Shown here: piece after piece, positions 1-64,000 of the stretch
Position numbering within the stretch: the first letter of the stretch is position 1
How the letters are laid out: each line of letters starts with the position of its first letter
Source of the DNA: Hydrogenophaga sp.
GTDB taxonomy: Bacteria > Pseudomonadota > Gammaproteobacteria > Burkholderiales > Burkholderiaceae_C
Direction of reading: 5' to 3'
DNA: 64,000 bases
Assembly (NCBI RefSeq): GCF_011390835.1
Contig: NZ_JAABRQ010000016.1
Coordinates: 1 to 64,000 of the forward strand
The notes under the pieces: generated by a model
Seen by the model: the letters and a program-made list of their open reading frames with translations, nothing else
Database searches by the model: none
Told to the model about the DNA's origin: nothing
Made by a program: the position numbers and the translations under genes

Positions 1-115
1 CCCCCCGCAGGGCAAAGCCACAACCGCTGAGGCCAACGGCGAGCAGCAGACTGCCACCGCTCAGGAGCACGCGGCGGTTGAATGAGGCCGGTGATGTTTG
101 GGAGGTCAAGCTCAC
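1..115 (-). CDS. lptE: LPS-assembly lipoprotein LptE, N-terminal part (runs off left end)
   Basis: Only the first 38 codons lie in the window. The frame opens with GTG overlapping the leuS stop (GTGA). It encodes two arginines, a hydrophobic stretch and a lipobox with Cys32 followed by GFALRG, the usual LptE N-terminus. LptE is the outer-membrane lipoprotein that plugs LptD during lipopolysaccharide export. Position directly behind leuS is the normal place for lptE in proteobacteria. An in-frame TTG two codons later is an alternative start. The rest of the protein is outside the window, so the call rests on the signal peptide and context. Confidence 0.75.
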
Positions 116-2790
116 ACCACCACGTTGACCAGACGACCCGGCACCACCACCACCTTTTTCGGTGTGGCACCGTCGGCCTGTTTGATGAAGGCCTCGCTGG
201 CGAGCGCCGCGGCCTCGATGGCCGAGTTGTCGGCACCAGCGGGCACGGTGATACTGCCGCGCAGCTTGCCGTTGATCTGCAGCACCAGCTCGATCTCGTC
301 GCGCTGCAGCGCGGCGTCGTCCACCTGCGGCCAAGGCGCGTCAAGCAACTCGCCCCAGGGCTGGGCATAGCCCAGATCGGTCCAAAGCGCATGGGTCACA
401 TGCGGCGTCGCGGGATAGAGGCAACGCAGCAAAATGCCGAAACCCTCGCCCAGGGCCGCGGTGTCGCCGGCCGAGCCGTCGGGCTTGAAGTCTTCCAGCG
501 CATTGAGCATCTTCATGGCACCCGACACCACGGTGTTGTATTGCATGCGCTGGTAGTCGTAGTCCACCTGCTTGAGCACGGTGTGCAGCTCCAATCGCAA
601 TGCCTTGGCCCCCTTGCCGAGCTTTTGCTGGTTCAGGCTTTGCGTGGCCTCGACCAGACCGGCCTGCGCCGACAGCTTGGCGCCAAAACTCCAGACGCGC
701 TTGAGGAAGCGGTAACTGCCTTCCACCGCGGCGTCGTTCCACTCCAGCGTGGCCTCTGGTGGCGCGGTGAACATGGTGTACAGGCGCGCGGTGTCGGCAC
801 CGTATTTCTCGATCAGGTCCTGCGGATCGACACCGTTGTTTTTGGACTTGGACATGGTGCCCACGCCCTCGTAGTCGATCACCGTACCCGCTGGCAGCGC
901 ACCCACGGCCTTGTTCAGCTTCGCGCCCACGATCTTGCCGCCGTCGTCGAGCACGTGCTCCACATCAGCCGGCCAGAAGTACTCTTTGCCGCCCTTGTCG
1001 GTGCGGCGCGAGTAGATGTGGTTGAGCACCATGCCCTGGGTGAGCAGCTTGCTGAAGGGCTCGTCGATCGTCACCAGACCCAGGTCGCGCATGACCTTGG
1101 TCCAGAAGCGCGCGTACAGCAGGTGCAGGATGGCGTGTTCGATGCCGCCGATGTACTGGTCCATCGGCATCCAGTAGTCGGCGCCCTCGGCCACCATCTG
1201 CTCGCTGTTGGCCGGATCGCAATAGCGCATGAAGTACCAGGACGAGTCCACGAAGGTGTCCATGGTGTCGGTCTCGCGCCGCGCTGCCTGGCCGCAAACC
1301 GGGCAGACCACACCGGCGTGAAAGCCCTCGTGTTTGTGCAGCGGATTGCCCGAGCCGTCGGGGATACAGTCCTGCGGCAGCACCACTGGCAGGTCTGTCT
1401 CAGGCACCGGCACCGCCCCATGCTCATCGCAATGGATGATGGGAATGGGCGTGCCCCAGTAGCGCTGCCGGCTCACGCCCCAGTCGCGCAGCCGGAAGGT
1501 GGTTTTTTTCTCGCCCAGGCCTTGGGCCGCCAGCAGCTCGGCGACTTTGTCGACGGCGGCCTTGAGACCCAGTCCGTCCAGCGCGCCAGAGTTCACACAC
1601 ACGCCGCGCTGCTTGTCTGCATACCACTCAGCCCAGACCGTGTCGCTGAAGGTTTCTCCCTCGACCGCCACCACCTGCCGGATGGCCATGCCGTACTTCA
1701 GCGCAAACGCAAAGTCGCGCTCATCGTGGGCCGGCACGCCCATCACCGCGCCGTCGCCGTAGCTCATGAGCACGTAGTTGCCGACCCAGACATCGACCGC
1801 ATCGCCGGTCAGCGGGTGCTTTACCTGCAGACCGGTGGCCATGCCCTTTTTTTCCTGTGTGGCGAGCTCTGCTTCCGTCGTGCCGCCACTCTGGCATTCG
1901 AGGATGAAGGCCGCCAAAGCGGGGTTGGTCGACGCGGCATGTTGCGCCAGCGGATGCTCCGGCGCCACGGCGCAAAAGGTCACGCCCATGATGGTGTCGG
2001 CGCGCGTGGTGAACACGTGCATCTTGCCTTCACCGATCAGCACGCCCGAAGCGTCCTTGATCTCATGCGGAAAGGCAAACCGCACGCCTTCGGACTTGCC
2101 GATCCAGTTTTCCTGCATCAGCCGCACCTTGTCGGGCCAGCCGTTGAGCGTGGCCCTCTCGTTGCCAAGCTGCACGTGGTCGAGTAGCTCGTTGGCGTAG
2201 GCGGTGATGTTGAGGTAGTAGCCCGGGATCTCGCGCTTTTCAACCGGCGCGCCGGTGCGCCAGCCTTTGCCGTCAATGACCTGCTCGTTGGCCAGCACGG
2301 TCTGGTCCACCGGGTCCCAGTTCACCACCTGGGTCTTGCGGTAGGCGACGCCCTTTTCCAGCATCTTCAGGAACAGCCACTGGTTCCACTTGTAGTAGCT
2401 CGGATCGCAGGTGGCCACCTCACGCGACCAGTCGATGGCCAGACCCATGGCCTGCATCTGCTGCTTCATGTAGGCGATGTTCTCGTGCGTCCACTTCGCC
2501 GGTGGCACGCCGTTTTTCAGCGCTGCGTTTTCCGCCGGCAGGCCAAACGCATCCCAGCCCATGGGCATCAACACGTTGTAGCCCTTCATGCGCAGGTGGC
2601 GCGTGAGCATGTCGTTGATGGTGTAGTTGCGCACATGGCCCATGTGCAGCTTGCCGCTGGGGTAGGGCAGCATGGAGCAGGCGTAATACTTCGGCTTGTT
2701 CGCGTCTTCGGTCACGCGGTAGGCGTCGGTGGCATTCCAGTGGGCGTGCGCAGCGCGCTCGACAGCCTGGTGGGCGTATTTTTCTTGCAT
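112..2790 (-). CDS. leuS: Leucyl-tRNA synthetase
   Basis: Class I aminoacyl-tRNA synthetase charging tRNA-Leu in the cytoplasm. The HIGH-type motif HMGH is at residues 49-52 and the KMSKS-type motif TMSKS at about 645-649, with a large editing insertion between them. At 892 residues it is slightly longer than the usual 860-880. I chose ATG at 2790 (MQEKY, the common LeuRS N-terminus) rather than ATG at 2811, which would add seven residues; neither has a clear ribosome site. It overlaps the lptE start by four bases. A long open frame on the opposite strand is a GC-driven shadow. Confidence 0.97.
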
Positions 2791-2901
2791 GAAGCGGGAG
2801 GGTCCGGGCATCCGGTGGAAGTTGAGGCGGGCCGGTCACGCCCAGCGCAGGCGCTGGGCAGCCGAATGTCACGATTTTAGGCCGGGCTTTGCCCTGGCCT
2901 C

Positions 2902-3351
2902 TCAGCGTCCAGTGGCAGGCGGCGCGAGCGCGGCAGGATCGGCCACAAAGCCGATGCGCGACAGGCCTGCGGCCTGGGCCAGCGCGATCAGTTGCACCAC
3001 CCGACCGTAAGGCACCGAGGTGTCTGCACGCAGCTGAACCTCGGTGGCAGGGTCGCGTCGGGCAGCGTCGGCCAGGCGCTGGCCCAGCTGCTTGGCATCC
3101 ACCGGCTGGTCGTCCCAGAACGCTTGGCCCGTAGCATCGAGCCCGATCGACACCTTGGCCGTGGCCCCGACATCGGGCGCCATGGCAGCCGGGTCGCCCT
3201 GCGGCAGTTCCAGCGCCAAACGACTGGCCATGAGCGGCGCAGCGATGATGAAGATCACCAGCAACACCAGCATCACGTCGACCAGCGGCGTGACGTTGAT
3301 CTCGCTCATGGGGCGGTGGCCCGTGGGTTTCTCCAGTCTGCCAAAAGCCAT
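2902..3351 (-). CDS. exbD: ExbD/TolR-family biopolymer transport protein
   Basis: Inner-membrane proton-channel component that, with the ExbB-type protein just upstream, energises TonB-type (or Tol-type) outer-membrane transport. The 149-residue protein has a short cytoplasmic N-terminus, one membrane helix at about 22-42 carrying the family's proton-path aspartate (Asp25 in the VDVMLV segment), and a periplasmic domain. It starts four bases after the exbB stop, so the two are surely co-transcribed. No tonB gene is nearby, so the partner is not identified here. Length and order match the ExbBD pair seen next to dapB and leuS in related genomes. Confidence 0.9.
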   Translation of the reverse strand: MAFGRLEKPTGHRPMSEINVTPLVDVMLVLLVIFIIAAPLMASRLALELPQGDPAAMAPDVGATAKVSIGLDATGQAFWDDQPVDAKQLGQRLADAARRDPATEVQLRADTSVPYGRVVQLIALAQAAGLSRIGFVADPAALAPPATGR

Positions 3352-3355
3352 GTGA

Positions 3356-4027
3356 TCAGTCTTTCGCCGGCTCGGGCCCTGCCGGATTCACCAGCAGTTC
3401 GCGCAGATCGCGCGCAAAGCCTTCCAGATCGACCTCGATGCGCGCAATCTGTCGACCCAGGACGTTGTAGGCCAGCACGGCGGGAATGGCCACCGCCAGG
3501 CCGGCGGCGGTCATCACCAGCGCTTCCCCCACCGGGCCCGACACCTGTTCGATGCGGAAATTGCCATCGATGCCAATGGCGGTGAGCGCGTGGTAAATGC
3601 CCCAGACCGTGCCGAGCAGGCCCACAAAGGGGGCGGTGGAGCCCACCGTGGCCAGCAAAACCTGACCAAACTGCAGCCGGTTCAGCACGCCATGCAGCGC
3701 ATCGCGCAGCACGCGCGTGAGTTGCTGCGAGCGGTCACCCGCGGCGGCCAGGGTGCGGGGGGCAGCGTGCTCTAGTGTCCGGGCGGCGTGCACCAGCGGC
3801 ATCAACAGGGACTGGCTGTCGAAGCCGCTCAGGCGGCGCTGCGCATCGTCTAAGTCGGTCGCCTGCCAGAACGCTGCGGCGCTGCGCTGCACATCCGCAA
3901 GCGCCCGCCTGAGCATCCAACCCTTCCAGAGAATGACCACCCAGCTCGCCACCGACATGGCCAGCAGCAGCAGGGCGACGCTGCGGCTCAGCGCATCACC
4001 ACTCCAGACGGTTTCCCAGACCCCCAC
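3356..4027 (-). CDS. exbB: ExbB/TolQ/MotA-family proton channel protein
   Basis: A 223-residue inner-membrane protein with one N-terminal helix (about 15-35), a cytoplasmic loop and two further helices around 120-185 with the Gly-rich pattern of the MotA/TolQ/ExbB family (VGLLGTVWGIYHAL). It forms the proton channel with the ExbD protein downstream. It lies 24 bases behind dapB and may be in the same transcript. ExbB rather than TolQ is preferred because no tolA/tolB/pal follow. Confidence 0.9.
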   Translation of the reverse strand: MGVWETVWSGDALSRSVALLLLAMSVASWVVILWKGWMLRRALADVQRSAAAFWQATDLDDAQRRLSGFDSQSLLMPLVHAARTLEHAAPRTLAAAGDRSQQLTRVLRDALHGVLNRLQFGQVLLATVGSTAPFVGLLGTVWGIYHALTAIGIDGNFRIEQVSGPVGEALVMTAAGLAVAIPAVLAYNVLGRQIARIEVDLEGFARDLRELLVNPAGPEPAKD

Positions 4028-4051
4028 GGCGCTGTCCTTGCAAGCCGTAGC

Positions 4052-4873
4052 TCAGCGCAGGCCGAGCACGTCAAACATGTCGTGCAGGCCGCCCGTCTTG
4101 CCGGCCAGGAAGCGCACAGCGCGCAGGCTGCCCTGGGCATAACCGGCGCGGTTGCTGGCCTTGTGCGAGATCTCGATGCGCTCGCCGGTGCCGGCAAACA
4201 GCACCGTGTGGTCGCCCACGATGTCGCCGCCGCGGATGGTGGCAAAACCGATGCTCGACGGATCGCGCTCACCAGTCACGCCTTCGCGGGCATAGACGGC
4301 GCAGTCCTTCAGATCGCGCCCGAGCGCGCTGGCTACCACCTCGCCCATCTTGAGCGCGGTGCCGCTGGGCGCGTCCACCTTGTGGCGGTGGTGTGCCTCG
4401 ATGATTTCAATGTCGTAGCCGGTGGACAGGGCGCGCGCCGCCATGTCCAGCAGCTTGAGCGTGACGTTCACGCCCACGCTCATGTTGGGCGCCATCACGA
4501 TGGCAATGCGCTTGGCGGCCTGCGCAATCTCGGCCTTCTGCTCATCCGAAAAACCGGTGGTGCCGATCACCAGGTTCACGCCCTGCGCCTCGCAGGCGCG
4601 CAGGTGATCCATGGTGCCCTCGGGGCGGGTGAAATCGATCAGGCACTGGCTGTGCAACAGGCCGGCCGCCACATCTGCGGTGATGTGCACACCGGTGTTC
4701 AGGCCCGCGTAGGCGCCGGCATCCAGGCCGATGGCCGGGCTGCCGACCACGTCCAGCGCGCCCGCCATGACGCAGTCCTCACTGAGGCGCACCGCATCGA
4801 TCAGCATCCGGCCCATGCGCCCGCTGGCACCGGCCACACACACGCGGTGCGGACCTGTCGCCGCCACGCTCAT
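4052..4873 (-). CDS. dapB: 4-hydroxy-tetrahydrodipicolinate reductase
   Basis: Catalyses the NAD(P)H-dependent reduction step of the diaminopimelate/lysine pathway in the cytoplasm. The N-terminal dinucleotide-binding loop GASGRMGR is at residues 15-22 and the catalytic [16 protein letters not shown] signature is complete. Length 273 is normal. Its ATG overlaps the bamE stop by four bases (ATGA), so bamE-dapB are translationally coupled, a typical betaproteobacterial arrangement. Confidence 0.97.
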
Positions 4874-5460
4874 TGCGCGGGCTCCAGCGGCGGGTAATTG
4901 GTGGTCGATGGCGTCGCTGGCGTCGCAGCTGGCGCGGTGACCTTGTTGCGTTCCTGAAATGCCTTGAGCTGCTCCTCGGTGGCCACGAGCGGTGGCACTT
5001 TCTCGAACTGGCGGCGGGCATCGAGCGAGGCGACAAACTCGGCTTCGCTGGGCAGCTCGTCTGATTCGATGCGCTCCATCACCTCGCCCTTGAAAAACAC
5101 GGCGAGCTTGCGTTGCTGCAGCGGCTGACCCTGGCGGCGGAAAGTGAAGACGTAGTCCCAGCGGTCGGCGTGGAACACGCTGGCGAGCAGCGGAGAGCCG
5201 AGGATATCGCGCACCTGCAGCCGCGACATGCCAGGCTGCAGCGCCTGCGCCTGCTCGCGCGTGACCACGTTGCCTTGCTGGATGTCGATCTTGTATGGCG
5301 TGACCAGGCTGGCGAAGCTGGGGACATCGGGCAGCTTGTCACGCAGGCCGGCACAGCCAGCCAAGCTGGCGAGCGCCACGGTCACGGTCAAGCCGCACGC
5401 CACGCGGCGCGCAGGTTGCGCTCGGCGCAGGAATTCGCGGCAGTCAGAGAAGGATTGCAT
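4870..5460 (-). CDS. bamE: Outer-membrane assembly lipoprotein BamE (OmlA/SmpA)
   Basis: A small lipoprotein of the BAM complex that inserts beta-barrel proteins. I place the start at ATG 5460 (MQSFSD), giving 196 residues, because the longer open frame would overlap the fur promoter region. A signal peptide ends at a lipobox (LASLAGC) and the BamE fold follows, with the typical [11 protein letters not shown] and [15 protein letters not shown] segments. The C-terminal tail is Ala/Pro/Thr-rich. It is divergent from fur, as in many betaproteobacteria, and overlaps dapB by four bases. Confidence 0.93.
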
Positions 5461-5528
5461 GGGGTCAGACGCGTAGGGGCGGCGCACGGCGCCAACAGGG
5501 AGATCAGCCCGCCGGCGCAGCCCGACGA

Positions 5529-5546
5529 TATGATGCAAACATTGTA
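5529..5546. promoter_or_regulatory. Possible divergent -10 elements between bamE and fur
   Basis: The intergenic stretch holds TATGAT (5529-5534, plus strand, towards fur) and TACAAT (5546-5541, minus strand, towards bamE), each one base from the -10 consensus. I see no convincing -35 partner for either, so this is only a tentative promoter zone. Confidence 0.25.
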
Positions 5547-5602
5547 GCCCCGGGGGTGCCAGTGTGGCCTGTGTGCTCGCGCCCCCCATCGCCGCCCGAG
5601 AC

Positions 5603-6040
5603 ATGTCCAATATCGAAGAACTCAAGAGCACGGGCCTGAAGGCCACGCTGCCGCGGCTGAAGATCCTCGAGGTTTTCCAGAACGCCAAGCAACGCCACAT
5701 GACCGCCGAGGACGTTTACCGCGTGCTGCTCGACGAACGTTCGGACATCGGCCTGGCGACGGTGTACCGCGTGCTGATGCAATTCGAACAGGCCGGCCTG
5801 CTCTCCCGCAGCAACTTTGAATCGGGCAAGGCCGTCTACGAGCTCGACGAAGGCCAGCACCACGATCACCTGGTCTGCCTGGATTGCGGGCGGGTCGAAG
5901 AGTTTTTTGACGCCGAGATCGAAAAGCGCCAGCAAATGGTCGCGCAGACGCGGGGTTTTGTGCTGCAAGAGCACGCGCTCTCGCTCTATGCAAACTGCAG
6001 CAAGACCGACTGCCCGCACCGCAACAAATCGAACGGCTGA
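5603..6040 (+). CDS. fur: Ferric uptake regulator Fur
   Basis: Iron-responsive transcriptional repressor, 145 residues from ATG 5603 (MSNIEEL); the 13-codon upstream extension of the frame is not expected. It has the winged-helix DNA-binding part with the [11 protein letters not shown] recognition segment, the His-rich metal site [11 protein letters not shown], and a C-terminal Cys pair (NCSKTDCPH) of the structural zinc site. Its divergence from bamE is the conserved omlA-fur arrangement. Confidence 0.96.
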
Positions 6041-6134
6041 CCGCATTCCTCCTGCCAGTCTGCGGAAGCGGCTTTGCCGGGCCGCAGTTGTTGCCCCGTG
6101 GGGGTGACGCCGCAGGCGGTGCGGGGGGGCCATA

Positions 6135-6212
6135 GATCCGCCGCTGGGCCGCCCCGAGGCGGATCAGCCCCCTCGGGTGACAGCGCCCCGCACAGGGGCG
6201 GAGCGTGGGGGG
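6135..6212 (-). repeat. Intergenic hairpin element, copy A (behind hprK)
   Basis: One of three related elements of about 80 bp in this window. Strand is given relative to the gene it follows: it begins six bases past the hprK stop. It contains arms GATCCGCC (6135-6142) and GGCGGATC (6158-6165). The same element, with different but still complementary arm sequences, lies behind ptsN and corA. The upstream bases 6089-6130 are also GC-rich and may be part of it. It also separates the convergent fur and hprK genes. Confidence 0.7.
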
Positions 6213-6217
6213 CAAAA

Positions 6218-7168
6218 TCACTCCCCGCGCGACATCGCTGCCCTGTGCCGGGCCACAAACTCCTGGTAGGTGTCGATGCCGCGCAGCTGCAGGATGGTAT
6301 TGCGCACGGCGGCCTCGACCAGCACGGCGATGTTGCGCCCGGCCACCACCTGAATCACGGCCTTTCGGACCGGTACGCCCAGCACGTCCTGGTAAAGCGG
6401 CTCGTGGGGCATGCGGTCGTAGTCACGCTCCATGGTTTCCTTGCGCACCAGGTGTACGATCAACGCTAGGCGCATCTTGCGCCGCACTGCTGTTTCGCCA
6501 AAGATGGCCTTGATGTCAAGCAGGCCAATGCCCCGCACTTCCAGCAGGTTTTGTAGCAGTTCGGGGCAGCGGCCTTCAATGCTGGTCTGATTGATGCGAA
6601 AGAGGTCGACGGCGTCGTCGGCAACGAGGCCATGGCCGCGCGAAATCAGTTCCAGGCCGAGCTCGCTCTTGCCCAGCCCCGACTCGCCAGTGATCATCAC
6701 GCCCATGCCCAGGATATCCATGAACACGCCGTGCATGGACGCGCGGTCGGCAAAGTGGCGCGACAAATAGGCGCGCAGCACATCGATCACAAAGGCCGCC
6801 GGTTCTGGCGTGGCGAACATCGGGATCTGCGCCCGCTCACACAGGGCCACTAGGTCGTCGGGCGCGGTACGGCCGTCGGCCACCACCAGCACCGGCGGCT
6901 CCAGCGTCACGATGCGCGAAACGCGCCGGCGGTTGTCTTCGCCATCTGCGCTGGTGAGGTAGTTCACCTCGCGCTCGCCGCAGACCTGCACCCGGTAGGG
7001 GTGGATGTAGTTGAGGTAGCCGACCAGATCGGCGCCGGAGCGCGCTTCGCGCACCGCCACTTCGTCAAAGCGGCGTTCTGAAGCGCCCAGTCCAGCCACC
7101 CACTGCCACTTCAGGGCTTCGCGGTGGTCCTCGAACAGGACGTCGGCGCTGACGACAGTGGGCTTCAT
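6218..7168 (-). CDS. hprK: HPr kinase/phosphorylase
   Basis: Bifunctional enzyme that phosphorylates and dephosphorylates HPr on serine. The start is ATG 7168 (MKPTVV), giving 316 residues; a longer frame exists but would enter an intergenic repeat. The P-loop GESGLGKS is at 161-168 and is followed by the HPrK signature with [10 protein letters not shown]. In betaproteobacteria HprK belongs to the nitrogen-PTS branch and sits with ptsN and hpf, as here. rapZ and the other PTS genes are not in the immediate neighbourhood. Confidence 0.95.
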
Positions 7169-7214
7169 GTCTGGATCAGTGGCTTGAGAGGCGGAAGAGC
7201 GTGGAAGCCACAAA

Positions 7215-7291
7215 AATCTGCCGCCGGGCAGCCCCAAGGCAGATCAGCCAGCTCGGGGGGCAGCGACCCGCGCAAGCGGTGGAGCGTGGAG
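7215..7291 (-). repeat. Intergenic hairpin element, copy B (behind ptsN)
   Basis: Second copy of the element, starting 11 bases after the ptsN stop and lying in the 134-bp gap before hprK. Arms ATCTGCC (7216-7222) and GGCAGAT (7238-7244) pair perfectly although their sequence differs from copies A and C. It has the same orientation relative to the gene it follows. Confidence 0.7.
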
Positions 7292-7302
7292 ACCAACAGT
7301 CG

Positions 7303-7773
7303 TCAGGCGGCAGCGTGGGCTGATTGCCAGCCACTGATCAGGCCGTGCAGGCTGGCCGCCTGCGGAGCCTGCTTCATTTGTTCGCGCAAGGCGCTATCGC
7401 TCAGCAACTCGGCGATTTCCGACAGGATTTCGAGGTGCTTCTGCGTGGCGGCTTCAGGCACCAGCAGGAAGATCAGGAGTTGCACCGGTTGCTCGTCCGG
7501 CGCGTCAAAGCCGATCGGGCTAGCGAGCTGGAACACCGCGGCCAACGGCTGTTTCAGGCCTTTGATGCGGCCATGGGGAATGGCCACGCCGTGACCCAGA
7601 CCGGTAGAGCCCAGGCGTTCGCGGGCAAACAGGCTGTCCGTGATCAGGGCGCGATTGAGACCGTGCAAGGTCTCAAACAGCAGGCCCGCCTCTTCAAAAG
7701 CGCGTTTTTTGCTCGTGGCGTCTACGCTGACGAGCACTTGCGCTGAGGGCAGAATGGCAGATAGTCGGTTCAT
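7303..7773 (-). CDS. ptsN: PTS IIA-like nitrogen-regulatory protein PtsN
   Basis: A 156-residue EIIA-Ntr protein, a phosphoryl acceptor of the regulatory PTS with roles in nitrogen and potassium control. The phosphorylatable histidine is His67 in HGVAIPHGRI, the family signature. It lies between hpf and hprK on the same strand. A terminator-like hairpin (7834-7863) separates it from hpf, so it probably has its own promoter or depends on read-through. Confidence 0.94.
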   Translation of the reverse strand: MNRLSAILPSAQVLVSVDATSKKRAFEEAGLLFETLHGLNRALITDSLFARERLGSTGLGHGVAIPHGRIKGLKQPLAAVFQLASPIGFDAPDEQPVQLLIFLLVPEAATQKHLEILSEIAELLSDSALREQMKQAPQAASLHGLISGWQSAHAAA

Positions 7774-7833
7774 GAGGGCCTCTTGGACCGTAAATTATGA
7801 CGACTTGAGTCTGCTTGGCTAGAGAGAAGAGAC

Positions 7834-7863
7834 AAAAAAGCCGCTTGACATGCCAAGCGGCTT
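7834..7863 (-). terminator. Rho-independent terminator behind hpf
   Basis: On the minus strand an 8-bp perfect stem (GCCGCTTG at 7840-7847 with CAAGCGGC at 7854-7861, six-base loop) is followed directly by a run of six T. It sits 52 bases past the hpf stop and before ptsN. Confidence 0.85.
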
Positions 7864-7914
7864 GTTGCAGTGCAACATACCTTTAGGCCCAATGACAGCG
7901 GCCCGTGACATCCC

Positions 7915-8244
7915 TCACATCAGGCGTTTGGCCGATTCGTGGTGATGATCCTGGGATTTGTCCTTGTGGCGCAAAACCTGTCGATCAAGCTTGTCGGCCA
8001 GCTCATCCACCGCGGCATAGAGGTCGGCATGGGCGCTTTCGGCGAACAAGTCCTTGCCCTTGACGTGGATGTTGCACTCCGCTCGCTGGCGCAGGTCCTT
8101 CTCTTTCAGGTTGTCCACTGTCAGCAGCACCTTGACGTCAACCACTTGGTCGAAGTGTCGGGATATGCGTTCGAGCTTGCTGGTGACGTAGCCGCGCAGT
8201 GCGGGTGTGACCTCAAGGTGGTGACCGCTGATCGTCAAGTTCAT
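7915..8244 (-). CDS. hpf: Ribosome hibernation promoting factor, short form
   Basis: A 109-residue sigma-54-modulation/S30EA family protein that binds the 30S subunit and stabilises inactive ribosomes in stationary phase. ATG 8244 (MNLTISG) is preceded by AGGAG nine bases upstream; a second ATG at 8248 is out of frame. The beta-alpha fold pattern and the His-rich C-terminus ([13 protein letters not shown]) fit the short form. rpoN, its usual upstream neighbour, is absent; an MFS gene is there instead. Confidence 0.93.
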
Positions 8245-8277
8245 ACATGAGTCTCCTGTTGCTCCGGGTTGACACAA

Positions 8278-8306
8278 GCCGCCGGGCTTCGGGGCTTCCC
8301 GGCGGC
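8278..8306. repeat. GC-rich inverted repeat between MFS gene and hpf
   Basis: Perfect 9-base arms (GCCGCCGGG at 8278-8286 and CCCGGCGGC at 8298-8306) with an 11-base loop. There is no T-run after it on either strand, so it may be a transcript-end hairpin of the MFS gene or simply a structured region in the hpf leader. Confidence 0.4.
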
Positions 8307-8379
8307 CACGGGGAAGTCTTGAAAACACTATGCCCACGAATCCGGGGCGGCGCAAGCCCGCACTGCAACAAAGGGTGAT

Positions 8380-9606
8380 TCAGGCCGGACGGCCAACAAG
8401 GGCCCCGTGCAACACCAACCGGCGCGCCACCCAGATCGAAGCCAGGCTGGCCACCGTGCCCACCAGGCCCGAGACCCAATAGTGCTGCACCAGGCCCGCC
8501 GCATCGCGGCTGATGATGAGTCCGCCCAGAAACGCAGCCAGCCCCATGGCAGCCGACTGCACCGCCGCGTTGAGCACCATGAAGGTGCCGCGCAGCGCCG
8601 GGTTGGCCGCCGAGGTGATGAGCGCCATGCCGGGAATCATGCGGCCGCTGAGAAAGACGAAGAGCAGGGTAGACACCACCAGCACCACCGGCAGCGGCGC
8701 TGCTGGCAGCAGGGTCGTTGCCAGCAGCGGCAGGTTGACCGCGACTGCCAGCAGACTGAAGGTGCGCACCTTGCCCAGCCGGTCCGACATGCGGCCGAAC
8801 AGCCGTGCGGTGACCAGCGTGGCCAGTCCACCGCACAGGTAGATCAGGGGGATCTGCGCATCGGTCATGCCCACGTTGGCCTGCATGAAGATGGTGATGA
8901 ACGGGATCACGAGAAAGCCCGCAAACATGAGCAACGCGGAAAAAGCGAATGCCTCCAGGTGGTTGCGCTCGGTGAGCACCATCGCGATGCCGCGAAAAGC
9001 CGATGGGCGATTGGCGACACGCAGATGGTGGTCGAGACGCGGCAGGGTCAGCGCTGCGCCCACGGCCAGCAGCGCGCTCACTGCGGCGATCGCAAAAAAG
9101 GCCGCCTGCCAGCCCAGGTGGTTCGCCAGGTACAGGCCCATGGGCACGCCGGCCACCGTGGAGAACGAAAACGACGACATGACGATGCCCATGGCGCGCC
9201 CTCGCCGTTCAAACGGCACCACGTCGGCCACGATGGTCTGCGAGAGTGCGGACAGGACCCCGCCGAACATGCCGGCAGCCACGCGAGCGGCCATCATGAA
9301 GCCGAAGTCCGTCGCCAGGCCACAGGCCAGCGTGGCCATGGCGAAAAAGGCGTACAAGGTGAGCAGTAGGCGCTTGCGGTCGAAACGGTCGACGTAGGTG
9401 GCCGCTGCCAGCCCGGAGACACCGGCCGACAAGGTGTAGGCCGAGACCAGCAGGCCAAACTGCGCGTCGCTGATGTCAAACAGGCGTGTGAACTGCGGTC
9501 CCAGCGGCATCATGATCATGAAATCCAGGATGTGCGTGAACTGGATCCCGGCGATGGTGAGCAGCAGCCAGCGCTCGCGCCGCGCAGAGAGGGTGGGATG
9601 TGTCAT
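8380..9606 (-). CDS. MFS transporter (drug/arabinose-efflux type)
   Basis: A 408-residue inner-membrane protein with about 12 hydrophobic segments and the MFS motif between helices 2 and 3 (YVDRFDRKRLLL). An N-terminal FTHILDFMIMMPLGPQF segment is common in the arabinose-efflux-permease group. Start is ATG 9606 (MTHPTLSARR); the longer frame would run into the divergent patatin gene. The substrate cannot be told from sequence. Confidence 0.85.
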   Translation of the reverse strand: MTHPTLSARRERWLLLTIAGIQFTHILDFMIMMPLGPQFTRLFDISDAQFGLLVSAYTLSAGVSGLAAATYVDRFDRKRLLLTLYAFFAMATLACGLATDFGFMMAARVAAGMFGGVLSALSQTIVADVVPFERRGRAMGIVMSSFSFSTVAGVPMGLYLANHLGWQAAFFAIAAVSALLAVGAALTLPRLDHHLRVANRPSAFRGIAMVLTERNHLEAFAFSALLMFAGFLVIPFITIFMQANVGMTDAQIPLIYLCGGLATLVTARLFGRMSDRLGKVRTFSLLAVAVNLPLLATTLLPAAPLPVVLVVSTLLFVFLSGRMIPGMALITSAANPALRGTFMVLNAAVQSAAMGLAAFLGGLIISRDAAGLVQHYWVSGLVGTVASLASIWVARRLVLHGALVGRPA

Positions 9607-9670
9607 GATTTTGAGCCGCCCAGCACTGTACTCCCGCGCCCGCCGCGCTCTTGTCACAAGGTCATCGCTC

Positions 9671-10936
9671 GTGTCCCTCGATACCCTGATCTCGCGCAAC
9701 CTGCTGGACTCAGGCGCGCCAGCCCCACCGGAAGGCGCCTGCGCGCTGGTGCTCATGGGCGGAGGGGCACGCACCGCCTACCAGGCCGGTGTACTCAAGG
9801 CGCTGGCCGCGATGCTGGCGACCCGAAACCCCAGCGTGCAGACCACGCCGCCGTTTCCCTTCCGTTGGCTGTTCGGCACCTCGGCCGGCGCACTCAACGC
9901 GAGTTACCTCGCGGGCTGCAGCGCCGCGGGCCTGCAAGCCCTGCCGCAACTCGCGGCGTTCTGGGCCACGCTGCGCTCTGAACGCGTCTACGAGCTCGAC
10001 ACCCCTGGCTGGGTGCGCGCCAACCGGGTGATCGCGGGCCTCACACTGGCGCGCCAGGTGCGCCGCCATCGCGCCTTGCTCGATACATTGCCGCTGGTGG
10101 ACACGCTGCACCGCGCGATCAACCTGCCGGGCGTGGAGCAAGCATTGGCGCAGCAGCACATCGAGGTGCTGGGGGTGACGGCGTCAAGCTACACCTCAGG
10201 TGAACACTGGACTTTTTGCCAGACCCGTGCCGACCACCCGGTCACGCCCTGGCAGCGGCCCGGGCGCCGGGCAGCCTACCAGCCCATCACCATCGAGCAC
10301 CTCATGGCCTCCAGCGCCATCCCGTTTCTGTTTCCTGCCGTGCCCCTCTGGGTCGACGGCCACAAGGAGTACTTTGGCGACGGCTCGATGCGCCAGCTCT
10401 CACCGCTGTCGCCCGCCATCCACTTCGGCGCGCGGCGAGTGCTGGTGATTGGCGTGGCCCAGCCCCAGCGTGCGGGCATGGGCGTGCGCACCAGCGATGA
10501 GCCCACCGCCGGCACCATCGCTGGCCATGCCATGGCCAGCGTGTTCCACGACACGCTGCAGTCGGACGTGGAACAGGCGCAGCGCGTGAGTCAGACCCTG
10601 GCCAAGCTGCCGCCGGCCCTGGCTGCAGCACTGCCCTACCATCCGGTGGACGTGATGGCGATACAGCCCAGTTTTTCGCTCGATGAATTGGCGCACAAGC
10701 ACATCGGTAGCCTGCCCACCGCCACCCTCAACACCCTCACTGGCCTGGGTGCGCTCGATCCCAGTCGCGGTGCGGCCGGCAGCGCCGCATCGCTGGCCAG
10801 CTACCTGCTGTTCGAGGCCGATTTCATCCAGGCGCTGATCGATCTCGGCGAGGGCGACGCCTGGCGCCGCAAGGACGAACTGATAGCGTTTTTCGAGCCA
10901 TCAACCCGCTTGGCCGCCCACCCAGCGGTGACATAA
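9671..10936 (+). CDS. Patatin-like phospholipase family protein
   Basis: Predicted lipid acyl hydrolase with a Ser-Asp dyad. From GTG 9671 the oxyanion loop GGGAR is at 30-34, the nucleophile Ser71 lies in GTSAG, and Asp237 in the DGS motif. Length is 421. The start is uncertain: an in-frame ATG at 9605 would overlap the start codon of the divergent MFS gene, so I prefer GTG 9671, which has AAGG about eight bases upstream. A C-terminal DUF3734-like region may be present. Substrate unknown; no export signal seen. Confidence 0.85.
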   Translation: MSLDTLISRNLLDSGAPAPPEGACALVLMGGGARTAYQAGVLKALAAMLATRNPSVQTTPPFPFRWLFGTSAGALNASYLAGCSAAGLQALPQLAAFWATLRSERVYELDTPGWVRANRVIAGLTLARQVRRHRALLDTLPLVDTLHRAINLPGVEQALAQQHIEVLGVTASSYTSGEHWTFCQTRADHPVTPWQRPGRRAAYQPITIEHLMASSAIPFLFPAVPLWVDGHKEYFGDGSMRQLSPLSPAIHFGARRVLVIGVAQPQRAGMGVRTSDEPTAGTIAGHAMASVFHDTLQSDVEQAQRVSQTLAKLPPALAAALPYHPVDVMAIQPSFSLDELAHKHIGSLPTATLNTLTGLGALDPSRGAAGSAASLASYLLFEADFIQALIDLGEGDAWRRKDELIAFFEPSTRLAAHPAVT

Positions 10937-10963
10937 TCTTTCCCATTCCCCCACGGAGTTCCC

Positions 10964-11017
10964 ATGGAAAGCACGCCACCAAGTTGCGTGCTTTCAGCCC
11001 TCGCGCCATCGGTCTGA
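10964..11017 (+). CDS. Possible 17-residue leader peptide upstream of corA
   Basis: The frame MESTPPSCVLSALAPSV starts at ATG 10964 with GGAG seven bases before it and ends at TGA 11015-11017, about 120 bases before corA. A perfect inverted repeat (GAAAGCACG at 10967-10975, CGTGCTTTC at 10986-10994) lies inside it. Leader peptides controlling Mg transporter genes are known (mgtL and corL in Salmonella), which makes this arrangement suggestive. Chance cannot be excluded for so short a frame. Confidence 0.35.
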   Translation: MESTPPSCVLSALAPSV

Positions 11018-11137
11018 ACGCCGCCTTCCCAGCGGTACCGGCCCTGTTGCCTTGCCCGGCTGAAAGCGCACCGAACCGTTCGACGCCGCAGCCTGCGGCA
11101 CCGACTCCTTCAGACCATCGCCCTCGGGAGCGTCGCC

Positions 11138-12124
11138 ATGCTCAACGTTTTCACCCTGGCCAATGGCCGGCTGTTTCAGGAAGAGATCGAATCGCTGGAG
11201 GCGCTGGCGCGCTTCAAGCCGATCTGGGTCGACCTGGAAGCCCCCACGCTGGAGGAGCGCCGCTGGGTCAAACAGCACTTCGGCCTCTCGATCCCGGAAG
11301 ACGCAATGGACGACGACATCGAAGAGTCGGCTCGCTTCTTCGAGGAGGACAACGGCGAGCTGCATGTTCGTAGCGACTTTCTGATCGATGACCCGGACGA
11401 CCCGCGCGCCATCCGCGTGGCCTTCATCCTCAACGAACACAACGACAAGCTCAAGAGTCAGGGCGTGCTGTTCTCGATCCACGACGAAGACGTGCCGGTG
11501 TTCCGATTGCTGCGCATGCGCGCGCGCCGTATGCCGGGCCTGATTGAAAACGCGAAAGACGTGCTGCTGATGCTGTTCGATGCCGACGCAGAGTACTGCG
11601 CGGACACGCTCGAAGACATTTACGACGATCTGGAAACCGTGAGCCGCCAGGTGCTCGCAGGCGACGTGACCGACAACAAGGCAGGTGAAGTGCTCTCGGC
11701 CATCGCTCGGCATGAGGACATGTCGGGCCGCATCCGGCGCAACGTGATGGACACCCGGCGCGCGGTCAGCTTCATGATGCGCAGCCGCATGCTGAGCACC
11801 GAGCAGTTTGAAGACGCACGCCAGATCCTGCGCGACCTCGACTCGCTCGACAGCCACACCGCCTTCCTGTTCGACAAGATCAACTTTCTGATGGATGCGA
11901 CCGTGGGTTTCATCAACATCAACCAGAACAAGATCATCAAGATCTTCTCGGTGGCCAGCGTCGCCCTGCTGCCTCCCACCCTGGTGGCCAGCCTCTATGG
12001 CATGAACTTCCGCTTCATGCCCGAGCTGGAGTGGCGAGGGGGCTACCCGTTTGCGCTCACGCTGATGGTGCTCTCGGCGCTGATCCCGGTGCTGTATTTC
12101 CGCAAGCGAGGGTGGTTGCGTTAG
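11138..12124 (+). CDS. corA: Magnesium/cobalt transporter CorA
   Basis: A 328-residue CorA-family divalent-cation channel: a long acidic and helical cytoplasmic domain followed by two C-terminal membrane helices. The selectivity motif YGMNF is present in ASLYGMNFRFMPELEW, and the protein ends with the basic FRKRGWLR tail typical of the family. ATG 11138 is preceded by GGGAG. Its 3' end overlaps, in antisense, the unusually extended C-terminus of the nucleosidase gene. Confidence 0.95.
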   Translation: MLNVFTLANGRLFQEEIESLEALARFKPIWVDLEAPTLEERRWVKQHFGLSIPEDAMDDDIEESARFFEEDNGELHVRSDFLIDDPDDPRAIRVAFILNEHNDKLKSQGVLFSIHDEDVPVFRLLRMRARRMPGLIENAKDVLLMLFDADAEYCADTLEDIYDDLETVSRQVLAGDVTDNKAGEVLSAIARHEDMSGRIRRNVMDTRRAVSFMMRSRMLSTEQFEDARQILRDLDSLDSHTAFLFDKINFLMDATVGFININQNKIIKIFSVASVALLPPTLVASLYGMNFRFMPELEWRGGYPFALTLMVLSALIPVLYFRKRGWLR

Positions 12125-12989
12125 CGCCCCCACGCTGCGCCGCTGCGCGGGTCGCTGCCCCCAAAGGGGGCTGATTCGCCTTGGGGCGGCCCGGCGGCGA
12201 ATCGATCCCCTCGCGCCGCCTGCGGCGCGGGGGATCAAAAAACGACCTCACGATTTCGCCGCTGTAGCGGCTCGCTACGTCGCGCAGAAAACGAGGGAAA
12301 TCGACGTGCGCGGCGTCGTCGGCGCGGTCGGAGATGGTGCGCACCACGGCCAGCGGCACACCGAAATCGTGACAGACCTGGGCAAACGCGGCACCTTCCA
12401 TTTCCACCGCCAGCGCATCGGGCAGCTCGCGCTGCAGCGCCGCGCTTTCCGTGGATGTGGCCACGAAGCGGTCTCCGCTGACCACCAGGCCCTGGTGCAG
12501 CCGGGGCGCTTGCAAGTTGAATGCCGCCACCGCCTCACTGCTCAGGAAACGCCCGGTGTTGCCGAGAACCGAAGCGACCGCGCCTGCCAGGCGACCTGAC
12601 AACTCGGGATCGGCTGCAAAGCGGCTGAGGCCGTAACCTGGCACCTCATGCCTGGGGAAAATCGGCGAAGCGTCCATGTCATGCTGCAGAAAGTGACTCG
12701 CCACCACCACGTCACCGACACGCACCTCCGGATCGAGACCACCGGCCACGCCTGTGAACACGATGCGGCTCACCCCGAAGCGCTCGATCAGCAAGGTGGC
12801 GGTCGTGGCCGCTGCCACCTTGCCGATGCCGCTGAGCACCGCCACCACCGCCTGACCGTGCAAATGACCCACCCAGAAATCGCGCCCTCCCACGGTTTTC
12901 CGGTGCTCATCAGGCATGAGCGCCAGCACGCTGGCCAGCTCGTCGTGCAGAGCGGCGACGATGGCGGTAGGAGCGGAAGAAGGTGTCAT
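12057..12989 (-). CDS. 5'-methylthioadenosine/S-adenosylhomocysteine nucleosidase-like, extended C-terminus
   Basis: Predicted to split MTA/SAH (or a related nucleoside) to adenine and a thiosugar. Key residues are visible: Glu17 in ALHDELA, the EMEGAA motif with Glu198 and Asp221 in SDRAD. The family domain ends at about residue 250 (VRSFF). The remaining 59 residues are Arg/Pro/Ala-rich and are encoded by repeat copy C and by the strand opposite the last 68 bases of corA. No stop codon separates domain and tail, so the normal stop seems lost. Confidence 0.82.
   Translation of the reverse strand: MTPSSAPTAIVAALHDELASVLALMPDEHRKTVGGRDFWVGHLHGQAVVAVLSGIGKVAAATTATLLIERFGVSRIVFTGVAGGLDPEVRVGDVVVASHFLQHDMDASPIFPRHEVPGYGLSRFAADPELSGRLAGAVASVLGNTGRFLSSEAVAAFNLQAPRLHQGLVVSGDRFVATSTESAALQRELPDALAVEMEGAAFAQVCHDFGVPLAVVRTISDRADDAAHVDFPRFLRDVASRYSGEIVRSFFDPPRRRRREGIDSPPGRPKANQPPLGAATRAAAQRGGANATTLACGNTAPGSAPRAPSA
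12125..12210 (+). repeat. Intergenic hairpin element, copy C (behind corA)
   Basis: Third copy, beginning at the base after the corA stop, in the same orientation relative to the gene it follows as copies A and B. Arms GATTCGCC (12173-12180) and GGCGAATC (12196-12203) pair perfectly, and CCCCC-AAA-GGGGG just before forms a second small hairpin. On the minus strand this copy is read through by the nucleosidase ORF, supplying part of its odd C-terminal tail. Confidence 0.75.
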
Positions 12990-13074
12990 GTTGAACGAGG
13001 AGGGAGTGAACGGCCAGCGCCCCGTGGAGCTGGCTATGCCGGGCTGCTGGGACTGCCCGCTGGGGGGGGTGGGG

Positions 13075-14742
13075 CTACCTTAGTTCTCTGCGCAATATCT
13101 TGCCCACCGGCGTCTTGGGCAGCTCGGCGCGGAACTCGATCAGCTTAGGCTGCTTGTAGCCGGTGAGGTGGCGTTTGCAGTGCTCGCGCACTTGTTTCTC
13201 CGACAATGCCTCGTCCTTTTTCACGATCACCAGCTTGACCGCCTCGCCCGACTTGTTGTCGGGCACACCGACCACAGCGCACTCAAGCACGCCAGGCAGC
13301 TGGGTCACCACGTCTTCGACCTCGTTGGGGTAGACGTTGAAGCCGCTGACCAGCACCATGTCTTTCTTGCGATCGACGATGCGGAAGTAACCGTGTTCGT
13401 TCTCGATGCCGATGTCGCCGGTCTTGAAGTAACCATCGGGCGTCATGACCTTGGCGGTTTCGTCGGGTCGCTGCCAGTAGCCCGCCATCACCTGGGGCCC
13501 GCGGATGGCGATCTCGCCCGGCTGACCGCGCGACACTTCCACGCCGTCATCGTCCAGGCACTTGAGCCAGGTGCCGGGCAGGGGCACGCCGATGGTGCCG
13601 GTGAAGGCGCGGTTGGTGACCGGGTTGCAGGTGGCCGAGGGACTGGTCTCCGACAGGCCGTAGCCCTCGCAAATGGGGCAGCCCGTTTTCTCCATCCACA
13701 GGGCGGCCACCGCACTCTGCACCGCCATGCCGCCGCCCACCGACACCTTGAGGTGGCTCCAGTCCACGGTGTGGAAATCGGGGTGGTTGGCCAGTGCATT
13801 GAATAGCGTGTTGACCGCCGGAAAGCTGTGAAAGCGGTGTGGCCGGAGCGCTTTTAGCACCGCGGGAATGTCGCGCGGATTCGGGATCAGGATCACCTGG
13901 CCGCCGGTGCGAAGGCCCAGCATCATATTCACCGTGAACGCGAAGATGTGATACAGCGGCAGCGCGCACACGCTGGTGGGCTGCTCGTTTGGCGGCACCT
14001 GCTGCATCACCGGCGCGTTCCAAGCCTCGGACTGCAGCACGTTGGCGATCACGTTGCGGTGCAGCAGCACCGCACCCTTGCTCACGCCGGTGGTGCCGCC
14101 GGTGTACTGCAGCACCGCCACATCGTCGGGGCCGAGTGTCGGGCGTCGGAGTGTGGCGCGCGTGCCGCGCGCGATGGCGTCGTTGAACCGCACCGCATGC
14201 GGCAGCTTGAAGGGCGGCACCAGCTTCTTCACGTTGCGCACCACGTGATTCACCAGCCCACCCTTGAGCAGGCCGAGCCGGTCGCCCATGGCGCAGAGAA
14301 TCACATGGCGCACCGGCGTGTTGGCCAAGCATCGCTCCAGCGTGCTGGCAAAGTTTTCGATGATGACGATGGCCTTGGCGCCCGAGTCCCGGAGCTGATG
14401 CTCCAGTTCGCCGGCGGTGTACAGCGGGTTGACGTTCACCACCACCAGCCCGGCGCGCAGGATGGCCGCCACCGCCACCGGGTACTGCGGCACGTTGGGC
14501 ATCATCAGGGCCACCCGCTCGCCGCGGGACAGCCGCAGACCTTGGAGGTAGGCCGCCAGGGCCTGAGACAGGCTGTCGACCTCGGCGTAGCGCATCGCCT
14601 TGCCCATGAAGCTGTAGGCTACCTGGCGGGCATGGCGCTGGAAGCTTTCCTCCATCAGGTGCACCAACGAGGGGTACAGGCTGATGTCCACCTCGGTGGG
14701 CACCCCCGGCGGGTAAGCGCTGAGCCAGGGGCATTGGTCCAT
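13075..14742 (-). CDS. fadD: Long-chain fatty-acid--CoA ligase
   Basis: ANL-superfamily enzyme activating fatty acids through an acyl-adenylate to acyl-CoA. The AMP-binding P-loop YTGGTTGVSKGA is intact, as are the GYGLSE motif (EGYGLSETSP), the YFKTGDIG segment and the C-terminal lysine region (PKTPVGKILRRELR). Start ATG 14742 (MDQCPW) gives 555 residues, typical of FadD. It lies alone between the nucleosidase and pntB, on the same strand. Confidence 0.9.
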   Translation of the reverse strand: MDQCPWLSAYPPGVPTEVDISLYPSLVHLMEESFQRHARQVAYSFMGKAMRYAEVDSLSQALAAYLQGLRLSRGERVALMMPNVPQYPVAVAAILRAGLVVVNVNPLYTAGELEHQLRDSGAKAIVIIENFASTLERCLANTPVRHVILCAMGDRLGLLKGGLVNHVVRNVKKLVPPFKLPHAVRFNDAIARGTRATLRRPTLGPDDVAVLQYTGGTTGVSKGAVLLHRNVIANVLQSEAWNAPVMQQVPPNEQPTSVCALPLYHIFAFTVNMMLGLRTGGQVILIPNPRDIPAVLKALRPHRFHSFPAVNTLFNALANHPDFHTVDWSHLKVSVGGGMAVQSAVAALWMEKTGCPICEGYGLSETSPSATCNPVTNRAFTGTIGVPLPGTWLKCLDDDGVEVSRGQPGEIAIRGPQVMAGYWQRPDETAKVMTPDGYFKTGDIGIENEHGYFRIVDRKKDMVLVSGFNVYPNEVEDVVTQLPGVLECAVVGVPDNKSGEAVKLVIVKKDEALSEKQVREHCKRHLTGYKQPKLIEFRAELPKTPVGKILRRELR

Positions 14743-14875
14743 GTCAGGCGACTCCAGAAGGGGTGGGGGAACGTCCGCATTCGACCGCCGGGTCGAAAGC
14801 TTGCGCGCACGACTGGCCACTCAAACCGAGCGCCAAGAACCTTCAAACAGGCTCAATGTCGCATGCGGTGCCGAT

Positions 14876-16294
14876 TCAGGCCTTCAACGCCGTCAGCACC
14901 TCGTCCAGCATCTTCTTGGCGTCACCGAACAGCATGCGGTTGTTGTCCTTGTAGAAGAGCGGGTTGTCCACGCCTGCGTAGCCGGAGGCCATGCTGCGCT
15001 TCATCACGATGGAAGTGCGCGCTTTCCAGACCTCCAGCACCGGCATGCCGGCGATCGGGCTGGTCGGGTCGTCCTGCGCTGCCGGGTTCACGATGTCGTT
15101 GGCGCCGATGACCATGACCACATCTGTTTCCGGGAAGTCGTCGTTCAACTCGTCCATTTCGAACACGATGTCGTAAGGTACCTTGGCCTCGGCGAGCAGC
15201 ACATTCATGTGGCCGGGCATGCGGCCCGCCACCGGGTGGATGCCAAAGCGCACCTTCACGCCCTTTTCGCGCAGGTAGCGCGTGATCTCGAACACCGTGT
15301 GCTGCGCTTGCGCCACCGCCATGCCGTAACCGGGCACGATGATCACCTGCTTGGCGTCGCGCAGCATCTCGGCCGTCTCCGCAGCCAGGATGGGCGTCAC
15401 TTCGCCAGCTGGCTCGGCGGTAGCACCCGCGGGCTTGGGCGCGGCGCTGGTGGTGCCGAAGCCGCCCGCAATCACGCTGATGAAGCTGCGGTTCATGGCG
15501 TTGCACATGATGTAGGACAGGATGGCGCCACTGGACCCCACCAGCGCACCGACCACGATCAGCAGGTCGTTGGACAGCATGAAGCCAGTGGCCGCAGCCG
15601 CCCAGCCCGAATAGCTGTTGAGCATGGACACCACCACCGGCATGTCGGCGCCACCAATGGCCATCACCATGTGCACGCCAAACAGCAGCGCAATGGCCGT
15701 CATCACGAACAGCGGGAACATACCGTCAGCGACCGTCTCGGCCTGCAGGAACAGGCGCCCGAAGTAGATCACTGCGAGCAGGCCAGCGAGGTTCATCCAG
15801 TGCCGACCGGGGAGCAGCATCGGGTTGCCACCGATGCGGGCCGACAGCTTGCCGAAGGCAATTACCGAGCCCGAGAAAGTGATCGCACCGATGAAGATAC
15901 CGACATATATTTCCATCGAGTGAATGGCATGGGCCGCACCCTCGAAGCCCTTGGTGGCCTCCGGATCCACGAAGGTGGCATAACCCACCAGCACCGCCGC
16001 CATGCCGACCATGCTGTGCATGAGCGCCACCAGCTCGGGCATCTGCGTCATCTGCACCGTGCGCGCAGCATAGAGGCCGATGACCGCACCGATCAGCATG
16101 GCGCCAATGATCCAGGGAATACCGGCGCCAGATACCTGGGGCCCAAACACCGTGGCGAGCACGGCGAGCGCCATGCCGACCATGCCGTATAGGTTGCCGC
16201 GACGCGACGTTTCCTGATTGGACAAACCACCCAGGCTGAGAATGAAAAGAATGATCGCCCCGATGTAGGAGACCGTGGCCAGACTTGCAGACAT
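14876..16294 (-). CDS. pntB: NAD(P) transhydrogenase, beta subunit
   Basis: Membrane subunit of proton-translocating transhydrogenase, which uses the proton gradient to make NADPH from NADH. The first about 260 residues hold some nine membrane helices; the C-terminal third is the NADP-binding domain with [13 protein letters not shown] and the downstream [10 protein letters not shown] segment. Length 472 is normal. It begins 14 bases after pntA, in one operon. Confidence 0.96.
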
Positions 16295-16308
16295 TCAGGG
16301 TCTCCTTC

Positions 16309-17940
16309 TTATTTGCGGAACATCGCCAGCATGCGCTGGGTGACGGCAAAGCCGCCGAACATGTTGATGGCGGTGAGCACCAGTGCGACCGCAGCCAGGA
16401 TGCCGATCAGCAGGTTGGGCCGGTCGGCAGCATCGGCTAGGGGCGATATCTGCACCAGCGCTCCAATGGCGATGATGGAGCTGATGGCGTTGGTGACGCT
16501 CATCAGCGGCGTGTGCAGCGCGGGCTTCACGTTCCACACCACCATGTAGCCGACGAAGCAGGCCAGCACAAACACCGTAAAGTGCGACAGGAACTCGGCC
16601 GGAGCGTAAGACCCCACGAGCACGAACAGCACGGCGGTGACACAGGCGACGATGGCCAGCTTGCCGGCTGGCATCGGCCCTGAGGCCTCGCCATGACCAT
16701 GGCCCTTTTTGGCAGCGGGCGCAGCCACTGGCTTGGCTGGCGGTTTGGGTGCGGCGGCCAGCGGCGGCGCGGGCCAGGTGATTTCACCGTCCTTGACCAC
16801 CGTCAGGCCACGGATGGCGTCGTCTTCCATGTTGACGTTGATGACGCCGTCCTTGGTCTTGCACAGCTCCTCGCTCAGGCGAAACAGGTTGTTCGCGTAC
16901 AGCGTGGACGACTGCTGCGCCATGCGCGAGGCCAGGTCGGTGTAGCCGACGATGGTCACGCCATGCTTCACCACCGCCTGGCCGGGTTCGGTCAGTTCGC
17001 AGTTGCCGCCTTGCTCGGCGGCCATGTCGACGATCACGCTGCCGGGTTTCATGCTCCTGACCATCTCGGCCGTGATCAGCCTCGGTGCCGGCTTGCCGGG
17101 GATCAGCGCGGTGGTGATGATGATGTCGACCTCGCGCGCCTGTTTGGCATACATCTCGCGCTGGGCCTGCTGGAAGCCTTCGCTCATCACCTTGGCGTAG
17201 CCGCCACCGCCCGAGCCTTCTTCCTCGTAGTCGACCTTGACGAACTCACCGCCCAGCGACACCACCTGGTCGGCCACCTCGGCGCGCGTGTCGTTGGCGC
17301 GCACGATGGCGCCCAGGCTGGCGGCCGCGCCAACGGCGGCCAGACCGGCCACCCCCGCTCCAGCGATGAAGACCTTGGCTGGTGGCACCTTGCCCGCGGC
17401 CGTGATCTGGCCGTTGAAGAAGCGCCCGAAGGCGTTGGCCGCCTCGACCACGGCGCGGTAGCCGCTGACGCCGGCCATCGAGGTCAGCGCGTCCATCTTC
17501 TGCGCGCGGCTGAGCGTACGCGGCAGCGCATCGATCGACAGCGCCGTCACCTTTTTCTCAGCCAGCTGCTGCATCAGCTCAGGGTTCTGGGCTGGCCAGA
17601 TGAAGCCGATCAACGTCTGACCTTCGTGCATCAGCGCCACCTCGTCGGGCGTCGGGCCGCGTACCTTGAAGACGATGTCGCAACCACTCCAAAGCTCGGC
17701 AGCCGAGCCGGCGATGCTGGCGCCGACCGCGCGGTAATCGTCATCGCTGAAGTTGGCCAGCTCGCCCGCGCCGCTCTCCACCACCACCTGGAACCCGAGC
17801 TTGATCAGCTTGGCTGCGGCCTCGGGCACGGTGGCGACGCGCTTCTCACCCGCGAATATCTCGCGCGGCACACCCACGCGCTGCGGCGTGGGAGCAGCCG
17901 CGCCGGCTGCGGCGGTTTCGGTCGATGCGCCAGATGTCAT
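16309..17940 (-). CDS. pntA: NAD(P) transhydrogenase, alpha subunit (single-chain type)
   Basis: NAD-binding domain (about 1-400) fused to a C-terminal membrane part with four helices, as in the undivided enterobacterial PntA; many relatives have this split into pntAA and pntAB. The N-terminal [15 protein letters not shown] and the dinucleotide loop [18 protein letters not shown] are present. Between the domains is an Ala/Pro/Lys-rich linker (about 400-425) with a short His-Gly stretch. 543 residues; GAGGA precedes the ATG. Confidence 0.96.
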
Positions 17941-18173
17941 GGAGAGGTCCTCGATGCAATGATTGGAAAAAGGAAAGCCGGTGCAGGGGACTTAGCCCCG
18001 CGCCAACCGCAAGCAAGCGCTGGACGCTCGTTCCACCGTTGCCTCACCGGCCAACACACCGTCAGATTGTGCGGGATTGTGCCGCAGGTGCTTATCAGGG
18101 TCTGCCCCTGAGGAGACGCAGGAAGATTCAGCACCTGCACCAGCCACCCGTTCAAGCCCGGATAATTCACGGC

Positions 18174-18659
18174 ATGGAAACCCGATGGAAACCCAGCGTC
18201 ACCGTGGCCGCGATCATCGAGCGAGACGGCCGTTACCTGCTGGTGGAGGAGCACACCCCCGAAGGCCTGCGCCTGAACAACCCGGCCGGCCACCTGGATC
18301 CGGGTGAGAGCCCGGCCCAGGGCGTGGCGCGCGAGGCGCTCGAAGAAACGGCCCATCCTTTCACACCCACTGCCCTGGTCGGCGTCTATGTTTCGCGCTT
18401 CCAGCGCGAGGCCAGCGGCGAAGACATCACGTACCTGCGGTTTGCGTACTGCGGCGAGCTGGGTTCGCAAGAGCCGGACCGCGCACTGGACGACGGCATC
18501 GTGCGCACGCTGTGGATGACGGTGGACGAGGTGCGTGCCTGCGCACCGCGCCACCGCAGCCCGCTGGTGCTGCGCTGCATCGAAGACCACCTCGCCGGCC
18601 AGCGCTATCCGATGGCGCTGGTGCAAACCGATGCCTCCGTGTTTGCCGGACTTCGCTGA
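18174..18659 (+). CDS. Nudix hydrolase (NudJ-like)
   Basis: A 161-residue Nudix protein. The Nudix box runs from Gly39 (GHLDPGE then REALEET) and is complete. Resemblance to NudJ/phosphatase MutT-type proteins (VTVAAIIERDGRYLLVEE) suggests hydrolysis of nucleoside or thiamin pyrophosphates; the actual substrate is open. Start ATG 18174 (METRWKP) is chosen over a longer frame reaching back across the pntA promoter region. Confidence 0.85.
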   Translation: METRWKPSVTVAAIIERDGRYLLVEEHTPEGLRLNNPAGHLDPGESPAQGVAREALEETAHPFTPTALVGVYVSRFQREASGEDITYLRFAYCGELGSQEPDRALDDGIVRTLWMTVDEVRACAPRHRSPLVLRCIEDHLAGQRYPMALVQTDASVFAGLR

Positions 18660-18848
18660 CTCCAGTCCTGGAAGTCACAGCGATTGCGTGCGCGGTGGCC
18701 CGATCTCCACGCGGTTCGGTGAGCTCTGCTTCACCGCGACAACCCGGCAGTGACAACCGGATCGCGCTGCTTCACGCTGCGCAAAACCCCGTGTCACCTA
18801 GGGTTTATCTGGACTGCACGCGCGCGCCACCTTGCCTAGACTGATCCC

Positions 18849-18862
18849 TACCCTGTAGGGTA
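18849..18862. promoter_or_regulatory. Palindrome upstream of the flavoprotein gene
   Basis: TACCCT-GT-AGGGTA is a perfect inverted repeat 23 bases before the ATG at 18886. It overlaps the position a -10 would take relative to TTGCCT at 18833-18838 (17-base spacing). It could be an operator; no regulator is identified. Confidence 0.35.
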
Positions 18863-18885
18863 TTCATCGATCAAGGAGCCAAACC

Positions 18886-20145
18886 ATGTCCATGCCCACC
18901 ATGCCCCGTCGCCGCGAAATCCTCCACGCCAGTGCCGCCGGGCTGGCCGTTTTTGTGGCGGGCTGCGCTTCGGTGCCCACGGGGGCAAAACCGAGGGTGG
19001 TGGTGGTCGGCGGCGGCTGGGGTGGACTCGGTGCGGTGCGCGGGCTGCTGGAAGGAGGGCACGTGGCAGTGACCATGGTCGAGCCCAACGAGGCGTTCAT
19101 GTCCTGTCCGCTGAGTGCGCACTACATCGCAGGCTTTCAGCCAGCCTCGGACTTTCAGCGCAGCTATCAGAAGGTCGACCAGCTCGGCGTGAAGCGGGTG
19201 CGGGAACGGGTGCTGGAGATCGACCGCGTCAAGGCACAAGTCATCACGGCCACGCAACGGCTGTCGTACGACTATCTCGTGCTGTCTCCAGGTGTGGACT
19301 ACATGGAAGAGAGCATCCCAGGTTACGCAGAGGCACGTGCCCAACTGCCCGTGGGATTCCGCGCCTTCGAGCAGATGGCGGTGCGCAAGCAGGTGGACGA
19401 GTTCCTTGTCAATGGGGGCAACTTCGTCATCGGCACGCCCAAGCCACCCTACCGCTGCCCGCCAGCCCCCTACGAGCGCGCGTTCTTGATTGCCGAACAA
19501 ATGCAGCAACGCGGCACCAAGGGCAAGCTCATTCTGGTGGACGCCAACCCCAACCCGATGCCGCCACCGATCGCCAAGCCCATCCTGAACGCCATGAAGC
19601 AGCTCTATCGCGACCAGATCGAGTACATGCCCAGCGTGGATATTCAATCCATCAACATGGGTACGCGGAAGCTGGCCACCACGGCGGGCGAAGTGCCTTT
19701 CACACACGCCAACATGATACTGCCCATGCGCGCACCTGACCTGATACGGCAGGCGGGCCTGGGTGAGCGCTGGGCGTCGGTCAAGCTGCCCAGCTTTCAG
19801 AGCCGGGCCGACGAGCGCATCTTTGTGATTGGTGATTCACAAGGTTCACCGCTGCCAAAGAGCGGTCACGTGGCATTCGGTAGTGGCCAGCAAGTGGCTG
19901 AAGCCATTGTTGCCCGCATACTTGGGCAGTCTGCGCCCACCACCCAGGAAGCCGCCGAACTGCCCATGGGCATTTGCTGGGCCAGCGTGACGCACAAGGA
20001 AGCCATCAACATCAACGTGCGCGGCAGCGTGCTGCCGGGCGAGGCGCCTAAGCTGAGACTGACGGTGGACGAGCAACACAACGCTCGCTCAGGAGCCGCA
20101 GCAGTGAGCTGGGGTGAAGGCATGTGGAAGGCGATGCTGGGCTAG
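18886..20145 (+). CDS. Flavocytochrome c sulfide dehydrogenase-type flavoprotein, stand-alone (FccB/SoxF-like)
   Basis: Predicted periplasmic FAD protein of the sulfide-dehydrogenase family. A twin-arginine signal (RRREIL) ends in a possible lipobox (FVAGC, Cys27). The FAD-binding loop VVVGGGWGGLGA follows at 39-50. Cys74 (FMSCPLS) matches the family's covalent FAD site and Cys191 (YRCPPAPYER) one cysteine of the redox disulfide; the partner cysteine is absent (ERWASVKLPSF at about 295-305). No cytochrome subunit is adjacent. AAGGAG stands seven bases before ATG. A second family member is at 46857-48224. Confidence 0.85.
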   Translation: MSMPTMPRRREILHASAAGLAVFVAGCASVPTGAKPRVVVVGGGWGGLGAVRGLLEGGHVAVTMVEPNEAFMSCPLSAHYIAGFQPASDFQRSYQKVDQLGVKRVRERVLEIDRVKAQVITATQRLSYDYLVLSPGVDYMEESIPGYAEARAQLPVGFRAFEQMAVRKQVDEFLVNGGNFVIGTPKPPYRCPPAPYERAFLIAEQMQQRGTKGKLILVDANPNPMPPPIAKPILNAMKQLYRDQIEYMPSVDIQSINMGTRKLATTAGEVPFTHANMILPMRAPDLIRQAGLGERWASVKLPSFQSRADERIFVIGDSQGSPLPKSGHVAFGSGQQVAEAIVARILGQSAPTTQEAAELPMGICWASVTHKEAININVRGSVLPGEAPKLRLTVDEQHNARSGAAAVSWGEGMWKAMLG

Positions 20146-20168
20146 TCAACATCCCGCACAGAGCCTTA

Positions 20169-20582
20169 TTAGTCGCTGCCGGAGACACGCCCGCGCAGCG
20201 CCTTGATCTGGCCTCGGTTCACCTTACCATCCACGCGGCGGCGTTGTGAGCCCAGCGTCGGTCGGGTGGCCTTGCGGGCCTTGGGCACGTGGGCCACGCT
20301 GTCGATCAGCGCCTGCAGCCGCGCCAGCGCGTCGGCCTTGTTCTGCTCCAGGCTGCGGCTGGTCTGTGCCTTGATCACGACCACCCCTTCTAGTGTGATG
20401 CGCTGGTCGCTCAGAGCCAGCAGCCGTTGCTGAATCGCTTCGGGCAGCGACGAGCCGTGGATGGCAAAACGCAGGTGCACTGCGTTGGACACCTTGTTCA
20501 CGTTCTGCCCGCCCGCACCCTGGGCACGTATGGCGGTGAACTCCACCTCGGCTTCGGTGATGTGATGCGCACGGGTCTTCAT
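20169..20582 (-). CDS. arfB: Alternative ribosome-rescue factor ArfB (YaeJ)
   Basis: Peptidyl-tRNA hydrolase that frees stalled ribosomes without a stop codon. The catalytic GGQ motif is at 24-26 (GAGGQNVNKV), and the basic C-terminal tail that enters the empty mRNA channel is present (RRRVDGKVNRGQIKALRGR). Start ATG 20582 (MKTRAHH) gives 137 residues, the usual size, and rules out the larger release factors. Confidence 0.94.
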   Translation of the reverse strand: MKTRAHHITEAEVEFTAIRAQGAGGQNVNKVSNAVHLRFAIHGSSLPEAIQQRLLALSDQRITLEGVVVIKAQTSRSLEQNKADALARLQALIDSVAHVPKARKATRPTLGSQRRRVDGKVNRGQIKALRGRVSGSD

Positions 20583-20624
20583 GCGTTCAAGTCTGGCACA
20601 GCCGCCGGACCGAGGCACGGGCAA

Positions 20625-21164
20625 TCAGTAGCGTTCCTTGATACCGGTCACCATGGCCTTGACCAGGCGCGTGCGCTCCAGGCGACCCATCACCAGCGCG
20701 GCCGCCGCGTGCAGTCCGGCCGATAGCATCAGGGCGTTCGCCAAGCCTTTGTGGAGGTTCTGCAGCCATTCCTCGCCAAAGTAGGTGTCGGTCCCCTGCA
20801 GCCAGCCCGTGAGCCCCAGCGCGAGCACCAGCGACATGAGTGACAGCATCATGAGTGCACCCAGCGGGTTGTGCCCCGCATGCGGGTCGGGTCGGCTGGC
20901 CAGCAGGGCCTGCACATGATGCTTGAGGCGAGACGGCGTCGGAAAGAAGTCCGCAAAGCGCGCATGGTGCGAGCCGACGAACCCCCATACGATGCGCGCC
21001 GACACCAGCGCGGCGGCGAAGTAGCCCACCCACTGGTGCGGGCGTTCACCCTCCTCCAGCAGGAAGTAGTTGAGCAGCACACACGCCACCAGGGACCAGT
21101 GGAACAACCGCACGAACCGGTCCCAGACTGGGTGCTGGCCTTCGTGGAACGATGCGGGGCTCAT
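20625..21164 (-). CDS. Cytochrome b561-type diheme membrane protein
   Basis: A 179-residue protein with four membrane helices and the histidines typical of the bacterial/Ni-Fe-hydrogenase-type cytochrome b561 family (RLFHWSLV near the N-terminus, GSHHARF, LHKGLAN and LHAAAAL near the C-terminus). It likely carries electrons in the inner membrane. The next gene upstream, 14 bases away, encodes a small PepSY-type periplasmic protein, a common pairing. Confidence 0.85.
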   Translation of the reverse strand: MSPASFHEGQHPVWDRFVRLFHWSLVACVLLNYFLLEEGERPHQWVGYFAAALVSARIVWGFVGSHHARFADFFPTPSRLKHHVQALLASRPDPHAGHNPLGALMMLSLMSLVLALGLTGWLQGTDTYFGEEWLQNLHKGLANALMLSAGLHAAAALVMGRLERTRLVKAMVTGIKERY

Positions 21165-21178
21165 CGGTCCGCCCCGTC

Positions 21179-21430
21179 TTATTGCGTGACTTGCGCGCCG
21201 GTGGCGGGATCAAACCAGTGCTCGACCTTCTTGCCATCCTTCATACCGTAGATTTCGTAGCACTGGCCTTTGTTGACCTTGAAGGTCTTGATCGTGTAAC
21301 CCTGTGCTTCGACGCTCTTCTTGAACGCGGCTTCGGGCATCCATTTTTCCTTCGGTACGCTGCACGAGGGCTCGGCCAGGGCCAGACCGGCAACTGAGAT
21401 GAGGGCGGCAGCGATAACAATCGATTTCAT
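21179..21430 (-). CDS. Small periplasmic PepSY-type protein
   Basis: An 83-residue precursor with a clear signal peptide (MKSIVIAAALISVAGLALA) and a mature domain with the PepSY_2 pattern (GYTIKTFKVNKGQCYEIYGMKDGKKVEHWFDP shortened: GYTIKTFKVN then YEIYGMKDG). Two cysteines, one after the cleavage site and one at GQCYE, may form a disulfide. Coupled to the cytochrome b561 gene. Confidence 0.8.
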   Translation of the reverse strand: MKSIVIAAALISVAGLALAEPSCSVPKEKWMPEAAFKKSVEAQGYTIKTFKVNKGQCYEIYGMKDGKKVEHWFDPATGAQVTQ

Positions 21431-21502
21431 GAAACATCCTTTTCAATAGCAACCCAGCAAGTGCTGGTGAGTGCATTGGAGGGGTGCTGGATGAAGCGGA
21501 AC

Positions 21503-22327
21503 TTAATTGTCCCGTGTGAAAGTGCTTCTATTGGTGAGCGTCTCGCTGGCTCCGTCGCTCTCGTCTTTCAACGCCAAGCCGCTGAGTTGCAGTGCCCGCG
21601 CGCGGGTCAGCAGGGTATACAGCTTGTGCGCGGCGCGCTCAGGTGATAGCCCCGCTTGGCGCACATTGGAAATGCAGTTGCGTTGTGCGTCGGTTCGACC
21701 CACACGCGGCGCCCAGGTGAAGTACACACCCAGGCTATCCGGCGAACTCAGTCCCGGGCGTTCCCCGATCAGCACCACTGAGCAGCGCGCGTACAGCAGC
21801 TCGCCCACCTCGTCACCCACGGCCACGCGACCTTGCCGCACCAGGGCCACCGGTGCCAGGAGCCAGCGCTGCGCAGGGTCGCCCCGCAGCAAGGGCAACA
21901 GGTGCGCGAGCAGCGGCACGGCGTGCTGATTGACAGCACGGGACGAAAGACCATCGGCAATCACGAACACCAGATCGGCAGGCGGGCAAGCAGGTCGCGG
22001 CTGCAAGGCCTGCCACCGATCGCGTGACGGTGCATCCAGGCGGCGGCCCCAATCGGGCCGCTGCAAGTAGGCCTCGCGGCTGGGCGCGGCGCTGCTCAGC
22101 ACCGCCGGCACAAGGCCCAGCGCCTCCACGGCTGAGGACACAGCCGCCTCGTCAAGCGTTGCGTAGACCGCGTCGCGCGCCTGCGCATGCGCCAGCTGAA
22201 ACGCCAGATGGGCCGCGGTGGGCTGGCTGTGGCCAGAACGCCCCAAGGCGATGCGGGCGTCTGTGAAGCGGCGCAGACCACCCCAGTCGGCCGGCGTCAC
22301 CAGCGGCGGGACAACTGCAGGTTTCAC
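21503..22327 (-). CDS. eutC: Ethanolamine ammonia-lyase, small subunit
   Basis: Small subunit of the adenosylcobalamin-dependent enzyme that converts ethanolamine to acetaldehyde and ammonia. The family pattern is clear: LRRFTDARIALGRSG near the N-terminus, VFVIADGLSSRAV, LIGERPGLSSPDSLGVYFTW and the RNCISNVR segment. 274 residues. Its ATG overlaps the eutB stop (ATGA). No microcompartment, eutA or aldehyde dehydrogenase genes follow. Confidence 0.95.
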   Translation of the reverse strand: MKPAVVPPLVTPADWGGLRRFTDARIALGRSGHSQPTAAHLAFQLAHAQARDAVYATLDEAAVSSAVEALGLVPAVLSSAAPSREAYLQRPDWGRRLDAPSRDRWQALQPRPACPPADLVFVIADGLSSRAVNQHAVPLLAHLLPLLRGDPAQRWLLAPVALVRQGRVAVGDEVGELLYARCSVVLIGERPGLSSPDSLGVYFTWAPRVGRTDAQRNCISNVRQAGLSPERAAHKLYTLLTRARALQLSGLALKDESDGASETLTNRSTFTRDN

Positions 22328-23745
22328 CCGGCCTCCAGTCGGCGCACGGCCGCACTCAACGCAGGTGGAACGCGGCCCGACAGGCGCAGCGGCTCACGTT
22401 CACCGCCTGGCTCGGCGATGCCCACGCGCAGCAGCCAGGCCTCGAACTCGGGCGCCGGGCGCAAGCCCAGCAGCTGGCGCATCGCCAGTGCGTCGTGAAA
22501 CGAGGTGCTCTGGTAGTTGAGCATGATGTCGTCGGCGCCCGGTACCCCCATGACGAAATTGACGCCCGCGACACTGAGCAGGGTCAGCAACACGTCCATG
22601 TCGTCCGAGTCGGCTTCGGCATGGTTGGTGTAACAGACGTCGCACCCCATGGGCAGGCCCATCAGCTTGCCGCAGAAATGGTCTTCCAGCCCGGCGCGCA
22701 GGATTTGTTTGCCGTCGAACAGGTACTCCGGTCCGATGAATCCCACCACGCTGTTGACCAGCAGCGGCTTGAAGTGGCGCGCCACCGCGTATGCGCGGGC
22801 TTCGATGGTCTGCTGGTCGCAACCATGGTGCGCGCCAGCGGATAGAGCGCTGCCCTGGCCGGTCTCGAAATACATCACGTGCGCACCTCGGGCGCCATCG
22901 TCGAACAGCGCACCGCGCTTCTGCGCCAGGGCCGCACAGCGGGCCTCGTCGAGCAAAGCGAGGTCGATGCCGAAGCTGCGGTTGGTGGCCTCGGTGCCGC
23001 CGATGGACTGGAACACCAGGTCGACCGGCGCGCCCCGCTCGATCGCCTGCAGCGTGTTGGTCACGTGGGTGAGCACGCAGCTCTGGGTGGGCATGTCGTA
23101 GCGCTGGATCACCTCGTCGAGCATCGTCAGCAGGCGCACGACCTGCGGCACATTGTCGGTCGCCGGGTTGATGCCGATCACCGCATCGCCGCTGCCCATG
23201 AGCAGGCCGTCGATCAGGCTGGCGGCGATGCCCGCCATGTCATCGGTCGGGTGGTTGGGCTGCAGCCGCGTTGACAGGCGCCCGCGCAGGCCGATGGTGC
23301 CTCGAAAGCGGGTCACGACCGAGCATTTGGCAGCGATCAACGCCAGGTCTTGCACCCGGCACAGTTTGCTCACCGCCGCCACCATCTCGGGCGTGAGGCC
23401 GGGCGCGAGCGCGTGCAAGCTCACTGCCTGCGCCGCATCGCCGAGGAGCCAGTCGCGGAAGTCGCCGACCGTGAGGTGGGCCACCACCGAAAAGGCCTCC
23501 GCATCGTGGTGGTCGACGATCAGGCGCGTGACCTCGTCGGCCTCGTACGGCACCGCGGGCTCTTGCAGGAACTGCGCGAGCGGTACCTCGGCCAGCGCCA
23601 TTTGTGCCGCCACCCGCTCGGTCCGGTCCTCGGCGGCAACGCCGGCCAGCTGGTCTCCCGAACGCAGCGGCGAGGCTCGCGCGAGCAGGGTCCGCAGGTC
23701 GTCAAACCGGTAGCGGCGCGATCCGATGCTGTGCGCGTGGCCCAC
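22324..23745 (-). CDS. eutB: Ethanolamine ammonia-lyase, large subunit
   Basis: Catalytic barrel subunit of ethanolamine ammonia-lyase. It matches from RYRFDDLRTLLARASPLRSGD through the catalytic core (GSGDAVIGINPATDN, FFETGQGS-like YFETGQGSALSAGAHHG, MGCDVCYTNHAEAD). I set the start at GTG 23745, which has AGGGGG five bases upstream and gives 473 residues; the longer frame runs in antisense-like sequence inside the permease gene. It lies 14 bases behind the permease, so it is in the transporter operon. Confidence 0.95.
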   Translation of the reverse strand: MGHAHSIGSRRYRFDDLRTLLARASPLRSGDQLAGVAAEDRTERVAAQMALAEVPLAQFLQEPAVPYEADEVTRLIVDHHDAEAFSVVAHLTVGDFRDWLLGDAAQAVSLHALAPGLTPEMVAAVSKLCRVQDLALIAAKCSVVTRFRGTIGLRGRLSTRLQPNHPTDDMAGIAASLIDGLLMGSGDAVIGINPATDNVPQVVRLLTMLDEVIQRYDMPTQSCVLTHVTNTLQAIERGAPVDLVFQSIGGTEATNRSFGIDLALLDEARCAALAQKRGALFDDGARGAHVMYFETGQGSALSAGAHHGCDQQTIEARAYAVARHFKPLLVNSVVGFIGPEYLFDGKQILRAGLEDHFCGKLMGLPMGCDVCYTNHAEADSDDMDVLLTLLSVAGVNFVMGVPGADDIMLNYQSTSFHDALAMRQLLGLRPAPEFEAWLLRVGIAEPGGEREPLRLSGRVPPALSAAVRRLEAG

Positions 23746-23759
23746 GTCGCCCCCTGCGC

Positions 23760-24629
23760 TCAGACCGCTGGCTGGCCGCGCTGCGGCCCAGCGCGCCAGA
23801 GCAGCAGCAGCGCCAGCAGGGCCGACGCCACCATCAGGAACAGACTCACCGCGTTGAGCACGGGTGTGGCGCCCTCGCGCATGCGCCCGTACATCAACAC
23901 GGTGAGCGGCGAATCGGAGCCGACCAGCATCAGCGTGGTGTTGAAGTTTTCGAACGACATCAGAAATGCCATCGCTGCGGCGCCGATCATGCTCGGTCGC
24001 AGGTAAGGCAGCGTGATGGTCCACAAAACGGCCAGGCGGCCCGCACCCAGGTTGAGCGCGGCCTCTTCCAGCGTGCGATCGAAGCGGCGCAGGCTGGCCG
24101 AGATGGTGAGGGTGGCGATGGTCACGATGTAGCTGAACTGGCCCAGGATCACCAGCGGCAGGCCGGGCCGCAGGAAGTCCAGCTCCAGGCCCCAGGTTTC
24201 GTCGGCGAAATTGGCGATGCGACTAGCGAAGGCGAGGATGGAAATGCCCAGGATCACGCCGGGAATCACCAGCGGCAGCATCGCCAGCAAAGCCACCGCG
24301 TTCTTGCCCGGGAACTCGAAGCGCTCCAGCAAGAATGCGTTGCAGGTACCCACGCCAACCGAGAGGACGGTGACCCACAGCGCCACCCAGGCACTAGTGG
24401 CGATGCTGCCGAGCAGTTCGCGGTCGTGCAGCAGGCCGGTCCGCTGCTCACTTTGTGCGGAGAACCAGTCCAGCGTGAACCCCATCCAGGGCGGCGTCGG
24501 ATAGGGCGCGTCGTTGAATGCAAACACCGCGACCACCACCAGCGGCACGAACAGGAAAACGAAGAAGCCGAGCACGAAAATGCCCAGGCCAAAACGCTGA
24601 ATGGCGGGTCGCGGCAGACTGGGGATCAC
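23760..24629 (-). CDS. ABC transporter permease, PotC-like
   Basis: Second inner-membrane permease of a polyamine/spermidine-type (POPT family) importer, 289 residues with six helices and the EAA loop (LEEAALNLGAGRLAVLWTITLPYLRP) that contacts the ATPase. GTG 24629 overlaps the stop of the first permease (GTGA). It is directly followed by eutB, which suggests the solute is ethanolamine or a related amine rather than a polyamine. Confidence 0.9.
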   Translation of the reverse strand: MIPSLPRPAIQRFGLGIFVLGFFVFLFVPLVVVAVFAFNDAPYPTPPWMGFTLDWFSAQSEQRTGLLHDRELLGSIATSAWVALWVTVLSVGVGTCNAFLLERFEFPGKNAVALLAMLPLVIPGVILGISILAFASRIANFADETWGLELDFLRPGLPLVILGQFSYIVTIATLTISASLRRFDRTLEEAALNLGAGRLAVLWTITLPYLRPSMIGAAAMAFLMSFENFNTTLMLVGSDSPLTVLMYGRMREGATPVLNAVSLFLMVASALLALLLLWRAGPQRGQPAV

Positions 24630-25492
24630 GTCTTCATCACAGCGCCAAAGCGCTGCCCAGTGATCTTCAGTCCGGCCCACACCAGCGCACTGGACAGGAA
24701 CAGCAACAGAAAGCCGAAGGCCGCGCCCTGGTTCCAGTTGAAGCGGGTGATGAACTGGGTGTATATCTGCTCGGTGAACCAGAGTGAGTTCTTGCCCCCC
24801 AGCAGCGTGGGCGTGAGGTAGTTGCCGAGGCAGAGCATGAAGACCACGATGCAGCCGGCCGCGATGCCGGGCGCGGCGTGCGGAATCACGATACAGCGCA
24901 CGATGTTGGCTGTGCTGCCGCCGAGATCGTAGGCGGCTTCGATCAGGCTGTCATCCAGGCTCTCCAGGCTGTTGACCAGCGGGATGACCATGAACAGCAA
25001 CGAGGCGTAAACCAGACCGACCAGGATGGTGGCGTCGCGGTACAGCAGCTCCACCGGGTGGTCCGCCAGCCCCACCGCCTGCAGAAGGCCCGAGACCACG
25101 CCGGTCTCGCGCAGCAGGATCAGCCAGCCCAGGGTGCGCACCATCTCGCTGACCCAGAAAGGCAGCAGGCACAGCACCAGCAGCAGCATCTTGGTCTGCC
25201 CGCGCGCGACCTTGGCGATGTACCAAGCGGCAGGGAACGCCAACAGCAGGGTGAGCGCCGTCGCCAGCACCGAGATGACCGCCGTGCGCACAAAGGTGTT
25301 CCAGTACAGCGGCTCTTCCCAGAACGTGCGGTACTGGTCCAGGCTGGCCGCGTACTCACCTGGTCCCACGCGGGCCTGCAGTGACAGCAGCAGCAACTCC
25401 ACGTGCGGCAGTATCACCAGCCCGGCGAGCCACAGCAGCGCCGGCGCCAGCAGCAAAGCCAGCATCCAGCGGCGGGTGGTGGCAAGGTTCAT
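24626..25492 (-). CDS. ABC transporter permease, PotB-like
   Basis: First permease of the importer, 288 residues with six helices and an EAA loop (IEAAYDLGGSTANIVRCIVIPHAAPG). ATG 25492 (MNLATT) stands four bases after the ATPase stop; a TTG 15 bases upstream is less likely. Family assignment to PotB-type permeases is firm; the substrate is not. Confidence 0.9.
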   Translation of the reverse strand: MNLATTRRWMLALLLAPALLWLAGLVILPHVELLLLSLQARVGPGEYAASLDQYRTFWEEPLYWNTFVRTAVISVLATALTLLLAFPAAWYIAKVARGQTKMLLLVLCLLPFWVSEMVRTLGWLILLRETGVVSGLLQAVGLADHPVELLYRDATILVGLVYASLLFMVIPLVNSLESLDDSLIEAAYDLGGSTANIVRCIVIPHAAPGIAAGCIVVFMLCLGNYLTPTLLGGKNSLWFTEQIYTQFITRFNWNQGAAFGFLLLFLSSALVWAGLKITGQRFGAVMKT

Positions 25493-25496
25493 GGCG

Positions 25497-26606
25497 TCAG
25501 GCCGCAAAGCACCAGGCTTGCGCGGGCTGGTAGGCGAAGTTCACCGCCTCGCCGGCGCACAGATCAGACAGGCGACCGGTCAGCGGCAGGGCGATGTGCA
25601 GCGGTGCCTGACTGCGGTCTTCCAGCACCTGCACGGTGGAATTGCCTCCATCGAAGAGCACGCTCTGCACCTTGGCGCTCCAGGCTGGCTCGCCTGCCGG
25701 CAGGTCGATCGGGCTGCGCCCGATGTCGATGGCTTCGGGGCGGATGAACAGCGTGGCCGACTGCCCGGCGTCCACGTTGCCCACGCGCTGGGCCCACAGG
25801 GCCAGACCGCCTGCGCTGCGCAGCAGCACCTGCTCGCCCTCGCGCTTCTCGATCCGGCCCTCGAAGCGGTTGTTGTTGCCCACGAAGCCCGCCACGAAGG
25901 CGGTCTGGGGTTGGTAATACAACTGCTGCGGGCTGCCCACCTGCTCGAAGCGGCCGTGGTTCATCACCGCGACCTGATCCGACATCACCAATGCTTCGGA
26001 CTGGTCGTGCGTGATGTAAACGAAGGCGGTACCCACCTCGGCCTGCAACTGCTTGAGCTCCACCTTCATGTGCTCGCGCAGCTTGAGGTCCAGCGCGCCC
26101 AGTGGCTCGTCGAGCAGCAGCAGCGCCGGCTCCAGCACCAGCGAGCGCGCAATGGCCACCCGCTGCTTCTGGCCTCCCGAGAGCTGGTCGATGCGCTTGT
26201 CCTCGCTGCCCGGCAGGCCGACGCGGCGCAGCATGTCGCGCACCCGGTCCCTGGCGGTGGCGCTCTTCATGCCACGGCGCTCCAGCCCATAGGCGATGTT
26301 CTGGCCGACGTTCATCATGGGAAACAGCGCCAGGTGCTGGAACACCATGTTGACCGGCCGCCGGTTGGGCGGCACGCCGCGCATCGAAGCGCCCTTGATG
26401 CGCAGGTCGCCCGCATCGGGCTCGATGAAGCCCGCCACCATGCGCAGCAGCGTGGTCTTGCCGCAGCCCGACGGGCCGAGGATGGAGAAGAAGGACCCAC
26501 GCTTCACCTCGAAGCTCAGGTCGTCGACCGCCACAAACGCCCCATAGCGTTTGCTGACCGACCGGACCTCGAGATCGGGAGCGGCGAGATCGGCGGTGGC
26601 CGACAT
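25497..26606 (-). CDS. ABC transporter ATP-binding protein, PotA-like
   Basis: Cytoplasmic ATPase of the importer with Walker [10 protein letters not shown], signature [15 protein letters not shown], Walker [13 protein letters not shown] and a C-terminal TOBE regulatory domain (about 285-369) as in spermidine/putrescine ATPases. ATG 26606 preferred over GTG 26612. Sixteen bases separate it from the binding-protein gene upstream. Confidence 0.93.
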
Positions 26607-26621
26607 CGGCACCGCGGGGGC

Positions 26622-27686
26622 TTACTTGGCGGCCTTGACGCGGTCGAGCACGCGACCTTCGATGTCTTCGATGCCAGCGGGAACGGCCGGGTACCACTTG
26701 ATGTTCTTCAGTGCGGCTTCAGGGAAGCTCTCGGCGAACTGCTGCTTGAGCTTGGCTTCCATAAGCTGGTCGGCGCCTTTGCTGGCGGTGAAGTTGCCTG
26801 CCGAGCCGGCCACCTTGGCCGCGATCTCGGGCCGCATGTTGAAGTTGATCCAGGCGTACGCGGCTTCGTCGTTGCGGCCTTTGGCGGGTATGGCGAAGGT
26901 GTCGACCCAGCCCAGTGCACCGGACTTGGGCGCCACGAACTTCACATCCGGATTGGCTTTGTTGAGCTCCCAGCCGCCGGTGTCCCACATCATGGCCGTG
27001 GTCAGTTCGCCCGAGCGGATGCCGGCCAGCAGCTGGTCCTTGCCGTCCCAGTAGAACTTGACATTCTTCTTGCATGCCATGAGCTTGTTGCCCATTTCAT
27101 CCATGAGCGCAGCGTAGGCCTTGGGGTCGTTGTAGAGAGCAAACGGGTCCTTGCCCGAGGCGAAGGACATGGCGATCAGTGTCGGCCGCTTCAGGCGCAT
27201 GCTGACTTTGCCGGCATTTTCGGGTGCGCACAGGTCTGCGTAGTCAGTGGCCTTGGAGGTCTTGGTGTTGACCACCAAGCCATCGGTTCCCCAGATGTGC
27301 GGCAAGCCGTAAACCGCGCCGGCCACTGTCGTGTTTTTCTTCGTGGCTTCCAGCATGGACGGAATGAACAGATCGGTCTTGATCTTGCTCATGTCCATTG
27401 CCTTGTAGATCTTGAATTCGGTCTGCGGGCCCGCGATACGGTCCTGGCTGGGCTGGGCGAGATCGAAGCCGGCGCCCGCGGTGGCGCGCAGCTTGGAGAT
27501 CATTTCTTCGTTGTTCGAGGTGGTCACCTCGACCTTGTAGCCGGTCTCTTTGGTGAATTGCTCCACGACTTCTTTGGGTGCGTAACCGCCCCAGGTCAGC
27601 AGTCGCAGGGTCTTGTCCTGGGCGTGGGCGGCGCCCGCCGCCAGCATCAAGGTGGCCAGGGTGATTCGAGTCAGGACATTCTTCAT
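26622..27686 (-). CDS. Periplasmic solute-binding protein, PotD-like
   Basis: A 354-residue precursor with a signal peptide cleaved after AAHA and the type-2 binding-protein pattern of polyamine-type systems (LRLLTWGGYAPKEVVEQF, YGLPHIWGTDGLVVN, the AYAWINFNMRPE segment). It is the first gene of the five- to six-gene run ending with eutBC. The polyamine-binding Asp/Trp set cannot be confirmed by eye, so the ligand is inferred from context only. Confidence 0.9.
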   Translation of the reverse strand: MKNVLTRITLATLMLAAGAAHAQDKTLRLLTWGGYAPKEVVEQFTKETGYKVEVTTSNNEEMISKLRATAGAGFDLAQPSQDRIAGPQTEFKIYKAMDMSKIKTDLFIPSMLEATKKNTTVAGAVYGLPHIWGTDGLVVNTKTSKATDYADLCAPENAGKVSMRLKRPTLIAMSFASGKDPFALYNDPKAYAALMDEMGNKLMACKKNVKFYWDGKDQLLAGIRSGELTTAMMWDTGGWELNKANPDVKFVAPKSGALGWVDTFAIPAKGRNDEAAYAWINFNMRPEIAAKVAGSAGNFTASKGADQLMEAKLKQQFAESFPEAALKNIKWYPAVPAGIEDIEGRVLDRVKAAK

Positions 27687-27775
27687 GAGGACACTCGCTT
27701 TCGTGGGTTGGTGTGACAGAGAGACGAAGAATTCACCCGGGTCGGGTACGACACGGGTGCTGGGGCTGCTCGCGC

Positions 27776-27804
27776 AGAATCGAGCAAAGGCCAGATTAAG
27801 TCAA
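27776..27804 (-). promoter_or_regulatory. Candidate sigma-70 promoter of the ABC-eutBC operon
   Basis: On the minus strand TTGACT (27804-27799) and GATTCT (27781-27776) are separated by 17 bases, about 90 bases before the binding-protein ATG. Each hexamer is one to two bases off consensus. I saw no cobalamin riboswitch in this leader. Confidence 0.4.
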
Positions 27805-27864
27805 GTGTGTGAAAACCCCGTGACGGTGATGCCCGTCGGGTGCACAAAGGTTGGATTGCCCCGC

Positions 27865-28686
27865 TCAACCGCCTGCGCTGCCTCTGGCCTGTCTCGTGGC
27901 CTCGCCCAGAACAAAACTGTCCATGGACAAGGCGCCATGGACCACACCACCAGACAGGCGCCGAGCAGCGCCCTGTTTTGGGTCAACACCTGCCGCGCCC
28001 GCTGCCACGAGCAAGGGCCAGAAATGCTCGAGCGTCGGGTGGGCCCGACGGGCATGGGGTGCCTGGTGCATCGCGTCCTGCAGGCGCTCGTGATCCTGCG
28101 CCACCACCGCCTCGGCGATCCATTGGGCGAACTCGACCACGTAAGGTTCGGCGTCGGGGTCGTGAAAGCGCACCTCGCGCAGGTTGTGGGTGAGGCTGCC
28201 GGAGCCGACGATGAGCACGCCCTCGTGGCGCAAGGGAGCGAGTGCCTGTCCGTACGCGTAGGCCCCGGGGCCGTCAAGCTCCATTGGCATAGACACCTGG
28301 AACACCGGCACATCCGCCTGTGGATAGAGAAAGTGCAGCGGCACCCAGGCGCCGTGGTCCAATCCCCAATCCGGATCGGCCTTCGCGGGCCAGCCAGCTG
28401 CGCGCAGTTGCGCCAGCGCCCGACGGGCCAGCGTTGGCTGACCCGGCGCGGGATAGCCAAGCTCGTAAAGCGCCGGATCAAAGCCACCAAAATCATGCAA
28501 GGTCTGCGCCGCCGCCGTGGTGGCCACGCGCGGCTCGAGCGTCATCCAGTGCGGCGAGACCACCAGCACGGCGGCGGGCCTCGGCAGCTGCTGGCCCAGC
28601 GCGGTTAGCGCTGGGCCAGCGGTGCCCGGCTCCAGCGCAAAGCTGGGCGCGCCGTGGGAGATGAACAGGGTGGGGAGACGGGACAC
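27865..28686 (-). CDS. DODA-type extradiol aromatic-ring-opening dioxygenase (YgiD-like)
   Basis: Class III extradiol dioxygenase family, related to 4,5-DOPA dioxygenase/YgiD. Metal-ligand histidines are visible in [14 protein letters not shown] and [10 protein letters not shown], and a later SGSLTHNL segment is typical. I choose GTG 28686 ([12 protein letters not shown]), giving 273 residues; the long upstream extension lies opposite mnmA and is not coding. Natural substrate unknown. Confidence 0.88.
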
Positions 28687-28846
28687 TGCGGATTCCGGAG
28701 AGTGGCATGAAGCTGCCCACTGTAGACCCGCTGGGCTGGTTCGGCGTTCAGACGATTCCCTCTCGGCGTTCAACAACGTTGAAGCATCGCTGGTTGTTGT
28801 CCCGGGCGCCAGAGCGGACTTTCTGGGCCAGCGGGATAATCCGAGC

Positions 28847-29965
28847 ATGACGTACAGACAGCGTGTGGTGGTGGGCTTGAGCGGTGGCGTGGACTCCGCG
28901 GTGAGTGCGCACCTGCTGAAGGCGCAGGGCTTCGAGGTCATCGGCATCTTCATGAAAAACTGGGAGGACGACGACAACAGCGAATACTGCTCGTCCAACG
29001 TCGACTTCGTGGACGCAGCGGCCGTGGCCGATGTGATCGGCATCGAGATCGAACACGTGAACTTCGCCGCCGAATACAAAGACCGGGTGTTTGCCGAGTT
29101 CTTGCGCGAGTACCAGGCGGGTCGCACACCCAACCCCGACATCCTGTGCAACGCCGAGATCAAGTTCAAGGCCTTTCTCGACCACGCGATGCGCCTGGGC
29201 GCCGAGAAAATTGCCACCGGACACTACGCCCGGGTTCGCGAACGAAATGGCGGCTTTGAGCTGCTCAAGGGTCTGGATCCGCTGAAGGATCAGAGCTATT
29301 TCCTGCACCGGCTGAACCAGACACAGCTGAGCAAGACGCTGTTCCCGGTGGGTGAGCTGCCCAAGACCGAGGTGCGCCGCATCGCCACCGAAATCGGCCT
29401 GCCCAATGCCAGGAAAAAAGACAGCACCGGTATCTGCTTCATCGGCGAGCGCCCGTTTCGCGACTTCCTCAACCGCTACATCGCCAAGGAACCAGGCCCG
29501 ATCAAGGACCCCAGCGGACGCACCATCGGGCAACACGTGGGCCTGAGTTTTTACACCCTGGGACAGCGCCAGGGGCTGGGCATTGGGGGGATCAAAGACA
29601 AGGGCGCGCAAAAAGGTGGCAACGAACACGCGCCCTGGTTTGTCGCGCGCAAAGACATCGAGAAGAACACACTGTGGGTCGTTCAAGGCCACGAGCACCC
29701 CTGGCTGATGTCGCCCGCGTTAAGCGCGCAGGATGCCAGCTGGGTGGCGGGCCACGCGCCGGCCGCCGGCGGCATGGCCGCCAAGACGCGCTACCGCCAG
29801 GCCGATGCACCCTGCACGCTGGAAGCACCCGACGACCAACATTTCACCCTGCGCTTCAGCGCCCCCCAGTGGGCCGTCACACCCGGGCAGAGCGCGGTGG
29901 TCTACAACGGCGAGGTCTGCCTGGGCGGCGGCGTCATCACCACGGATGCCACCACGAGGTTCTGA
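28847..29965 (+). CDS. mnmA: tRNA-specific 2-thiouridylase MnmA
   Basis: Thiolates U34 of Glu, Gln and Lys tRNAs, taking sulfur from the TusE relay or a cysteine desulfurase. The PP-loop [10 protein letters not shown] starts the protein, and the catalytic cysteines are in TPNPDILCN and [16 protein letters not shown] 28847 ([10 protein letters not shown]), 372 residues, normal length. It overlaps nothing and faces away from the dioxygenase gene. Confidence 0.96.
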
Positions 29966-30129
29966 GCGGACATCCTGCGCGGAAGGCGGCTATCGAAGCC
30001 ATTGAGAATGCCAACGGCTGCCTTGACATATCGCAAGCGGTGAACTCCCAGGGGTATGGATACTGAGGCCACTGATCAAGAAATTCTCTCGATCGACCGT
30101 TTCAATAGCCAACCCCAAAGGAGTTCACC

Positions 30130-30771
30130 ATGGACAACGCCGTCACCACCTTCCCTCACCTCAACGAGCCTGCCCCGGCCTTCAATGCCAAGACCACCCA
30201 CGGTGACCGCACACTGGCCGACTACAAAGGCAAATGGTTGATCCTGTTTTCGCATCCGGCTGATTTCACGCCCGTCTGCACCACCGAATTCATCGGCTTC
30301 CAGAAACACGCCGACACTTTCCGTGGCATGAATTGCGAGCTGCTCGGCCTGTCCATCGACAGCCTGTATTCGCACCTGGCCTGGACGCAGAGCATCAAAG
30401 AAAAATTTGGGGTCGAGATCAGCTTCCCGATCATTGAAGACATCAAGATGGATGTGGCCCGCGCCTACGGCATGGTGCACCCCGGTGCTGCCGACACACA
30501 GGCCGTGCGTGCCACCTTCTTCATCGACCCCAACGGCATCTTGCGCGCCATGGTCTATTACCCGATGAGCAATGGCCGCAGCATTGAAGAGTTCGTGCGC
30601 CTGCTGCAAGCCATGCAGACCAGCGACAAGAACGCCATTGCCACTCCCGAAGGCTGGACGCCCGGTTGCGACGTGATCGTGCCGCCACCCAAGACCGCCG
30701 AAGCCTTGGCCAAACGCGCCAGCGAAGGCTACAAGACGGTGGACTGGTACTACTCGACCAAGTCGCTGTAA
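30130..30771 (+). CDS. Peroxiredoxin, Prx6 (1-Cys) type
   Basis: A 213-residue thiol peroxidase; the peroxidatic cysteine is Cys50 in HPADFTPVCTTEF. The long C-terminal dimerisation region (GWTPGCDVIVPPP, VDWYYSTKSL) is that of the Prx6/AhpC2 class. AAAGGAG precedes the ATG. A second cysteine at PGCDV is conserved in many bacterial members and may act as resolving cysteine. A terminator follows at 30791-30825. The 164-base upstream gap holds TTGACA at 30023-30028 but no well-spaced -10. Confidence 0.93.
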   Translation: MDNAVTTFPHLNEPAPAFNAKTTHGDRTLADYKGKWLILFSHPADFTPVCTTEFIGFQKHADTFRGMNCELLGLSIDSLYSHLAWTQSIKEKFGVEISFPIIEDIKMDVARAYGMVHPGAADTQAVRATFFIDPNGILRAMVYYPMSNGRSIEEFVRLLQAMQTSDKNAIATPEGWTPGCDVIVPPPKTAEALAKRASEGYKTVDWYYSTKSL

Positions 30772-30790
30772 GAGACCCGTGACCTCAGCT

Positions 30791-30825
30791 AGGGCCCACC
30801 TCAGGAGGTTGGGCCCTTCTTTCCT
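30791..30825 (+). terminator. Rho-independent terminator behind the peroxiredoxin gene
   Basis: AGGGCCCA (30791-30798) pairs with TGGGCCCT (30810-30817), with further pairs inside, followed by TCTTTCC. It lies 19 bases past the stop and before the MBL gene. Confidence 0.75.
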
Positions 30826-30847
30826 TGACTGCCTGGAGTTGCCCACC

Positions 30848-31744
30848 ATGACCGCCTCATCGCGACTGCACGTTGAATCCTTCTTCGACCCCGCCACCTT
30901 CACCTTCAGCCACATCGTCTGGGATCAGGCAAGCGCCCAGTGCGCGCTGATCGACAGCGTGCTCGACTACGACCCCAAATCCGGCCGTACCGACACGCGC
31001 AGCGCTGACGGCCTGATCGCTCGCGTCAGGGAACTGGGCCTGAGCGTGCAGTGGCTGCTGGAGACCCATGTGCACGCCGATCACCTGTCCGCCGCGCCCT
31101 ACCTGCAAGAGCAGCTTGGCGGTCAACTGGCCATCGGCTCGCACATCACCACCGTGCAGAACACCTTCGGCAAACTGTTCAATGCGGGCAGCGAGTTTGC
31201 GCGCGACGGCAGCCAGTTCGACCGCCTCTTCCATGACGGCGATCATTTCACCATTGGTGGCTTGCAAGCTGTGGCCATGCACACACCAGGGCACACGCCA
31301 GCCTGCATGACCTATGTGGTGCGCGACCACAGCGTGGACCCGTTGCGTACCGTCGCCTTCATCGGCGATACCCTGTTCATGCCCGATTACGGCACTGCCC
31401 GCTGCGACTTTCCCGGCGGCGACGCCGCCACGCTCTACCGCTCGATACAACGCGTTCTGGCTTTACCCGACAACACCGAGCTCCACCTCTGCCACGACTA
31501 CCCGCCGAGCGGGCGCGAGCCCCAGAGCATCACCACCGTGGCAGAACAGAAAGCGAGCAACGTGCACCTCCAGGACGGCACGAGTGAGACTGCTTTCGTC
31601 GAGATGCGCCAACGGCGCGACGCCACCCTGGCCATGCCGGTGCTGATCCTGCCCTCGGTTCAAGTCAACATGCGCGCCGGCCATATGCCTCCCCCGGAGG
31701 ACAATGGAATGACCTACCTGAAGATTCCGATCAACGCCGTCTGA
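30848..31744 (+). CDS. MBL-fold persulfide-dioxygenase-like hydrolase (ETHE1/Blh group)
   Basis: A 298-residue metallo-beta-lactamase-fold protein with intact HVHADH (74-79), TPGHTPACMTYVV and FIGDTLF segments, as in ETHE1-type persulfide dioxygenases and the bacterial Blh group, which oxidise glutathione persulfide to sulfite. The C-terminal extension (about 250-298) is as in Blh-like proteins. A SulP permease follows 51 bases on, which could export the sulfite or sulfate formed. ATG 30848 (MTASSRLHVE); a longer frame overlaps the terminator. Confidence 0.85.
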   Translation: MTASSRLHVESFFDPATFTFSHIVWDQASAQCALIDSVLDYDPKSGRTDTRSADGLIARVRELGLSVQWLLETHVHADHLSAAPYLQEQLGGQLAIGSHITTVQNTFGKLFNAGSEFARDGSQFDRLFHDGDHFTIGGLQAVAMHTPGHTPACMTYVVRDHSVDPLRTVAFIGDTLFMPDYGTARCDFPGGDAATLYRSIQRVLALPDNTELHLCHDYPPSGREPQSITTVAEQKASNVHLQDGTSETAFVEMRQRRDATLAMPVLILPSVQVNMRAGHMPPPEDNGMTYLKIPINAV

Positions 31745-31795
31745 TCCACCAGGAGCACCAGACCAGACCAGCAGCGTTGCGATGCCGCCCCGCCC

Positions 31796-33526
31796 ATGAA
31801 AAATCCGTTGGCCCAATGGCTGCCCATCCTGCGCTGGGCACCCCACTACCGCGCCGAGCTCTTCACCGCTGACGCCGTGGCCGCCTCGGTGGTCACGCTG
31901 ATGCTGATCCCGCAAAGCCTGGCCTATGCCCTGCTGGCAGGCATGCCGCCGGAAGCCGGTTTGTACGCCAGCATGGCGCCGCTGGTGGTGTATGCGCTGT
32001 TCGGCACCAGCAACACGCTGGCCGTGGGCCCGGCGGCAGTCACCTCGCTGATGACAGCCGCCGCGCTGGGTAGCGTGGCCGCGTCAGGCAGCGTGGGTTA
32101 CACCACCGCTGCGGCGCTGTTGGCGCTCATGAGTGGTGCCATGCTGTTCGTCATGGGCGCACTGCGCCTGGGTGTGGTGGCCAACTTTCTGAGCCACCCG
32201 GTGATCTCGGGCTTTGTGTCGGCTTCCGGCCTGCTGATCGCAGGGAGCCAGCTCAAGCACCTGCTGAACATCCCCCTGCAAGGCCAGACGTTGCCGCAGA
32301 TCCTGCTCAGCCTGTGGCAACACATCGGTCAATGGCACGGTCCCACGGTAGCCATCGGATTCGGTGCGCTGGGTTTTCTGGTGTGGGTGCGGCGCTCGCT
32401 CAAGACTCGGCTGCGCGCACTGGGCTTCGCCCCTCTGGCGGCAGACGTGCTCACCAAGGCGGCTCCGGTGCTGGCGCTGGCCGTGACCACCCTGCTGGCC
32501 TGGACCCTGCGGCTGGACGAAGGCGGGCTGCGCGTGGTGGGCACGGTGTCTGGCGGCCTGCCACCGCTCACGCTGCCGGTGATGGATGCCACGCTCTGGC
32601 CACAGCTGCAACAGCTCGCCACCGCGGCGCTGCTGATCAGCCTGGTGGGCTTTGTCGAGTCGGTGTCGGTCGGCCAATCGCTCGCAGCCAAACGGCGCGA
32701 ACGCATCGAGCCAGACGCTGAACTTCGCGCGCTCGGCGCGAGCAACATCGCTGCCGGGCTCACTGGCGGGTTCCCCGTCACGGGCGGTTTCTCGCGCTCA
32801 GTAGTGAACTTCGATGCCGGCGCGCGCACCCCGGCGGCTGGCGTCTTCACCGCGGTCGGCCTGCTGCTGGCGGCCTTGCTGCTCACCCCAGCGCTGCACT
32901 ACCTGCCTCAGGCCACACTGGCCGCCACCATTGTGGTGGCCGTGCTCACGCTGGTGAATTTCGGTACGTTTGCACGCACCTGGCGCTATGCGCGAAGCGA
33001 CTTCACCGCGCTGGCACTGACCTTTGTGCTGACCTTGCTGGTTGGCGTTGAAGCCGGTCTGATCGCAGGTGTGGGTGCTTCGCTGCTGCTGCACCTTTGG
33101 CGCACCAGTCGGCCGCATATTGCCACGGTCGGCCTCGTGCCCGGTACCGAGCACTACCGCAATGTCCTGCGCCACGCGGTGGAAACCCACGCCAAAGTGC
33201 TCGGTCTGCGGGTCGACGAAAGCCTGTACTTCGCCAACGCGCGTCCGCTCGAAGACCACGTCGCCGCCCAAGTGGCCGCGCATCCGCTCATCGAACACGT
33301 GGTGCTGCAATGCAACGCGATCAACGCGATCGACGCCAGCGCCCTAGAAAGCCTGGAAGCGATCACGCTGCGGCTCAAGGACGCGGGCGTGAAGCTGCAC
33401 CTGAGCGAGGTCAAAGGCCCGGTAATGGACAGATTGCGGCGAAGCGATTTTCTCGACCACCTGACGGGCCAGGTTTTTCTCACCCATCATCAGGCCGTCA
33501 CCGCGCTGACCGCGCCGTCAACCTGA
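31796..33526 (+). CDS. SulP-family anion permease with STAS domain
   Basis: A 576-residue membrane protein: about 10-12 helices with the SulP signature region (LIPQSLAYALLAGMPPEAGLY shortened: LIPQSLAYALLAG) and a C-terminal STAS domain from about residue 445. Probably sulfate or another inorganic anion, in line with the sulfur-oxidising neighbour upstream, but SulP proteins also carry bicarbonate and dicarboxylates. It converges with the methyltransferase gene with six bases between. Confidence 0.88.
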   Translation: MKNPLAQWLPILRWAPHYRAELFTADAVAASVVTLMLIPQSLAYALLAGMPPEAGLYASMAPLVVYALFGTSNTLAVGPAAVTSLMTAAALGSVAASGSVGYTTAAALLALMSGAMLFVMGALRLGVVANFLSHPVISGFVSASGLLIAGSQLKHLLNIPLQGQTLPQILLSLWQHIGQWHGPTVAIGFGALGFLVWVRRSLKTRLRALGFAPLAADVLTKAAPVLALAVTTLLAWTLRLDEGGLRVVGTVSGGLPPLTLPVMDATLWPQLQQLATAALLISLVGFVESVSVGQSLAAKRRERIEPDAELRALGASNIAAGLTGGFPVTGGFSRSVVNFDAGARTPAAGVFTAVGLLLAALLLTPALHYLPQATLAATIVVAVLTLVNFGTFARTWRYARSDFTALALTFVLTLLVGVEAGLIAGVGASLLLHLWRTSRPHIATVGLVPGTEHYRNVLRHAVETHAKVLGLRVDESLYFANARPLEDHVAAQVAAHPLIEHVVLQCNAINAIDASALESLEAITLRLKDAGVKLHLSEVKGPVMDRLRRSDFLDHLTGQVFLTHHQAVTALTAPST

Positions 33527-33532
33527 GGATAC

Positions 33533-34297
33533 TCAGGCTTTTCGTCGCAGCAGCCGCACGTGCATGGGCCGCACGAATGCGGCACCCTGCTCACCACTAT
33601 GCGGCTCGAAAGCGGCGCGCACCCGCGCCAGCATCGCTTCGTCGATGCGGTGATCGGCAAAGCTGGGGTACATCATGCGTTGGGCAAAGTCGTCGAAACT
33701 GGCGAAGCGCAGCGCTTGCGCAAAGCGTTTTTCGGCCACGGCTTCCCAATGCTGGCCTTGTGACAGCGCACGATCGAGCGCGGCCTGAGCAGCAGATCGA
33801 ACGACGCCCTCATCGTTGTACAGGCGCACCAGCTCGTTCAAGGCACCGCCGTAGATCGGCTCGGACACATACAAATGGCCACCCGGTCGCACCACCCGCG
33901 CCACCTCGTCGAGCGCCTGATCCATCGCCGCCATGGGCACATGGTGCAAGGACTTCAGCATGAGGGCGAGATCAAACGACACACCGGGAAGCGGTACCGC
34001 CTGAGCGCCCGCGGCCAAAAACACCAGGCGGTCTTGTGGCGCCGCCAGGTTCTTGGCGTGCTGCAGGGCGTCGACCTCCAGACCGGTCACGTGGCACAGC
34101 GGCCAGCGCTGCAACAAGTCGCGTGCAAGCCGCGCAGCGCCGCAACCCAGCTCGATGATGGCCTGGGCCTGCAGCGGCACCAGCTCGTTGAGCACATCAA
34201 GCTCGTTGTTCTGGATCGGCAACTGATCAGGGTTCAAACAGCTTGAATTCATTGGGAGACTCTGCTCGGGAAAAAGTACCACTTTGTGTGTTTTCAT
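33533..34297 (-). CDS. Class I SAM-dependent methyltransferase
   Basis: A 254-residue protein with the SAM-binding motif IIELGCGAARLARDL, the acidic residue after strand 2 (TGLEVDALQ) and the post-motif RVVRPGGHLYVSEP. Substrate unknown. The start may be ATG 34297 (used) or ATG 34252 (MNSSCLN); neither has a good ribosome site. It diverges from the DsrE-like gene. Confidence 0.75.
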   Translation of the reverse strand: MKTHKVVLFPEQSLPMNSSCLNPDQLPIQNNELDVLNELVPLQAQAIIELGCGAARLARDLLQRWPLCHVTGLEVDALQHAKNLAAPQDRLVFLAAGAQAVPLPGVSFDLALMLKSLHHVPMAAMDQALDEVARVVRPGGHLYVSEPIYGGALNELVRLYNDEGVVRSAAQAALDRALSQGQHWEAVAEKRFAQALRFASFDDFAQRMMYPSFADHRIDEAMLARVRAAFEPHSGEQGAAFVRPMHVRLLRRKA

Positions 34298-34359
34298 GGA
34301 TGCCCGTCAGAGTATCAATGAACATCAGTTCCTTGCCATTCACCCAATGAATTCTTGAC

Positions 34360-34932
34360 ATGAAGAAGCTGATCACATTGGGCGCCGCAGCGCTGCTGGT
34401 GGCGGGCGCGGCGCAGGCCGAAAGCCTGTTTGTGAACATCCACAGCGGCAACGCCATGGCCCAGGGCGCCGGTCTGGTGCTGGCCGGCCAGGCGCTGGAA
34501 CAGAAAGCCAAAATGCGTGTGCTGCTGTGCGACGCGGCGGCGGATACTGCCGTGTTGGGCAAAGAGCTGCCTAGACTCAAGCCTCGCGATGTCACGCCAC
34601 AGCACATGCTAGAAGGCCTGATCAAGGGTGGTGCTGCGGTGGAGGTGTGCGCACTCTACCTGCCCGACACGGGGCTCAAGGCCAGCGACCTGATTTCCGG
34701 CGTGGGCGCGGCCAAGCCCGCTGATGTGGCGGCCCACTTGCTCACGCCGGGCATGCACACGCTGGGTTTCTGGGCGCCGCCAATCCCGCACACAACGGCG
34801 CCTTCCGGGCGCCGTTGTGCATTCAGGACTGACCGAAGCTCTCGGGCATCTGCACCGCCACCACTTCACCCCGCGCGGTGGCCACGCCACCGGCGAACAC
34901 CGTGGTGTCCACCACCACTTTGCGGCCTTTGA
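34360..34932 (+). CDS. Periplasmic DsrE-family protein with lost stop codon
   Basis: A signal peptide (MKKLITLGAAALLVAGAAQA) precedes a DsrE/DsrF-like sulfurtransferase-related domain (ESLFVNIHSGNAMAQGAGLVLAG shortened: FVNIHSGNAM, then VLLCDAAA and GAAVEVCALYLPDTGL with two cysteines). The domain should end at HTLGF, residue 137; codon 138 is TGG where TGA would be expected. The frame then runs through a strong hairpin and 110 bases opposite the thioesterase gene, adding 53 Pro/Arg-rich residues. A sequencing error or a real stop mutation are both possible. Confidence 0.75.
   Translation: MKKLITLGAAALLVAGAAQAESLFVNIHSGNAMAQGAGLVLAGQALEQKAKMRVLLCDAAADTAVLGKELPRLKPRDVTPQHMLEGLIKGGAAVEVCALYLPDTGLKASDLISGVGAAKPADVAAHLLTPGMHTLGFWAPPIPHTTAPSGRRCAFRTDRSSRASAPPPLHPARWPRHRRTPWCPPPLCGL
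34791..34819. terminator. Hairpin between convergent DsrE-like and thioesterase genes
   Basis: A perfect 12-bp stem (CACAACGGCGCC at 34791-34802, GGCGCCGTTGTG at 34808-34819) with a five-base loop. T-runs are weak on both sides. It lies just where a bidirectional terminator is expected, four bases beyond the thioesterase stop. Confidence 0.6.
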
Positions 34933-35284
34933 TCTCTTTCACCTTGCCGCGAATTTCCAGTTCAACCAGCGGTGTGGGCTTGAGGAAGTCCACGTGCAAT
35001 GAACCGGTGACGAAACGGAACGGGGGCAGAGAATCGAGGTCGCGCCCCGCTTGTCGGTACATGGCCGCCGCCGCAGTCCCGGTGCTGTGGCAGTCGATCA
35101 ACGAGGCGATGAGCCCGCCATATGCGAAGCCCGGCACCGAGGTGTGGAACGGTTCGGGTTGAAACCGGGTTACGGTTTCATCGCCTTCCCAGACCGTCTT
35201 GATCTGGTGGCCGTGCGTGTTGTGGCTGCCGCAGCCGTAGCAGTGCGATACGTTTTCGGGATAGTGGTCTTGGAATGCGTCCAT
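34823..35284 (-). CDS. Hotdog-fold thioesterase (PaaI/4HBT family)
   Basis: A 153-residue hotdog protein. The N-terminus has a CYGCG motif (residues 15-19) as in PaaI-like proteins, and GFAYGGLIASLIDCHSTG is the usual catalytic helix region. Likely hydrolyses an acyl- or aryl-CoA; substrate unknown. It is the last gene of a minus-strand run that begins at cydA, 36 bases behind the periplasmic protein gene. Confidence 0.82.
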   Translation of the reverse strand: MDAFQDHYPENVSHCYGCGSHNTHGHQIKTVWEGDETVTRFQPEPFHTSVPGFAYGGLIASLIDCHSTGTAAAAMYRQAGRDLDSLPPFRFVTGSLHVDFLKPTPLVELEIRGKVKEIKGRKVVVDTTVFAGGVATARGEVVAVQMPESFGQS

Positions 35285-35320
35285 GGAGGGGCTCCTAAAG
35301 AGTGGTGGTTGATGGAAATC

Positions 35321-35797
35321 CTATGGCGTGAGCCCCAGGGCGCCTCGCAGGCTCTCGGCGCTGGCGGCGTATTCCACCGCGACGACCCGACCAGCCTCCA
35401 GTCGGATCAGCGTCACCGCGTCTTCCTGGCGCGGCCAGTCTGTCAACCGTTTTTCATCGAGCACCACACCCACCTCAAACGGCTGTTCACGGAGCGAGGG
35501 CAGCGCAAACGTACGCGTGATGAACCCGGGCATCTTGCTCATGTCGGCCAGGTAGAGCGCATGGCGCGCGGCCAAGAAACCCTTGGGTTGCTGCCCCAGG
35601 ACTTCCATTGCGAGATTGGAAGCCTTGCGTCCGGCTGCGAACAGCAACAAACGGGTGTTCGCAGTGATGCGCCAGGTTTGCCCGTGCTGGTCTTGAACGA
35701 GTACGGACGGCATGATCTGACCCGTCGTGGGCGGCTCGGCCCATGAGGCGACGGGCATCGCGATGGCGCAAGCGACGAGCAGAGACTGGATATTCAT
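35321..35797 (-). CDS. Periplasmic protein of unknown function, possibly thioredoxin-fold
   Basis: A 158-residue precursor with a signal peptide cleaved near ASWA. The mature part starts VLVQDQHGQTWRI and continues LLLFAAGRKASNLAMEVL, which resembles the first strands and helix of peroxiredoxin/YtfJ-type thioredoxin folds, but there is no CxxC or any other cysteine. Function not recognised. It sits at the 3' end of the cyd-SQR run, 126 bases behind the globin gene; AAGGAG precedes its start. Confidence 0.65.
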   Translation of the reverse strand: MNIQSLLVACAIAMPVASWAEPPTTGQIMPSVLVQDQHGQTWRITANTRLLLFAAGRKASNLAMEVLGQQPKGFLAARHALYLADMSKMPGFITRTFALPSLREQPFEVGVVLDEKRLTDWPRQEDAVTLIRLEAGRVVAVEYAASAESLRGALGLTP

Positions 35798-35923
35798 GAT
35801 TTAAAAAGGAGCGTAAAGAAAGGGAAACGATCGCCGGCGGCTGTCATTTCCGCGCACTGAGACACACCAATGGGTGCCATGAACAGGTTCACCCAGGTGC
35901 ATGGGCCAGCCCGTCCGGGTTCC

Positions 35924-36352
35924 TCAACGGGCCATCTGGGCGGGGCATCCACCTTGGCTTTCGGTGTTCACCATGTGGTCGGCCATTTGGGCGAAGGTGT
36001 GGATCAGGCCGTCACGCAGATCGGTGTCGATGACCTGCTCGTTGAGCGCTTGTGTCATGCAGAGCATCCACTCGTCGCGCATGCGCTGGTCGATGGCATA
36101 GGGCGCGTGGCGCATGCGCAGCCGCGGATGGCCCTTTTTGGCGATGTAGAGCGAAGGCCCGCCGAACCAGCCCGACAGGAACTCGAACAGACTTTCTGCG
36201 CTGCCTGCCAGGCTCTCGGGGTGGAGCTGCCGAACTGCATAGGCCTCGGGCAGCGTGTCCATGAGCTCATAGAAGCGATTCACCAGGCGATGCAGCGCTG
36301 GCGCTCCACCGAGCGCCTCATAAGGCGTAACGGTTGTTTGAATGGTGGTCAT
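35924..36352 (-). CDS. Group II truncated hemoglobin
   Basis: A 142-residue 2-on-2 globin. The pattern HPRLRMRHAPYAI (about 75-87) holds the proximal His82 and is diagnostic for the TrHbO group. Such globins bind O2, NO or sulfide. Its ATG overlaps the stop of the SQR-like gene (ATGA), so it is translated from the same message as the bd-oxidase/sulfide genes. Confidence 0.92.
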   Translation of the reverse strand: MTTIQTTVTPYEALGGAPALHRLVNRFYELMDTLPEAYAVRQLHPESLAGSAESLFEFLSGWFGGPSLYIAKKGHPRLRMRHAPYAIDQRMRDEWMLCMTQALNEQVIDTDLRDGLIHTFAQMADHMVNTESQGGCPAQMAR

Positions 36353-37485
36353 CGGTATTTCTTCAGGTAAGCACCTTCGAAGAACCGCTTGGCCCAGTGG
36401 AACAGGCGGGTCGAAGGCAGGATGATCTGGCGCTTCGCGTTGCGAAAGACCAGTGTTCCGTGATCAATGGCGTCGATGATGCAAATGAGCTCGACCTTGA
36501 AGGTGGCGTGAGGCGTGTCGCCGCGCAAACCCGCCAGCAGGTTTTCCGCGGCGGCTGCCGCTTGCAGGTCGGCCATGTGGGCCTGCTTGGGCATCCAGTC
36601 CGGACCTGGGAAGCTGCCCGAGTCACCCACGACGTAGACGTGCTCGGTCCCGGCGACACGGCACTGCGCATCGGCCTTGAGCAGGCCACCCGGTGATCTC
36701 GCCAGATCAGTCTGATCGAACCAGGCGTTACCGGTCATACCGGGCATGAACAGGATGAGATCGGCCGGGAACGATCCGCCTTCGGTCAGCACGCGATTGA
36801 ATTCGAACCCCTTCATCTTGTGACCCAGGCGCGTGCGGATGTCGCGACGCTCCATCTCGTCGAGCAGGTGCTGCACCGCCTTGGGGCCGAGCCGGTTCCC
36901 GGGTTCGTTGGACGGATTGAAGAACACCAGCTCGAACTTGTCGCGCCGGCGTTCTCGCCGCAGTTGCTCGTCGATGCCGAAGAGAAACTCGAACATCGGG
37001 CCACCGCGCACCGCGCTGGGTTCGTTCGGGTTGCCGGCAAAGCCCACGGCGATGGTGCCTCCCTGCAGGGCCTGCAAACGATCTCGGATTTTTTCGGCAG
37101 CCGCAATGCCTTCGCAAGGCGTGATGGCGTGCTCGATACCGGGCAGCTTCTTGATGAAACGCCCGCCGCTGGCGATCACCAGGGCGTCGTTGGGAATTTC
37201 ACCACTGGTGGTGTCCACCAGACGACCGCCGTTGCGCAGACCGGTCACCTCGGCCGTCACGTGGCTTACGTTCATGCGCTGGAAGAAATTGTCCAGTGGC
37301 ACGATCAGCTGTTCGCGTGTGCGCAGACCGCTCGGAATCCAGATGATGCCGGGCAGGTAGTGCAGCTCGGCACGGGGTGCGATCAGCGTGATCTCGGCCT
37401 GGGTGTCGCGCCGACGGATTTCTCGAACGCTGGAAAGCGCGCCAAAGCCGGCGCCGATGATGGTGATGCGGGAAGGGGATGTCAT
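36349..37485 (-). CDS. Sulfide:quinone oxidoreductase-like flavoprotein
   Basis: A 378-residue two-dinucleotide-fold flavoprotein of the SQR/NDH-2 group: FAD loop IIGAGFGALSSVREI at the N-terminus, VYVVGDSGSFPGPDW FAD site and an amphipathic C-terminus (LFHWAKRFFEGAYLKKYR) for membrane attachment. Cysteines are Cys124 (ITPCEG), Cys275 and Cys335 (ELICIID). The cysteine normally found between the first and last catalytic ones in SQR is missing, so true SQR activity is uncertain. It overlaps both neighbours by four bases. Confidence 0.78.
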   Translation of the reverse strand: MTSPSRITIIGAGFGALSSVREIRRRDTQAEITLIAPRAELHYLPGIIWIPSGLRTREQLIVPLDNFFQRMNVSHVTAEVTGLRNGGRLVDTTSGEIPNDALVIASGGRFIKKLPGIEHAITPCEGIAAAEKIRDRLQALQGGTIAVGFAGNPNEPSAVRGGPMFEFLFGIDEQLRRERRRDKFELVFFNPSNEPGNRLGPKAVQHLLDEMERRDIRTRLGHKMKGFEFNRVLTEGGSFPADLILFMPGMTGNAWFDQTDLARSPGGLLKADAQCRVAGTEHVYVVGDSGSFPGPDWMPKQAHMADLQAAAAAENLLAGLRGDTPHATFKVELICIIDAIDHGTLVFRNAKRQIILPSTRLFHWAKRFFEGAYLKKYR

Positions 37486-38135
37486 GCGTTGAAGGCTCGT
37501 GGTGTTGGCGCGATTGAGGCGCTGTCCTGCAATGCGGTCACGCGCGCCAGATAGGTGTCGCGCGAGGTCGCGGCAAAAAAGGGGTGCCAGCGCCGCTGCT
37601 CGTGCACCGTGGTCACGGCGCGAGAGTGGCGTTCGTGGCCAGCGAACAGCAGCGTCTCGTCAGGCAGGGTGAAGATGCGTTGCGTCACGCTGTCCCACAA
37701 TGCCTCAGGTTGCGCGGGCTGGGGCTGGTGCGGGCAGGCGTCCACCGACAGCAGGCCGCCGCAGAACACGCGATCGCGCCAGATGAAGCTGATGCAATCG
37801 GGCGTGTGGCCAGGCGTCGCCAGCACCCGCAGGAACTCGTTGCCGAACGGCAACAGCTCGCCGTGCGACACAGTGTGGGCGCCGGGCCGCGCCTCGCCCT
37901 GGATCACCGGGGCCTCCAGCTGGCCAAGCGAGGAAAACTCCAGCGGATGCAGGCCATCGTGATGGTGCGTGCGCAACACCCAGCGCAGGCGCAGGCCACG
38001 CTCAGCCAGCAGAGCCTGCAGGACCGGCAGGTCCGGGCCGTGCGGGTCCACCACCACCGCCTCGCGCGCCTCGACATCGGCCAGCAGGTAGCTCAGCTCG
38101 CTGCGGCGCTCATCGTGCAGGATGCGAAACAGCAC
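37482..38135 (-). CDS. MBL-fold protein, persulfide-dioxygenase-like, altered metal motif
   Basis: A 217-residue MBL-fold protein starting at GTG 38135 with GGGAG seven bases upstream, one base after a tiny ORF. Later metal-site segments are present (TPGHTPDCISF, GGLLSVDAC, FAGHERH), but the usual HxHxDH is replaced by HHHDGLH (57-63). Because ETHE1 dioxygenases bind one iron through the first His, a later His and an Asp, the site could still work. Persulfide dioxygenase is inferred from fold and from its SQR neighbour. Confidence 0.72.
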   Translation of the reverse strand: MLFRILHDERRSELSYLLADVEAREAVVVDPHGPDLPVLQALLAERGLRLRWVLRTHHHDGLHPLEFSSLGQLEAPVIQGEARPGAHTVSHGELLPFGNEFLRVLATPGHTPDCISFIWRDRVFCGGLLSVDACPHQPQPAQPEALWDSVTQRIFTLPDETLLFAGHERHSRAVTTVHEQRRWHPFFAATSRDTYLARVTALQDSASIAPTPRAFNA

Positions 38136-38136
38136 T

Positions 38137-38208
38137 TCAGGGCTCCCAGCGCAAAAGGACGAAGCTCGGCACGAACCCGGCACCGCGCATCCAGATGAAA
38201 AACCACAT
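38137..38208 (-). CDS. CydX-like 23-residue membrane peptide
   Basis: A short frame with a strong ribosome site (GGAG six bases before ATG 38208) between the Rieske gene (18-base gap) and the MBL gene (one-base gap). It begins MWFFIWMRG, matching the M-W-[YF]-F-x-W-x-x-G start of CydX/YbgT, the small third subunit of cytochrome bd oxidase, and is hydrophobic throughout, ending LRWEP. It is shorter than the usual 30-40 residues and has Arg8 in the helix. Assignment rests on the N-terminal motif and the cyd operon. Confidence 0.6.
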   Translation of the reverse strand: MWFFIWMRGAGFVPSFVLLRWEP

Positions 38209-38226
38209 GATGTTCTCCGGCAAGAG

Positions 38227-38844
38227 TCAGGCCGCGCCGGGGCCATCCTCACCAATCAGCAAGGTGCCGTCGGCCAGGTACTGGTGTGGCGGCACCACCA
38301 GGTTGGTGGGCGCTGGTTTGTTCCTGAACACGCGGCCTGCGAAATCAAAGGTCGATCCATGGCAGGGGCAAAAAAAGCCACCCTTCCAGTTGGGTGGTAC
38401 GCTGGCATTGGCCGTGCCTTCGGGCAGGGTCACCGGGGAACATCCCAGGTGGGTACAGATTCCGACGGTCACCAACAACTCGGGCTTGATCGAGCGATGC
38501 GCATTGGTGGCATAAGCGGGTTGCTGTGGCTTTTCAGAATAGGGGTCGGCCAGTCCCTGCATGTCCTCCAGGGTGGTCAACATATCGGGTGTGCGGCGCA
38601 TCACCCACACGGGCTGGCCTCGCCATTCAACGGTTTTGACTTGCCCGGGTGCCACCACTGCGGGATCCATGGACACGCTGGCGCCCTGTGCCTTGGCGCG
38701 CTCGCTGGGGGCAAAACTGGACACGAAGGGCATCGCCACAGCCGCTGTGGCGGCCACGCCCATGGCACTGGAGGCCAGCAGCCAGGTGCGGCGCTGCGGG
38801 TCGCCGGGTGTGATGGGCTGAGGAAAAGTCGGGACGGTTTGCAT
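38227..38844 (-). CDS. Rieske iron-sulfur protein (cytochrome bc1-type), without petB/petC
   Basis: A 205-residue ubiquinol-cytochrome c reductase-type Rieske subunit. A twin-arginine signal-anchor (RRTWLLASSAMGVAATAAVA) is followed by the periplasmic domain with cluster motifs CTHLGC (130-135) and CPCHGSTFD (159-167). AAGGAG precedes ATG 38844. It lies inside a cydAB operon with no cytochrome b or c1 gene, so its electron partner is unknown. Confidence 0.9.
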   Translation of the reverse strand: MQTVPTFPQPITPGDPQRRTWLLASSAMGVAATAAVAMPFVSSFAPSERAKAQGASVSMDPAVVAPGQVKTVEWRGQPVWVMRRTPDMLTTLEDMQGLADPYSEKPQQPAYATNAHRSIKPELLVTVGICTHLGCSPVTLPEGTANASVPPNWKGGFFCPCHGSTFDFAGRVFRNKPAPTNLVVPPHQYLADGTLLIGEDGPGAA

Positions 38845-38918
38845 GTCTGGCTCCTTGCCTTGTGACCGGCGGGCGGGTGAGTTGGCGACGAAGCGCGCAG
38901 TGCATCGTGAGCAATGCG

Positions 38919-39083
38919 CTACGTCTTCAGCGCCAGGCGCAGCAGCATGGCCACGACCAGCAGCGAGCCGATGCTGGCGGCCCAGATACCGGCCATCCAG
39001 AGCAGTCGCTTCCACAAAGGTTGCAGTGGCTCATCGGGGCGGGTGATGCTGATGTCCGGCCAGCGGAAAAAGCGGTTCTTCAT
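38919..39083 (-). CDS. DUF2474 small membrane protein of bd oxidase operon
   Basis: A 54-residue protein with one C-terminal membrane helix (LLWMAGIWAASIGSLLVVAMLL shortened: LLWMAGIWAASIGSLLVVA) and a basic N-terminus (MKNRFFRW). DUF2474 proteins typically follow cydB of the CIO type. Its ATG overlaps the cydB stop by four bases. Confidence 0.82.
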   Translation of the reverse strand: MKNRFFRWPDISITRPDEPLQPLWKRLLWMAGIWAASIGSLLVVAMLLRLALKT

Positions 39084-40084
39084 GCGTGGTACCCGTCCGC
39101 ATTGACCTTTCCGCGGAATACCCAGTAGGACCAGGCGGTGTAGCCCAGGATCATGGGCAGAACCAGGGCTGTTCCCCAGAGCATGAAGATTTGCCCGCTT
39201 CGATCGGTGGCCGCGTCCCATATCGTCACGGCGCCCGGCACGATGTAGGGAAACACGCTGATGCCCAGGCCGACGAAGCACAGCAGGAAAATGCCCAGCG
39301 TCAGCAGGAATGGGGCAACCTCATGGCCTGCCCTGAGGCTGCGCACGAAAGCCGCGCTGGCCAGCGCCACCAGGATGGGTACCGGTGCCACCCACAGGAT
39401 GCTGGGCCAGTTCAGCCAGTTGCTGAAGTAGTCTGCGCTCAGAAACAGGGTCGCAATGCTGACCGCGACGATGGCGGCCAGGCTGGCGCCACCCAGCCAC
39501 CAGGCCATGGCCCGGGCCTGGCGCTGCAGAGCGCCTTCGGCCTTCATCACCAGCCAGGTGGATCCCAGCAAGGCATAGGCTGCCACCACGCTCGCGCCGG
39601 TGAGCAACGAGAAAGGTGTCAGCCAGTCCCACCAGCCGCCGGCGTACGCCCGTCCGCTGATGGCCACCCCCTGCAGCAACGCACCCAGGATGACGCCCTG
39701 CGAGAACGCGGCGAGCAACGATCCGCCTGTGAACGCGAAATCCCAGAAACCCCGGTGCGCAGGATCGCGCCAGCGGAACTCGAACGCCACACCCCGGAAC
39801 ACCAGGGCCAGCAACATCGCGATGATGGGTGCATAAAGGGCGGAGAAGATCAGGCCGTAGGCCAGCGGAAAGGCCGCCAACAGCCCGCCACCGCCCATCA
39901 CCAGCCAGGTTTCGTTGCCGTCCCACACGGGCGCGATGCTGTTCATCGCGGTGTCCCGGTCGTGTCCCACCTGGAAGGTGTTGAAAAGGATGCCGATGCC
40001 CAGGTCGAAACCGTCCAGCACCACATAGATGAAGACGGCCACCACAATGATGAGGGCCCAGATGATGGTCAGATCGATGTTCAT
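39080..40084 (-). CDS. cydB: Cytochrome bd ubiquinol oxidase subunit II (CIO type)
   Basis: A 334-residue subunit II with eight to nine helices; the N-terminal YVVLDGFDLGIGIL and the VWDGNETWLVMGGGGLLAAFP stretch (VWDGNETWLV) are family hallmarks. Start ATG 40084 (MNIDLT), ten bases after cydA. Works with CydA to reduce O2 with quinol, without proton pumping. Confidence 0.95.
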   Translation of the reverse strand: MNIDLTIIWALIIVVAVFIYVVLDGFDLGIGILFNTFQVGHDRDTAMNSIAPVWDGNETWLVMGGGGLLAAFPLAYGLIFSALYAPIIAMLLALVFRGVAFEFRWRDPAHRGFWDFAFTGGSLLAAFSQGVILGALLQGVAISGRAYAGGWWDWLTPFSLLTGASVVAAYALLGSTWLVMKAEGALQRQARAMAWWLGGASLAAIVAVSIATLFLSADYFSNWLNWPSILWVAPVPILVALASAAFVRSLRAGHEVAPFLLTLGIFLLCFVGLGISVFPYIVPGAVTIWDAATDRSGQIFMLWGTALVLPMILGYTAWSYWVFRGKVNADGYHA

Positions 40085-40094
40085 GGTGATCCCC

Positions 40095-41507
40095 TTATTT
40101 GGTGGCCAGCACACCGGGCCGCAGCGCCACAGCGGGCGTGGTGCCGGCTGCGAGCGCGGGGATGTTGGGAGGGGCAGACTCATGCTCAACGGGTGGCTTG
40201 GCCATCAGCTTGAGGATGTAGATCACCCCGGCGCCGAACACCGCGAAATACACGACCACGAAGGCCACCAGCGATACCGCCACAGCGGGAGCGGCAAGTG
40301 GTGAGGCTGACTCCGCCGTGCGCATCAGCCCCTGGATGGTCCAGGGCTGGCGGCCCACCTCGGTGGTGATCCATCCAGCAAGCACCGCGATCAAACCCGA
40401 CGGGCCCATCGCCAGGGCGAAGCGATGCAGCCACTTCCACTCGTACAGCCGTCCCCTGGCGCGGGCCCACAAGCTGAACATGCCCAACCCGGCCATCAGG
40501 AAGCCCAGCCCGACCATGATACGAAACGCCCAGAACACCGTGCCCACCGGTGGGTGGTCAGCCACAGGCACGGCGTCCAGTCCTGTCATGGGAGCGTTCA
40601 GATCGTGCTTGAGGATCAAAGAGGACAGCTTCGGGATTTCCACCGCGTAGTCCACACGGCCTTCGGCGCTGTTCGGAATGCCAAACAGGATCAGCGGCGC
40701 ACCTTCGGGATGGCTCTGATAGTGACCTTCCATCGCCATCACCTTCACGGGCTGATGTTCCAGCGTATTCAGGCCATGCATGTCGCCCAGCACGATTTGC
40801 AGCGGCGCCACGATGGCCGCCATCCACATCGCCATGGAAAACATGAGGCGCGCGCGCGGGTTGGTGCGGTCCTTCAGCAGGTGCCAGGCACCCACAGCGC
40901 CCACCAGGAACGCGGTGGTCAGGTAGGCCGCCGAGAGGGTGTGCACCAGCCGGTAGGGAAAGCTGGGGTTGAAGATGATGGCCAGCCAGCTGCCAGCGGA
41001 AATGAACTGACCATTGGCGTTCATCGCGTAGCCCGCTGGGGTCTGCATCCAGCTGTTCACCGACAGGATCCAGAAGGCGGAGACAAAAGTGCCCAAAGCC
41101 ACCATCAGTGTGGCGGTGAAATGCAGTCGTTTGCCCACCCGGTTCATGCCGAACAGCATCACGCCCAGGAAACCGGCTTCGAGGAAGAAGGCGGTCAGCA
41201 CCTCATAAGCCATCAGCGGACCAATGATCGGGCCAGCCTTGTCGGAGAACACTGCCCAGTTGGTACCGAACTGATACGACATGACGATGCCCGAGACCAC
41301 CCCCATGGCGAACACCAGCGCGAAGATCTTGATCCAGTAGCGGAATAGGTTCATGTAGTCCGCGCGCCCGGTCTTTAGCCAGAGGCCTTCGAGCACCGCC
41401 AGGTAACTGGCCAGACCAATCGTGATGGCGGGAAACAGGAAGTGGAAACTCACCGTGAACGCGAACTGGATTCGCGCCAGCAGCAGCGCGTCGGTTACAT
41501 CAAACAT
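40095..41507 (-). CDS. cydA: Cytochrome bd ubiquinol oxidase subunit I (CIO type, short Q-loop)
   Basis: A 470-residue subunit I with about nine helices. His22 (FHFLFP) matches the b595 ligand and the YRLVHTLSA histidine the b558 ligand; the GRQPW motif is present (TTEVGRQPWTI). The Q-loop is short, as in cyanide-insensitive oxidases. bd oxidases are known to resist sulfide, which fits the sulfide genes downstream. It is transcribed divergently from the FisR-like gene and is preceded by a sigma-54-like element. Confidence 0.95.
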   Translation of the reverse strand: MFDVTDALLLARIQFAFTVSFHFLFPAITIGLASYLAVLEGLWLKTGRADYMNLFRYWIKIFALVFAMGVVSGIVMSYQFGTNWAVFSDKAGPIIGPLMAYEVLTAFFLEAGFLGVMLFGMNRVGKRLHFTATLMVALGTFVSAFWILSVNSWMQTPAGYAMNANGQFISAGSWLAIIFNPSFPYRLVHTLSAAYLTTAFLVGAVGAWHLLKDRTNPRARLMFSMAMWMAAIVAPLQIVLGDMHGLNTLEHQPVKVMAMEGHYQSHPEGAPLILFGIPNSAEGRVDYAVEIPKLSSLILKHDLNAPMTGLDAVPVADHPPVGTVFWAFRIMVGLGFLMAGLGMFSLWARARGRLYEWKWLHRFALAMGPSGLIAVLAGWITTEVGRQPWTIQGLMRTAESASPLAAPAVAVSLVAFVVVYFAVFGAGVIYILKLMAKPPVEHESAPPNIPALAAGTTPAVALRPGVLATK

Positions 41508-41618
41508 CTTGGGGTCCTTGCGTCATTCGGGGCTTGTCTGAATCTGCTCTGCAGTCTGAAGCGGCCCGCATTCGGGGTCTGTGCGACGGGCAACGGAAAT
41601 ATTCATCACCCATTGCTT

Positions 41619-41634
41619 ATCAAGATCCGTGCCT
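41619..41634 (-). promoter_or_regulatory. Sigma-54-like -24/-12 element upstream of cydA
   Basis: The minus strand reads AGGCACG-N4-TTGAT against consensus TGGCACG-N4-TTGC[AT], two mismatches, one in the conserved -12 GC. It is about 112 bases before the cydA ATG and 87 bases from a palindrome that could be the activator site. Confidence 0.5.
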
Positions 41635-41720
41635 CGCGACCGCGCACGGAAAAGCGCAATGAATTCAATGGTCTTTCGACAGAGCCCGCCAGGGGGTTTC
41701 TCTGCCACTGCCGCCAGCAC

Positions 41721-41764
41721 TGCCATTTTTGGCAGAGAATGCCAGTGGCTCGCCATTTTTGACC
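41721..41764. promoter_or_regulatory. Candidate FisR-type enhancer (UAS) between cydA and the regulator
   Basis: TGCCATTTTTGGCA (41721-41734) is a perfect TGCCA-N4-TGGCA palindrome. A degenerate copy, CGCCATTTTTGACC, starts exactly 30 bases later (41751), about three helical turns, and TGCCAGTGGC lies between them. The same 14-bp palindrome, reverse-complemented, is found upstream of the second oxidase operon at 51491-51504. The site is 18-60 bases before the regulator's start, so it may also autoregulate. Confidence 0.6.
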
Positions 41765-41781
41765 ATACCCCGGAACACGCC

Positions 41782-43146
<1,365 letters not shown>

Positions 43147-43238
43147 ACGGGAGCGCTCTGCGTCTCTGGCCCTGCGTCTACCCCATAGCGCTTCCGCCCT
43201 ATTCAAATTACCATGTGCGCATATTCGGATCAAATATC

Positions 43239-44012
43239 ATGAAGACATTCTTCGCGTTTGGTGAGCAGGTAGACGGTTACCCGGTGCGGGTGGTCAACGA
43301 GCGGGCGGTGCGCGCCGCGGCGGGTCTTCTTTTCGTGGCCGCCATGGCCTCGTTCATGAACGCCTACCTGCTGGGCAACTACCAGCCCACGCGGCTGTTC
43401 GTGATCGTGTTTCTGACCGACATGAGCCTGCGCATGGTCAACCCGCGCTGGGCACCCAGCATGATCGTGGGGCAGTGGATCGTGCGCAATCAGAACCCGG
43501 AGTGGGTGGGTGCACCGCAGAAGCGCTTTGCCTGGGGTCTGGGCTTGCTGCTGGGCCTGACCATGTTGTACCTGATGGTGCTGCACCAGATGATGGGGCC
43601 GTTGAACATGCTGGTCTGCGGCAGTTGCCTGACCCTGATGTTCTTTGAATCGGCGTTTGGCATCTGCCTGGGCTGCAAGCTCTACAACCTGTTCAGCCGC
43701 GACCAGGCTCAGCTGTGCCCGGGCGGCGTGTGCGAGGTGCCGGCGAAGCCGCGCTTTGGTCTTGGCCTGAGTGTCGCGCAGATGGCGGTGCTGGTGGCTT
43801 TTGCGGGCAGCATGGTGCTGGCCTCGCGCTGGGTCGACCAGACCGGTGGCTCACTGGGCGGCTTCGACGACATGGCCACCGTTGAGGAAATGGGGCTCAG
43901 CGCTTCGGCCGGCGCGGCCGGCTCCGCAGAGGCCGGGCGCTGCGAGGTGCCGGCTTTCGCCCGCTGGCTGGGTCACGAAGCGCAGTGGAAGCAGCACAAC
44001 CACTGCAACTGA
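43239..44012 (+). CDS. DUF4395 membrane protein with cysteine motifs
   Basis: A 257-residue inner-membrane protein with about four to five helices. The DUF4395 core has a CGSC pair (VCGSCLTLM), then GICLGCKLYNL, and CPGGVCEVP after the third helix; it ends in HNHCN. DUF4395 is often near rhodanese and thioredoxin-like genes, so a role in sulfur or thiol handling is possible, but function is unknown. It lies 92 bases behind the FisR-like gene on the same strand. ATG 43239 (MKTFFAFG) chosen over ATG 43215. Confidence 0.75.
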   Translation: MKTFFAFGEQVDGYPVRVVNERAVRAAAGLLFVAAMASFMNAYLLGNYQPTRLFVIVFLTDMSLRMVNPRWAPSMIVGQWIVRNQNPEWVGAPQKRFAWGLGLLLGLTMLYLMVLHQMMGPLNMLVCGSCLTLMFFESAFGICLGCKLYNLFSRDQAQLCPGGVCEVPAKPRFGLGLSVAQMAVLVAFAGSMVLASRWVDQTGGSLGGFDDMATVEEMGLSASAGAAGSAEAGRCEVPAFARWLGHEAQWKQHNHCN

Positions 44013-44066
44013 CCAGCACGCCATCGTCCGACCTGCGAGCGCACAAGGCTGCCTGGGGCTGGACCG

Positions 44067-45404
44067 TCAATCCGGGCTGCGCAGCTTTTCGTGGATGCGG
44101 CGGGTGGTGCGCCAGGCACCCCACAGCACCAGCGGGATGAAAGCGCCAGCCAGGATTTCCGGGTTGATGGGCAGGCCAGCAGCCTTGCCCGCCTTGCCCA
44201 GATACAGCAGCAGACTGACCACGTAATACGAAATGGCCGCGATCGACAGGCCTTCCACCGTGGCCTGCAGGCGCAGCTGCATTTCCTGGCCCCTGGTGAG
44301 CTTCTCCAGCAGCTGCTGATTCTGCACTTCGGTCGCGATGTCGACCCGTGTGCGCAGCAAGGCACTTGCCCGGCTGATGCGCTCGGACAGCGAGGCCAGC
44401 CGTTGCGCGGTGGCGGCCACCGTGCCCATGGCAGGCGAGAGCCGGCGCTGCATGAACTCGCCAATGGTCTGCGTGCCCGGGATCGGCTGCTCGCGCAGTT
44501 CGGCGATGCGCTGGACCACCAACGCGTCGTAGGCCCGGGTGGCGGCGAAACGGTAGGCGTGCTCCGCGGTGGCCCGCTCCACGCCGGCGGCCAGCGACAC
44601 CAGCGTGTCCAGCAGGGCCTGGTCGGTCGCGCCCTTGTTCTCCAGCTGGGCGGTGATGTCGGCCAGCTGCCGCTCACTCTCCGCGAGCAGCGGCCCCAGC
44701 TGCTTGGCCACCGGCAGGCCGCGCAAGGCCATCAGCCGGTAGGTCTCGATCTCCAGCAGGCGCTGGGAGATGCGGCCGGCCCGGGTTTCGGTGGTCTCAG
44801 GCGGCGCGACCACCAGCATGCGCTCAAAACCGCTGTCACGCAGCATGAAGTCGGTGGCCACGATGGAGTGGCCGTTGTTGCCCATCTGCGAGGCCACCAC
44901 CGTGTGCTCGCCGAGCCAGGTGCGCGCCAGCGCCAGGGTCTGCTGCGGCTCGCTCAGGTCGCCGTGCAGCATGATGAGCTTGATCGCGACGAAGGTGCGA
45001 CCCGGGATCGAAGCCAGCCAGTCGGCCGGCAACACCAAGTGCGACAGCAGCTCGGGGTCGCGCGTGCCCAACCGGGCCTCCTCGGGCAGCGGCTGCACCA
45101 GCGAGTAGCGGCTGAACTCGGTGTGGCGCTCCCACTTGAGCGTGTAGCCCGGCAGCCGCAAGCGCAGGAAGTGGCCTTGCAGGTCGGCCGGCGTCAGGCT
45201 TTCCTGGCCGGGCAGGCTGCGCAGGTGCTCGCACTCCTGCTCGCGGCTGATGCCGTCATTGAAAACCGCCACAAACACCACCAGCGCCGGCAGGCGGATG
45301 CGCGCTGGCGGGCGGGCGTGCACCTCGTTGTGCAGCTCGATGCGCAAGGCATCGTCGGCTGGCAGGGGTCGGTAAGAAGTGGGCTGGGATTGCATGGTTG
45401 GCAT
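44067..45404 (-). CDS. DUF3422 family inner-membrane protein
   Basis: A 445-residue protein with a soluble N-terminal part beginning RIELHNEVHARPP (the family signature), a central coiled-coil-rich region (about 210-370) and two C-terminal membrane helices with a short basic tail. Function of the family is unknown. It begins 21 bases behind the methyltransferase gene, so it may be the last gene of the c-type oxidase operon. Confidence 0.85.
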   Translation of the reverse strand: MPTMQSQPTSYRPLPADDALRIELHNEVHARPPARIRLPALVVFVAVFNDGISREQECEHLRSLPGQESLTPADLQGHFLRLRLPGYTLKWERHTEFSRYSLVQPLPEEARLGTRDPELLSHLVLPADWLASIPGRTFVAIKLIMLHGDLSEPQQTLALARTWLGEHTVVASQMGNNGHSIVATDFMLRDSGFERMLVVAPPETTETRAGRISQRLLEIETYRLMALRGLPVAKQLGPLLAESERQLADITAQLENKGATDQALLDTLVSLAAGVERATAEHAYRFAATRAYDALVVQRIAELREQPIPGTQTIGEFMQRRLSPAMGTVAATAQRLASLSERISRASALLRTRVDIATEVQNQQLLEKLTRGQEMQLRLQATVEGLSIAAISYYVVSLLLYLGKAGKAAGLPINPEILAGAFIPLVLWGAWRTTRRIHEKLRSPD

Positions 45405-45425
45405 TGTGCAGGCAGAAGCGGTCCT

Positions 45426-46028
45426 TCAGCCAGGAGCCTGGCCCAACCAGCGGGTGGTGTGCGCCAGCCCCTGGTGACCCGGTCCCTCGTCCAGCACCAC
45501 CTCGCCCTGCCAGGCCAGCGCCTCCTCAAGCAAACCCGCAAAGTCGTCCCGCAGCAACTCGGGGGTGAACAGCATGGCTGGGTCCTTTGGACCCCCGCTG
45601 CGATGCTGCAGTTGCTGTGGATGAAAACCTTCCAGCAGCAACCAGCCGCCCGGACGCAGGGCAGCAGCCAGGCGCTTGTGCGCCCCGACCCGGATGGCGG
45701 CCGGCAAATGCACGAACACCAGCACCACCGCGTCGAAACAGGCAGGTTCCGGCTCCCAGTCCGCGAGGTCGCCGAGCACGGTGCGCAGCTCGACCCCGCG
45801 CTCGCTGGCGAGCGACTGCGCCTTGGTCAGGCCCACGGCAGAGCCGTCCATGGCCGTGACCCGGTGACCCTGCTCGGCCAACCAGACACCGTTTCGGCCT
45901 TCACCGTCCCCTGGGACCAGCACATCGCCACCCGGCCTGAAGCGCACCTGCTGCTCCACCAAAAAAGCGTTGGGTGCGACGCCGTACTTGTAGCCGCTGA
46001 TGGAAAAGCTCTGATCCCAGAAGTTCAT
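45426..46028 (-). CDS. SAM-dependent methyltransferase (TehB-like)
   Basis: A 200-residue class I methyltransferase starting MNFWDQSF, with YGVAPNAFLVEQ, the SAM loop VLVPGDGEGRNGVWLAE and TAMDGSAVGL. This N-terminal layout is common in TehB-like enzymes that methylate tellurite or thiols. It starts ten bases after the cytochrome c4 stop and is probably part of that operon; a thiol or sulfide substrate is speculation. Confidence 0.8.
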   Translation of the reverse strand: MNFWDQSFSISGYKYGVAPNAFLVEQQVRFRPGGDVLVPGDGEGRNGVWLAEQGHRVTAMDGSAVGLTKAQSLASERGVELRTVLGDLADWEPEPACFDAVVLVFVHLPAAIRVGAHKRLAAALRPGGWLLLEGFHPQQLQHRSGGPKDPAMLFTPELLRDDFAGLLEEALAWQGEVVLDEGPGHQGLAHTTRWLGQAPG

Positions 46029-46038
46029 CGCCAGCAGT

Positions 46039-46842
46039 CTACCGATTGCGCTCGGGCAGATCGGCGTAATAGGTCGCCAGTGCCTCAATTTCAACGCGCG
46101 TGAGCTTTTTCGCAAAGGTGCTCATGCCCTTGGCCGCGTCGTTCGAACGCACGCCGCTCTGGTAGTCGAGCAGGGTGCGGGTGAAGTACAGCGGGTTCTG
46201 CCCGGCCAAGGCCGACGCTTCCAGCTTGCCGCCCTGACCTTTCACACCATGGCAACTGGCGCATGGTGTGAGAAGGCGTGAGGGGTCGCCCTTGCGCACC
46301 AGCTGCGCTGCGCTCATGCCCTCACCTCGGGGTGAGGGGCGCGGCGTACCGTCGTCGCCCGGTGCCGGCAAGCCGGCGTAAAACGCCGAGACATCGGCGA
46401 TCTGCTGCGGCGTCATCATGACGGCAATGTCGTGCATAAGTTCTGCCCGCTTGCCCTCCAGTCGCAGCCGGCTCTGGTAGTCGAGCAGCATCTTGGCCGT
46501 ATAGGCCGATTTCTGACCGGCCAGGTGCGGCCAGTTCTGGGTGGGCGCCACGCCGTTGTCGCCATGGCAGGAGGCGCAGAACAGCTGCTGGTTCACTTCC
46601 CGCCCGCGCACCGCGTCACCGGCCGGCAACGCCGCCAGGGCGTGGCGCAAGGTGGCGGGCGTCCAGCCTTTCGCAGCGGCGCTGTCGGTCGATTCGGTGG
46701 CCAGCGCACTGCCAGCCGACAGACCGATCAAAAAAGCGACGGCTGAAAAAGCGACGGCGGCGAAAGCGATCGCGCCGAGCGATCGACGAAGCAGGCCATC
46801 GGTGGCTGCCGCCAGTTCTTCCAGGTAAGGATCGTGGGTCAT
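46039..46842 (-). CDS. Diheme cytochrome c4-type protein
   Basis: A 267-residue membrane-anchored or exported protein: one N-terminal hydrophobic helix (about 22-48), then two cytochrome c domains with CASCH at 89-93 and 194-198. Both repeats share the pattern GQxxxYTxxxLLDYQSR-like sequence (KMLLDYQSRLRL, RTLLDYQSGVRS) typical of cytochrome c4. It probably carries electrons from the flavocytochrome to the oxidase encoded upstream. Fourteen bases behind the flavoprotein gene. Confidence 0.92.
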   Translation of the reverse strand: MTHDPYLEELAAATDGLLRRSLGAIAFAAVAFSAVAFLIGLSAGSALATESTDSAAAKGWTPATLRHALAALPAGDAVRGREVNQQLFCASCHGDNGVAPTQNWPHLAGQKSAYTAKMLLDYQSRLRLEGKRAELMHDIAVMMTPQQIADVSAFYAGLPAPGDDGTPRPSPRGEGMSAAQLVRKGDPSRLLTPCASCHGVKGQGGKLEASALAGQNPLYFTRTLLDYQSGVRSNDAAKGMSTFAKKLTRVEIEALATYYADLPERNR

Positions 46843-46856
46843 GGGACGGATTCCGT

Positions 46857-48224
46857 TCAGGTGAAACAGTCGGCGGTGAAGGTGCGCAACCAGGCCTGCT
46901 GGTAGCGGGCGCCGAGTTTGATCTGGGCTGGCGTGGCGCTCAGCGGCAGGTAGCGCTGCTTCGTGTTGATGCGTGTGATCTTGCCGTCAACGATCTTGAA
47001 GACGTCGGCAACAAACAGGCCATAGTCCTTGCCGGCCAGCGCGTAGCAGGTGTTCTCCCACAGGGGCTCAGGCGCGCTGCGCCCAGCCAGTTCCTCGACG
47101 ATGGCGCGCGCCACCACCTTGGCCTGGTTGTTGGCGGAGAAACCGCTCTTGGGCATGGCGTCCGCAATACAGGCGTCGCCAATCACATGCACGTTGGGCT
47201 GCAGCGTGGAAGCAAACGTGCGCCGATCCACCGGGCAGAAGCCGCTGCCATCGGCCAGTCCCAAGGTCATGGCGACCTGCCCGGCCCTCATGGGCGGAAT
47301 GACGTTGATCACATCGGCCTTGATGGTCTCGGCCTCGGTCTCGATGCGCATGTTCTTCGAATCGATCTTGAGCGTGCGGCCTCCGTCCTTGCCACGCACC
47401 CAGCTCAGCATGCTGGTGCCGCTGTGCTGCTTCACCTCCACCTGATCCTGCATCTTCTGCACGTAGTCGGTGGGAAGGTTGAACTTGTAGAGCCGGTTCC
47501 AGCCCAGCATCATGGTCTGGTCGGTCACGAAGCTGTCTTTCGGGTCGACGATGATGACCTTGGCCGTCGGGTTGTGCTTCGCGAACCACTCGGTCATGAG
47601 CGCGGCGCGCTCGTAGGGGCCGGGCGGACAACGGTAGGGGTTGGGTGGCGCCGCGATGACGAAGGTGCCGCCCTGGCGCATGCCTTGCAGCTGCTTGGCC
47701 AGCAAGGCGGTTTGCTCGCCAGGAATCCAGCCCGAAGGCACGGCGGTGCGCGCCACTGACTCGCTGTAACCGGCGTAGTTTTCGTAGAGCAACTGGATGC
47801 CAGGGGAGACGACCAGTCGGTCGTAGGCGATCTTCTGCCGGCCAGCGGTGTTCACGGTGCGCGCGACCGGGTCGAAGCCGGTTACGGTGTCGAACACGAA
47901 GTTGATGCCGTAGGTGCTTCGCAGCGCGTCGTAGCTCACCTGGAGTTCGTCCATGGTGGCGTGCTGGTTCAGCACCTCGCTGGAGCCATACGGCCGCACA
48001 TAGACCGGGTTCTTCTCGATCACCGTGACCTTGAGCGACGGGTTGAACAGCTTGAGGTATTTTGCCGTGGTGGCACCCCCCACCCCGCCACCAACGATGA
48101 CGATGCGGGCGGTCCCGGCGGCAAACGACAGACTGGGCGCCGCAGCCACCGAAAGCAGGCCGAGGGCCTGCGTCAGCCAGTCGCGACGCGACAGGGATGA
48201 CTTGGAAAGATCAGCGTGGGCCAT
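46857..48224 (-). CDS. fccB: Flavocytochrome c sulfide dehydrogenase flavoprotein subunit (FccB-like)
   Basis: A 455-residue Tat-exported flavoprotein (SRRDWLTQALG signal, FAD loop IVIVGGGVGG). Cys199 (YRCPPGPYER) and Cys330 (GFCPVDRRTF) match the redox disulfide of FccB. The cysteine that binds FAD covalently is replaced: the region reads VYVRPYGSSEV (74-84). AAAGGAGG lies six bases before ATG 48224, which overlaps the cytochrome stop by one base. It should oxidise sulfide to sulfur and pass electrons to the cytochrome c proteins beside it. Confidence 0.88.
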   Translation of the reverse strand: MAHADLSKSSLSRRDWLTQALGLLSVAAAPSLSFAAGTARIVIVGGGVGGATTAKYLKLFNPSLKVTVIEKNPVYVRPYGSSEVLNQHATMDELQVSYDALRSTYGINFVFDTVTGFDPVARTVNTAGRQKIAYDRLVVSPGIQLLYENYAGYSESVARTAVPSGWIPGEQTALLAKQLQGMRQGGTFVIAAPPNPYRCPPGPYERAALMTEWFAKHNPTAKVIIVDPKDSFVTDQTMMLGWNRLYKFNLPTDYVQKMQDQVEVKQHSGTSMLSWVRGKDGGRTLKIDSKNMRIETEAETIKADVINVIPPMRAGQVAMTLGLADGSGFCPVDRRTFASTLQPNVHVIGDACIADAMPKSGFSANNQAKVVARAIVEELAGRSAPEPLWENTCYALAGKDYGLFVADVFKIVDGKITRINTKQRYLPLSATPAQIKLGARYQQAWLRTFTADCFT

Positions 48225-48685
48225 CACTGACCTCCTTTGGATGCGGGTGCCGCCTGGGGCGGGACGGCAACGAAAAAGTCGCCCATGGCGCGAATCTCGG
48301 TGTCGCTGAAGCCCTGGGCCACGTGGCTCATGAGCGTGGCCGGACGTCGACCTTCACGAAAGTCGGTCATGGTGGTCACGAACTGGCGCACCGGCATGCC
48401 GGCCAAGGGCATGAAGGACTCGTCGCCTAGTCGGCCCAGCGTGCCGTGGCAGGCGGCGCAGCCGTGGGCCATCATTTCGCCCGAAATCAGCGGCTCGCTG
48501 GCCGGGGGTGCGGTTGCGGCTGCAACGGTCACCGGGATGGACGAGGTCTGCGCGATGGCCCGCACCGCCAACGTGGCCACCGAAGTGGCACCGAGTGCCA
48601 CCAGAAGAGTCCAGACCAAGACCTGGCGCCACGGCAGCGACGGGCGCACCGGTGGCAAGGTCGACATGTCGAGTGGTTGTTTCAT
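48224..48685 (-). CDS. Membrane-anchored monoheme cytochrome c
   Basis: A 153-residue protein with an N-terminal membrane helix (about 21-45) and one c-type haem site CAACH (76-80). The motif GFSDTEIRAMGDFFVA is that of the cytochrome subunits of flavocytochrome c and c4-like proteins. It lies one base behind the oxidase subunit and overlaps the FccB start, so it is probably the haem partner of that flavoprotein. Confidence 0.88.
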   Translation of the reverse strand: MKQPLDMSTLPPVRPSLPWRQVLVWTLLVALGATSVATLAVRAIAQTSSIPVTVAAATAPPASEPLISGEMMAHGCAACHGTLGRLGDESFMPLAGMPVRQFVTTMTDFREGRRPATLMSHVAQGFSDTEIRAMGDFFVAVPPQAAPASKGGQ

Positions 48686-48686
48686 A

Positions 48687-49910
48687 TCAGCGGGCCCAGA
48701 CGTAAAAGCCAACGGCGAAATACAGCACGGTCCAGGCCACCAGCAGGCCGACCGACCACTGCCCGATGCGGGTCACGGCGGGGCTGGGGGTGTACAGGCC
48801 CTTGCTCTGGCCGGCCTGCCACGCAACGGTGAGCAGGTAGGCCAGCGTGACGCCGCCGACGACGCCGAAGGTGACGAAAAACAGCGAAGTGCTGTACCAG
48901 TCCATGTTGATTCGGTAGTCCATGGCGTCATAGCCGTGGCTGCCCAGCAGGGTCACAAAGCGCAGCATCTCGCGCGCAGCGCCTACGACGATCAAGCCCA
49001 CTGCGCCGGCACCGAAGATGCCGTACCCCCAGACGCCGCTGTCGATGCGGTCCCGCAGCACCAGCGGCAAGGCCACCACGGCAAGCAGGGCCACGAGCGC
49101 CACCAGCATCCAGACCGAGGTCGCGAACCAGGCCATCTTCTCGGGCAGGGTCAGCATCCAGACCGCACCGATCAGCACCGAGACCACGCCACCGACCAGC
49201 ATCAGCCGCTGGGCCAGGCTGCGCACCCAGCCCAGGTAGGCCGAATCGGCTTCGTTGGCACCTTGCAAGTAGCGGCGGTAGCCGTACAACCAAGCGCCCG
49301 TGACCGGGGCCGACAAGGCAATGAAGAACAGAAAGCGCGGCAGGTTCCAGTAGTGCAGCGAATGGCCATTGGGGTTGACCACACCTTTGGGGGCATACCA
49401 TGCCATCCACTGCTCGGGGAACAGCATCTGGTTGGTCAGGCTGTGCACGATGAAGCCCACGGCCAGAAGCAGGGCCAGCGACAGCAGCATCCAGATGCCA
49501 CCGCGCCCGCCATCGGCCACGATGTCGTGGTTTTTCCAGTAGAAGATGTACATCGCGATGTAGCCGGCGATCAACAAGGCGATGAAGCCGATCACCCACC
49601 AGGCCGAGAGCACGTTGGACGTGTACCAGAACGGGTCGTAGACCACCTGCACGAACAGCAGTGGCGCCACACCGATCACGATGGCCACCGACACCGCGAT
49701 CTTGGCGGTGATCAGCATGGCGGCGGCCAGGCGGCGCCAATGGGTGCTGGCGCTGAAGGCGCCGCGCAGCGTGAGCGAGGCAGCACCCAGCATCACGTGC
49801 ACCGCCGCCATGTGCAGCGCGAAGGTGAGAACACCCAGCACCAGGAACACCAGCGGATGGGACGGTACACCGGCCTGATCGCGCAGCGCATAGAGCATTT
49901 CGGGGGTCAT
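48687..49910 (-). CDS. Membrane subunit II partner of the cytochrome-c-linked bd-type oxidase
   Basis: A 407-residue inner-membrane protein with about ten helices, no c-type haem motif, and conserved-looking segments such as FALHMAAVHVMLGAASL and VYDPFWYTSNVLSAWW. It is encoded four bases behind the subunit I gene, in the place CydB would occupy, but it is only distantly CydB-like. I assign it as the second membrane subunit from position and topology. Confidence 0.75.
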   Translation of the reverse strand: MTPEMLYALRDQAGVPSHPLVFLVLGVLTFALHMAAVHVMLGAASLTLRGAFSASTHWRRLAAAMLITAKIAVSVAIVIGVAPLLFVQVVYDPFWYTSNVLSAWWVIGFIALLIAGYIAMYIFYWKNHDIVADGGRGGIWMLLSLALLLAVGFIVHSLTNQMLFPEQWMAWYAPKGVVNPNGHSLHYWNLPRFLFFIALSAPVTGAWLYGYRRYLQGANEADSAYLGWVRSLAQRLMLVGGVVSVLIGAVWMLTLPEKMAWFATSVWMLVALVALLAVVALPLVLRDRIDSGVWGYGIFGAGAVGLIVVGAAREMLRFVTLLGSHGYDAMDYRINMDWYSTSLFFVTFGVVGGVTLAYLLTVAWQAGQSKGLYTPSPAVTRIGQWSVGLLVAWTVLYFAVGFYVWAR

Positions 49911-49914
49911 GGTC

Positions 49915-51306
49915 TTACTCCTTGGCCGCGGTCGTGACGGCGGGCGCCTGGACCGTGCTCACCGTCGGGGTGGGCGACAGCGTGACGATGAAGCTCGCGA
50001 GCGCGCGGGCCTCGTCATCGTTGAAGGGGATTTGCGGCATGTACAGGGTGTTGCCACCCGACAGCGCCGCCTGCAGGTACTCGGCCACCTCGGCCTCGGT
50101 GTGGGTGCCGGTGAAGTAGTTGCGCAGCGGGCGGATGCCGGTGCTGCTCAGCGAATGACAGTTGGAGCAAGTGTTGAGCGCCAGCAGCCGACCAGCTTCA
50201 ACGCGGTTGCCGTCGTCTATGGCGCGCAGCGCCTCGGGCACGAACACCAGCGTCTTCATGAAACCGTGCGCCTCAATGGTCGGAATCTCGGACTTCACGC
50301 CCATGCCCGGTACGTCGCGACCGATCACCTGATTGGAATACACATACTGGCCAGCCACCCAGGGCTTGCGGATGGATTCGCGTGCCACCTCTTCGGGCCA
50401 GAGACCAAAAACCAGCACCGCCACCGTCATGACCGCCGCCAGGCTGGACACCAGCGCACGTGGCTGCACCAGCGTCAGGATGAAATAGGCCAGCGTGCCC
50501 GCCACCACGCTCAGCAGCGCCATGGGGAAGTGCGCTGGCAAGCGGTTCTGCAGCACCACGTCGGCCGTCTCGGGCAGCGTGGCGAGGTACCACTGCAGCA
50601 TGCCTGCCCCGGCCAGCGTAGCGACGATACCCAGCCAGGCCAACTTGGTCGCGATGCTTTTCTTCAGCGCGGCGTCCTTGAACTGGCCGGCCACGATGCC
50701 GCCCACCACCGCCGTCATGGTAAACATGAACGCGGTCCGCATGCCCAGCTGGGCGAAGGTGTTGGGGCCGTAAAAGGCGTTGAGCACACCGCCGGTCTCG
50801 CTCCATGCCGCTTTGCCCGGCCACATCATGAAGCTGAGAATGCCCACAATGACCAGCATGGTCGTGTATGAGGTCAGGCCGAAGATCAGCGAGATGCGGG
50901 TGTGGGTTTTCACATCCACCTTGCCGACCAGGTAGATCAGCATGTAGACGCCGACCACCTCGATCACGAAAAACACCCATTCGGTGGCCCACATCCAGAC
51001 GAAGCTGTGGATCAGCGCCGAAATGCCGCGCGGGCTGGCCACCGTGGTGGAGTACCAGATGCCCGGGCCGGTGATGGAGCCCAGCACGTAGCTGAACACC
51101 AGCAGGAACAGCCCGTAGCGCTTGATGAATTCAAGCAACTCGGGCTTGTTGTGGCGATGCGCGTGGTTGGTCAGCCAGGCAAAGAAAATCGCCGCGCCAA
51201 CCGAGGTGTGCGAAAACAGCACGTGGATCGTGGCGATGAAACCGACGATCCAGCCACTACCCACGCCTGGCTCAAACCAGGTGGGATACAGACCGAGCAT
51301 GTCCAT
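49915..51306 (-). CDS. bd-superfamily oxidase subunit I fused to a cytochrome c domain
   Basis: A 463-residue protein: nine helices with CydA-like features (FATIHVLFSHTSVGAA region with His28, and ESIRKPW at 310-316 in place of EVGRQPW), then a C-terminal cytochrome c domain with CSNCH at 380-384 and a likely distal Met423 (LYMPQIP). Such c-domain fusions form a separate class of the bd superfamily and are expected to take electrons from cytochrome c rather than quinol. First gene of a five- to seven-gene operon with FccB and cytochromes; ATG 51306 or 51300. Confidence 0.85.
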   Translation of the reverse strand: MDMLGLYPTWFEPGVGSGWIVGFIATIHVLFSHTSVGAAIFFAWLTNHAHRHNKPELLEFIKRYGLFLLVFSYVLGSITGPGIWYSTTVASPRGISALIHSFVWMWATEWVFFVIEVVGVYMLIYLVGKVDVKTHTRISLIFGLTSYTTMLVIVGILSFMMWPGKAAWSETGGVLNAFYGPNTFAQLGMRTAFMFTMTAVVGGIVAGQFKDAALKKSIATKLAWLGIVATLAGAGMLQWYLATLPETADVVLQNRLPAHFPMALLSVVAGTLAYFILTLVQPRALVSSLAAVMTVAVLVFGLWPEEVARESIRKPWVAGQYVYSNQVIGRDVPGMGVKSEIPTIEAHGFMKTLVFVPEALRAIDDGNRVEAGRLLALNTCSNCHSLSSTGIRPLRNYFTGTHTEAEVAEYLQAALSGGNTLYMPQIPFNDDEARALASFIVTLSPTPTVSTVQAPAVTTAAKE

Positions 51307-51368
51307 GAACTTGTCTTCCTCAACGAAACTGCTGCGGGGGAATGCCCACCAGCATGTCAGGAGGAAAT

Positions 51369-51384
51369 CACAAGAAGCGTGCCA
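51369..51384 (-). promoter_or_regulatory. Sigma-54-like -24/-12 element upstream of the c-type oxidase operon
   Basis: The minus strand reads TGGCACG-N4-TTGTG: the -24 half is perfect and the -12 half has TTG with C replaced by T. It is about 63 bases before the ATG and some 93-107 bases from the palindromes at 51477-51504. Confidence 0.55.
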
Positions 51385-51476
51385 GCGCTCAGGCGGAGAA
51401 AAAGTGTTTAAAAATCAAATACTTGCGTACGAATCACCGCAGAGCAGCCTATTTCGCTCGCGCCGAATCCGTCGGA

Positions 51477-51504
51477 TTGGCAGACATGTCTGCCAAAAAT
51501 GGCA
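51477..51504. promoter_or_regulatory. Overlapping palindromes, candidate FisR-type enhancer
   Basis: TTGGCAGACATGTCTGCCAA (51477-51496) is a perfect 20-base palindrome. TGCCAAAAATGGCA (51491-51504) overlaps it and is the exact reverse complement of the palindrome between cydA and the FisR-like gene. Confidence 0.6.
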
Positions 51505-51544
51505 GGTCAAGATGGGGCTGCTGGCTCAGTGCATCGCACCACAA

Positions 51545-51576
51545 CAAAAGACCCGCCGGGCCGAGGCCGGGCGGGT
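51545..51576 (-). terminator. Rho-independent terminator behind ssb
   Basis: On the minus strand ACCCGCC-C-GGCC pairs with GGCC-CGGCGGGT around a short TCGG-type loop (51551-51576), followed by CTTTTGTTG. It is 54 bases past the ssb stop. Confidence 0.8.
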
Positions 51577-51630
51577 CAGTAGCCGCGTCCAGGGAAGACG
51601 ACTGCGGCCAGCATGAGGGCAAGGTGCTAT

Positions 51631-52125
51631 TTAGAACGGAATGTCGTCGTCCATATCGTCGAAACCGCTGGACTGGCGGGCCGGCGCGGGGGCCGGGGCC
51701 TGGCGCGGCGTTGGGGCTGCAGCGCGGGGGGCCGCAGCGGGCCGCGAGTAGCCGCCACCGCCACCCTCTTCGCCGCCGCCCGTGCCTTCACGGCCACCGA
51801 GCAGCTGCATTTCGGTAGCGATGATGTCCACGGTGTTCTTTTCCACGCCGGTGGTCTTGTCCACATAGGTACCGTATTTCAATCGGCCTTCCACATAGAT
51901 CGGACGGCCCTTCTTCACGTACTCGCCGGCGATCTCGGCCAGGCGGTCGTAAAAGGTGACGCGGTGCCACTGCGTATCTTCGATCATTTCGCCGCTGTTC
52001 TTGTCCTTGCGGCGGCTCGAGGTGGCCACGCTGACATTGGCCACCGCCTGGCCCGAGGGCAGGTAGCGGATTTCGGGATCGCGGCCGCAGTTGCCGACGA
52101 GGATGACTTTGTTGACGGAGGCCAT
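51631..52125 (-). CDS. ssb: Single-stranded DNA-binding protein
   Basis: A 164-residue SSB. The N-terminal OB fold ([21 protein letters not shown] shortened: [18 protein letters not shown]) runs to about residue 112, then a Gly-rich and Pro/Ala-rich linker, and the acidic partner-binding tip [12 protein letters not shown] 52125 has AAGGA upstream. Divergent from the ClC gene. Confidence 0.97.
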
Positions 52126-52248
52126 GGGGGGGTTCCTTGGAGGGACTGAATGGAAGGCAGCGGCGCCGCGAGCGCCTGACATGGCATTGTGCCGCATGCC
52201 TGCGGCCGGAGGTCAAGGGCGCGGGATGCCACAATGGATCTCTGCCTT

Positions 52249-53700
52249 ATGAATCGCGAACCCGATTTTTTCCAGAACCTGCAGGATGAACTGTCCGACG
52301 GTCGGGCGTGGCTGGACCGCAGCATCGTACTCGGCTACGCAGTGCTGGCAGGCTTGTTCGTGGTGGCATTCACCTACATGAGCGAAACCGCTTTCGAGTG
52401 GTTCAAACACCTGCACGCCACCGCGCCCTGGGTGGTGCTGATCTGGACGCCGGCGCTCACGGCCGGGATCGTCTGGTGCACCCGGCGCTATTTCCCGGGT
52501 GCCTCGGGATCGGGCATTCCGCAGGTGATCGCGGCACTGGATCCGAAGGTGGATCCCAAAGCCCGGCGCCATTTTGTCTCGCTGCGCCTGACGCTGGCCA
52601 AGATGGTGCTGGGCGCAGCCGGCCTGCTGGCCGGGCTGTCGGCCGGGAGAGAAGGTCCTTCGGTGCAGGTCGCTGCCGGCGTACTGCATGACGCCCGACG
52701 CTGGCTGCGGCCCGGCTCGGCGATGAACGACCAGGCGCTGCTGGTGGCCGGCGGCGCAGCCGGCATCGCCGCCGCGTTCAATGCCCCGCTGGCCGGAGTC
52801 GTGTTCGCCATCGAGGAGCTCTCCAAACGCATGGATTCGCGCACCAACGGCGTCATCATCTCGGCCATCGTGCTGGCGGGTCTGGTCAGCATTTCCTTCT
52901 TCGGCAACCTGACCTACTTCGGCTCCATCACGGTGCCGGGGCTGAGCTGGGGCGTGTTTTTGCCTGGTGTGGTTGTGGTGCTGTTGTGCGGCGTGATGGG
53001 CGGCTTGTTTTCGCGCCTGCTGGTGGCGTCCATCGAAGGTCTGCCCGACCGGGTGAGCGCGCTGCGGCGCGCCAAGCCCGTGCGCTTTGCGGCGGCCTGT
53101 GGCTTGGTCATTGCGGTGATTGGCCTGGTCACCGGTGGCGCCACCTTTGGCGCTGGCGCCGAGGAAGTGCGTCTCATGCTGGCGGGCGAGAGCGACGTCA
53201 CCAAGCTGTACATGCTGCTCAAGCTGGTGGCCACCTGGCTGACCGCCTGGGCTGGCGTGCCTGGCGGCATTTTTGCGCCCTCACTGTCCATCGGTGCCGG
53301 GGTGGGCAACGATGTGGCGCAAATCTTTCTCGGCCCAGAGGCTCGCGCGCTGGCGCCCATCTTGATTGCGCTGGGCATGGCGGGCTTTCTGGCCGCCACC
53401 ACCCAGGCACCGCTGACGTCTTTCATCATCGTGATGGAAATGATCGATGGCCGAGCCATGGTGCTCAGCCTGATGGCGTCCGCCATGCTCGCCAGCCTGA
53501 TTGCGCGTCTGATCAGCCGCCCGCTGTATCACACCCTCTCCTCGCTGATGATTCAGGCCGCCATCAAGACCGGCGAGCCCGCGCAGCGGGTGGAGACCGC
53601 ACCCGAAGCCACTCCCGAGGCCGAGCCACGCCAGGCTGCTTTAGATCCCACGACGCCCTCGGCACCTGAAACACCCTCAGCGCCGGACTCGCCGCGCTGA
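52249..53700 (+). CDS. ClC-family chloride channel/antiporter
   Basis: An inner-membrane protein of 483 residues with the ClC anion-selectivity motifs GSGIPQ, GREGPSVQ (including the gating glutamate) and GVPGGIFAPSLSIGAG. The C-terminal about 45 residues are Pro/Ala/Glu-rich and probably disordered; there are no CBS domains. Start is uncertain between ATG 52249 (MNREPDF, used) and ATG 52234. Channel versus proton antiporter cannot be decided here. Confidence 0.9.
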   Translation: MNREPDFFQNLQDELSDGRAWLDRSIVLGYAVLAGLFVVAFTYMSETAFEWFKHLHATAPWVVLIWTPALTAGIVWCTRRYFPGASGSGIPQVIAALDPKVDPKARRHFVSLRLTLAKMVLGAAGLLAGLSAGREGPSVQVAAGVLHDARRWLRPGSAMNDQALLVAGGAAGIAAAFNAPLAGVVFAIEELSKRMDSRTNGVIISAIVLAGLVSISFFGNLTYFGSITVPGLSWGVFLPGVVVVLLCGVMGGLFSRLLVASIEGLPDRVSALRRAKPVRFAAACGLVIAVIGLVTGGATFGAGAEEVRLMLAGESDVTKLYMLLKLVATWLTAWAGVPGGIFAPSLSIGAGVGNDVAQIFLGPEARALAPILIALGMAGFLAATTQAPLTSFIIVMEMIDGRAMVLSLMASAMLASLIARLISRPLYHTLSSLMIQAAIKTGEPAQRVETAPEATPEAEPRQAALDPTTPSAPETPSAPDSPR

Positions 53701-53715
53701 ACCCGGGCGCAAAAA

Positions 53716-54942
53716 TCAGGAGGTCTTGCCCGAGGCCTTCATGGGCCAAGCCAGCAGCAGCCACAGCAACATCAGCGCGGCGCTGACCCCAAAGATGCCA
53801 CTGCTGCCCCAGCTCTTGAGCACGAGGCCGCCTAGGGTGCCGCCAGCGAAGATGCCCAGCGACATCAGCGTGTTGTAGATACCAAGTGCAGCGCCGCGCT
53901 GGTGCGGCTTGGCCAGTCGCGACACCAGGCTTGGCTGGCTCGCTTCCTGGGTGTTGAAGCCGAGGAAATACAGACTCAGCAAAAGGCCGAGGCTCCAGGC
54001 CGACGGGGCCTGCAAGCTGAACAGGAACGCGATTTGCACCAGCGCGATCAGCGCAATGGCGCCGAGGTAGACCGCGCGGAAGTGTCCCTGACGCTCCAGG
54101 CGGAACAACAGCCCCCCCATGACCAGCAGCGAACCCAGCACGGCGGGCAGGTAGACGTGCCATTGCTCGGCGGTCGCCACGCCCGCTTCCCGCAGCAGCG
54201 CGGGCACCGACATCCACATCGCGATCTGCACCGCGTGCAGCACAAACACGCCCAGGTCGACGCGCAGCAGTTCCGCGTCCCGCAGCACCTCGCGCAAGCC
54301 GCCGCGCTCGACCGCCTGGTGCTGGGCTGGCTCGGGCGGCACCACCCAGGCCACCACCGCCATGCCCACCAGCGCCAGCACACCCGTGAGGGCAAACAGG
54401 CCCGCCAGTCCGATGTGGGGCACCAGGGCGGGCGCCATCACCAGCGAGAGCGCAAACATCAGCGCGATGCTGATGCCGATCAAGGCCATCGATTTGGTGC
54501 GCACCTGGTCGCGCGTGAGGTCGGCCAGCAACGCTGTGACTGCGGCCGAGATGGCGCCAGCACCCTGCAAGGCCCGGCCCACGACCAGCCACACCAGATT
54601 GGGTGCCCAGGCGGCGATGAAGCTGCCCAGCACAAACACCACCAGCCCGGCCAGGATCACCGGCTTGCGGCCGAAGCGGTCAGACGCGATGCCCATGGGC
54701 ATTTGCAGCAGCGCCTGGGTGAGGCCGTAGATGCCCATGGCCAGTCCCACCAGCGCGGGGTCGTCACCGCCGGGGTAGCGGTGGGCCTCGAGCACAAACA
54801 CCGGCAGCACCAGAAACAGGCCCAGCATGCGCAGTGCGTAGATCGACGCCAGCGACGCGCTGGCGCGCCGCTCGCCAGCCGTCATGCGCGAGCCGGTGGT
54901 GTCTGCAGCGCGTGCAGAAGGAGCTGGGTTGAGGGCGGACAC
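53716..54942 (-). CDS. MFS transporter (YajR/DHA1-like)
   Basis: A 408-residue protein with 12 helices, the RASLASIYALRMLGLFLVLPVF-type N-terminus (LASIYALRMLGLFLVLPVF) and the MFS motif GIASDRFGRKPVI, typical of YajR-like drug/H+ antiporters. No YAM domain is seen at the C-terminus. Start GTG 54942 (VSALNPAPSA) is preferred; ATG 54885 (MTAGERR) is the alternative. Confidence 0.86.
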   Translation of the reverse strand: MSALNPAPSARAADTTGSRMTAGERRASASLASIYALRMLGLFLVLPVFVLEAHRYPGGDDPALVGLAMGIYGLTQALLQMPMGIASDRFGRKPVILAGLVVFVLGSFIAAWAPNLVWLVVGRALQGAGAISAAVTALLADLTRDQVRTKSMALIGISIALMFALSLVMAPALVPHIGLAGLFALTGVLALVGMAVVAWVVPPEPAQHQAVERGGLREVLRDAELLRVDLGVFVLHAVQIAMWMSVPALLREAGVATAEQWHVYLPAVLGSLLVMGGLLFRLERQGHFRAVYLGAIALIALVQIAFLFSLQAPSAWSLGLLLSLYFLGFNTQEASQPSLVSRLAKPHQRGAALGIYNTLMSLGIFAGGTLGGLVLKSWGSSGIFGVSAALMLLWLLLAWPMKASGKTS

Positions 54943-55037
54943 GTCGACAGGGGGCAAAGCCAGTATTGTGCGCGAACCCCGCGCGGCACCGCGGAGCCGA
55001 GCCTGCAGCGCCAGCCTGATCGGCTTATCATGATCGG

Positions 55038-58000
55038 TTGCCTTTCTTTCGCCGGTTGCACCGGCTTCGCGCCTTGAACACCCCCCTGCCAGCTCACGCT
55101 CTCTCTGTTGACCCCGATGACGCCGGACAGCGCCGGGACCACGCCCTGGAGGCACGGTTGCGCGGTGCAGCCACCCTCTCGGTGCGCGGCGCCCGTACCC
55201 ACAACCTCAAGAACATCGACCTCGATATTCCCAAGCACGCGCTGGTGGTGATCACCGGCCTGTCGGGTTCGGGCAAGTCCAGCCTGGCATTCGACACGCT
55301 GTACGCCGAAGGCCAGCGCCGCTACGTGGAGAGCCTGTCCGCCTACGCACGCCAGTTCCTGCAGCTCATGGACAAGCCCGACGTGGACCTGATCGAAGGC
55401 CTGTCGCCCGCGATCGCCATCGAACAAAAAGCCACCAGCCACAACCCACGGTCCACCGTGGGTACCGTGACCGAGATCCACGACTACCTGCGCTTGCTCT
55501 ACGCCCGCGCCGGCACGCCGTACTGCCCGGAGCACGATCTGCCGCTGGCCTCGCAGAGCGTGGCACAAATGGTGGACACGGTGCTGGCCATGCCCGAAGG
55601 TACCAAGCTGCTGATCGTGGCGCCCGTGGCGCGCGAAAAGAAGGGCGAGTTCCACGACCTGTTCGCCGACATGCAGGCGCAAGGCTACGTGCGTTTTCGG
55701 CTCAATGGTCAGGTGGTGGAGGCCGAGGATCTGCCGGCGCTGAAGAAGACCGAGAAGCACAACATCGACGTGGTGGTCGACCGCATCAAGGTGCGTGGTC
55801 ACGAGGAGACTGAAGAAGACAAGGCGAATCCCTTGCGTCAAAGGCTCGCTGAAAGTTTCGAAGCCGCCCTGCGCCTGGCCGAGGGCCGCGCCCTGGCGGT
55901 CGACATGGACACCGGCGCCGAACAAGGTTTCTCCGCCAAGTTCGCTTGCCCCGTGTGCAGCCACAGCGTGGGCGAGCTGGAGCCACGGCTGTTTTCATTC
56001 AACTCGCCCATGGGCGCCTGCCCGAGCTGCGATGGCCTGGGCCACACCGAGGTATTCGACGCGGCGCGCGTGGTCGCCTTCCCCACGCTCAGCCTGGCCA
56101 GTGGCGCCATCAAGGGCTGGGACCGGCGCAACGGCTATTACTTCGCCATGATCGAGAGCCTGGCCGCTCACTACCAGTTCGACGCCGAAGCGCCCTGGGA
56201 GTCACTGCCCGACGCGGTGCAGCAGGCGCTTCTCTACGGCTCGGGCGAAGACGAGATCAAGTTCAGCTACGCCCTGGAATCGGGTGAGCGCGCGGGCAAG
56301 AAGATCACCAAGAAGCACCCGTTTGAAGGCATCATCCGCAACTTCGAGCGCCGCTATCGAGAAACCGACAGCGCCCATGTGCGCGAAGAACTGGCGCGCT
56401 ACCGCGCCACCCAACCATGCCCCGAATGCCATGGCACTCGACTGCGCAGAGACGCACGCCATGTCTTCGTGGGCGAAGGCGTGCAACGCCGCCCCATCTA
56501 CAAGGTCAGTCACGTCACCCTGGGTGAATCGCTGGCCTATTTCCAGACGCTGCAACTGCCGGGCGCCAAGGGCGACATCGCCGCGCGGGTGATCAACGAA
56601 ATCCGCCAGCGACTGAAGTTTCTCAACGACGTGGGTCTGAACTACCTGAGCCTGGACCGCAGCGCCGACACGCTCTCCGGTGGTGAGGCCCAGCGCATCC
56701 GCCTGGCGAGCCAGATCGGCAGCGGCCTGACGGGTGTGATGTACGTGCTGGACGAGCCCAGCATCGGCCTGCACCAGCGCGACAACGATCGCCTGATCGC
56801 CACGCTGCAACACCTGCGCGACCTGGGCAACACGGTTATGGTGGTCGAGCACGACGAAGACATGATCCGCCACGCCGACCACGTGATCGACATGGGACCA
56901 GGCGCCGGTGTGCACGGCGGCCATGTGATGGCCCAGGGCACCTGCGCCGAGGTGATGGCCACGGCGGCTTCTCTTACCGGGCAGTACCTGAGCGGGGCGC
57001 GTGCGATTCAGCTGCCTGCGCGGCGCACGCCCTGGCTACCCGCAGTCCAGCCCAAGGCCTTCACACCCTCGACCAAGGCGCGCCACGCGCCCAGCCCGGC
57101 CGCTGAGCGACGGGCAGCGCGCGAGGCCGCCCACATCGCCACGCTAGGCGAGCTGCAGGAGATTCGCGTGGTCGGTGCCAGCGGCCACAACCTGCAAAAC
57201 GTCAGCGTGGCGTTTCCAGTCGGCCTGCTGACCTGCGTCACCGGCGTCTCGGGCTCGGGCAAATCGACCCTGGTGAACGACACGCTGTACGCCGCCGTGG
57301 CGCGCACGCTGTACCGCTCGCACGACGAGCCCGCCGAGCACGAAGCCATTGAAGGCATCGAGCACTTCGACAAAGTCATCAACGTCGACCAGTCGCCCAT
57401 TGGCCGCACGCCGCGCAGCAACCCCGCCACCTACACCGGCCTGTTCACCGGCATCCGCGAACTCATGGCCGAGGTGCCCACCGCGCGCGAACGCGGCTAC
57501 GGGCCGGGACGATTTTCTTTCAACGTCGCCGGTGGTCGCTGTGAGGCCTGCCAGGGCGATGGCGTGGTCAAGGTGGAGATGCACTTTCTGCCTGACGTCT
57601 ACGTGCCCTGCGAGGTCTGTCAGGGCCAACGCTACAACCGCGAAACTCTGGACGTTCAGTACAAAGGCAAGAACATCGCTCAGATCCTGGACATGACGGT
57701 GGAGCAAGCCCATGGCTTCTTCGGCGCCGTGCCGACGCTGCACCGCAAGCTGCAAACCCTGATGGATGTGGGTTTGACATACATCCAGCTTGGCCAGAGC
57801 GCGACCACCTTGTCCGGCGGCGAAGCGCAGCGCGTGAAACTCGCGCTGGAGCTCAGCAAGCGCGACACCGGCCGCACGCTGTACATCCTGGACGAGCCCA
57901 CCACCGGCCTGCACTTCGCCGACATCGAGCTGCTGCTCCAAGTGCTGCACCAGCTGCGCGACGCCGGCAACACCATCGTCGTCATCGAGCACAACCTGGA

Positions 58001-58151
58001 CGTGATCAAGACCGCCGACTGGCTGATCGACATGGGGCCCGAAGGCGGCTCGGGCGGCGGCACGGTGGTGGGCGTCGGCACACCTGAAACACTGGCCACG
58101 AACCCGGCCAGCCACACCGGGCAGTATCTGGCGCGCCTGCTGCAGCGCTGA
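55038..58151 (+). CDS. uvrA: Excinuclease ABC subunit A
   Basis: DNA-damage recognition ATPase of nucleotide excision repair. It has two ABC units: Walker [10 protein letters not shown] and GVSGSGKST, signatures [16 protein letters not shown] and [16 protein letters not shown], plus zinc modules CPVC...CPSC and CEAC...CEVC. There is no ATG before [11 protein letters not shown], so the start is unsure: TTG 55038, TTG 55074 or an internal GTG; the N-terminal 45 residues may be over-called. Confidence 0.96.
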
Positions 58152-58160
58152 GGCCGGGAT

Positions 58161-58712
58161 TCAGAGCCGACCGAGGTCCTCGATCGCATCCACCACCAGG
58201 CTGGTGCCGATGGCGATCAACAGAATGTCGGACGCCACGCGCACGAACTTGTACCCAACCGGTGGCACGCCCAGACGGACCTGCACCGCGGCCGGCACCG
58301 GGTAGTAGACGACTGCGGCCGGCAAAGGCTCGCCGCGGCGCCATCCCTTGGCCTGACCGGGCGGCTGACAGCCATTGTTCTTTTTCTTCAGCCCGGGTGG
58401 GCACTTGCCCGCCTTCATTCGCGGAACATAGTAGTCGCGCACCAGCACCCGCTGTGGCTCTTGAAAGTAGCCACCGATCTGGATATTGACCGACGGGCCG
58501 CTTGAGGCCTGTCGGCCTGACACCTCGCGGTGCTCCGAACGGTCTCGATCCCGATGGTCGTCGCGGTCGTACTTCTGTTGCTTGTTCGGCTTGCCCGACT
58601 TGCCACCGTCCACCCAATCTGGCTTCTCCCCCAGGCTGGGCAGGCTCACCAGCGCCAGGCAGGCGGCCAGGAGCAGGGCGGGAGAACGGGCGCGGGATGA
58701 AGAAGAAGGCAT
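58161..58712 (-). CDS. RcnB-like periplasmic protein
   Basis: A 183-residue precursor with a signal peptide (SPALLLAACLALVSLPSL) and a charged Asp/Arg/His-rich region (DRDDHRDRDRSEHREV) that could bind metal. The C-terminal part (RVASDILLIAIGTSLVVDAIEDL) matches the RcnB/YohN-type domain ending. RcnB contributes to nickel/cobalt balance; that role here is inferred from family only. Convergent with uvrA. Confidence 0.72.
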   Translation of the reverse strand: MPSSSSRARSPALLLAACLALVSLPSLGEKPDWVDGGKSGKPNKQQKYDRDDHRDRDRSEHREVSGRQASSGPSVNIQIGGYFQEPQRVLVRDYYVPRMKAGKCPPGLKKKNNGCQPPGQAKGWRRGEPLPAAVVYYPVPAAVQVRLGVPPVGYKFVRVASDILLIAIGTSLVVDAIEDLGRL

Positions 58713-58926
58713 GGATGATCCGGAAAATCGGTGCGAAGAAAGGGCGAAAGGGCGTGCTGTCACCTGAAAGAAGAAGCTTGAGTGTGCACGCGGCCCCGTC
58801 GTCGCTCGTTACCGCTTGTAAGCACACAGCCGTTGCCGCGGCTCGAGACTCCGGCGGGTATCGTGCATGGTTGACCGCTCACGGACTCGACGACAGACTC
58901 TTGACAAGGCCCCGCATCGCTCCACC

Positions 58927-60468
58927 ATGTCACAGGAAACCGAACTCAAGCTCAGCCTGCGTCCGCAGGACGTCCGTCGGCTGCTGAGCCACCCGCTGTT
59001 GCGCCAGCAGACGCCGGAGCGTCAGCGCCTGTTCAACACCTATTTCGACACCCCCCAGCTCACGCTGATGGGTCAGCGCATCGCGGTCCGCGAGCGCCGC
59101 ATCGGGCGCCGCACTTGGCTCACGGTGAAAACCGCCGGCAGCACCCAGGGCGGCCTGTCGCGCCGCGGCGAATGGGAAGGCCCGACCCGACCGGGTGAGA
59201 TGGACTTTGTCACGCTGGTAGACGATACCCACCTGGCCCAGACACTGTCGGGCGTGGCCCGGCAGCTGACGCCTCTCTTTCGAACCGACTTCTTACGTTT
59301 GAGCTGGCAACTGGAGTATGCAGGCGCTCACATCGAGGTCGCGCTGGACCGGGGGCACATTGCTGTCGGACATGGCCCGGACATGCCCACCGATGGCCTG
59401 CAGCAGAAGCTGCTGGAGCTGGAGCTAGAGCTCAAATCCGGGCCGGTAGACGCGCTGCTGGATCTGGCTCACACCTTGGCTCTGGGACCCCAGGGCGAGA
59501 TGAAGCGCGGCCTGTGGCTGTACCCGAGTGCGCGCAGCAAGGCCGAACGAGGACTGGCCCTGTTTCTGGGCCAGCAGCCGGAACCGGTGAAGGCAGGGCC
59601 GGTGCAGCTCACCGATCGGCTTCCGCCAGTGGAGGCTTTCCGCACCACTGCACTGGCCTGTCTGGCGCATTGGCAGGCGAATGTCGGGCCCTGGCTGGAA
59701 GGCGCGGCAGATCAGCCTGTTGACCCTGAGTTTGTGCACCAGGCCCGTGTGGCGCTGCGCCGCCTTCGCACCGGCTTGCGCCTTTTCAAGCCGGCCTTGC
59801 CACCCCGGTTTTTCAACCACTGGAACGCTCGCTGGCAGCTGACTGCCCGGGCGCTCGGCGAGGTACGCAACTGGGATGTGTTGGCCACCGAGGGCTGGGC
59901 CGGCTGGCTGGGACCGATGGCAGACAACCCATCGCTGCAGCCGGTGCACGACTGGATTCAAACGCAACGACAGCAGGCCAACCAGCGGGCTCGATCCTGC
60001 CTGCACGAGCCCGCCCATGCACTGGACCTGCTCGCCTTCAGCCAGGCGGTGCTGGCATTGCCCACTGCGGCACGCCCTCCCCACTCAAAGCCCTTGTCCC
60101 GCTGGGCCTTGCGCCGACTGCAAGGCCACCATCGCCAATTGCTGATTCAGACCCGGAAGGCCTTGGGCAAGGGGCCAAAAGGCCGCCACGCCCTGCGCAT
60201 CGCGCTCAAGAAGCTGCGCTACGCGCAAGAGCTCCTCGGTGACCTGCTGCCTGAGCGCTCTCAGCGCGACACCGCCCGCTTGGTGAAAGCGCAGTCGCTG
60301 CTGGGTGAGCTCAACGACCTGAGCACCGCACAGGCGCTGCTGGCTGACTGCCCGCTGGACGCCGCGGCCACGGTGTCGACCGTGATCGACGCGCGCCTGA
60401 AGACCCGTCTGCACCGCCTGCGGTCACTGGAGCGTGCGTTGCTTCGGTCTCGCGCGCCAGGCGCCTGA
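58927..60468 (+). CDS. CYTH-CHAD domain protein (YgiF-like inorganic triphosphatase)
   Basis: A 513-residue protein. The N-terminal CYTH domain starts with the ExExK metal motif (MSQETELKLS) and the tunnel-lining basic residues follow (IAVRERRIGRRTWLTVK shortened: AVRERRIGRRTWLTVK); YgiF hydrolyses tripolyphosphate. The C-terminal helical CHAD domain (about 225-505) has its conserved histidines and basic helices (VHQARVALRRLRTGLRLF, HALRIALKKLRYAQELL), which bind polyphosphate. ATG 58927 chosen. Confidence 0.9.
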   Translation: MSQETELKLSLRPQDVRRLLSHPLLRQQTPERQRLFNTYFDTPQLTLMGQRIAVRERRIGRRTWLTVKTAGSTQGGLSRRGEWEGPTRPGEMDFVTLVDDTHLAQTLSGVARQLTPLFRTDFLRLSWQLEYAGAHIEVALDRGHIAVGHGPDMPTDGLQQKLLELELELKSGPVDALLDLAHTLALGPQGEMKRGLWLYPSARSKAERGLALFLGQQPEPVKAGPVQLTDRLPPVEAFRTTALACLAHWQANVGPWLEGAADQPVDPEFVHQARVALRRLRTGLRLFKPALPPRFFNHWNARWQLTARALGEVRNWDVLATEGWAGWLGPMADNPSLQPVHDWIQTQRQQANQRARSCLHEPAHALDLLAFSQAVLALPTAARPPHSKPLSRWALRRLQGHHRQLLIQTRKALGKGPKGRHALRIALKKLRYAQELLGDLLPERSQRDTARLVKAQSLLGELNDLSTAQALLADCPLDAAATVSTVIDARLKTRLHRLRSLERALLRSRAPGA

Positions 60469-60560
60469 GCGGGCCGCATCGCACCTTTGCGACAGTCCTT
60501 TGCCAAGTCGGGGAAGGGGAGCCACAATGGCTGCTATCCGGTCACCCTAGGGAAGCTGTC

Positions 60561-61007
60561 ATGTCATCGGTCACCTTGCGTTTTTTGGTCGAGCCCAACC
60601 ACCTGGGGCACGGTGAGCGGGTGCACGGCGGTACGGTGCTGCAGTGGATCGGAGAAGCGGGCTATGCCTGTGCCACCCGCTGGGCGGAGCGGCCGTGCCA
60701 GCTGGTCTACATCAGCAGCGTGCGCTTTCGGCGCTCTGTGCGGGCCCATGCCCTGGTCGAAGTGCAGGCCCGGCTGGCGTTCACGGGTGACACCAACATG
60801 AACATCGCGGTGGAGTTGCGCAGCGGTGACGTCGCTGGCGGTCGCATGGACCCGGTGGCCGAATGCCTCGCGGTCTACATCGCACTCGGCGAGGACGGGC
60901 GCCCCCTTCCGGTGACCACCTGGTCGCCCGAAACACCCGGCGAGATGGCCCTGGCAAGTTCGGCGCGGGCGCACTTCGAGAACACCGCCGCCGCACCGCT
61001 CGAATAG
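60561..61007 (+). CDS. Acyl-CoA thioesterase, YciA-like hotdog protein
   Basis: A 148-residue hotdog-fold thioesterase with N-terminal LVEPNHLGHGERVHGGTVLQWIGEAG (key part HGGTVLQWIGEAG), the layout of acyl-CoA hydrolases such as YciA. Probably hydrolyses medium- to long-chain acyl-CoA in the cytoplasm. Convergent with the GST gene, six bases between. Confidence 0.87.
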   Translation: MSSVTLRFLVEPNHLGHGERVHGGTVLQWIGEAGYACATRWAERPCQLVYISSVRFRRSVRAHALVEVQARLAFTGDTNMNIAVELRSGDVAGGRMDPVAECLAVYIALGEDGRPLPVTTWSPETPGEMALASSARAHFENTAAAPLE

Positions 61008-61013
61008 CGCGCG

Positions 61014-61631
61014 TCAGCTCGCAGCGCTGGGGCGCTGCGCCACAAGGTCGCGCCAGGCCTGCAGAGCGTGCCAGCCCGCATCCGCTGGCTTGAGCTTGAG
61101 CAGCCGCGCAAACTCCAGCGTACAAAAAGCGGTGATGTCGGCAATGGTGAAGCGCTCACCAGCCACCCAAGGCTGATCTTGCAGCAGGCGGTCCAGCCAG
61201 GCGGCAGTCTCCAGGCTCTTGGCCTGCTGCGACGCACCGTAGTCGGCGAACTGCGGCTGCTCCAGCACTGCCAGCCCCGGGTGCTGATGGCGAATGGCAT
61301 TGGCAAGGGGCAGCATCAAGTACCACTCGACGCGGCGGTCGGCCATTTCGATGAAGGCACGCTCCTCTGAGGTCTCGCCCATGAGGTTGGGCTCAGGTTG
61401 CAGGCCCTCAAGGTAGGTGCAGATGGCGCGCGTTTCGCTGAGCATGCGGCCGTCATCCAGTTCCAGCACCGGAATGCGCGCCAGCGGGTTGCGCTCGCGA
61501 AACGCTGCGCTGCGGTGTTCCTGGGCATTGATGTCCACCAGCACGGGCTCGATACCGGTCATGCCTTTTTCGGCAATAAACATCTGCACCCGGCGCGGGT
61601 TGGGTGCGCGCTGCGACAGGTAAAGCTTCAT
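61014..61631 (-). CDS. Glutathione S-transferase family protein
   Basis: A 205-residue GST: thioredoxin-like N-domain (MKLYLSQRAPNPRRVQMFIAE shortened: MKLYLSQRAPNPRRV) with the glutathione-binding PVLELDDGRMLSETRAI segment, and a helical C-domain with the VAGERFTIADITAF N-cap motif. ATG 61631 chosen. Substrate unknown. The 186-base gap to the next gene shows nothing I can identify. Confidence 0.92.
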   Translation of the reverse strand: MKLYLSQRAPNPRRVQMFIAEKGMTGIEPVLVDINAQEHRSAAFRERNPLARIPVLELDDGRMLSETRAICTYLEGLQPEPNLMGETSEERAFIEMADRRVEWYLMLPLANAIRHQHPGLAVLEQPQFADYGASQQAKSLETAAWLDRLLQDQPWVAGERFTIADITAFCTLEFARLLKLKPADAGWHALQAWRDLVAQRPSAAS

Positions 61632-61817
61632 CTCTGGGGGGCCTTTCAAACGCCAGCCAGTGTTGCCCAAGCGTTGTGCATGCTGGGACCGCGCTGGACA
61701 GCCTCGCGGCTGAGCCCTCGACTGGGGCTAGCGTCCCATGGTAGCGACCACACCCACGCTTGTCGCGCATGACCAGTCCCGGATGCGAATCCATGAGGTC
61801 TGGCGGGCGGCCAGCCG

Positions 61818-63272
61818 TCAGAGCATGAAGTCGAGGTTGGTCGGGTAAGCGCCGCCGAAATTGCCCAGGTTCGGTGCAATCGCGGACATTTCGTTGCCTT
61901 GCACACCAAACCAGGTAGCCAAGGTGGCAGCGTACTGGTCGACCGAGGTGCTCGGCAGCAAACGCCCCTGGCCCACGTGCCATTGGTCGTTGGAGTCGCT
62001 GCTGTTGGTCACGCTCACCGGCGGCGCGCTGCCGTAAAACGCCTTGCCGCGCACCGCGCCACCCACCATCAGGTGGTGCGAGCCCCAGCCATGGTCAGAA
62101 CCGTCGCCGTTGCTTTGCAAAGTGCGCCCAAAGTCAGAAGCGGTAAAGGCCGTGACCTTGTCGGCCACACCCAGGGCCACTGTGGACTCATAAAAGGCGG
62201 TGAGACCAGCGCTCAACTGGCCCATCAGATTGGCCTGGTTGTTGATCAGGTTGTCGTGCAAGTCGAACCCGCCCATGGAGACAAAGAACACCTGGCGTTT
62301 GGTGCCCAACGTGCCGCGTGCGGCGATCATGCGAGCCACCAGCTTGAGCTGATCGGCCAGGCGGTTCTGGGCTGGGAAACCGGCAAATTCGGTGCCGCTC
62401 GCAGGGAAAGCGGCCAAGGCATTGGTGACCGCCCCTTCCGTTGAAAAGGAGCGTGCTGTGATCAGGTTGTACTCCTTCTCGAGCAACTGGCTGCGCTCCT
62501 GCAAGGCGAGCGTTGTCATGGCGGCGCGCACCTCCGCTGAGCTGTACACGTTGCTGTTGAGGCTGTTGATCTTGACCGCACCACCGGTACCGACCTGGTA
62601 AGACAAGGCCTGATCACCCGAGAGAAACACCGTGTTGCCTGCCACCGATATGCAACTGAGGACGGGGTTGGAGGGGTTGGCGTTGGACGACAGTGCAAGG
62701 TCACCCATCTGGCCGCCCCAACCGGTGCGCGCCCCCTCTGCCTGGGAGCTTTGCCACACCGATTGTTGATCGTTGTGCGAAAACAGCTTGGGCGGGCGCC
62801 GCCTGGTGCCGTTGTTGTATTGGGTTCGCGTCATCGGCTCGATCAGGGGACCGACATTGAGCTGCACCGCAGCTGAGCCGCTGTTGAACAGGCCCGCCAG
62901 ACCGGACATGGCTGGGTGCAGCGCGTATTGAACGCCACCGGGAAGTGCCGTGGTCGGGTTGAGCAGCGTCGCAGCCATGTCGGCGCGCGGGATCGCGATG
63001 CCACCACCGCTGAAGTCGACGCGACCGCCACGGATGGTGTTGTACTGAGCGTAGCTGGCGCTGTCGTAATTGACCACCGTGTTGGCGTAATCGTTACCAC
63101 CAAACAGGAAGACGCAGACCAGCGCCTTGTAGTCGGTGGCGTTGAAAGCTGCGGCCTCGCCCATGGCCACCAGGTTGAGCGCGGTGGGCAGGGCGGCGCC
63201 GGTGAAGGCGAGTTGACCGGCGCGACGCAGAAATGCGCGGCGGCTGTGCTTGTCAGGCTGGATGAAATGCAT
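61818..63272 (-). CDS. DUF1501 Tat-exported protein
   Basis: A 484-residue protein of the sulfatase-like DUF1501 family, with a twin-arginine signal (SRRAFLRRAGQLAFTGAAL) and the typical VCVFLFGGNDYANTVV and MGGFDLHDN segments; the later TASDFGRTLQSNGDGSDHGWG stretch (DFGRTLQSNGDGSDHGWG) is the family's best-conserved part. Function unknown. It follows the DUF1800 gene by 13 bases, the common pairing for these families. Confidence 0.9.
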   Translation of the reverse strand: MHFIQPDKHSRRAFLRRAGQLAFTGAALPTALNLVAMGEAAAFNATDYKALVCVFLFGGNDYANTVVNYDSASYAQYNTIRGGRVDFSGGGIAIPRADMAATLLNPTTALPGGVQYALHPAMSGLAGLFNSGSAAVQLNVGPLIEPMTRTQYNNGTRRRPPKLFSHNDQQSVWQSSQAEGARTGWGGQMGDLALSSNANPSNPVLSCISVAGNTVFLSGDQALSYQVGTGGAVKINSLNSNVYSSAEVRAAMTTLALQERSQLLEKEYNLITARSFSTEGAVTNALAAFPASGTEFAGFPAQNRLADQLKLVARMIAARGTLGTKRQVFFVSMGGFDLHDNLINNQANLMGQLSAGLTAFYESTVALGVADKVTAFTASDFGRTLQSNGDGSDHGWGSHHLMVGGAVRGKAFYGSAPPVSVTNSSDSNDQWHVGQGRLLPSTSVDQYAATLATWFGVQGNEMSAIAPNLGNFGGAYPTNLDFML

Positions 63273-63285
63273 GATGGAGCTCCGC

Positions 63286-64000
63286 TTATTTCTGAACCAG
63301 GTACTCTGGGCAACCCATGACCATGAGAACGGCCGCCCACACGCGCCGGTTTCTGTCGGTGGCCGAACTGTTGGCTGTGATGGCCCTGGCATTGAGGGCA
63401 TTCACCATGATGGTTCGGCTGTCGGCTGAAACCTGACCCGCAGCGAGCGTCAGGCACAGATGGTTCACCAGCGCTGTCGCGTCACCCACTAGGGCCAGCT
63501 CGCGGCTATAGTCCGCGGTCACGTTGTTGGACGTCCCCGTGCCAAACTCGATCGTGCGCTGCATGAAGTTCAGATAAGCCCCCACCGTGGTTTCGTTGAC
63601 GATCTGGAACTCCGGTGCCGTGGCGCCCGCCTGGGCGAGCGAGGTGGAAGGCGGCACATAACCCGGGCGGAAGAAATTGAACACCGAGGGCGAGCGCAAC
63701 GGACTCTGCCCGATCGACCCGCTGAGATCATCCAGAAGCCAGCGCCCGTTCGCTGAACGCGCGTTGAACGTGCGCGCCCACTGAATGAAGCGCACCATGG
63801 GCTCACGCAACTTGCCAGCTGCAGGGGCGCTCAGGCTGGCTGGGCCGCGAGCCTCGTCATCGAGCAAGATCGCGGTCCAGACCGCTTGCAAATCCCCCCG
63901 GATGCCGGCTCCGTTGTCGTTGAAGCGCCTGGCCACCCGAGCCACATAGGCCGGGCTGGGGTTGCTGGTCACCAGGCGCTGGATCATCTGCCGGGCAAAG
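63286..64000 (-). CDS. DUF1800 family protein, C-terminal part (runs off right end)
   Basis: At least 238 residues of an open frame that continues past the window edge (the codons before Met at 63987 read FARQ). SVFNFFRPGYVPP and DLQAVWTAILLDDEAR are DUF1800 hallmarks, as is the ending VMGCPEYLVQK. DUF1800 proteins are exported, usually encoded just before a DUF1501 gene as here; function unknown. Confidence 0.88.
   Translation of the reverse strand, partial: FARQMIQRLVTSNPSPAYVARVARRFNDNGAGIRGDLQAVWTAILLDDEARGPASLSAPAAGKLREPMVRFIQWARTFNARSANGRWLLDDLSGSIGQSPLRSPSVFNFFRPGYVPPSTSLAQAGATAPEFQIVNETTVGAYLNFMQRTIEFGTGTSNNVTADYSRELALVGDATALVNHLCLTLAAGQVSADSRTIMVNALNARAITANSSATDRNRRVWAAVLMVMGCPEYLVQK

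What the first reader, a model, noticed from the sequence alone, without database searches (positions are those of the whole stretch)
35924..51504. Apparent persulfide-sensing sigma-54 regulon joining sulfide oxidation to two different bd-type oxidases
Seen: two minus-strand operons, each led by a bd-superfamily oxidase and each containing sulfide-oxidation-type genes (SQR-like plus MBL in one, FccB-like plus cytochromes in the other), flank a FisR-like activator and share the same palindrome plus a sigma-54-like element. Known: bd oxidases tolerate sulfide; FisR activates sulfide-oxidation genes. Inference: one regulator switches on a quinol-linked and a cytochrome-c-linked sulfide respiration path that keeps working when sulfide blocks haem-copper oxidases. 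I know of no description of this exact two-operon arrangement.
Basis: partly seen in the sequence, partly recalled or inferred. Interest (0 to 1): 0.9.

Follow-up and report, generated by a model that had tools for sequence, protein, structure and literature searches.

The report
Sulfur-sensor regulon driving two bd oxidases
In a Hydrogenophaga-like bacterium, one likely sulfur-sensing switch appears to turn on two distantly related oxygen-consuming enzymes of a sulfide-tolerant kind, one of them in a five-gene unit with a sulfide-oxidising enzyme that recurs in many sulfur bacteria, which could show what a poorly understood class of oxidases is for.

Summary
A FisR-type sigma-54 activator with a cysteine triplet lies between two minus-strand operons whose promoters share an exact 16-bp site and a -24/-12-like box. 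The layout TGCCA-N4-TGGCA, then TGGCAY-N5-TTG 70-150 bp on, beats shuffles (p<=0.01) beside FisR in 39 of 46 loci, and before orcA in 14 of 18 FisR-linked loci against 13 of 59 others. An IHF-like site often sits 41 bp above -24. Cupriavidus metallidurans has a similar layout before PDO-like and SQR-like genes.

Operon 2 is orcA-orcB-cytc-fccB-c4. OrcA and OrcB have bd-oxidase folds, OrcA with a fused haem-c domain; orcB, fccB and c4 accompany orcA in 59 of 59 testable loci. Operon 1's bd oxidase is replaced by another bd type in relatives behind the same promoter.

Main new inference: this cytochrome-c-type bd relative is fed by flavocytochrome c sulfide dehydrogenase. Expression and biochemistry are untested.

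The parts
41782..43146 (+). fisR: PAS-like R domain with C-x10-C-x6-C, sigma-54 AAA+ domain, Fis-type HTH; start at TTG 41782 (ORF opens at 41581)
   Evidence: Pfam; alignment (37 of 38 rows keep the triplet)
41721..41764 (.). putative FisR site of operon 1: TGCCATTTTTGGCAGA plus a further half-site
41616..41640 (-). -24/-12-like box of operon 1, AGGCACGGATCTTGAT (within this stretch)
40095..41507 (-). cydA, bd quinol oxidase subunit I (short, CIO-like)
   Evidence: Pfam PF01654
39080..40090 (-). cydB, subunit II
   Evidence: Pfam PF02322
38919..39113 (-). DUF2474 small protein that follows cydB
   Evidence: Pfam
38227..38847 (-). Rieske protein without a cytochrome b partner
   Evidence: TIGR01416 over cut-off
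37482..38162 (-). MBL-fold, persulfide-dioxygenase-like, iron site altered
36349..37485 (-). SQR-like FAD oxidoreductase lacking one redox cysteine
35924..36352 (-). truncated globin
   Evidence: Pfam PF01152
51477..51504 (.). putative FisR site of operon 2 (exact 16-mer of operon 1 plus a second palindrome)
51362..51390 (-). -24/-12-like box of operon 2, TGGCACGCTTCTTGTG (within this stretch)
51400..51435 (-). IHF-like site AATCAAATACTTG, 41 bp above -24 (within this stretch)
49915..51306 (-). orcA: bd-superfamily subunit with C-terminal haem-c domain (CSNCH)
48687..49910 (-). orcB: second bd-fold membrane subunit
48224..48712 (-). monohaem membrane-anchored cytochrome c
   Evidence: sequence; weak NCBIfam hit
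46857..48227 (-). fccB, flavoprotein of flavocytochrome c sulfide dehydrogenase
   Evidence: Pfam; solved FCSD
46039..46842 (-). dihaem c4-like cytochrome

Best explanation
A FisR-type sigma-54 activator, probably switched by sulfane sulfur through three R-domain cysteines, binds TGCCA-N4-TGGCA sites and, by DNA looping helped at many promoters by IHF, activates two operons. Operon 1 supplies a bd quinol oxidase with a Rieske protein, a globin and altered SQR/PDO-like proteins. Operon 2 supplies a self-contained sulfide-to-oxygen chain: flavocytochrome c sulfide dehydrogenase oxidises sulfide, cytochromes c carry the electrons, and OrcAB, a cytochrome-c-type member of the bd superfamily, reduces oxygen. 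Shown here by sequence: the genes, the conserved sites and promoters, the conserved unit, the predicted bd folds. Inferred: inducer, binding, looping, electron path, oxygen reduction.
For: Exact 16-mer before both operons. Composite site plus promoter beats shuffles beside FisR in 39 of 46 loci (R domain at least 55% identical) and 6 of 13 more distant ones; before orcA in 14 of 18 FisR-linked and 13 of 59 other loci. IHF-like site with at most 1 mismatch in 19 of 29 promoters against 3.8 expected. Distances phased at 10.5-11 bp. Cysteine triplet in 37 of 38 aligned rows. orcB, fccB and c4 with orcA in 59 of 59 testable loci. OrcA and OrcB match bd subunits best. FccB keeps both active cysteines. 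FisR next to PDO-like and SQR-like genes in Cupriavidus metallidurans and next to type I SQR in L067-L070, L073, L074. bd type swapped behind the same promoter. rpoN present.
Against: Canonical sigma-54 consensus not met at either promoter. Operon 1 has no good IHF-like site (2 mismatches, p 0.40). Seven of 46 FisR loci fail the test and 4 of 18 linked orcA loci fail (L165, L168, L173, L194). G463 has the orcA promoter but no FisR match. More distant FisR beside SQR mostly lack the palindrome (L067, L070, L073, L074). Many orcA units (Thiomicrorhabdus, Halothiobacillus) have neither FisR nearby nor the promoter, so FisR control is not general. Rows are phylogenetically related. No expression or biochemical data.
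Confidence: 0.7

Rival explanations
1. The regulon answers mainly to another haem poison or to low oxygen (nitric oxide, cyanide); FisR senses that, and the sulfur genes are secondary.
For: Operon 1 has a CIO-like bd oxidase and a truncated globin, both known from NO and cyanide tolerance (recalled). Paralogous orcA loci in one genus carry FNR-like boxes instead.
Against: The sensor is a PAS-like domain with a conserved cysteine triplet, not the GAF/iron type of NorR (NorR type recalled). The same regulator flanks SQR or PDO-like genes in other bacteria, and operon 2 is a sulfide dehydrogenase unit.
Confidence: 0.15
2. Operon 1 is a working SQR-PDO sulfide oxidation path.
For: Sequence similarity to SQR and to persulfide dioxygenase; same neighbours in several relatives.
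Against: The SQR-like family lacks the redox cysteine of SCFGPAYEF in 5 of 5 members aligned; in the PDO-like family the iron-ligand Asp is Gly in 12, Cys in 1 and Asp in 3 of 16 rows visible, and HxHxDH is shortened. A type I SQR is encoded elsewhere.
Confidence: 0.2
3. OrcAB is not an oxidase: it passes electrons between FCSD and the membrane chain, like other membrane haem complexes.
Confidence: 0.2

Closest known systems
FisR regulons of Cupriavidus pinatubonensis JMP134 (Li et al. 2017; not held, seen through other papers) and Acinetobacter baumannii (PMC7315123, passages)
   Same: Sigma-54 activator divergent from sulfide-oxidation genes; in A. baumannii sulfide also raises cydAB
   Different: Targets there are pdo/sqr-type genes; cydAB is not shown there as a FisR target in the passages read, and A. 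baumannii FisR lacks the cysteines. Here the targets are bd oxidases and an FCSD unit
OR-C branch of the bd oxygen reductase superfamily (Murali et al. 2021; not held, seen through PMC10839748 and PMC11707229)
   Same: bd fold, fused haem c, no sign of a long quinol loop
   Different: Placement in OR-C is recalled, not tested; the FCSD linkage and FisR control are not mentioned in the passages read
Flavocytochrome c sulfide dehydrogenase FccAB
   Same: FccB domains and both active cysteines
   Different: Encoded with a bd-superfamily oxidase; PMC6382920 section 24 reports no conserved fccAB neighbours in its own comparison
Regulated sulfide-protective cytochrome bd: CioRAB of Chromobacterium violaceum (PMC11837568), CydE of Alishewanella (PMC6096048); listings and abstract starts only
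   Same: bd oxidase giving sulfide resistance under its own regulator
   Different: MarR- or GbsR-type regulators, one oxidase, no sulfide dehydrogenase named there

Membership tests
FisR (persulfide-responsive sigma-54 activator) | PAS-like R domain, sigma-54 AAA+ domain, Fis HTH | tested here: met
FisR (persulfide-responsive sigma-54 activator) | Cysteine triplet of the R domain (spacing C53/C64/C71 of Cupriavidus recalled) | tested here: met
   C-x10-C-x6-C in 37 of 38 rows and in C. metallidurans
FisR (persulfide-responsive sigma-54 activator) | Divergent from sulfide-oxidation genes with a sigma-54 promoter | tested here: met
   Divergent operon with conserved promoter; its sulfide enzymes are non-canonical, the FCSD unit is the other target
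FisR (persulfide-responsive sigma-54 activator) | Activation by sulfane sulfur | not testable with these tools
   needs expression data
OR-C bd-superfamily oxidase (OrcAB) | bd fold of the core subunit | tested here: met
   OrcB
OR-C bd-superfamily oxidase (OrcAB) | Haem-c site on the protein | tested here: met
   CxxCH in 48 of 48
OR-C bd-superfamily oxidase (OrcAB) | No quinol-binding loop | tested here: inconclusive
   about 300 of 456 CydA positions align and the model has short loops; no residue test
OR-C bd-superfamily oxidase (OrcAB) | Position in the published superfamily tree | not tested
   profiles and paper not held
Flavocytochrome c sulfide dehydrogenase | FCSD flavoprotein domains and two active cysteines | tested here: met
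Flavocytochrome c sulfide dehydrogenase | Cytochrome c partner in the operon | tested here: met
   monohaem and dihaem cytochromes
Sulfide:quinone oxidoreductase (window 36349-37485) | Both redox cysteines | tested here: not met
   one missing in 5 of 5
Persulfide dioxygenase (window 37482-38162) | Iron ligands His, His, Asp (roles recalled) | tested here: not met
   Asp is Gly in the window protein
Cytochrome bd quinol oxidase (operon 1) | CydA, CydB and a small subunit-like protein | tested here: met

The most novel reading that the evidence does not exclude
orcAB-cytc-fccB-c4 encodes a dedicated, quinone-independent sulfide:oxygen oxidoreductase, in which a cytochrome-c-type bd-superfamily oxidase takes electrons straight from flavocytochrome c sulfide dehydrogenase. 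It is widespread in beta- and gammaproteobacterial sulfur oxidisers, and in a subset is switched by persulfide through FisR together with a bd quinol oxidase, giving a coordinated sulfide-proof respiratory chain. This would name the donor and role of an oxidase branch whose donor, as far as I know, is undefined.
Probability: 0.5. Interest if true: 0.88.

Novelty: new variant of a known kind. Interest (0 to 1): 0.74.

Why it matters
If right, it (1) gives a testable donor and role for a bd-superfamily branch known mainly from genomes; (2) describes a sulfide respiration route that bypasses quinone, bc1 and haem-copper oxidases, the last being the usual target of sulfide; (3) gives a concrete FisR site and promoter layout (TGCCA-N4-TGGCA, often an IHF-like site, TGGCAY-N5-TTG) that predicts further targets; (4) contrasts with a published comparison of fccAB contexts that found no conserved neighbours (PMC6382920, section 24), since the 59 testable orcA loci here all hold fccB.

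Tried and rejected
A canonical sigma-54 search found nothing at these operons; kept as a result against. hhalign of OrcA with CydA was not significant, nor OrcA with OrcB; the bd claim rests on Pfam hits in 20 of 48 homologues and on fold comparison. The third AAAA/TTTT-spaced palindrome of the genome (C44:44494) overlaps a promoter-like box but has no evident target; not counted as a site. Of the other genome palindromes I looked at four in detail (L077, L081, L082, L083): they lie inside coding sequence (soxX, bchL, a flagellin-like and a ccoG-like gene; soxX and bchL confirmed). The type I sqr on C46 was considered as a third target; its contig has no palindrome and its upstream region shows none by eye. 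fccB relatives on plasmids: 70 records, all below 60% identity. The first periodicity test used a hand-picked subset and a p formula that gave negative values; it was replaced by all rows with p<=0.01, where the phasing holds but is weaker on unique distances (R 0.45, p 0.006 at 10.5 bp; p 0.0005 at 11). L040 holds orcA and FisR, but the 16-mer search found a site only on the FisR side.
Full report
WHAT IS THERE. The window lies in a genome of 3,667,303 bases in 68 contigs (G000). Its closest named relative by OrcA is a Hydrogenophaga MAG (L156, 97%), which has the same two operons around FisR. fisR (plus strand) sits between two minus-strand operons. Operon 1 is cydA-cydB-DUF2474-Rieske-MBL-FAD oxidoreductase-truncated globin. 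Operon 2 is orcA-orcB-cytc-fccB-c4, followed by a methyltransferase and a DUF3422 gene; a DUF4395 gene follows fisR. The names orcA and orcB are mine.

THE SITES. TGCCATTTTTGGCAGA is found exactly twice in the window, once before each operon. In the whole genome TGCCA-N4-TGGCA occurs at 14 places (reversed-pattern control: 4), three of them with an AAAA or TTTT spacer: the two window sites and one on C44 without an evident target. By the canonical consensus the two -24/-12-like boxes are poor, so single-genome evidence is modest. The case comes from comparison.

COMPARISON, FISR SIDE. The R domain was matched in 43 of 147 relatives; I fetched 40 stretches. In the alignment of the FisR cluster, 37 of 38 rows keep C-x10-C-x6-C; the other, L075, is a response-regulator-like protein; three loci (L039, L043, L072) had dropped out at gene picking. 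A composite score (palindrome mismatches plus promoter mismatches, promoter 70-150 bp downstream) was compared with 200 dinucleotide shuffles of each 400-bp region, over the window, L036-L075, L139-L155 and L156-L234. It reached p<=0.01 in 39 of 46 loci with an R domain at least 55% identical and in 6 of 13 more distant ones. The seven misses of the 46 are L043, L056 (0.025), L061, L072, L153 (0.020), L155 (0.040) and L168. Loci with under 200 bp upstream and those with identical upstream sequence were dropped before the count; related rows remain.

COMPARISON, ORCA SIDE. orcA was matched in 22 of 399 genomes of the family, five of them only through the cytochrome domain. The named scan kept 79 loci, the best of 190 confirmed stretches. 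The names of 39 of the 79 belong to taxa I recall as sulfur oxidisers (Thiobacillus, Thiomonas, Halothiobacillus, Thiomicrospira, Thiomicrorhabdus, Hydrogenovibrio, Thiothrix, Thiocapsa, Thiohalocapsa, Thioalkalivibrio, Guyparkeria and kin). Sutterella, Duodenibacillus and Marinobacterium are exceptions that still hold the unit, and one record is labelled Deltaproteobacteria. Of the 59 loci with more than 6.5 kb to the right of the orcA start, 59 hold orcB, fccB and c4; in 55 fccB lies after orcA, in 4 (Halothiobacillaceae and Guyparkeria) before it. The threshold was tblastn E<=1e-6, with fccB identity down to about 35%. Where FisR at least 54% identical lies in the same stretch, 14 of 18 orcA upstream regions pass p<=0.01, against 13 of 59 without; 2 of 79 had too little upstream sequence. 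Of the four linked misses, L173 carries site and box before an upstream Rieske gene (L147), and L165 has a box but no close palindrome. The linked set reaches Chromatiaceae: Thiohalocapsa and Thiocapsa carry TGCCATCAATGGCA or TGCCATCCATGGCA and a box with -12 GC. FisR was matched in 13 of 18 genomes, 16 of them chosen for orcA. Of five genomes of genus g105, whose orcA lacks the promoter, four lack FisR and one has a 39% match; G463 has the promoter but no FisR match.

PROMOTER ANATOMY. Between palindrome and -24, an IHF-like site with at most one mismatch occurs in 19 of 29 promoters (the 27 orcA promoters that passed plus the two in the window), against 3.8 expected; 0 of 200 shuffled sets reach the observed mean; 15 of the 19 lie 40-42 bp above -24. 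The window's operon 2 has a perfect match at 41 bp; operon 1 does not (2 mismatches, p 0.40). Palindrome-to-promoter distances cluster near 86-90, 97-101, 110-111 and 119-123 and are phased at 10.5-11 bp (45 and 27 distances, R 0.63 and 0.70 at 10.5; on 25 unique values R 0.45, p 0.006). This is what looping activation from one face of the helix would give.

SWAPPED OXIDASES. Behind the FisR site the left operon varies: CIO-like CydAB (window, L036, L037, L058), another CydAB closest to E. coli CydA models (L038, L040, L041, L045, L046, L048; also L148, L153, L154, L155), or no oxidase. Rieske is found in 15 of 40 loci; an octahaem-like cytochrome and cytochrome b561 accompany the second CydAB type. 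FisR, a cydA and orcA lie in one stretch in 6 of the 18 linked named loci. Both promoters pass in L156, L157, L158 (FisR side by its duplicate L048) and L185; in Rubrivivax albus (L194, FisR side by L148) only the cyd side, in Limnohabitans (L168) neither. Replacement of one bd type by another at the same promoter argues that this regulon needs a bd oxidase.

LINK TO KNOWN FISR. The FisR homologue of Cupriavidus metallidurans CH34 (51% identical, triplet kept) is divergent from PDO-like and SQR-like genes (both below NCBIfam cut-offs), with TGGCACGGGTTTTGAG and, by eye, TGCCAAGTTGGCA between them; its spacer is 3, so the N4 pattern does not match. In L067-L070, L073 and L074 FisR flanks type I SQR, though four of these six lack the palindrome. 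This ties the regulator to the known pdo/sqr targets (Li et al. 2017, not held, seen through).

MECHANISM. Most likely sulfane sulfur modifies FisR, which activates both sigma-54-type promoters. The bd quinol oxidase keeps the quinone pool oxidised when sulfide blocks haem-copper oxidases, while FCSD, cytochromes c and OrcAB oxidise periplasmic sulfide with oxygen. All steps after the sequence evidence are inferred. Sulfide tolerance of cytochrome bd is established for E. coli (Korshunov 2016 and Forte 2016, seen as citations).

NOVELTY. Searches of the held papers, seen as listings with abstract starts, showed no title or abstract start describing FisR control of bd oxidases or an orc-fcc unit. 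Passages were read of PMC7315123, PMC10839748, PMC11707229, PMC12170894, PMC8148161, PMC5248467, PMC6382920 (and its section 24) and PMC5744179. Murali 2021 and Li 2017 are not held and may say more. I rate it a new variant of known kinds, with a new functional inference for a bd-superfamily branch.

Noticed in passing
Host genome C44:44494-44518 (L087, L093): TGCCAAAAATGGCACGCATCTTGAA: a palindrome of the same type overlapping a -24/-12-like box, with no evident downstream gene.
   Followed up: partly
L118, L120, L122, L123 (upstream of a 52-53% orcA paralogue): An FNR-like box, TTGATATAGATCAA or close to it, stands upstream instead of the FisR site, so a sister oxidase seems to be under oxygen control.
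   Followed up: no
Window 38227-38847 and 15 of 40 FisR loci: An orphan Rieske gene without cytochrome b is a frequent FisR neighbour; its role is unexplained.
   Followed up: no
L040, L041, L045, L046, L048, L153, L154: An octahaem-like cytochrome (Pfam Cytochrome_cB) and, in most, a cytochrome b561 lie in the FisR-driven operon with the second CydAB type.
   Followed up: partly
Window 36349-38162: Paired SQR-like and PDO-like proteins that both lost canonical catalytic residues but are kept together in relatives.
   Followed up: partly
Host genome C9 (L081:722-1645): BchL over its NCBIfam cut-off, a sign of bacteriochlorophyll synthesis in this genome.
   Followed up: no
L142 and L219 (Paenacidovorax caeni): The orc operon behind its sigma-54-type box is followed on the same strand by a CIO-like cydAB (49/46% identical), so both bd types may be co-transcribed.
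   Followed up: no
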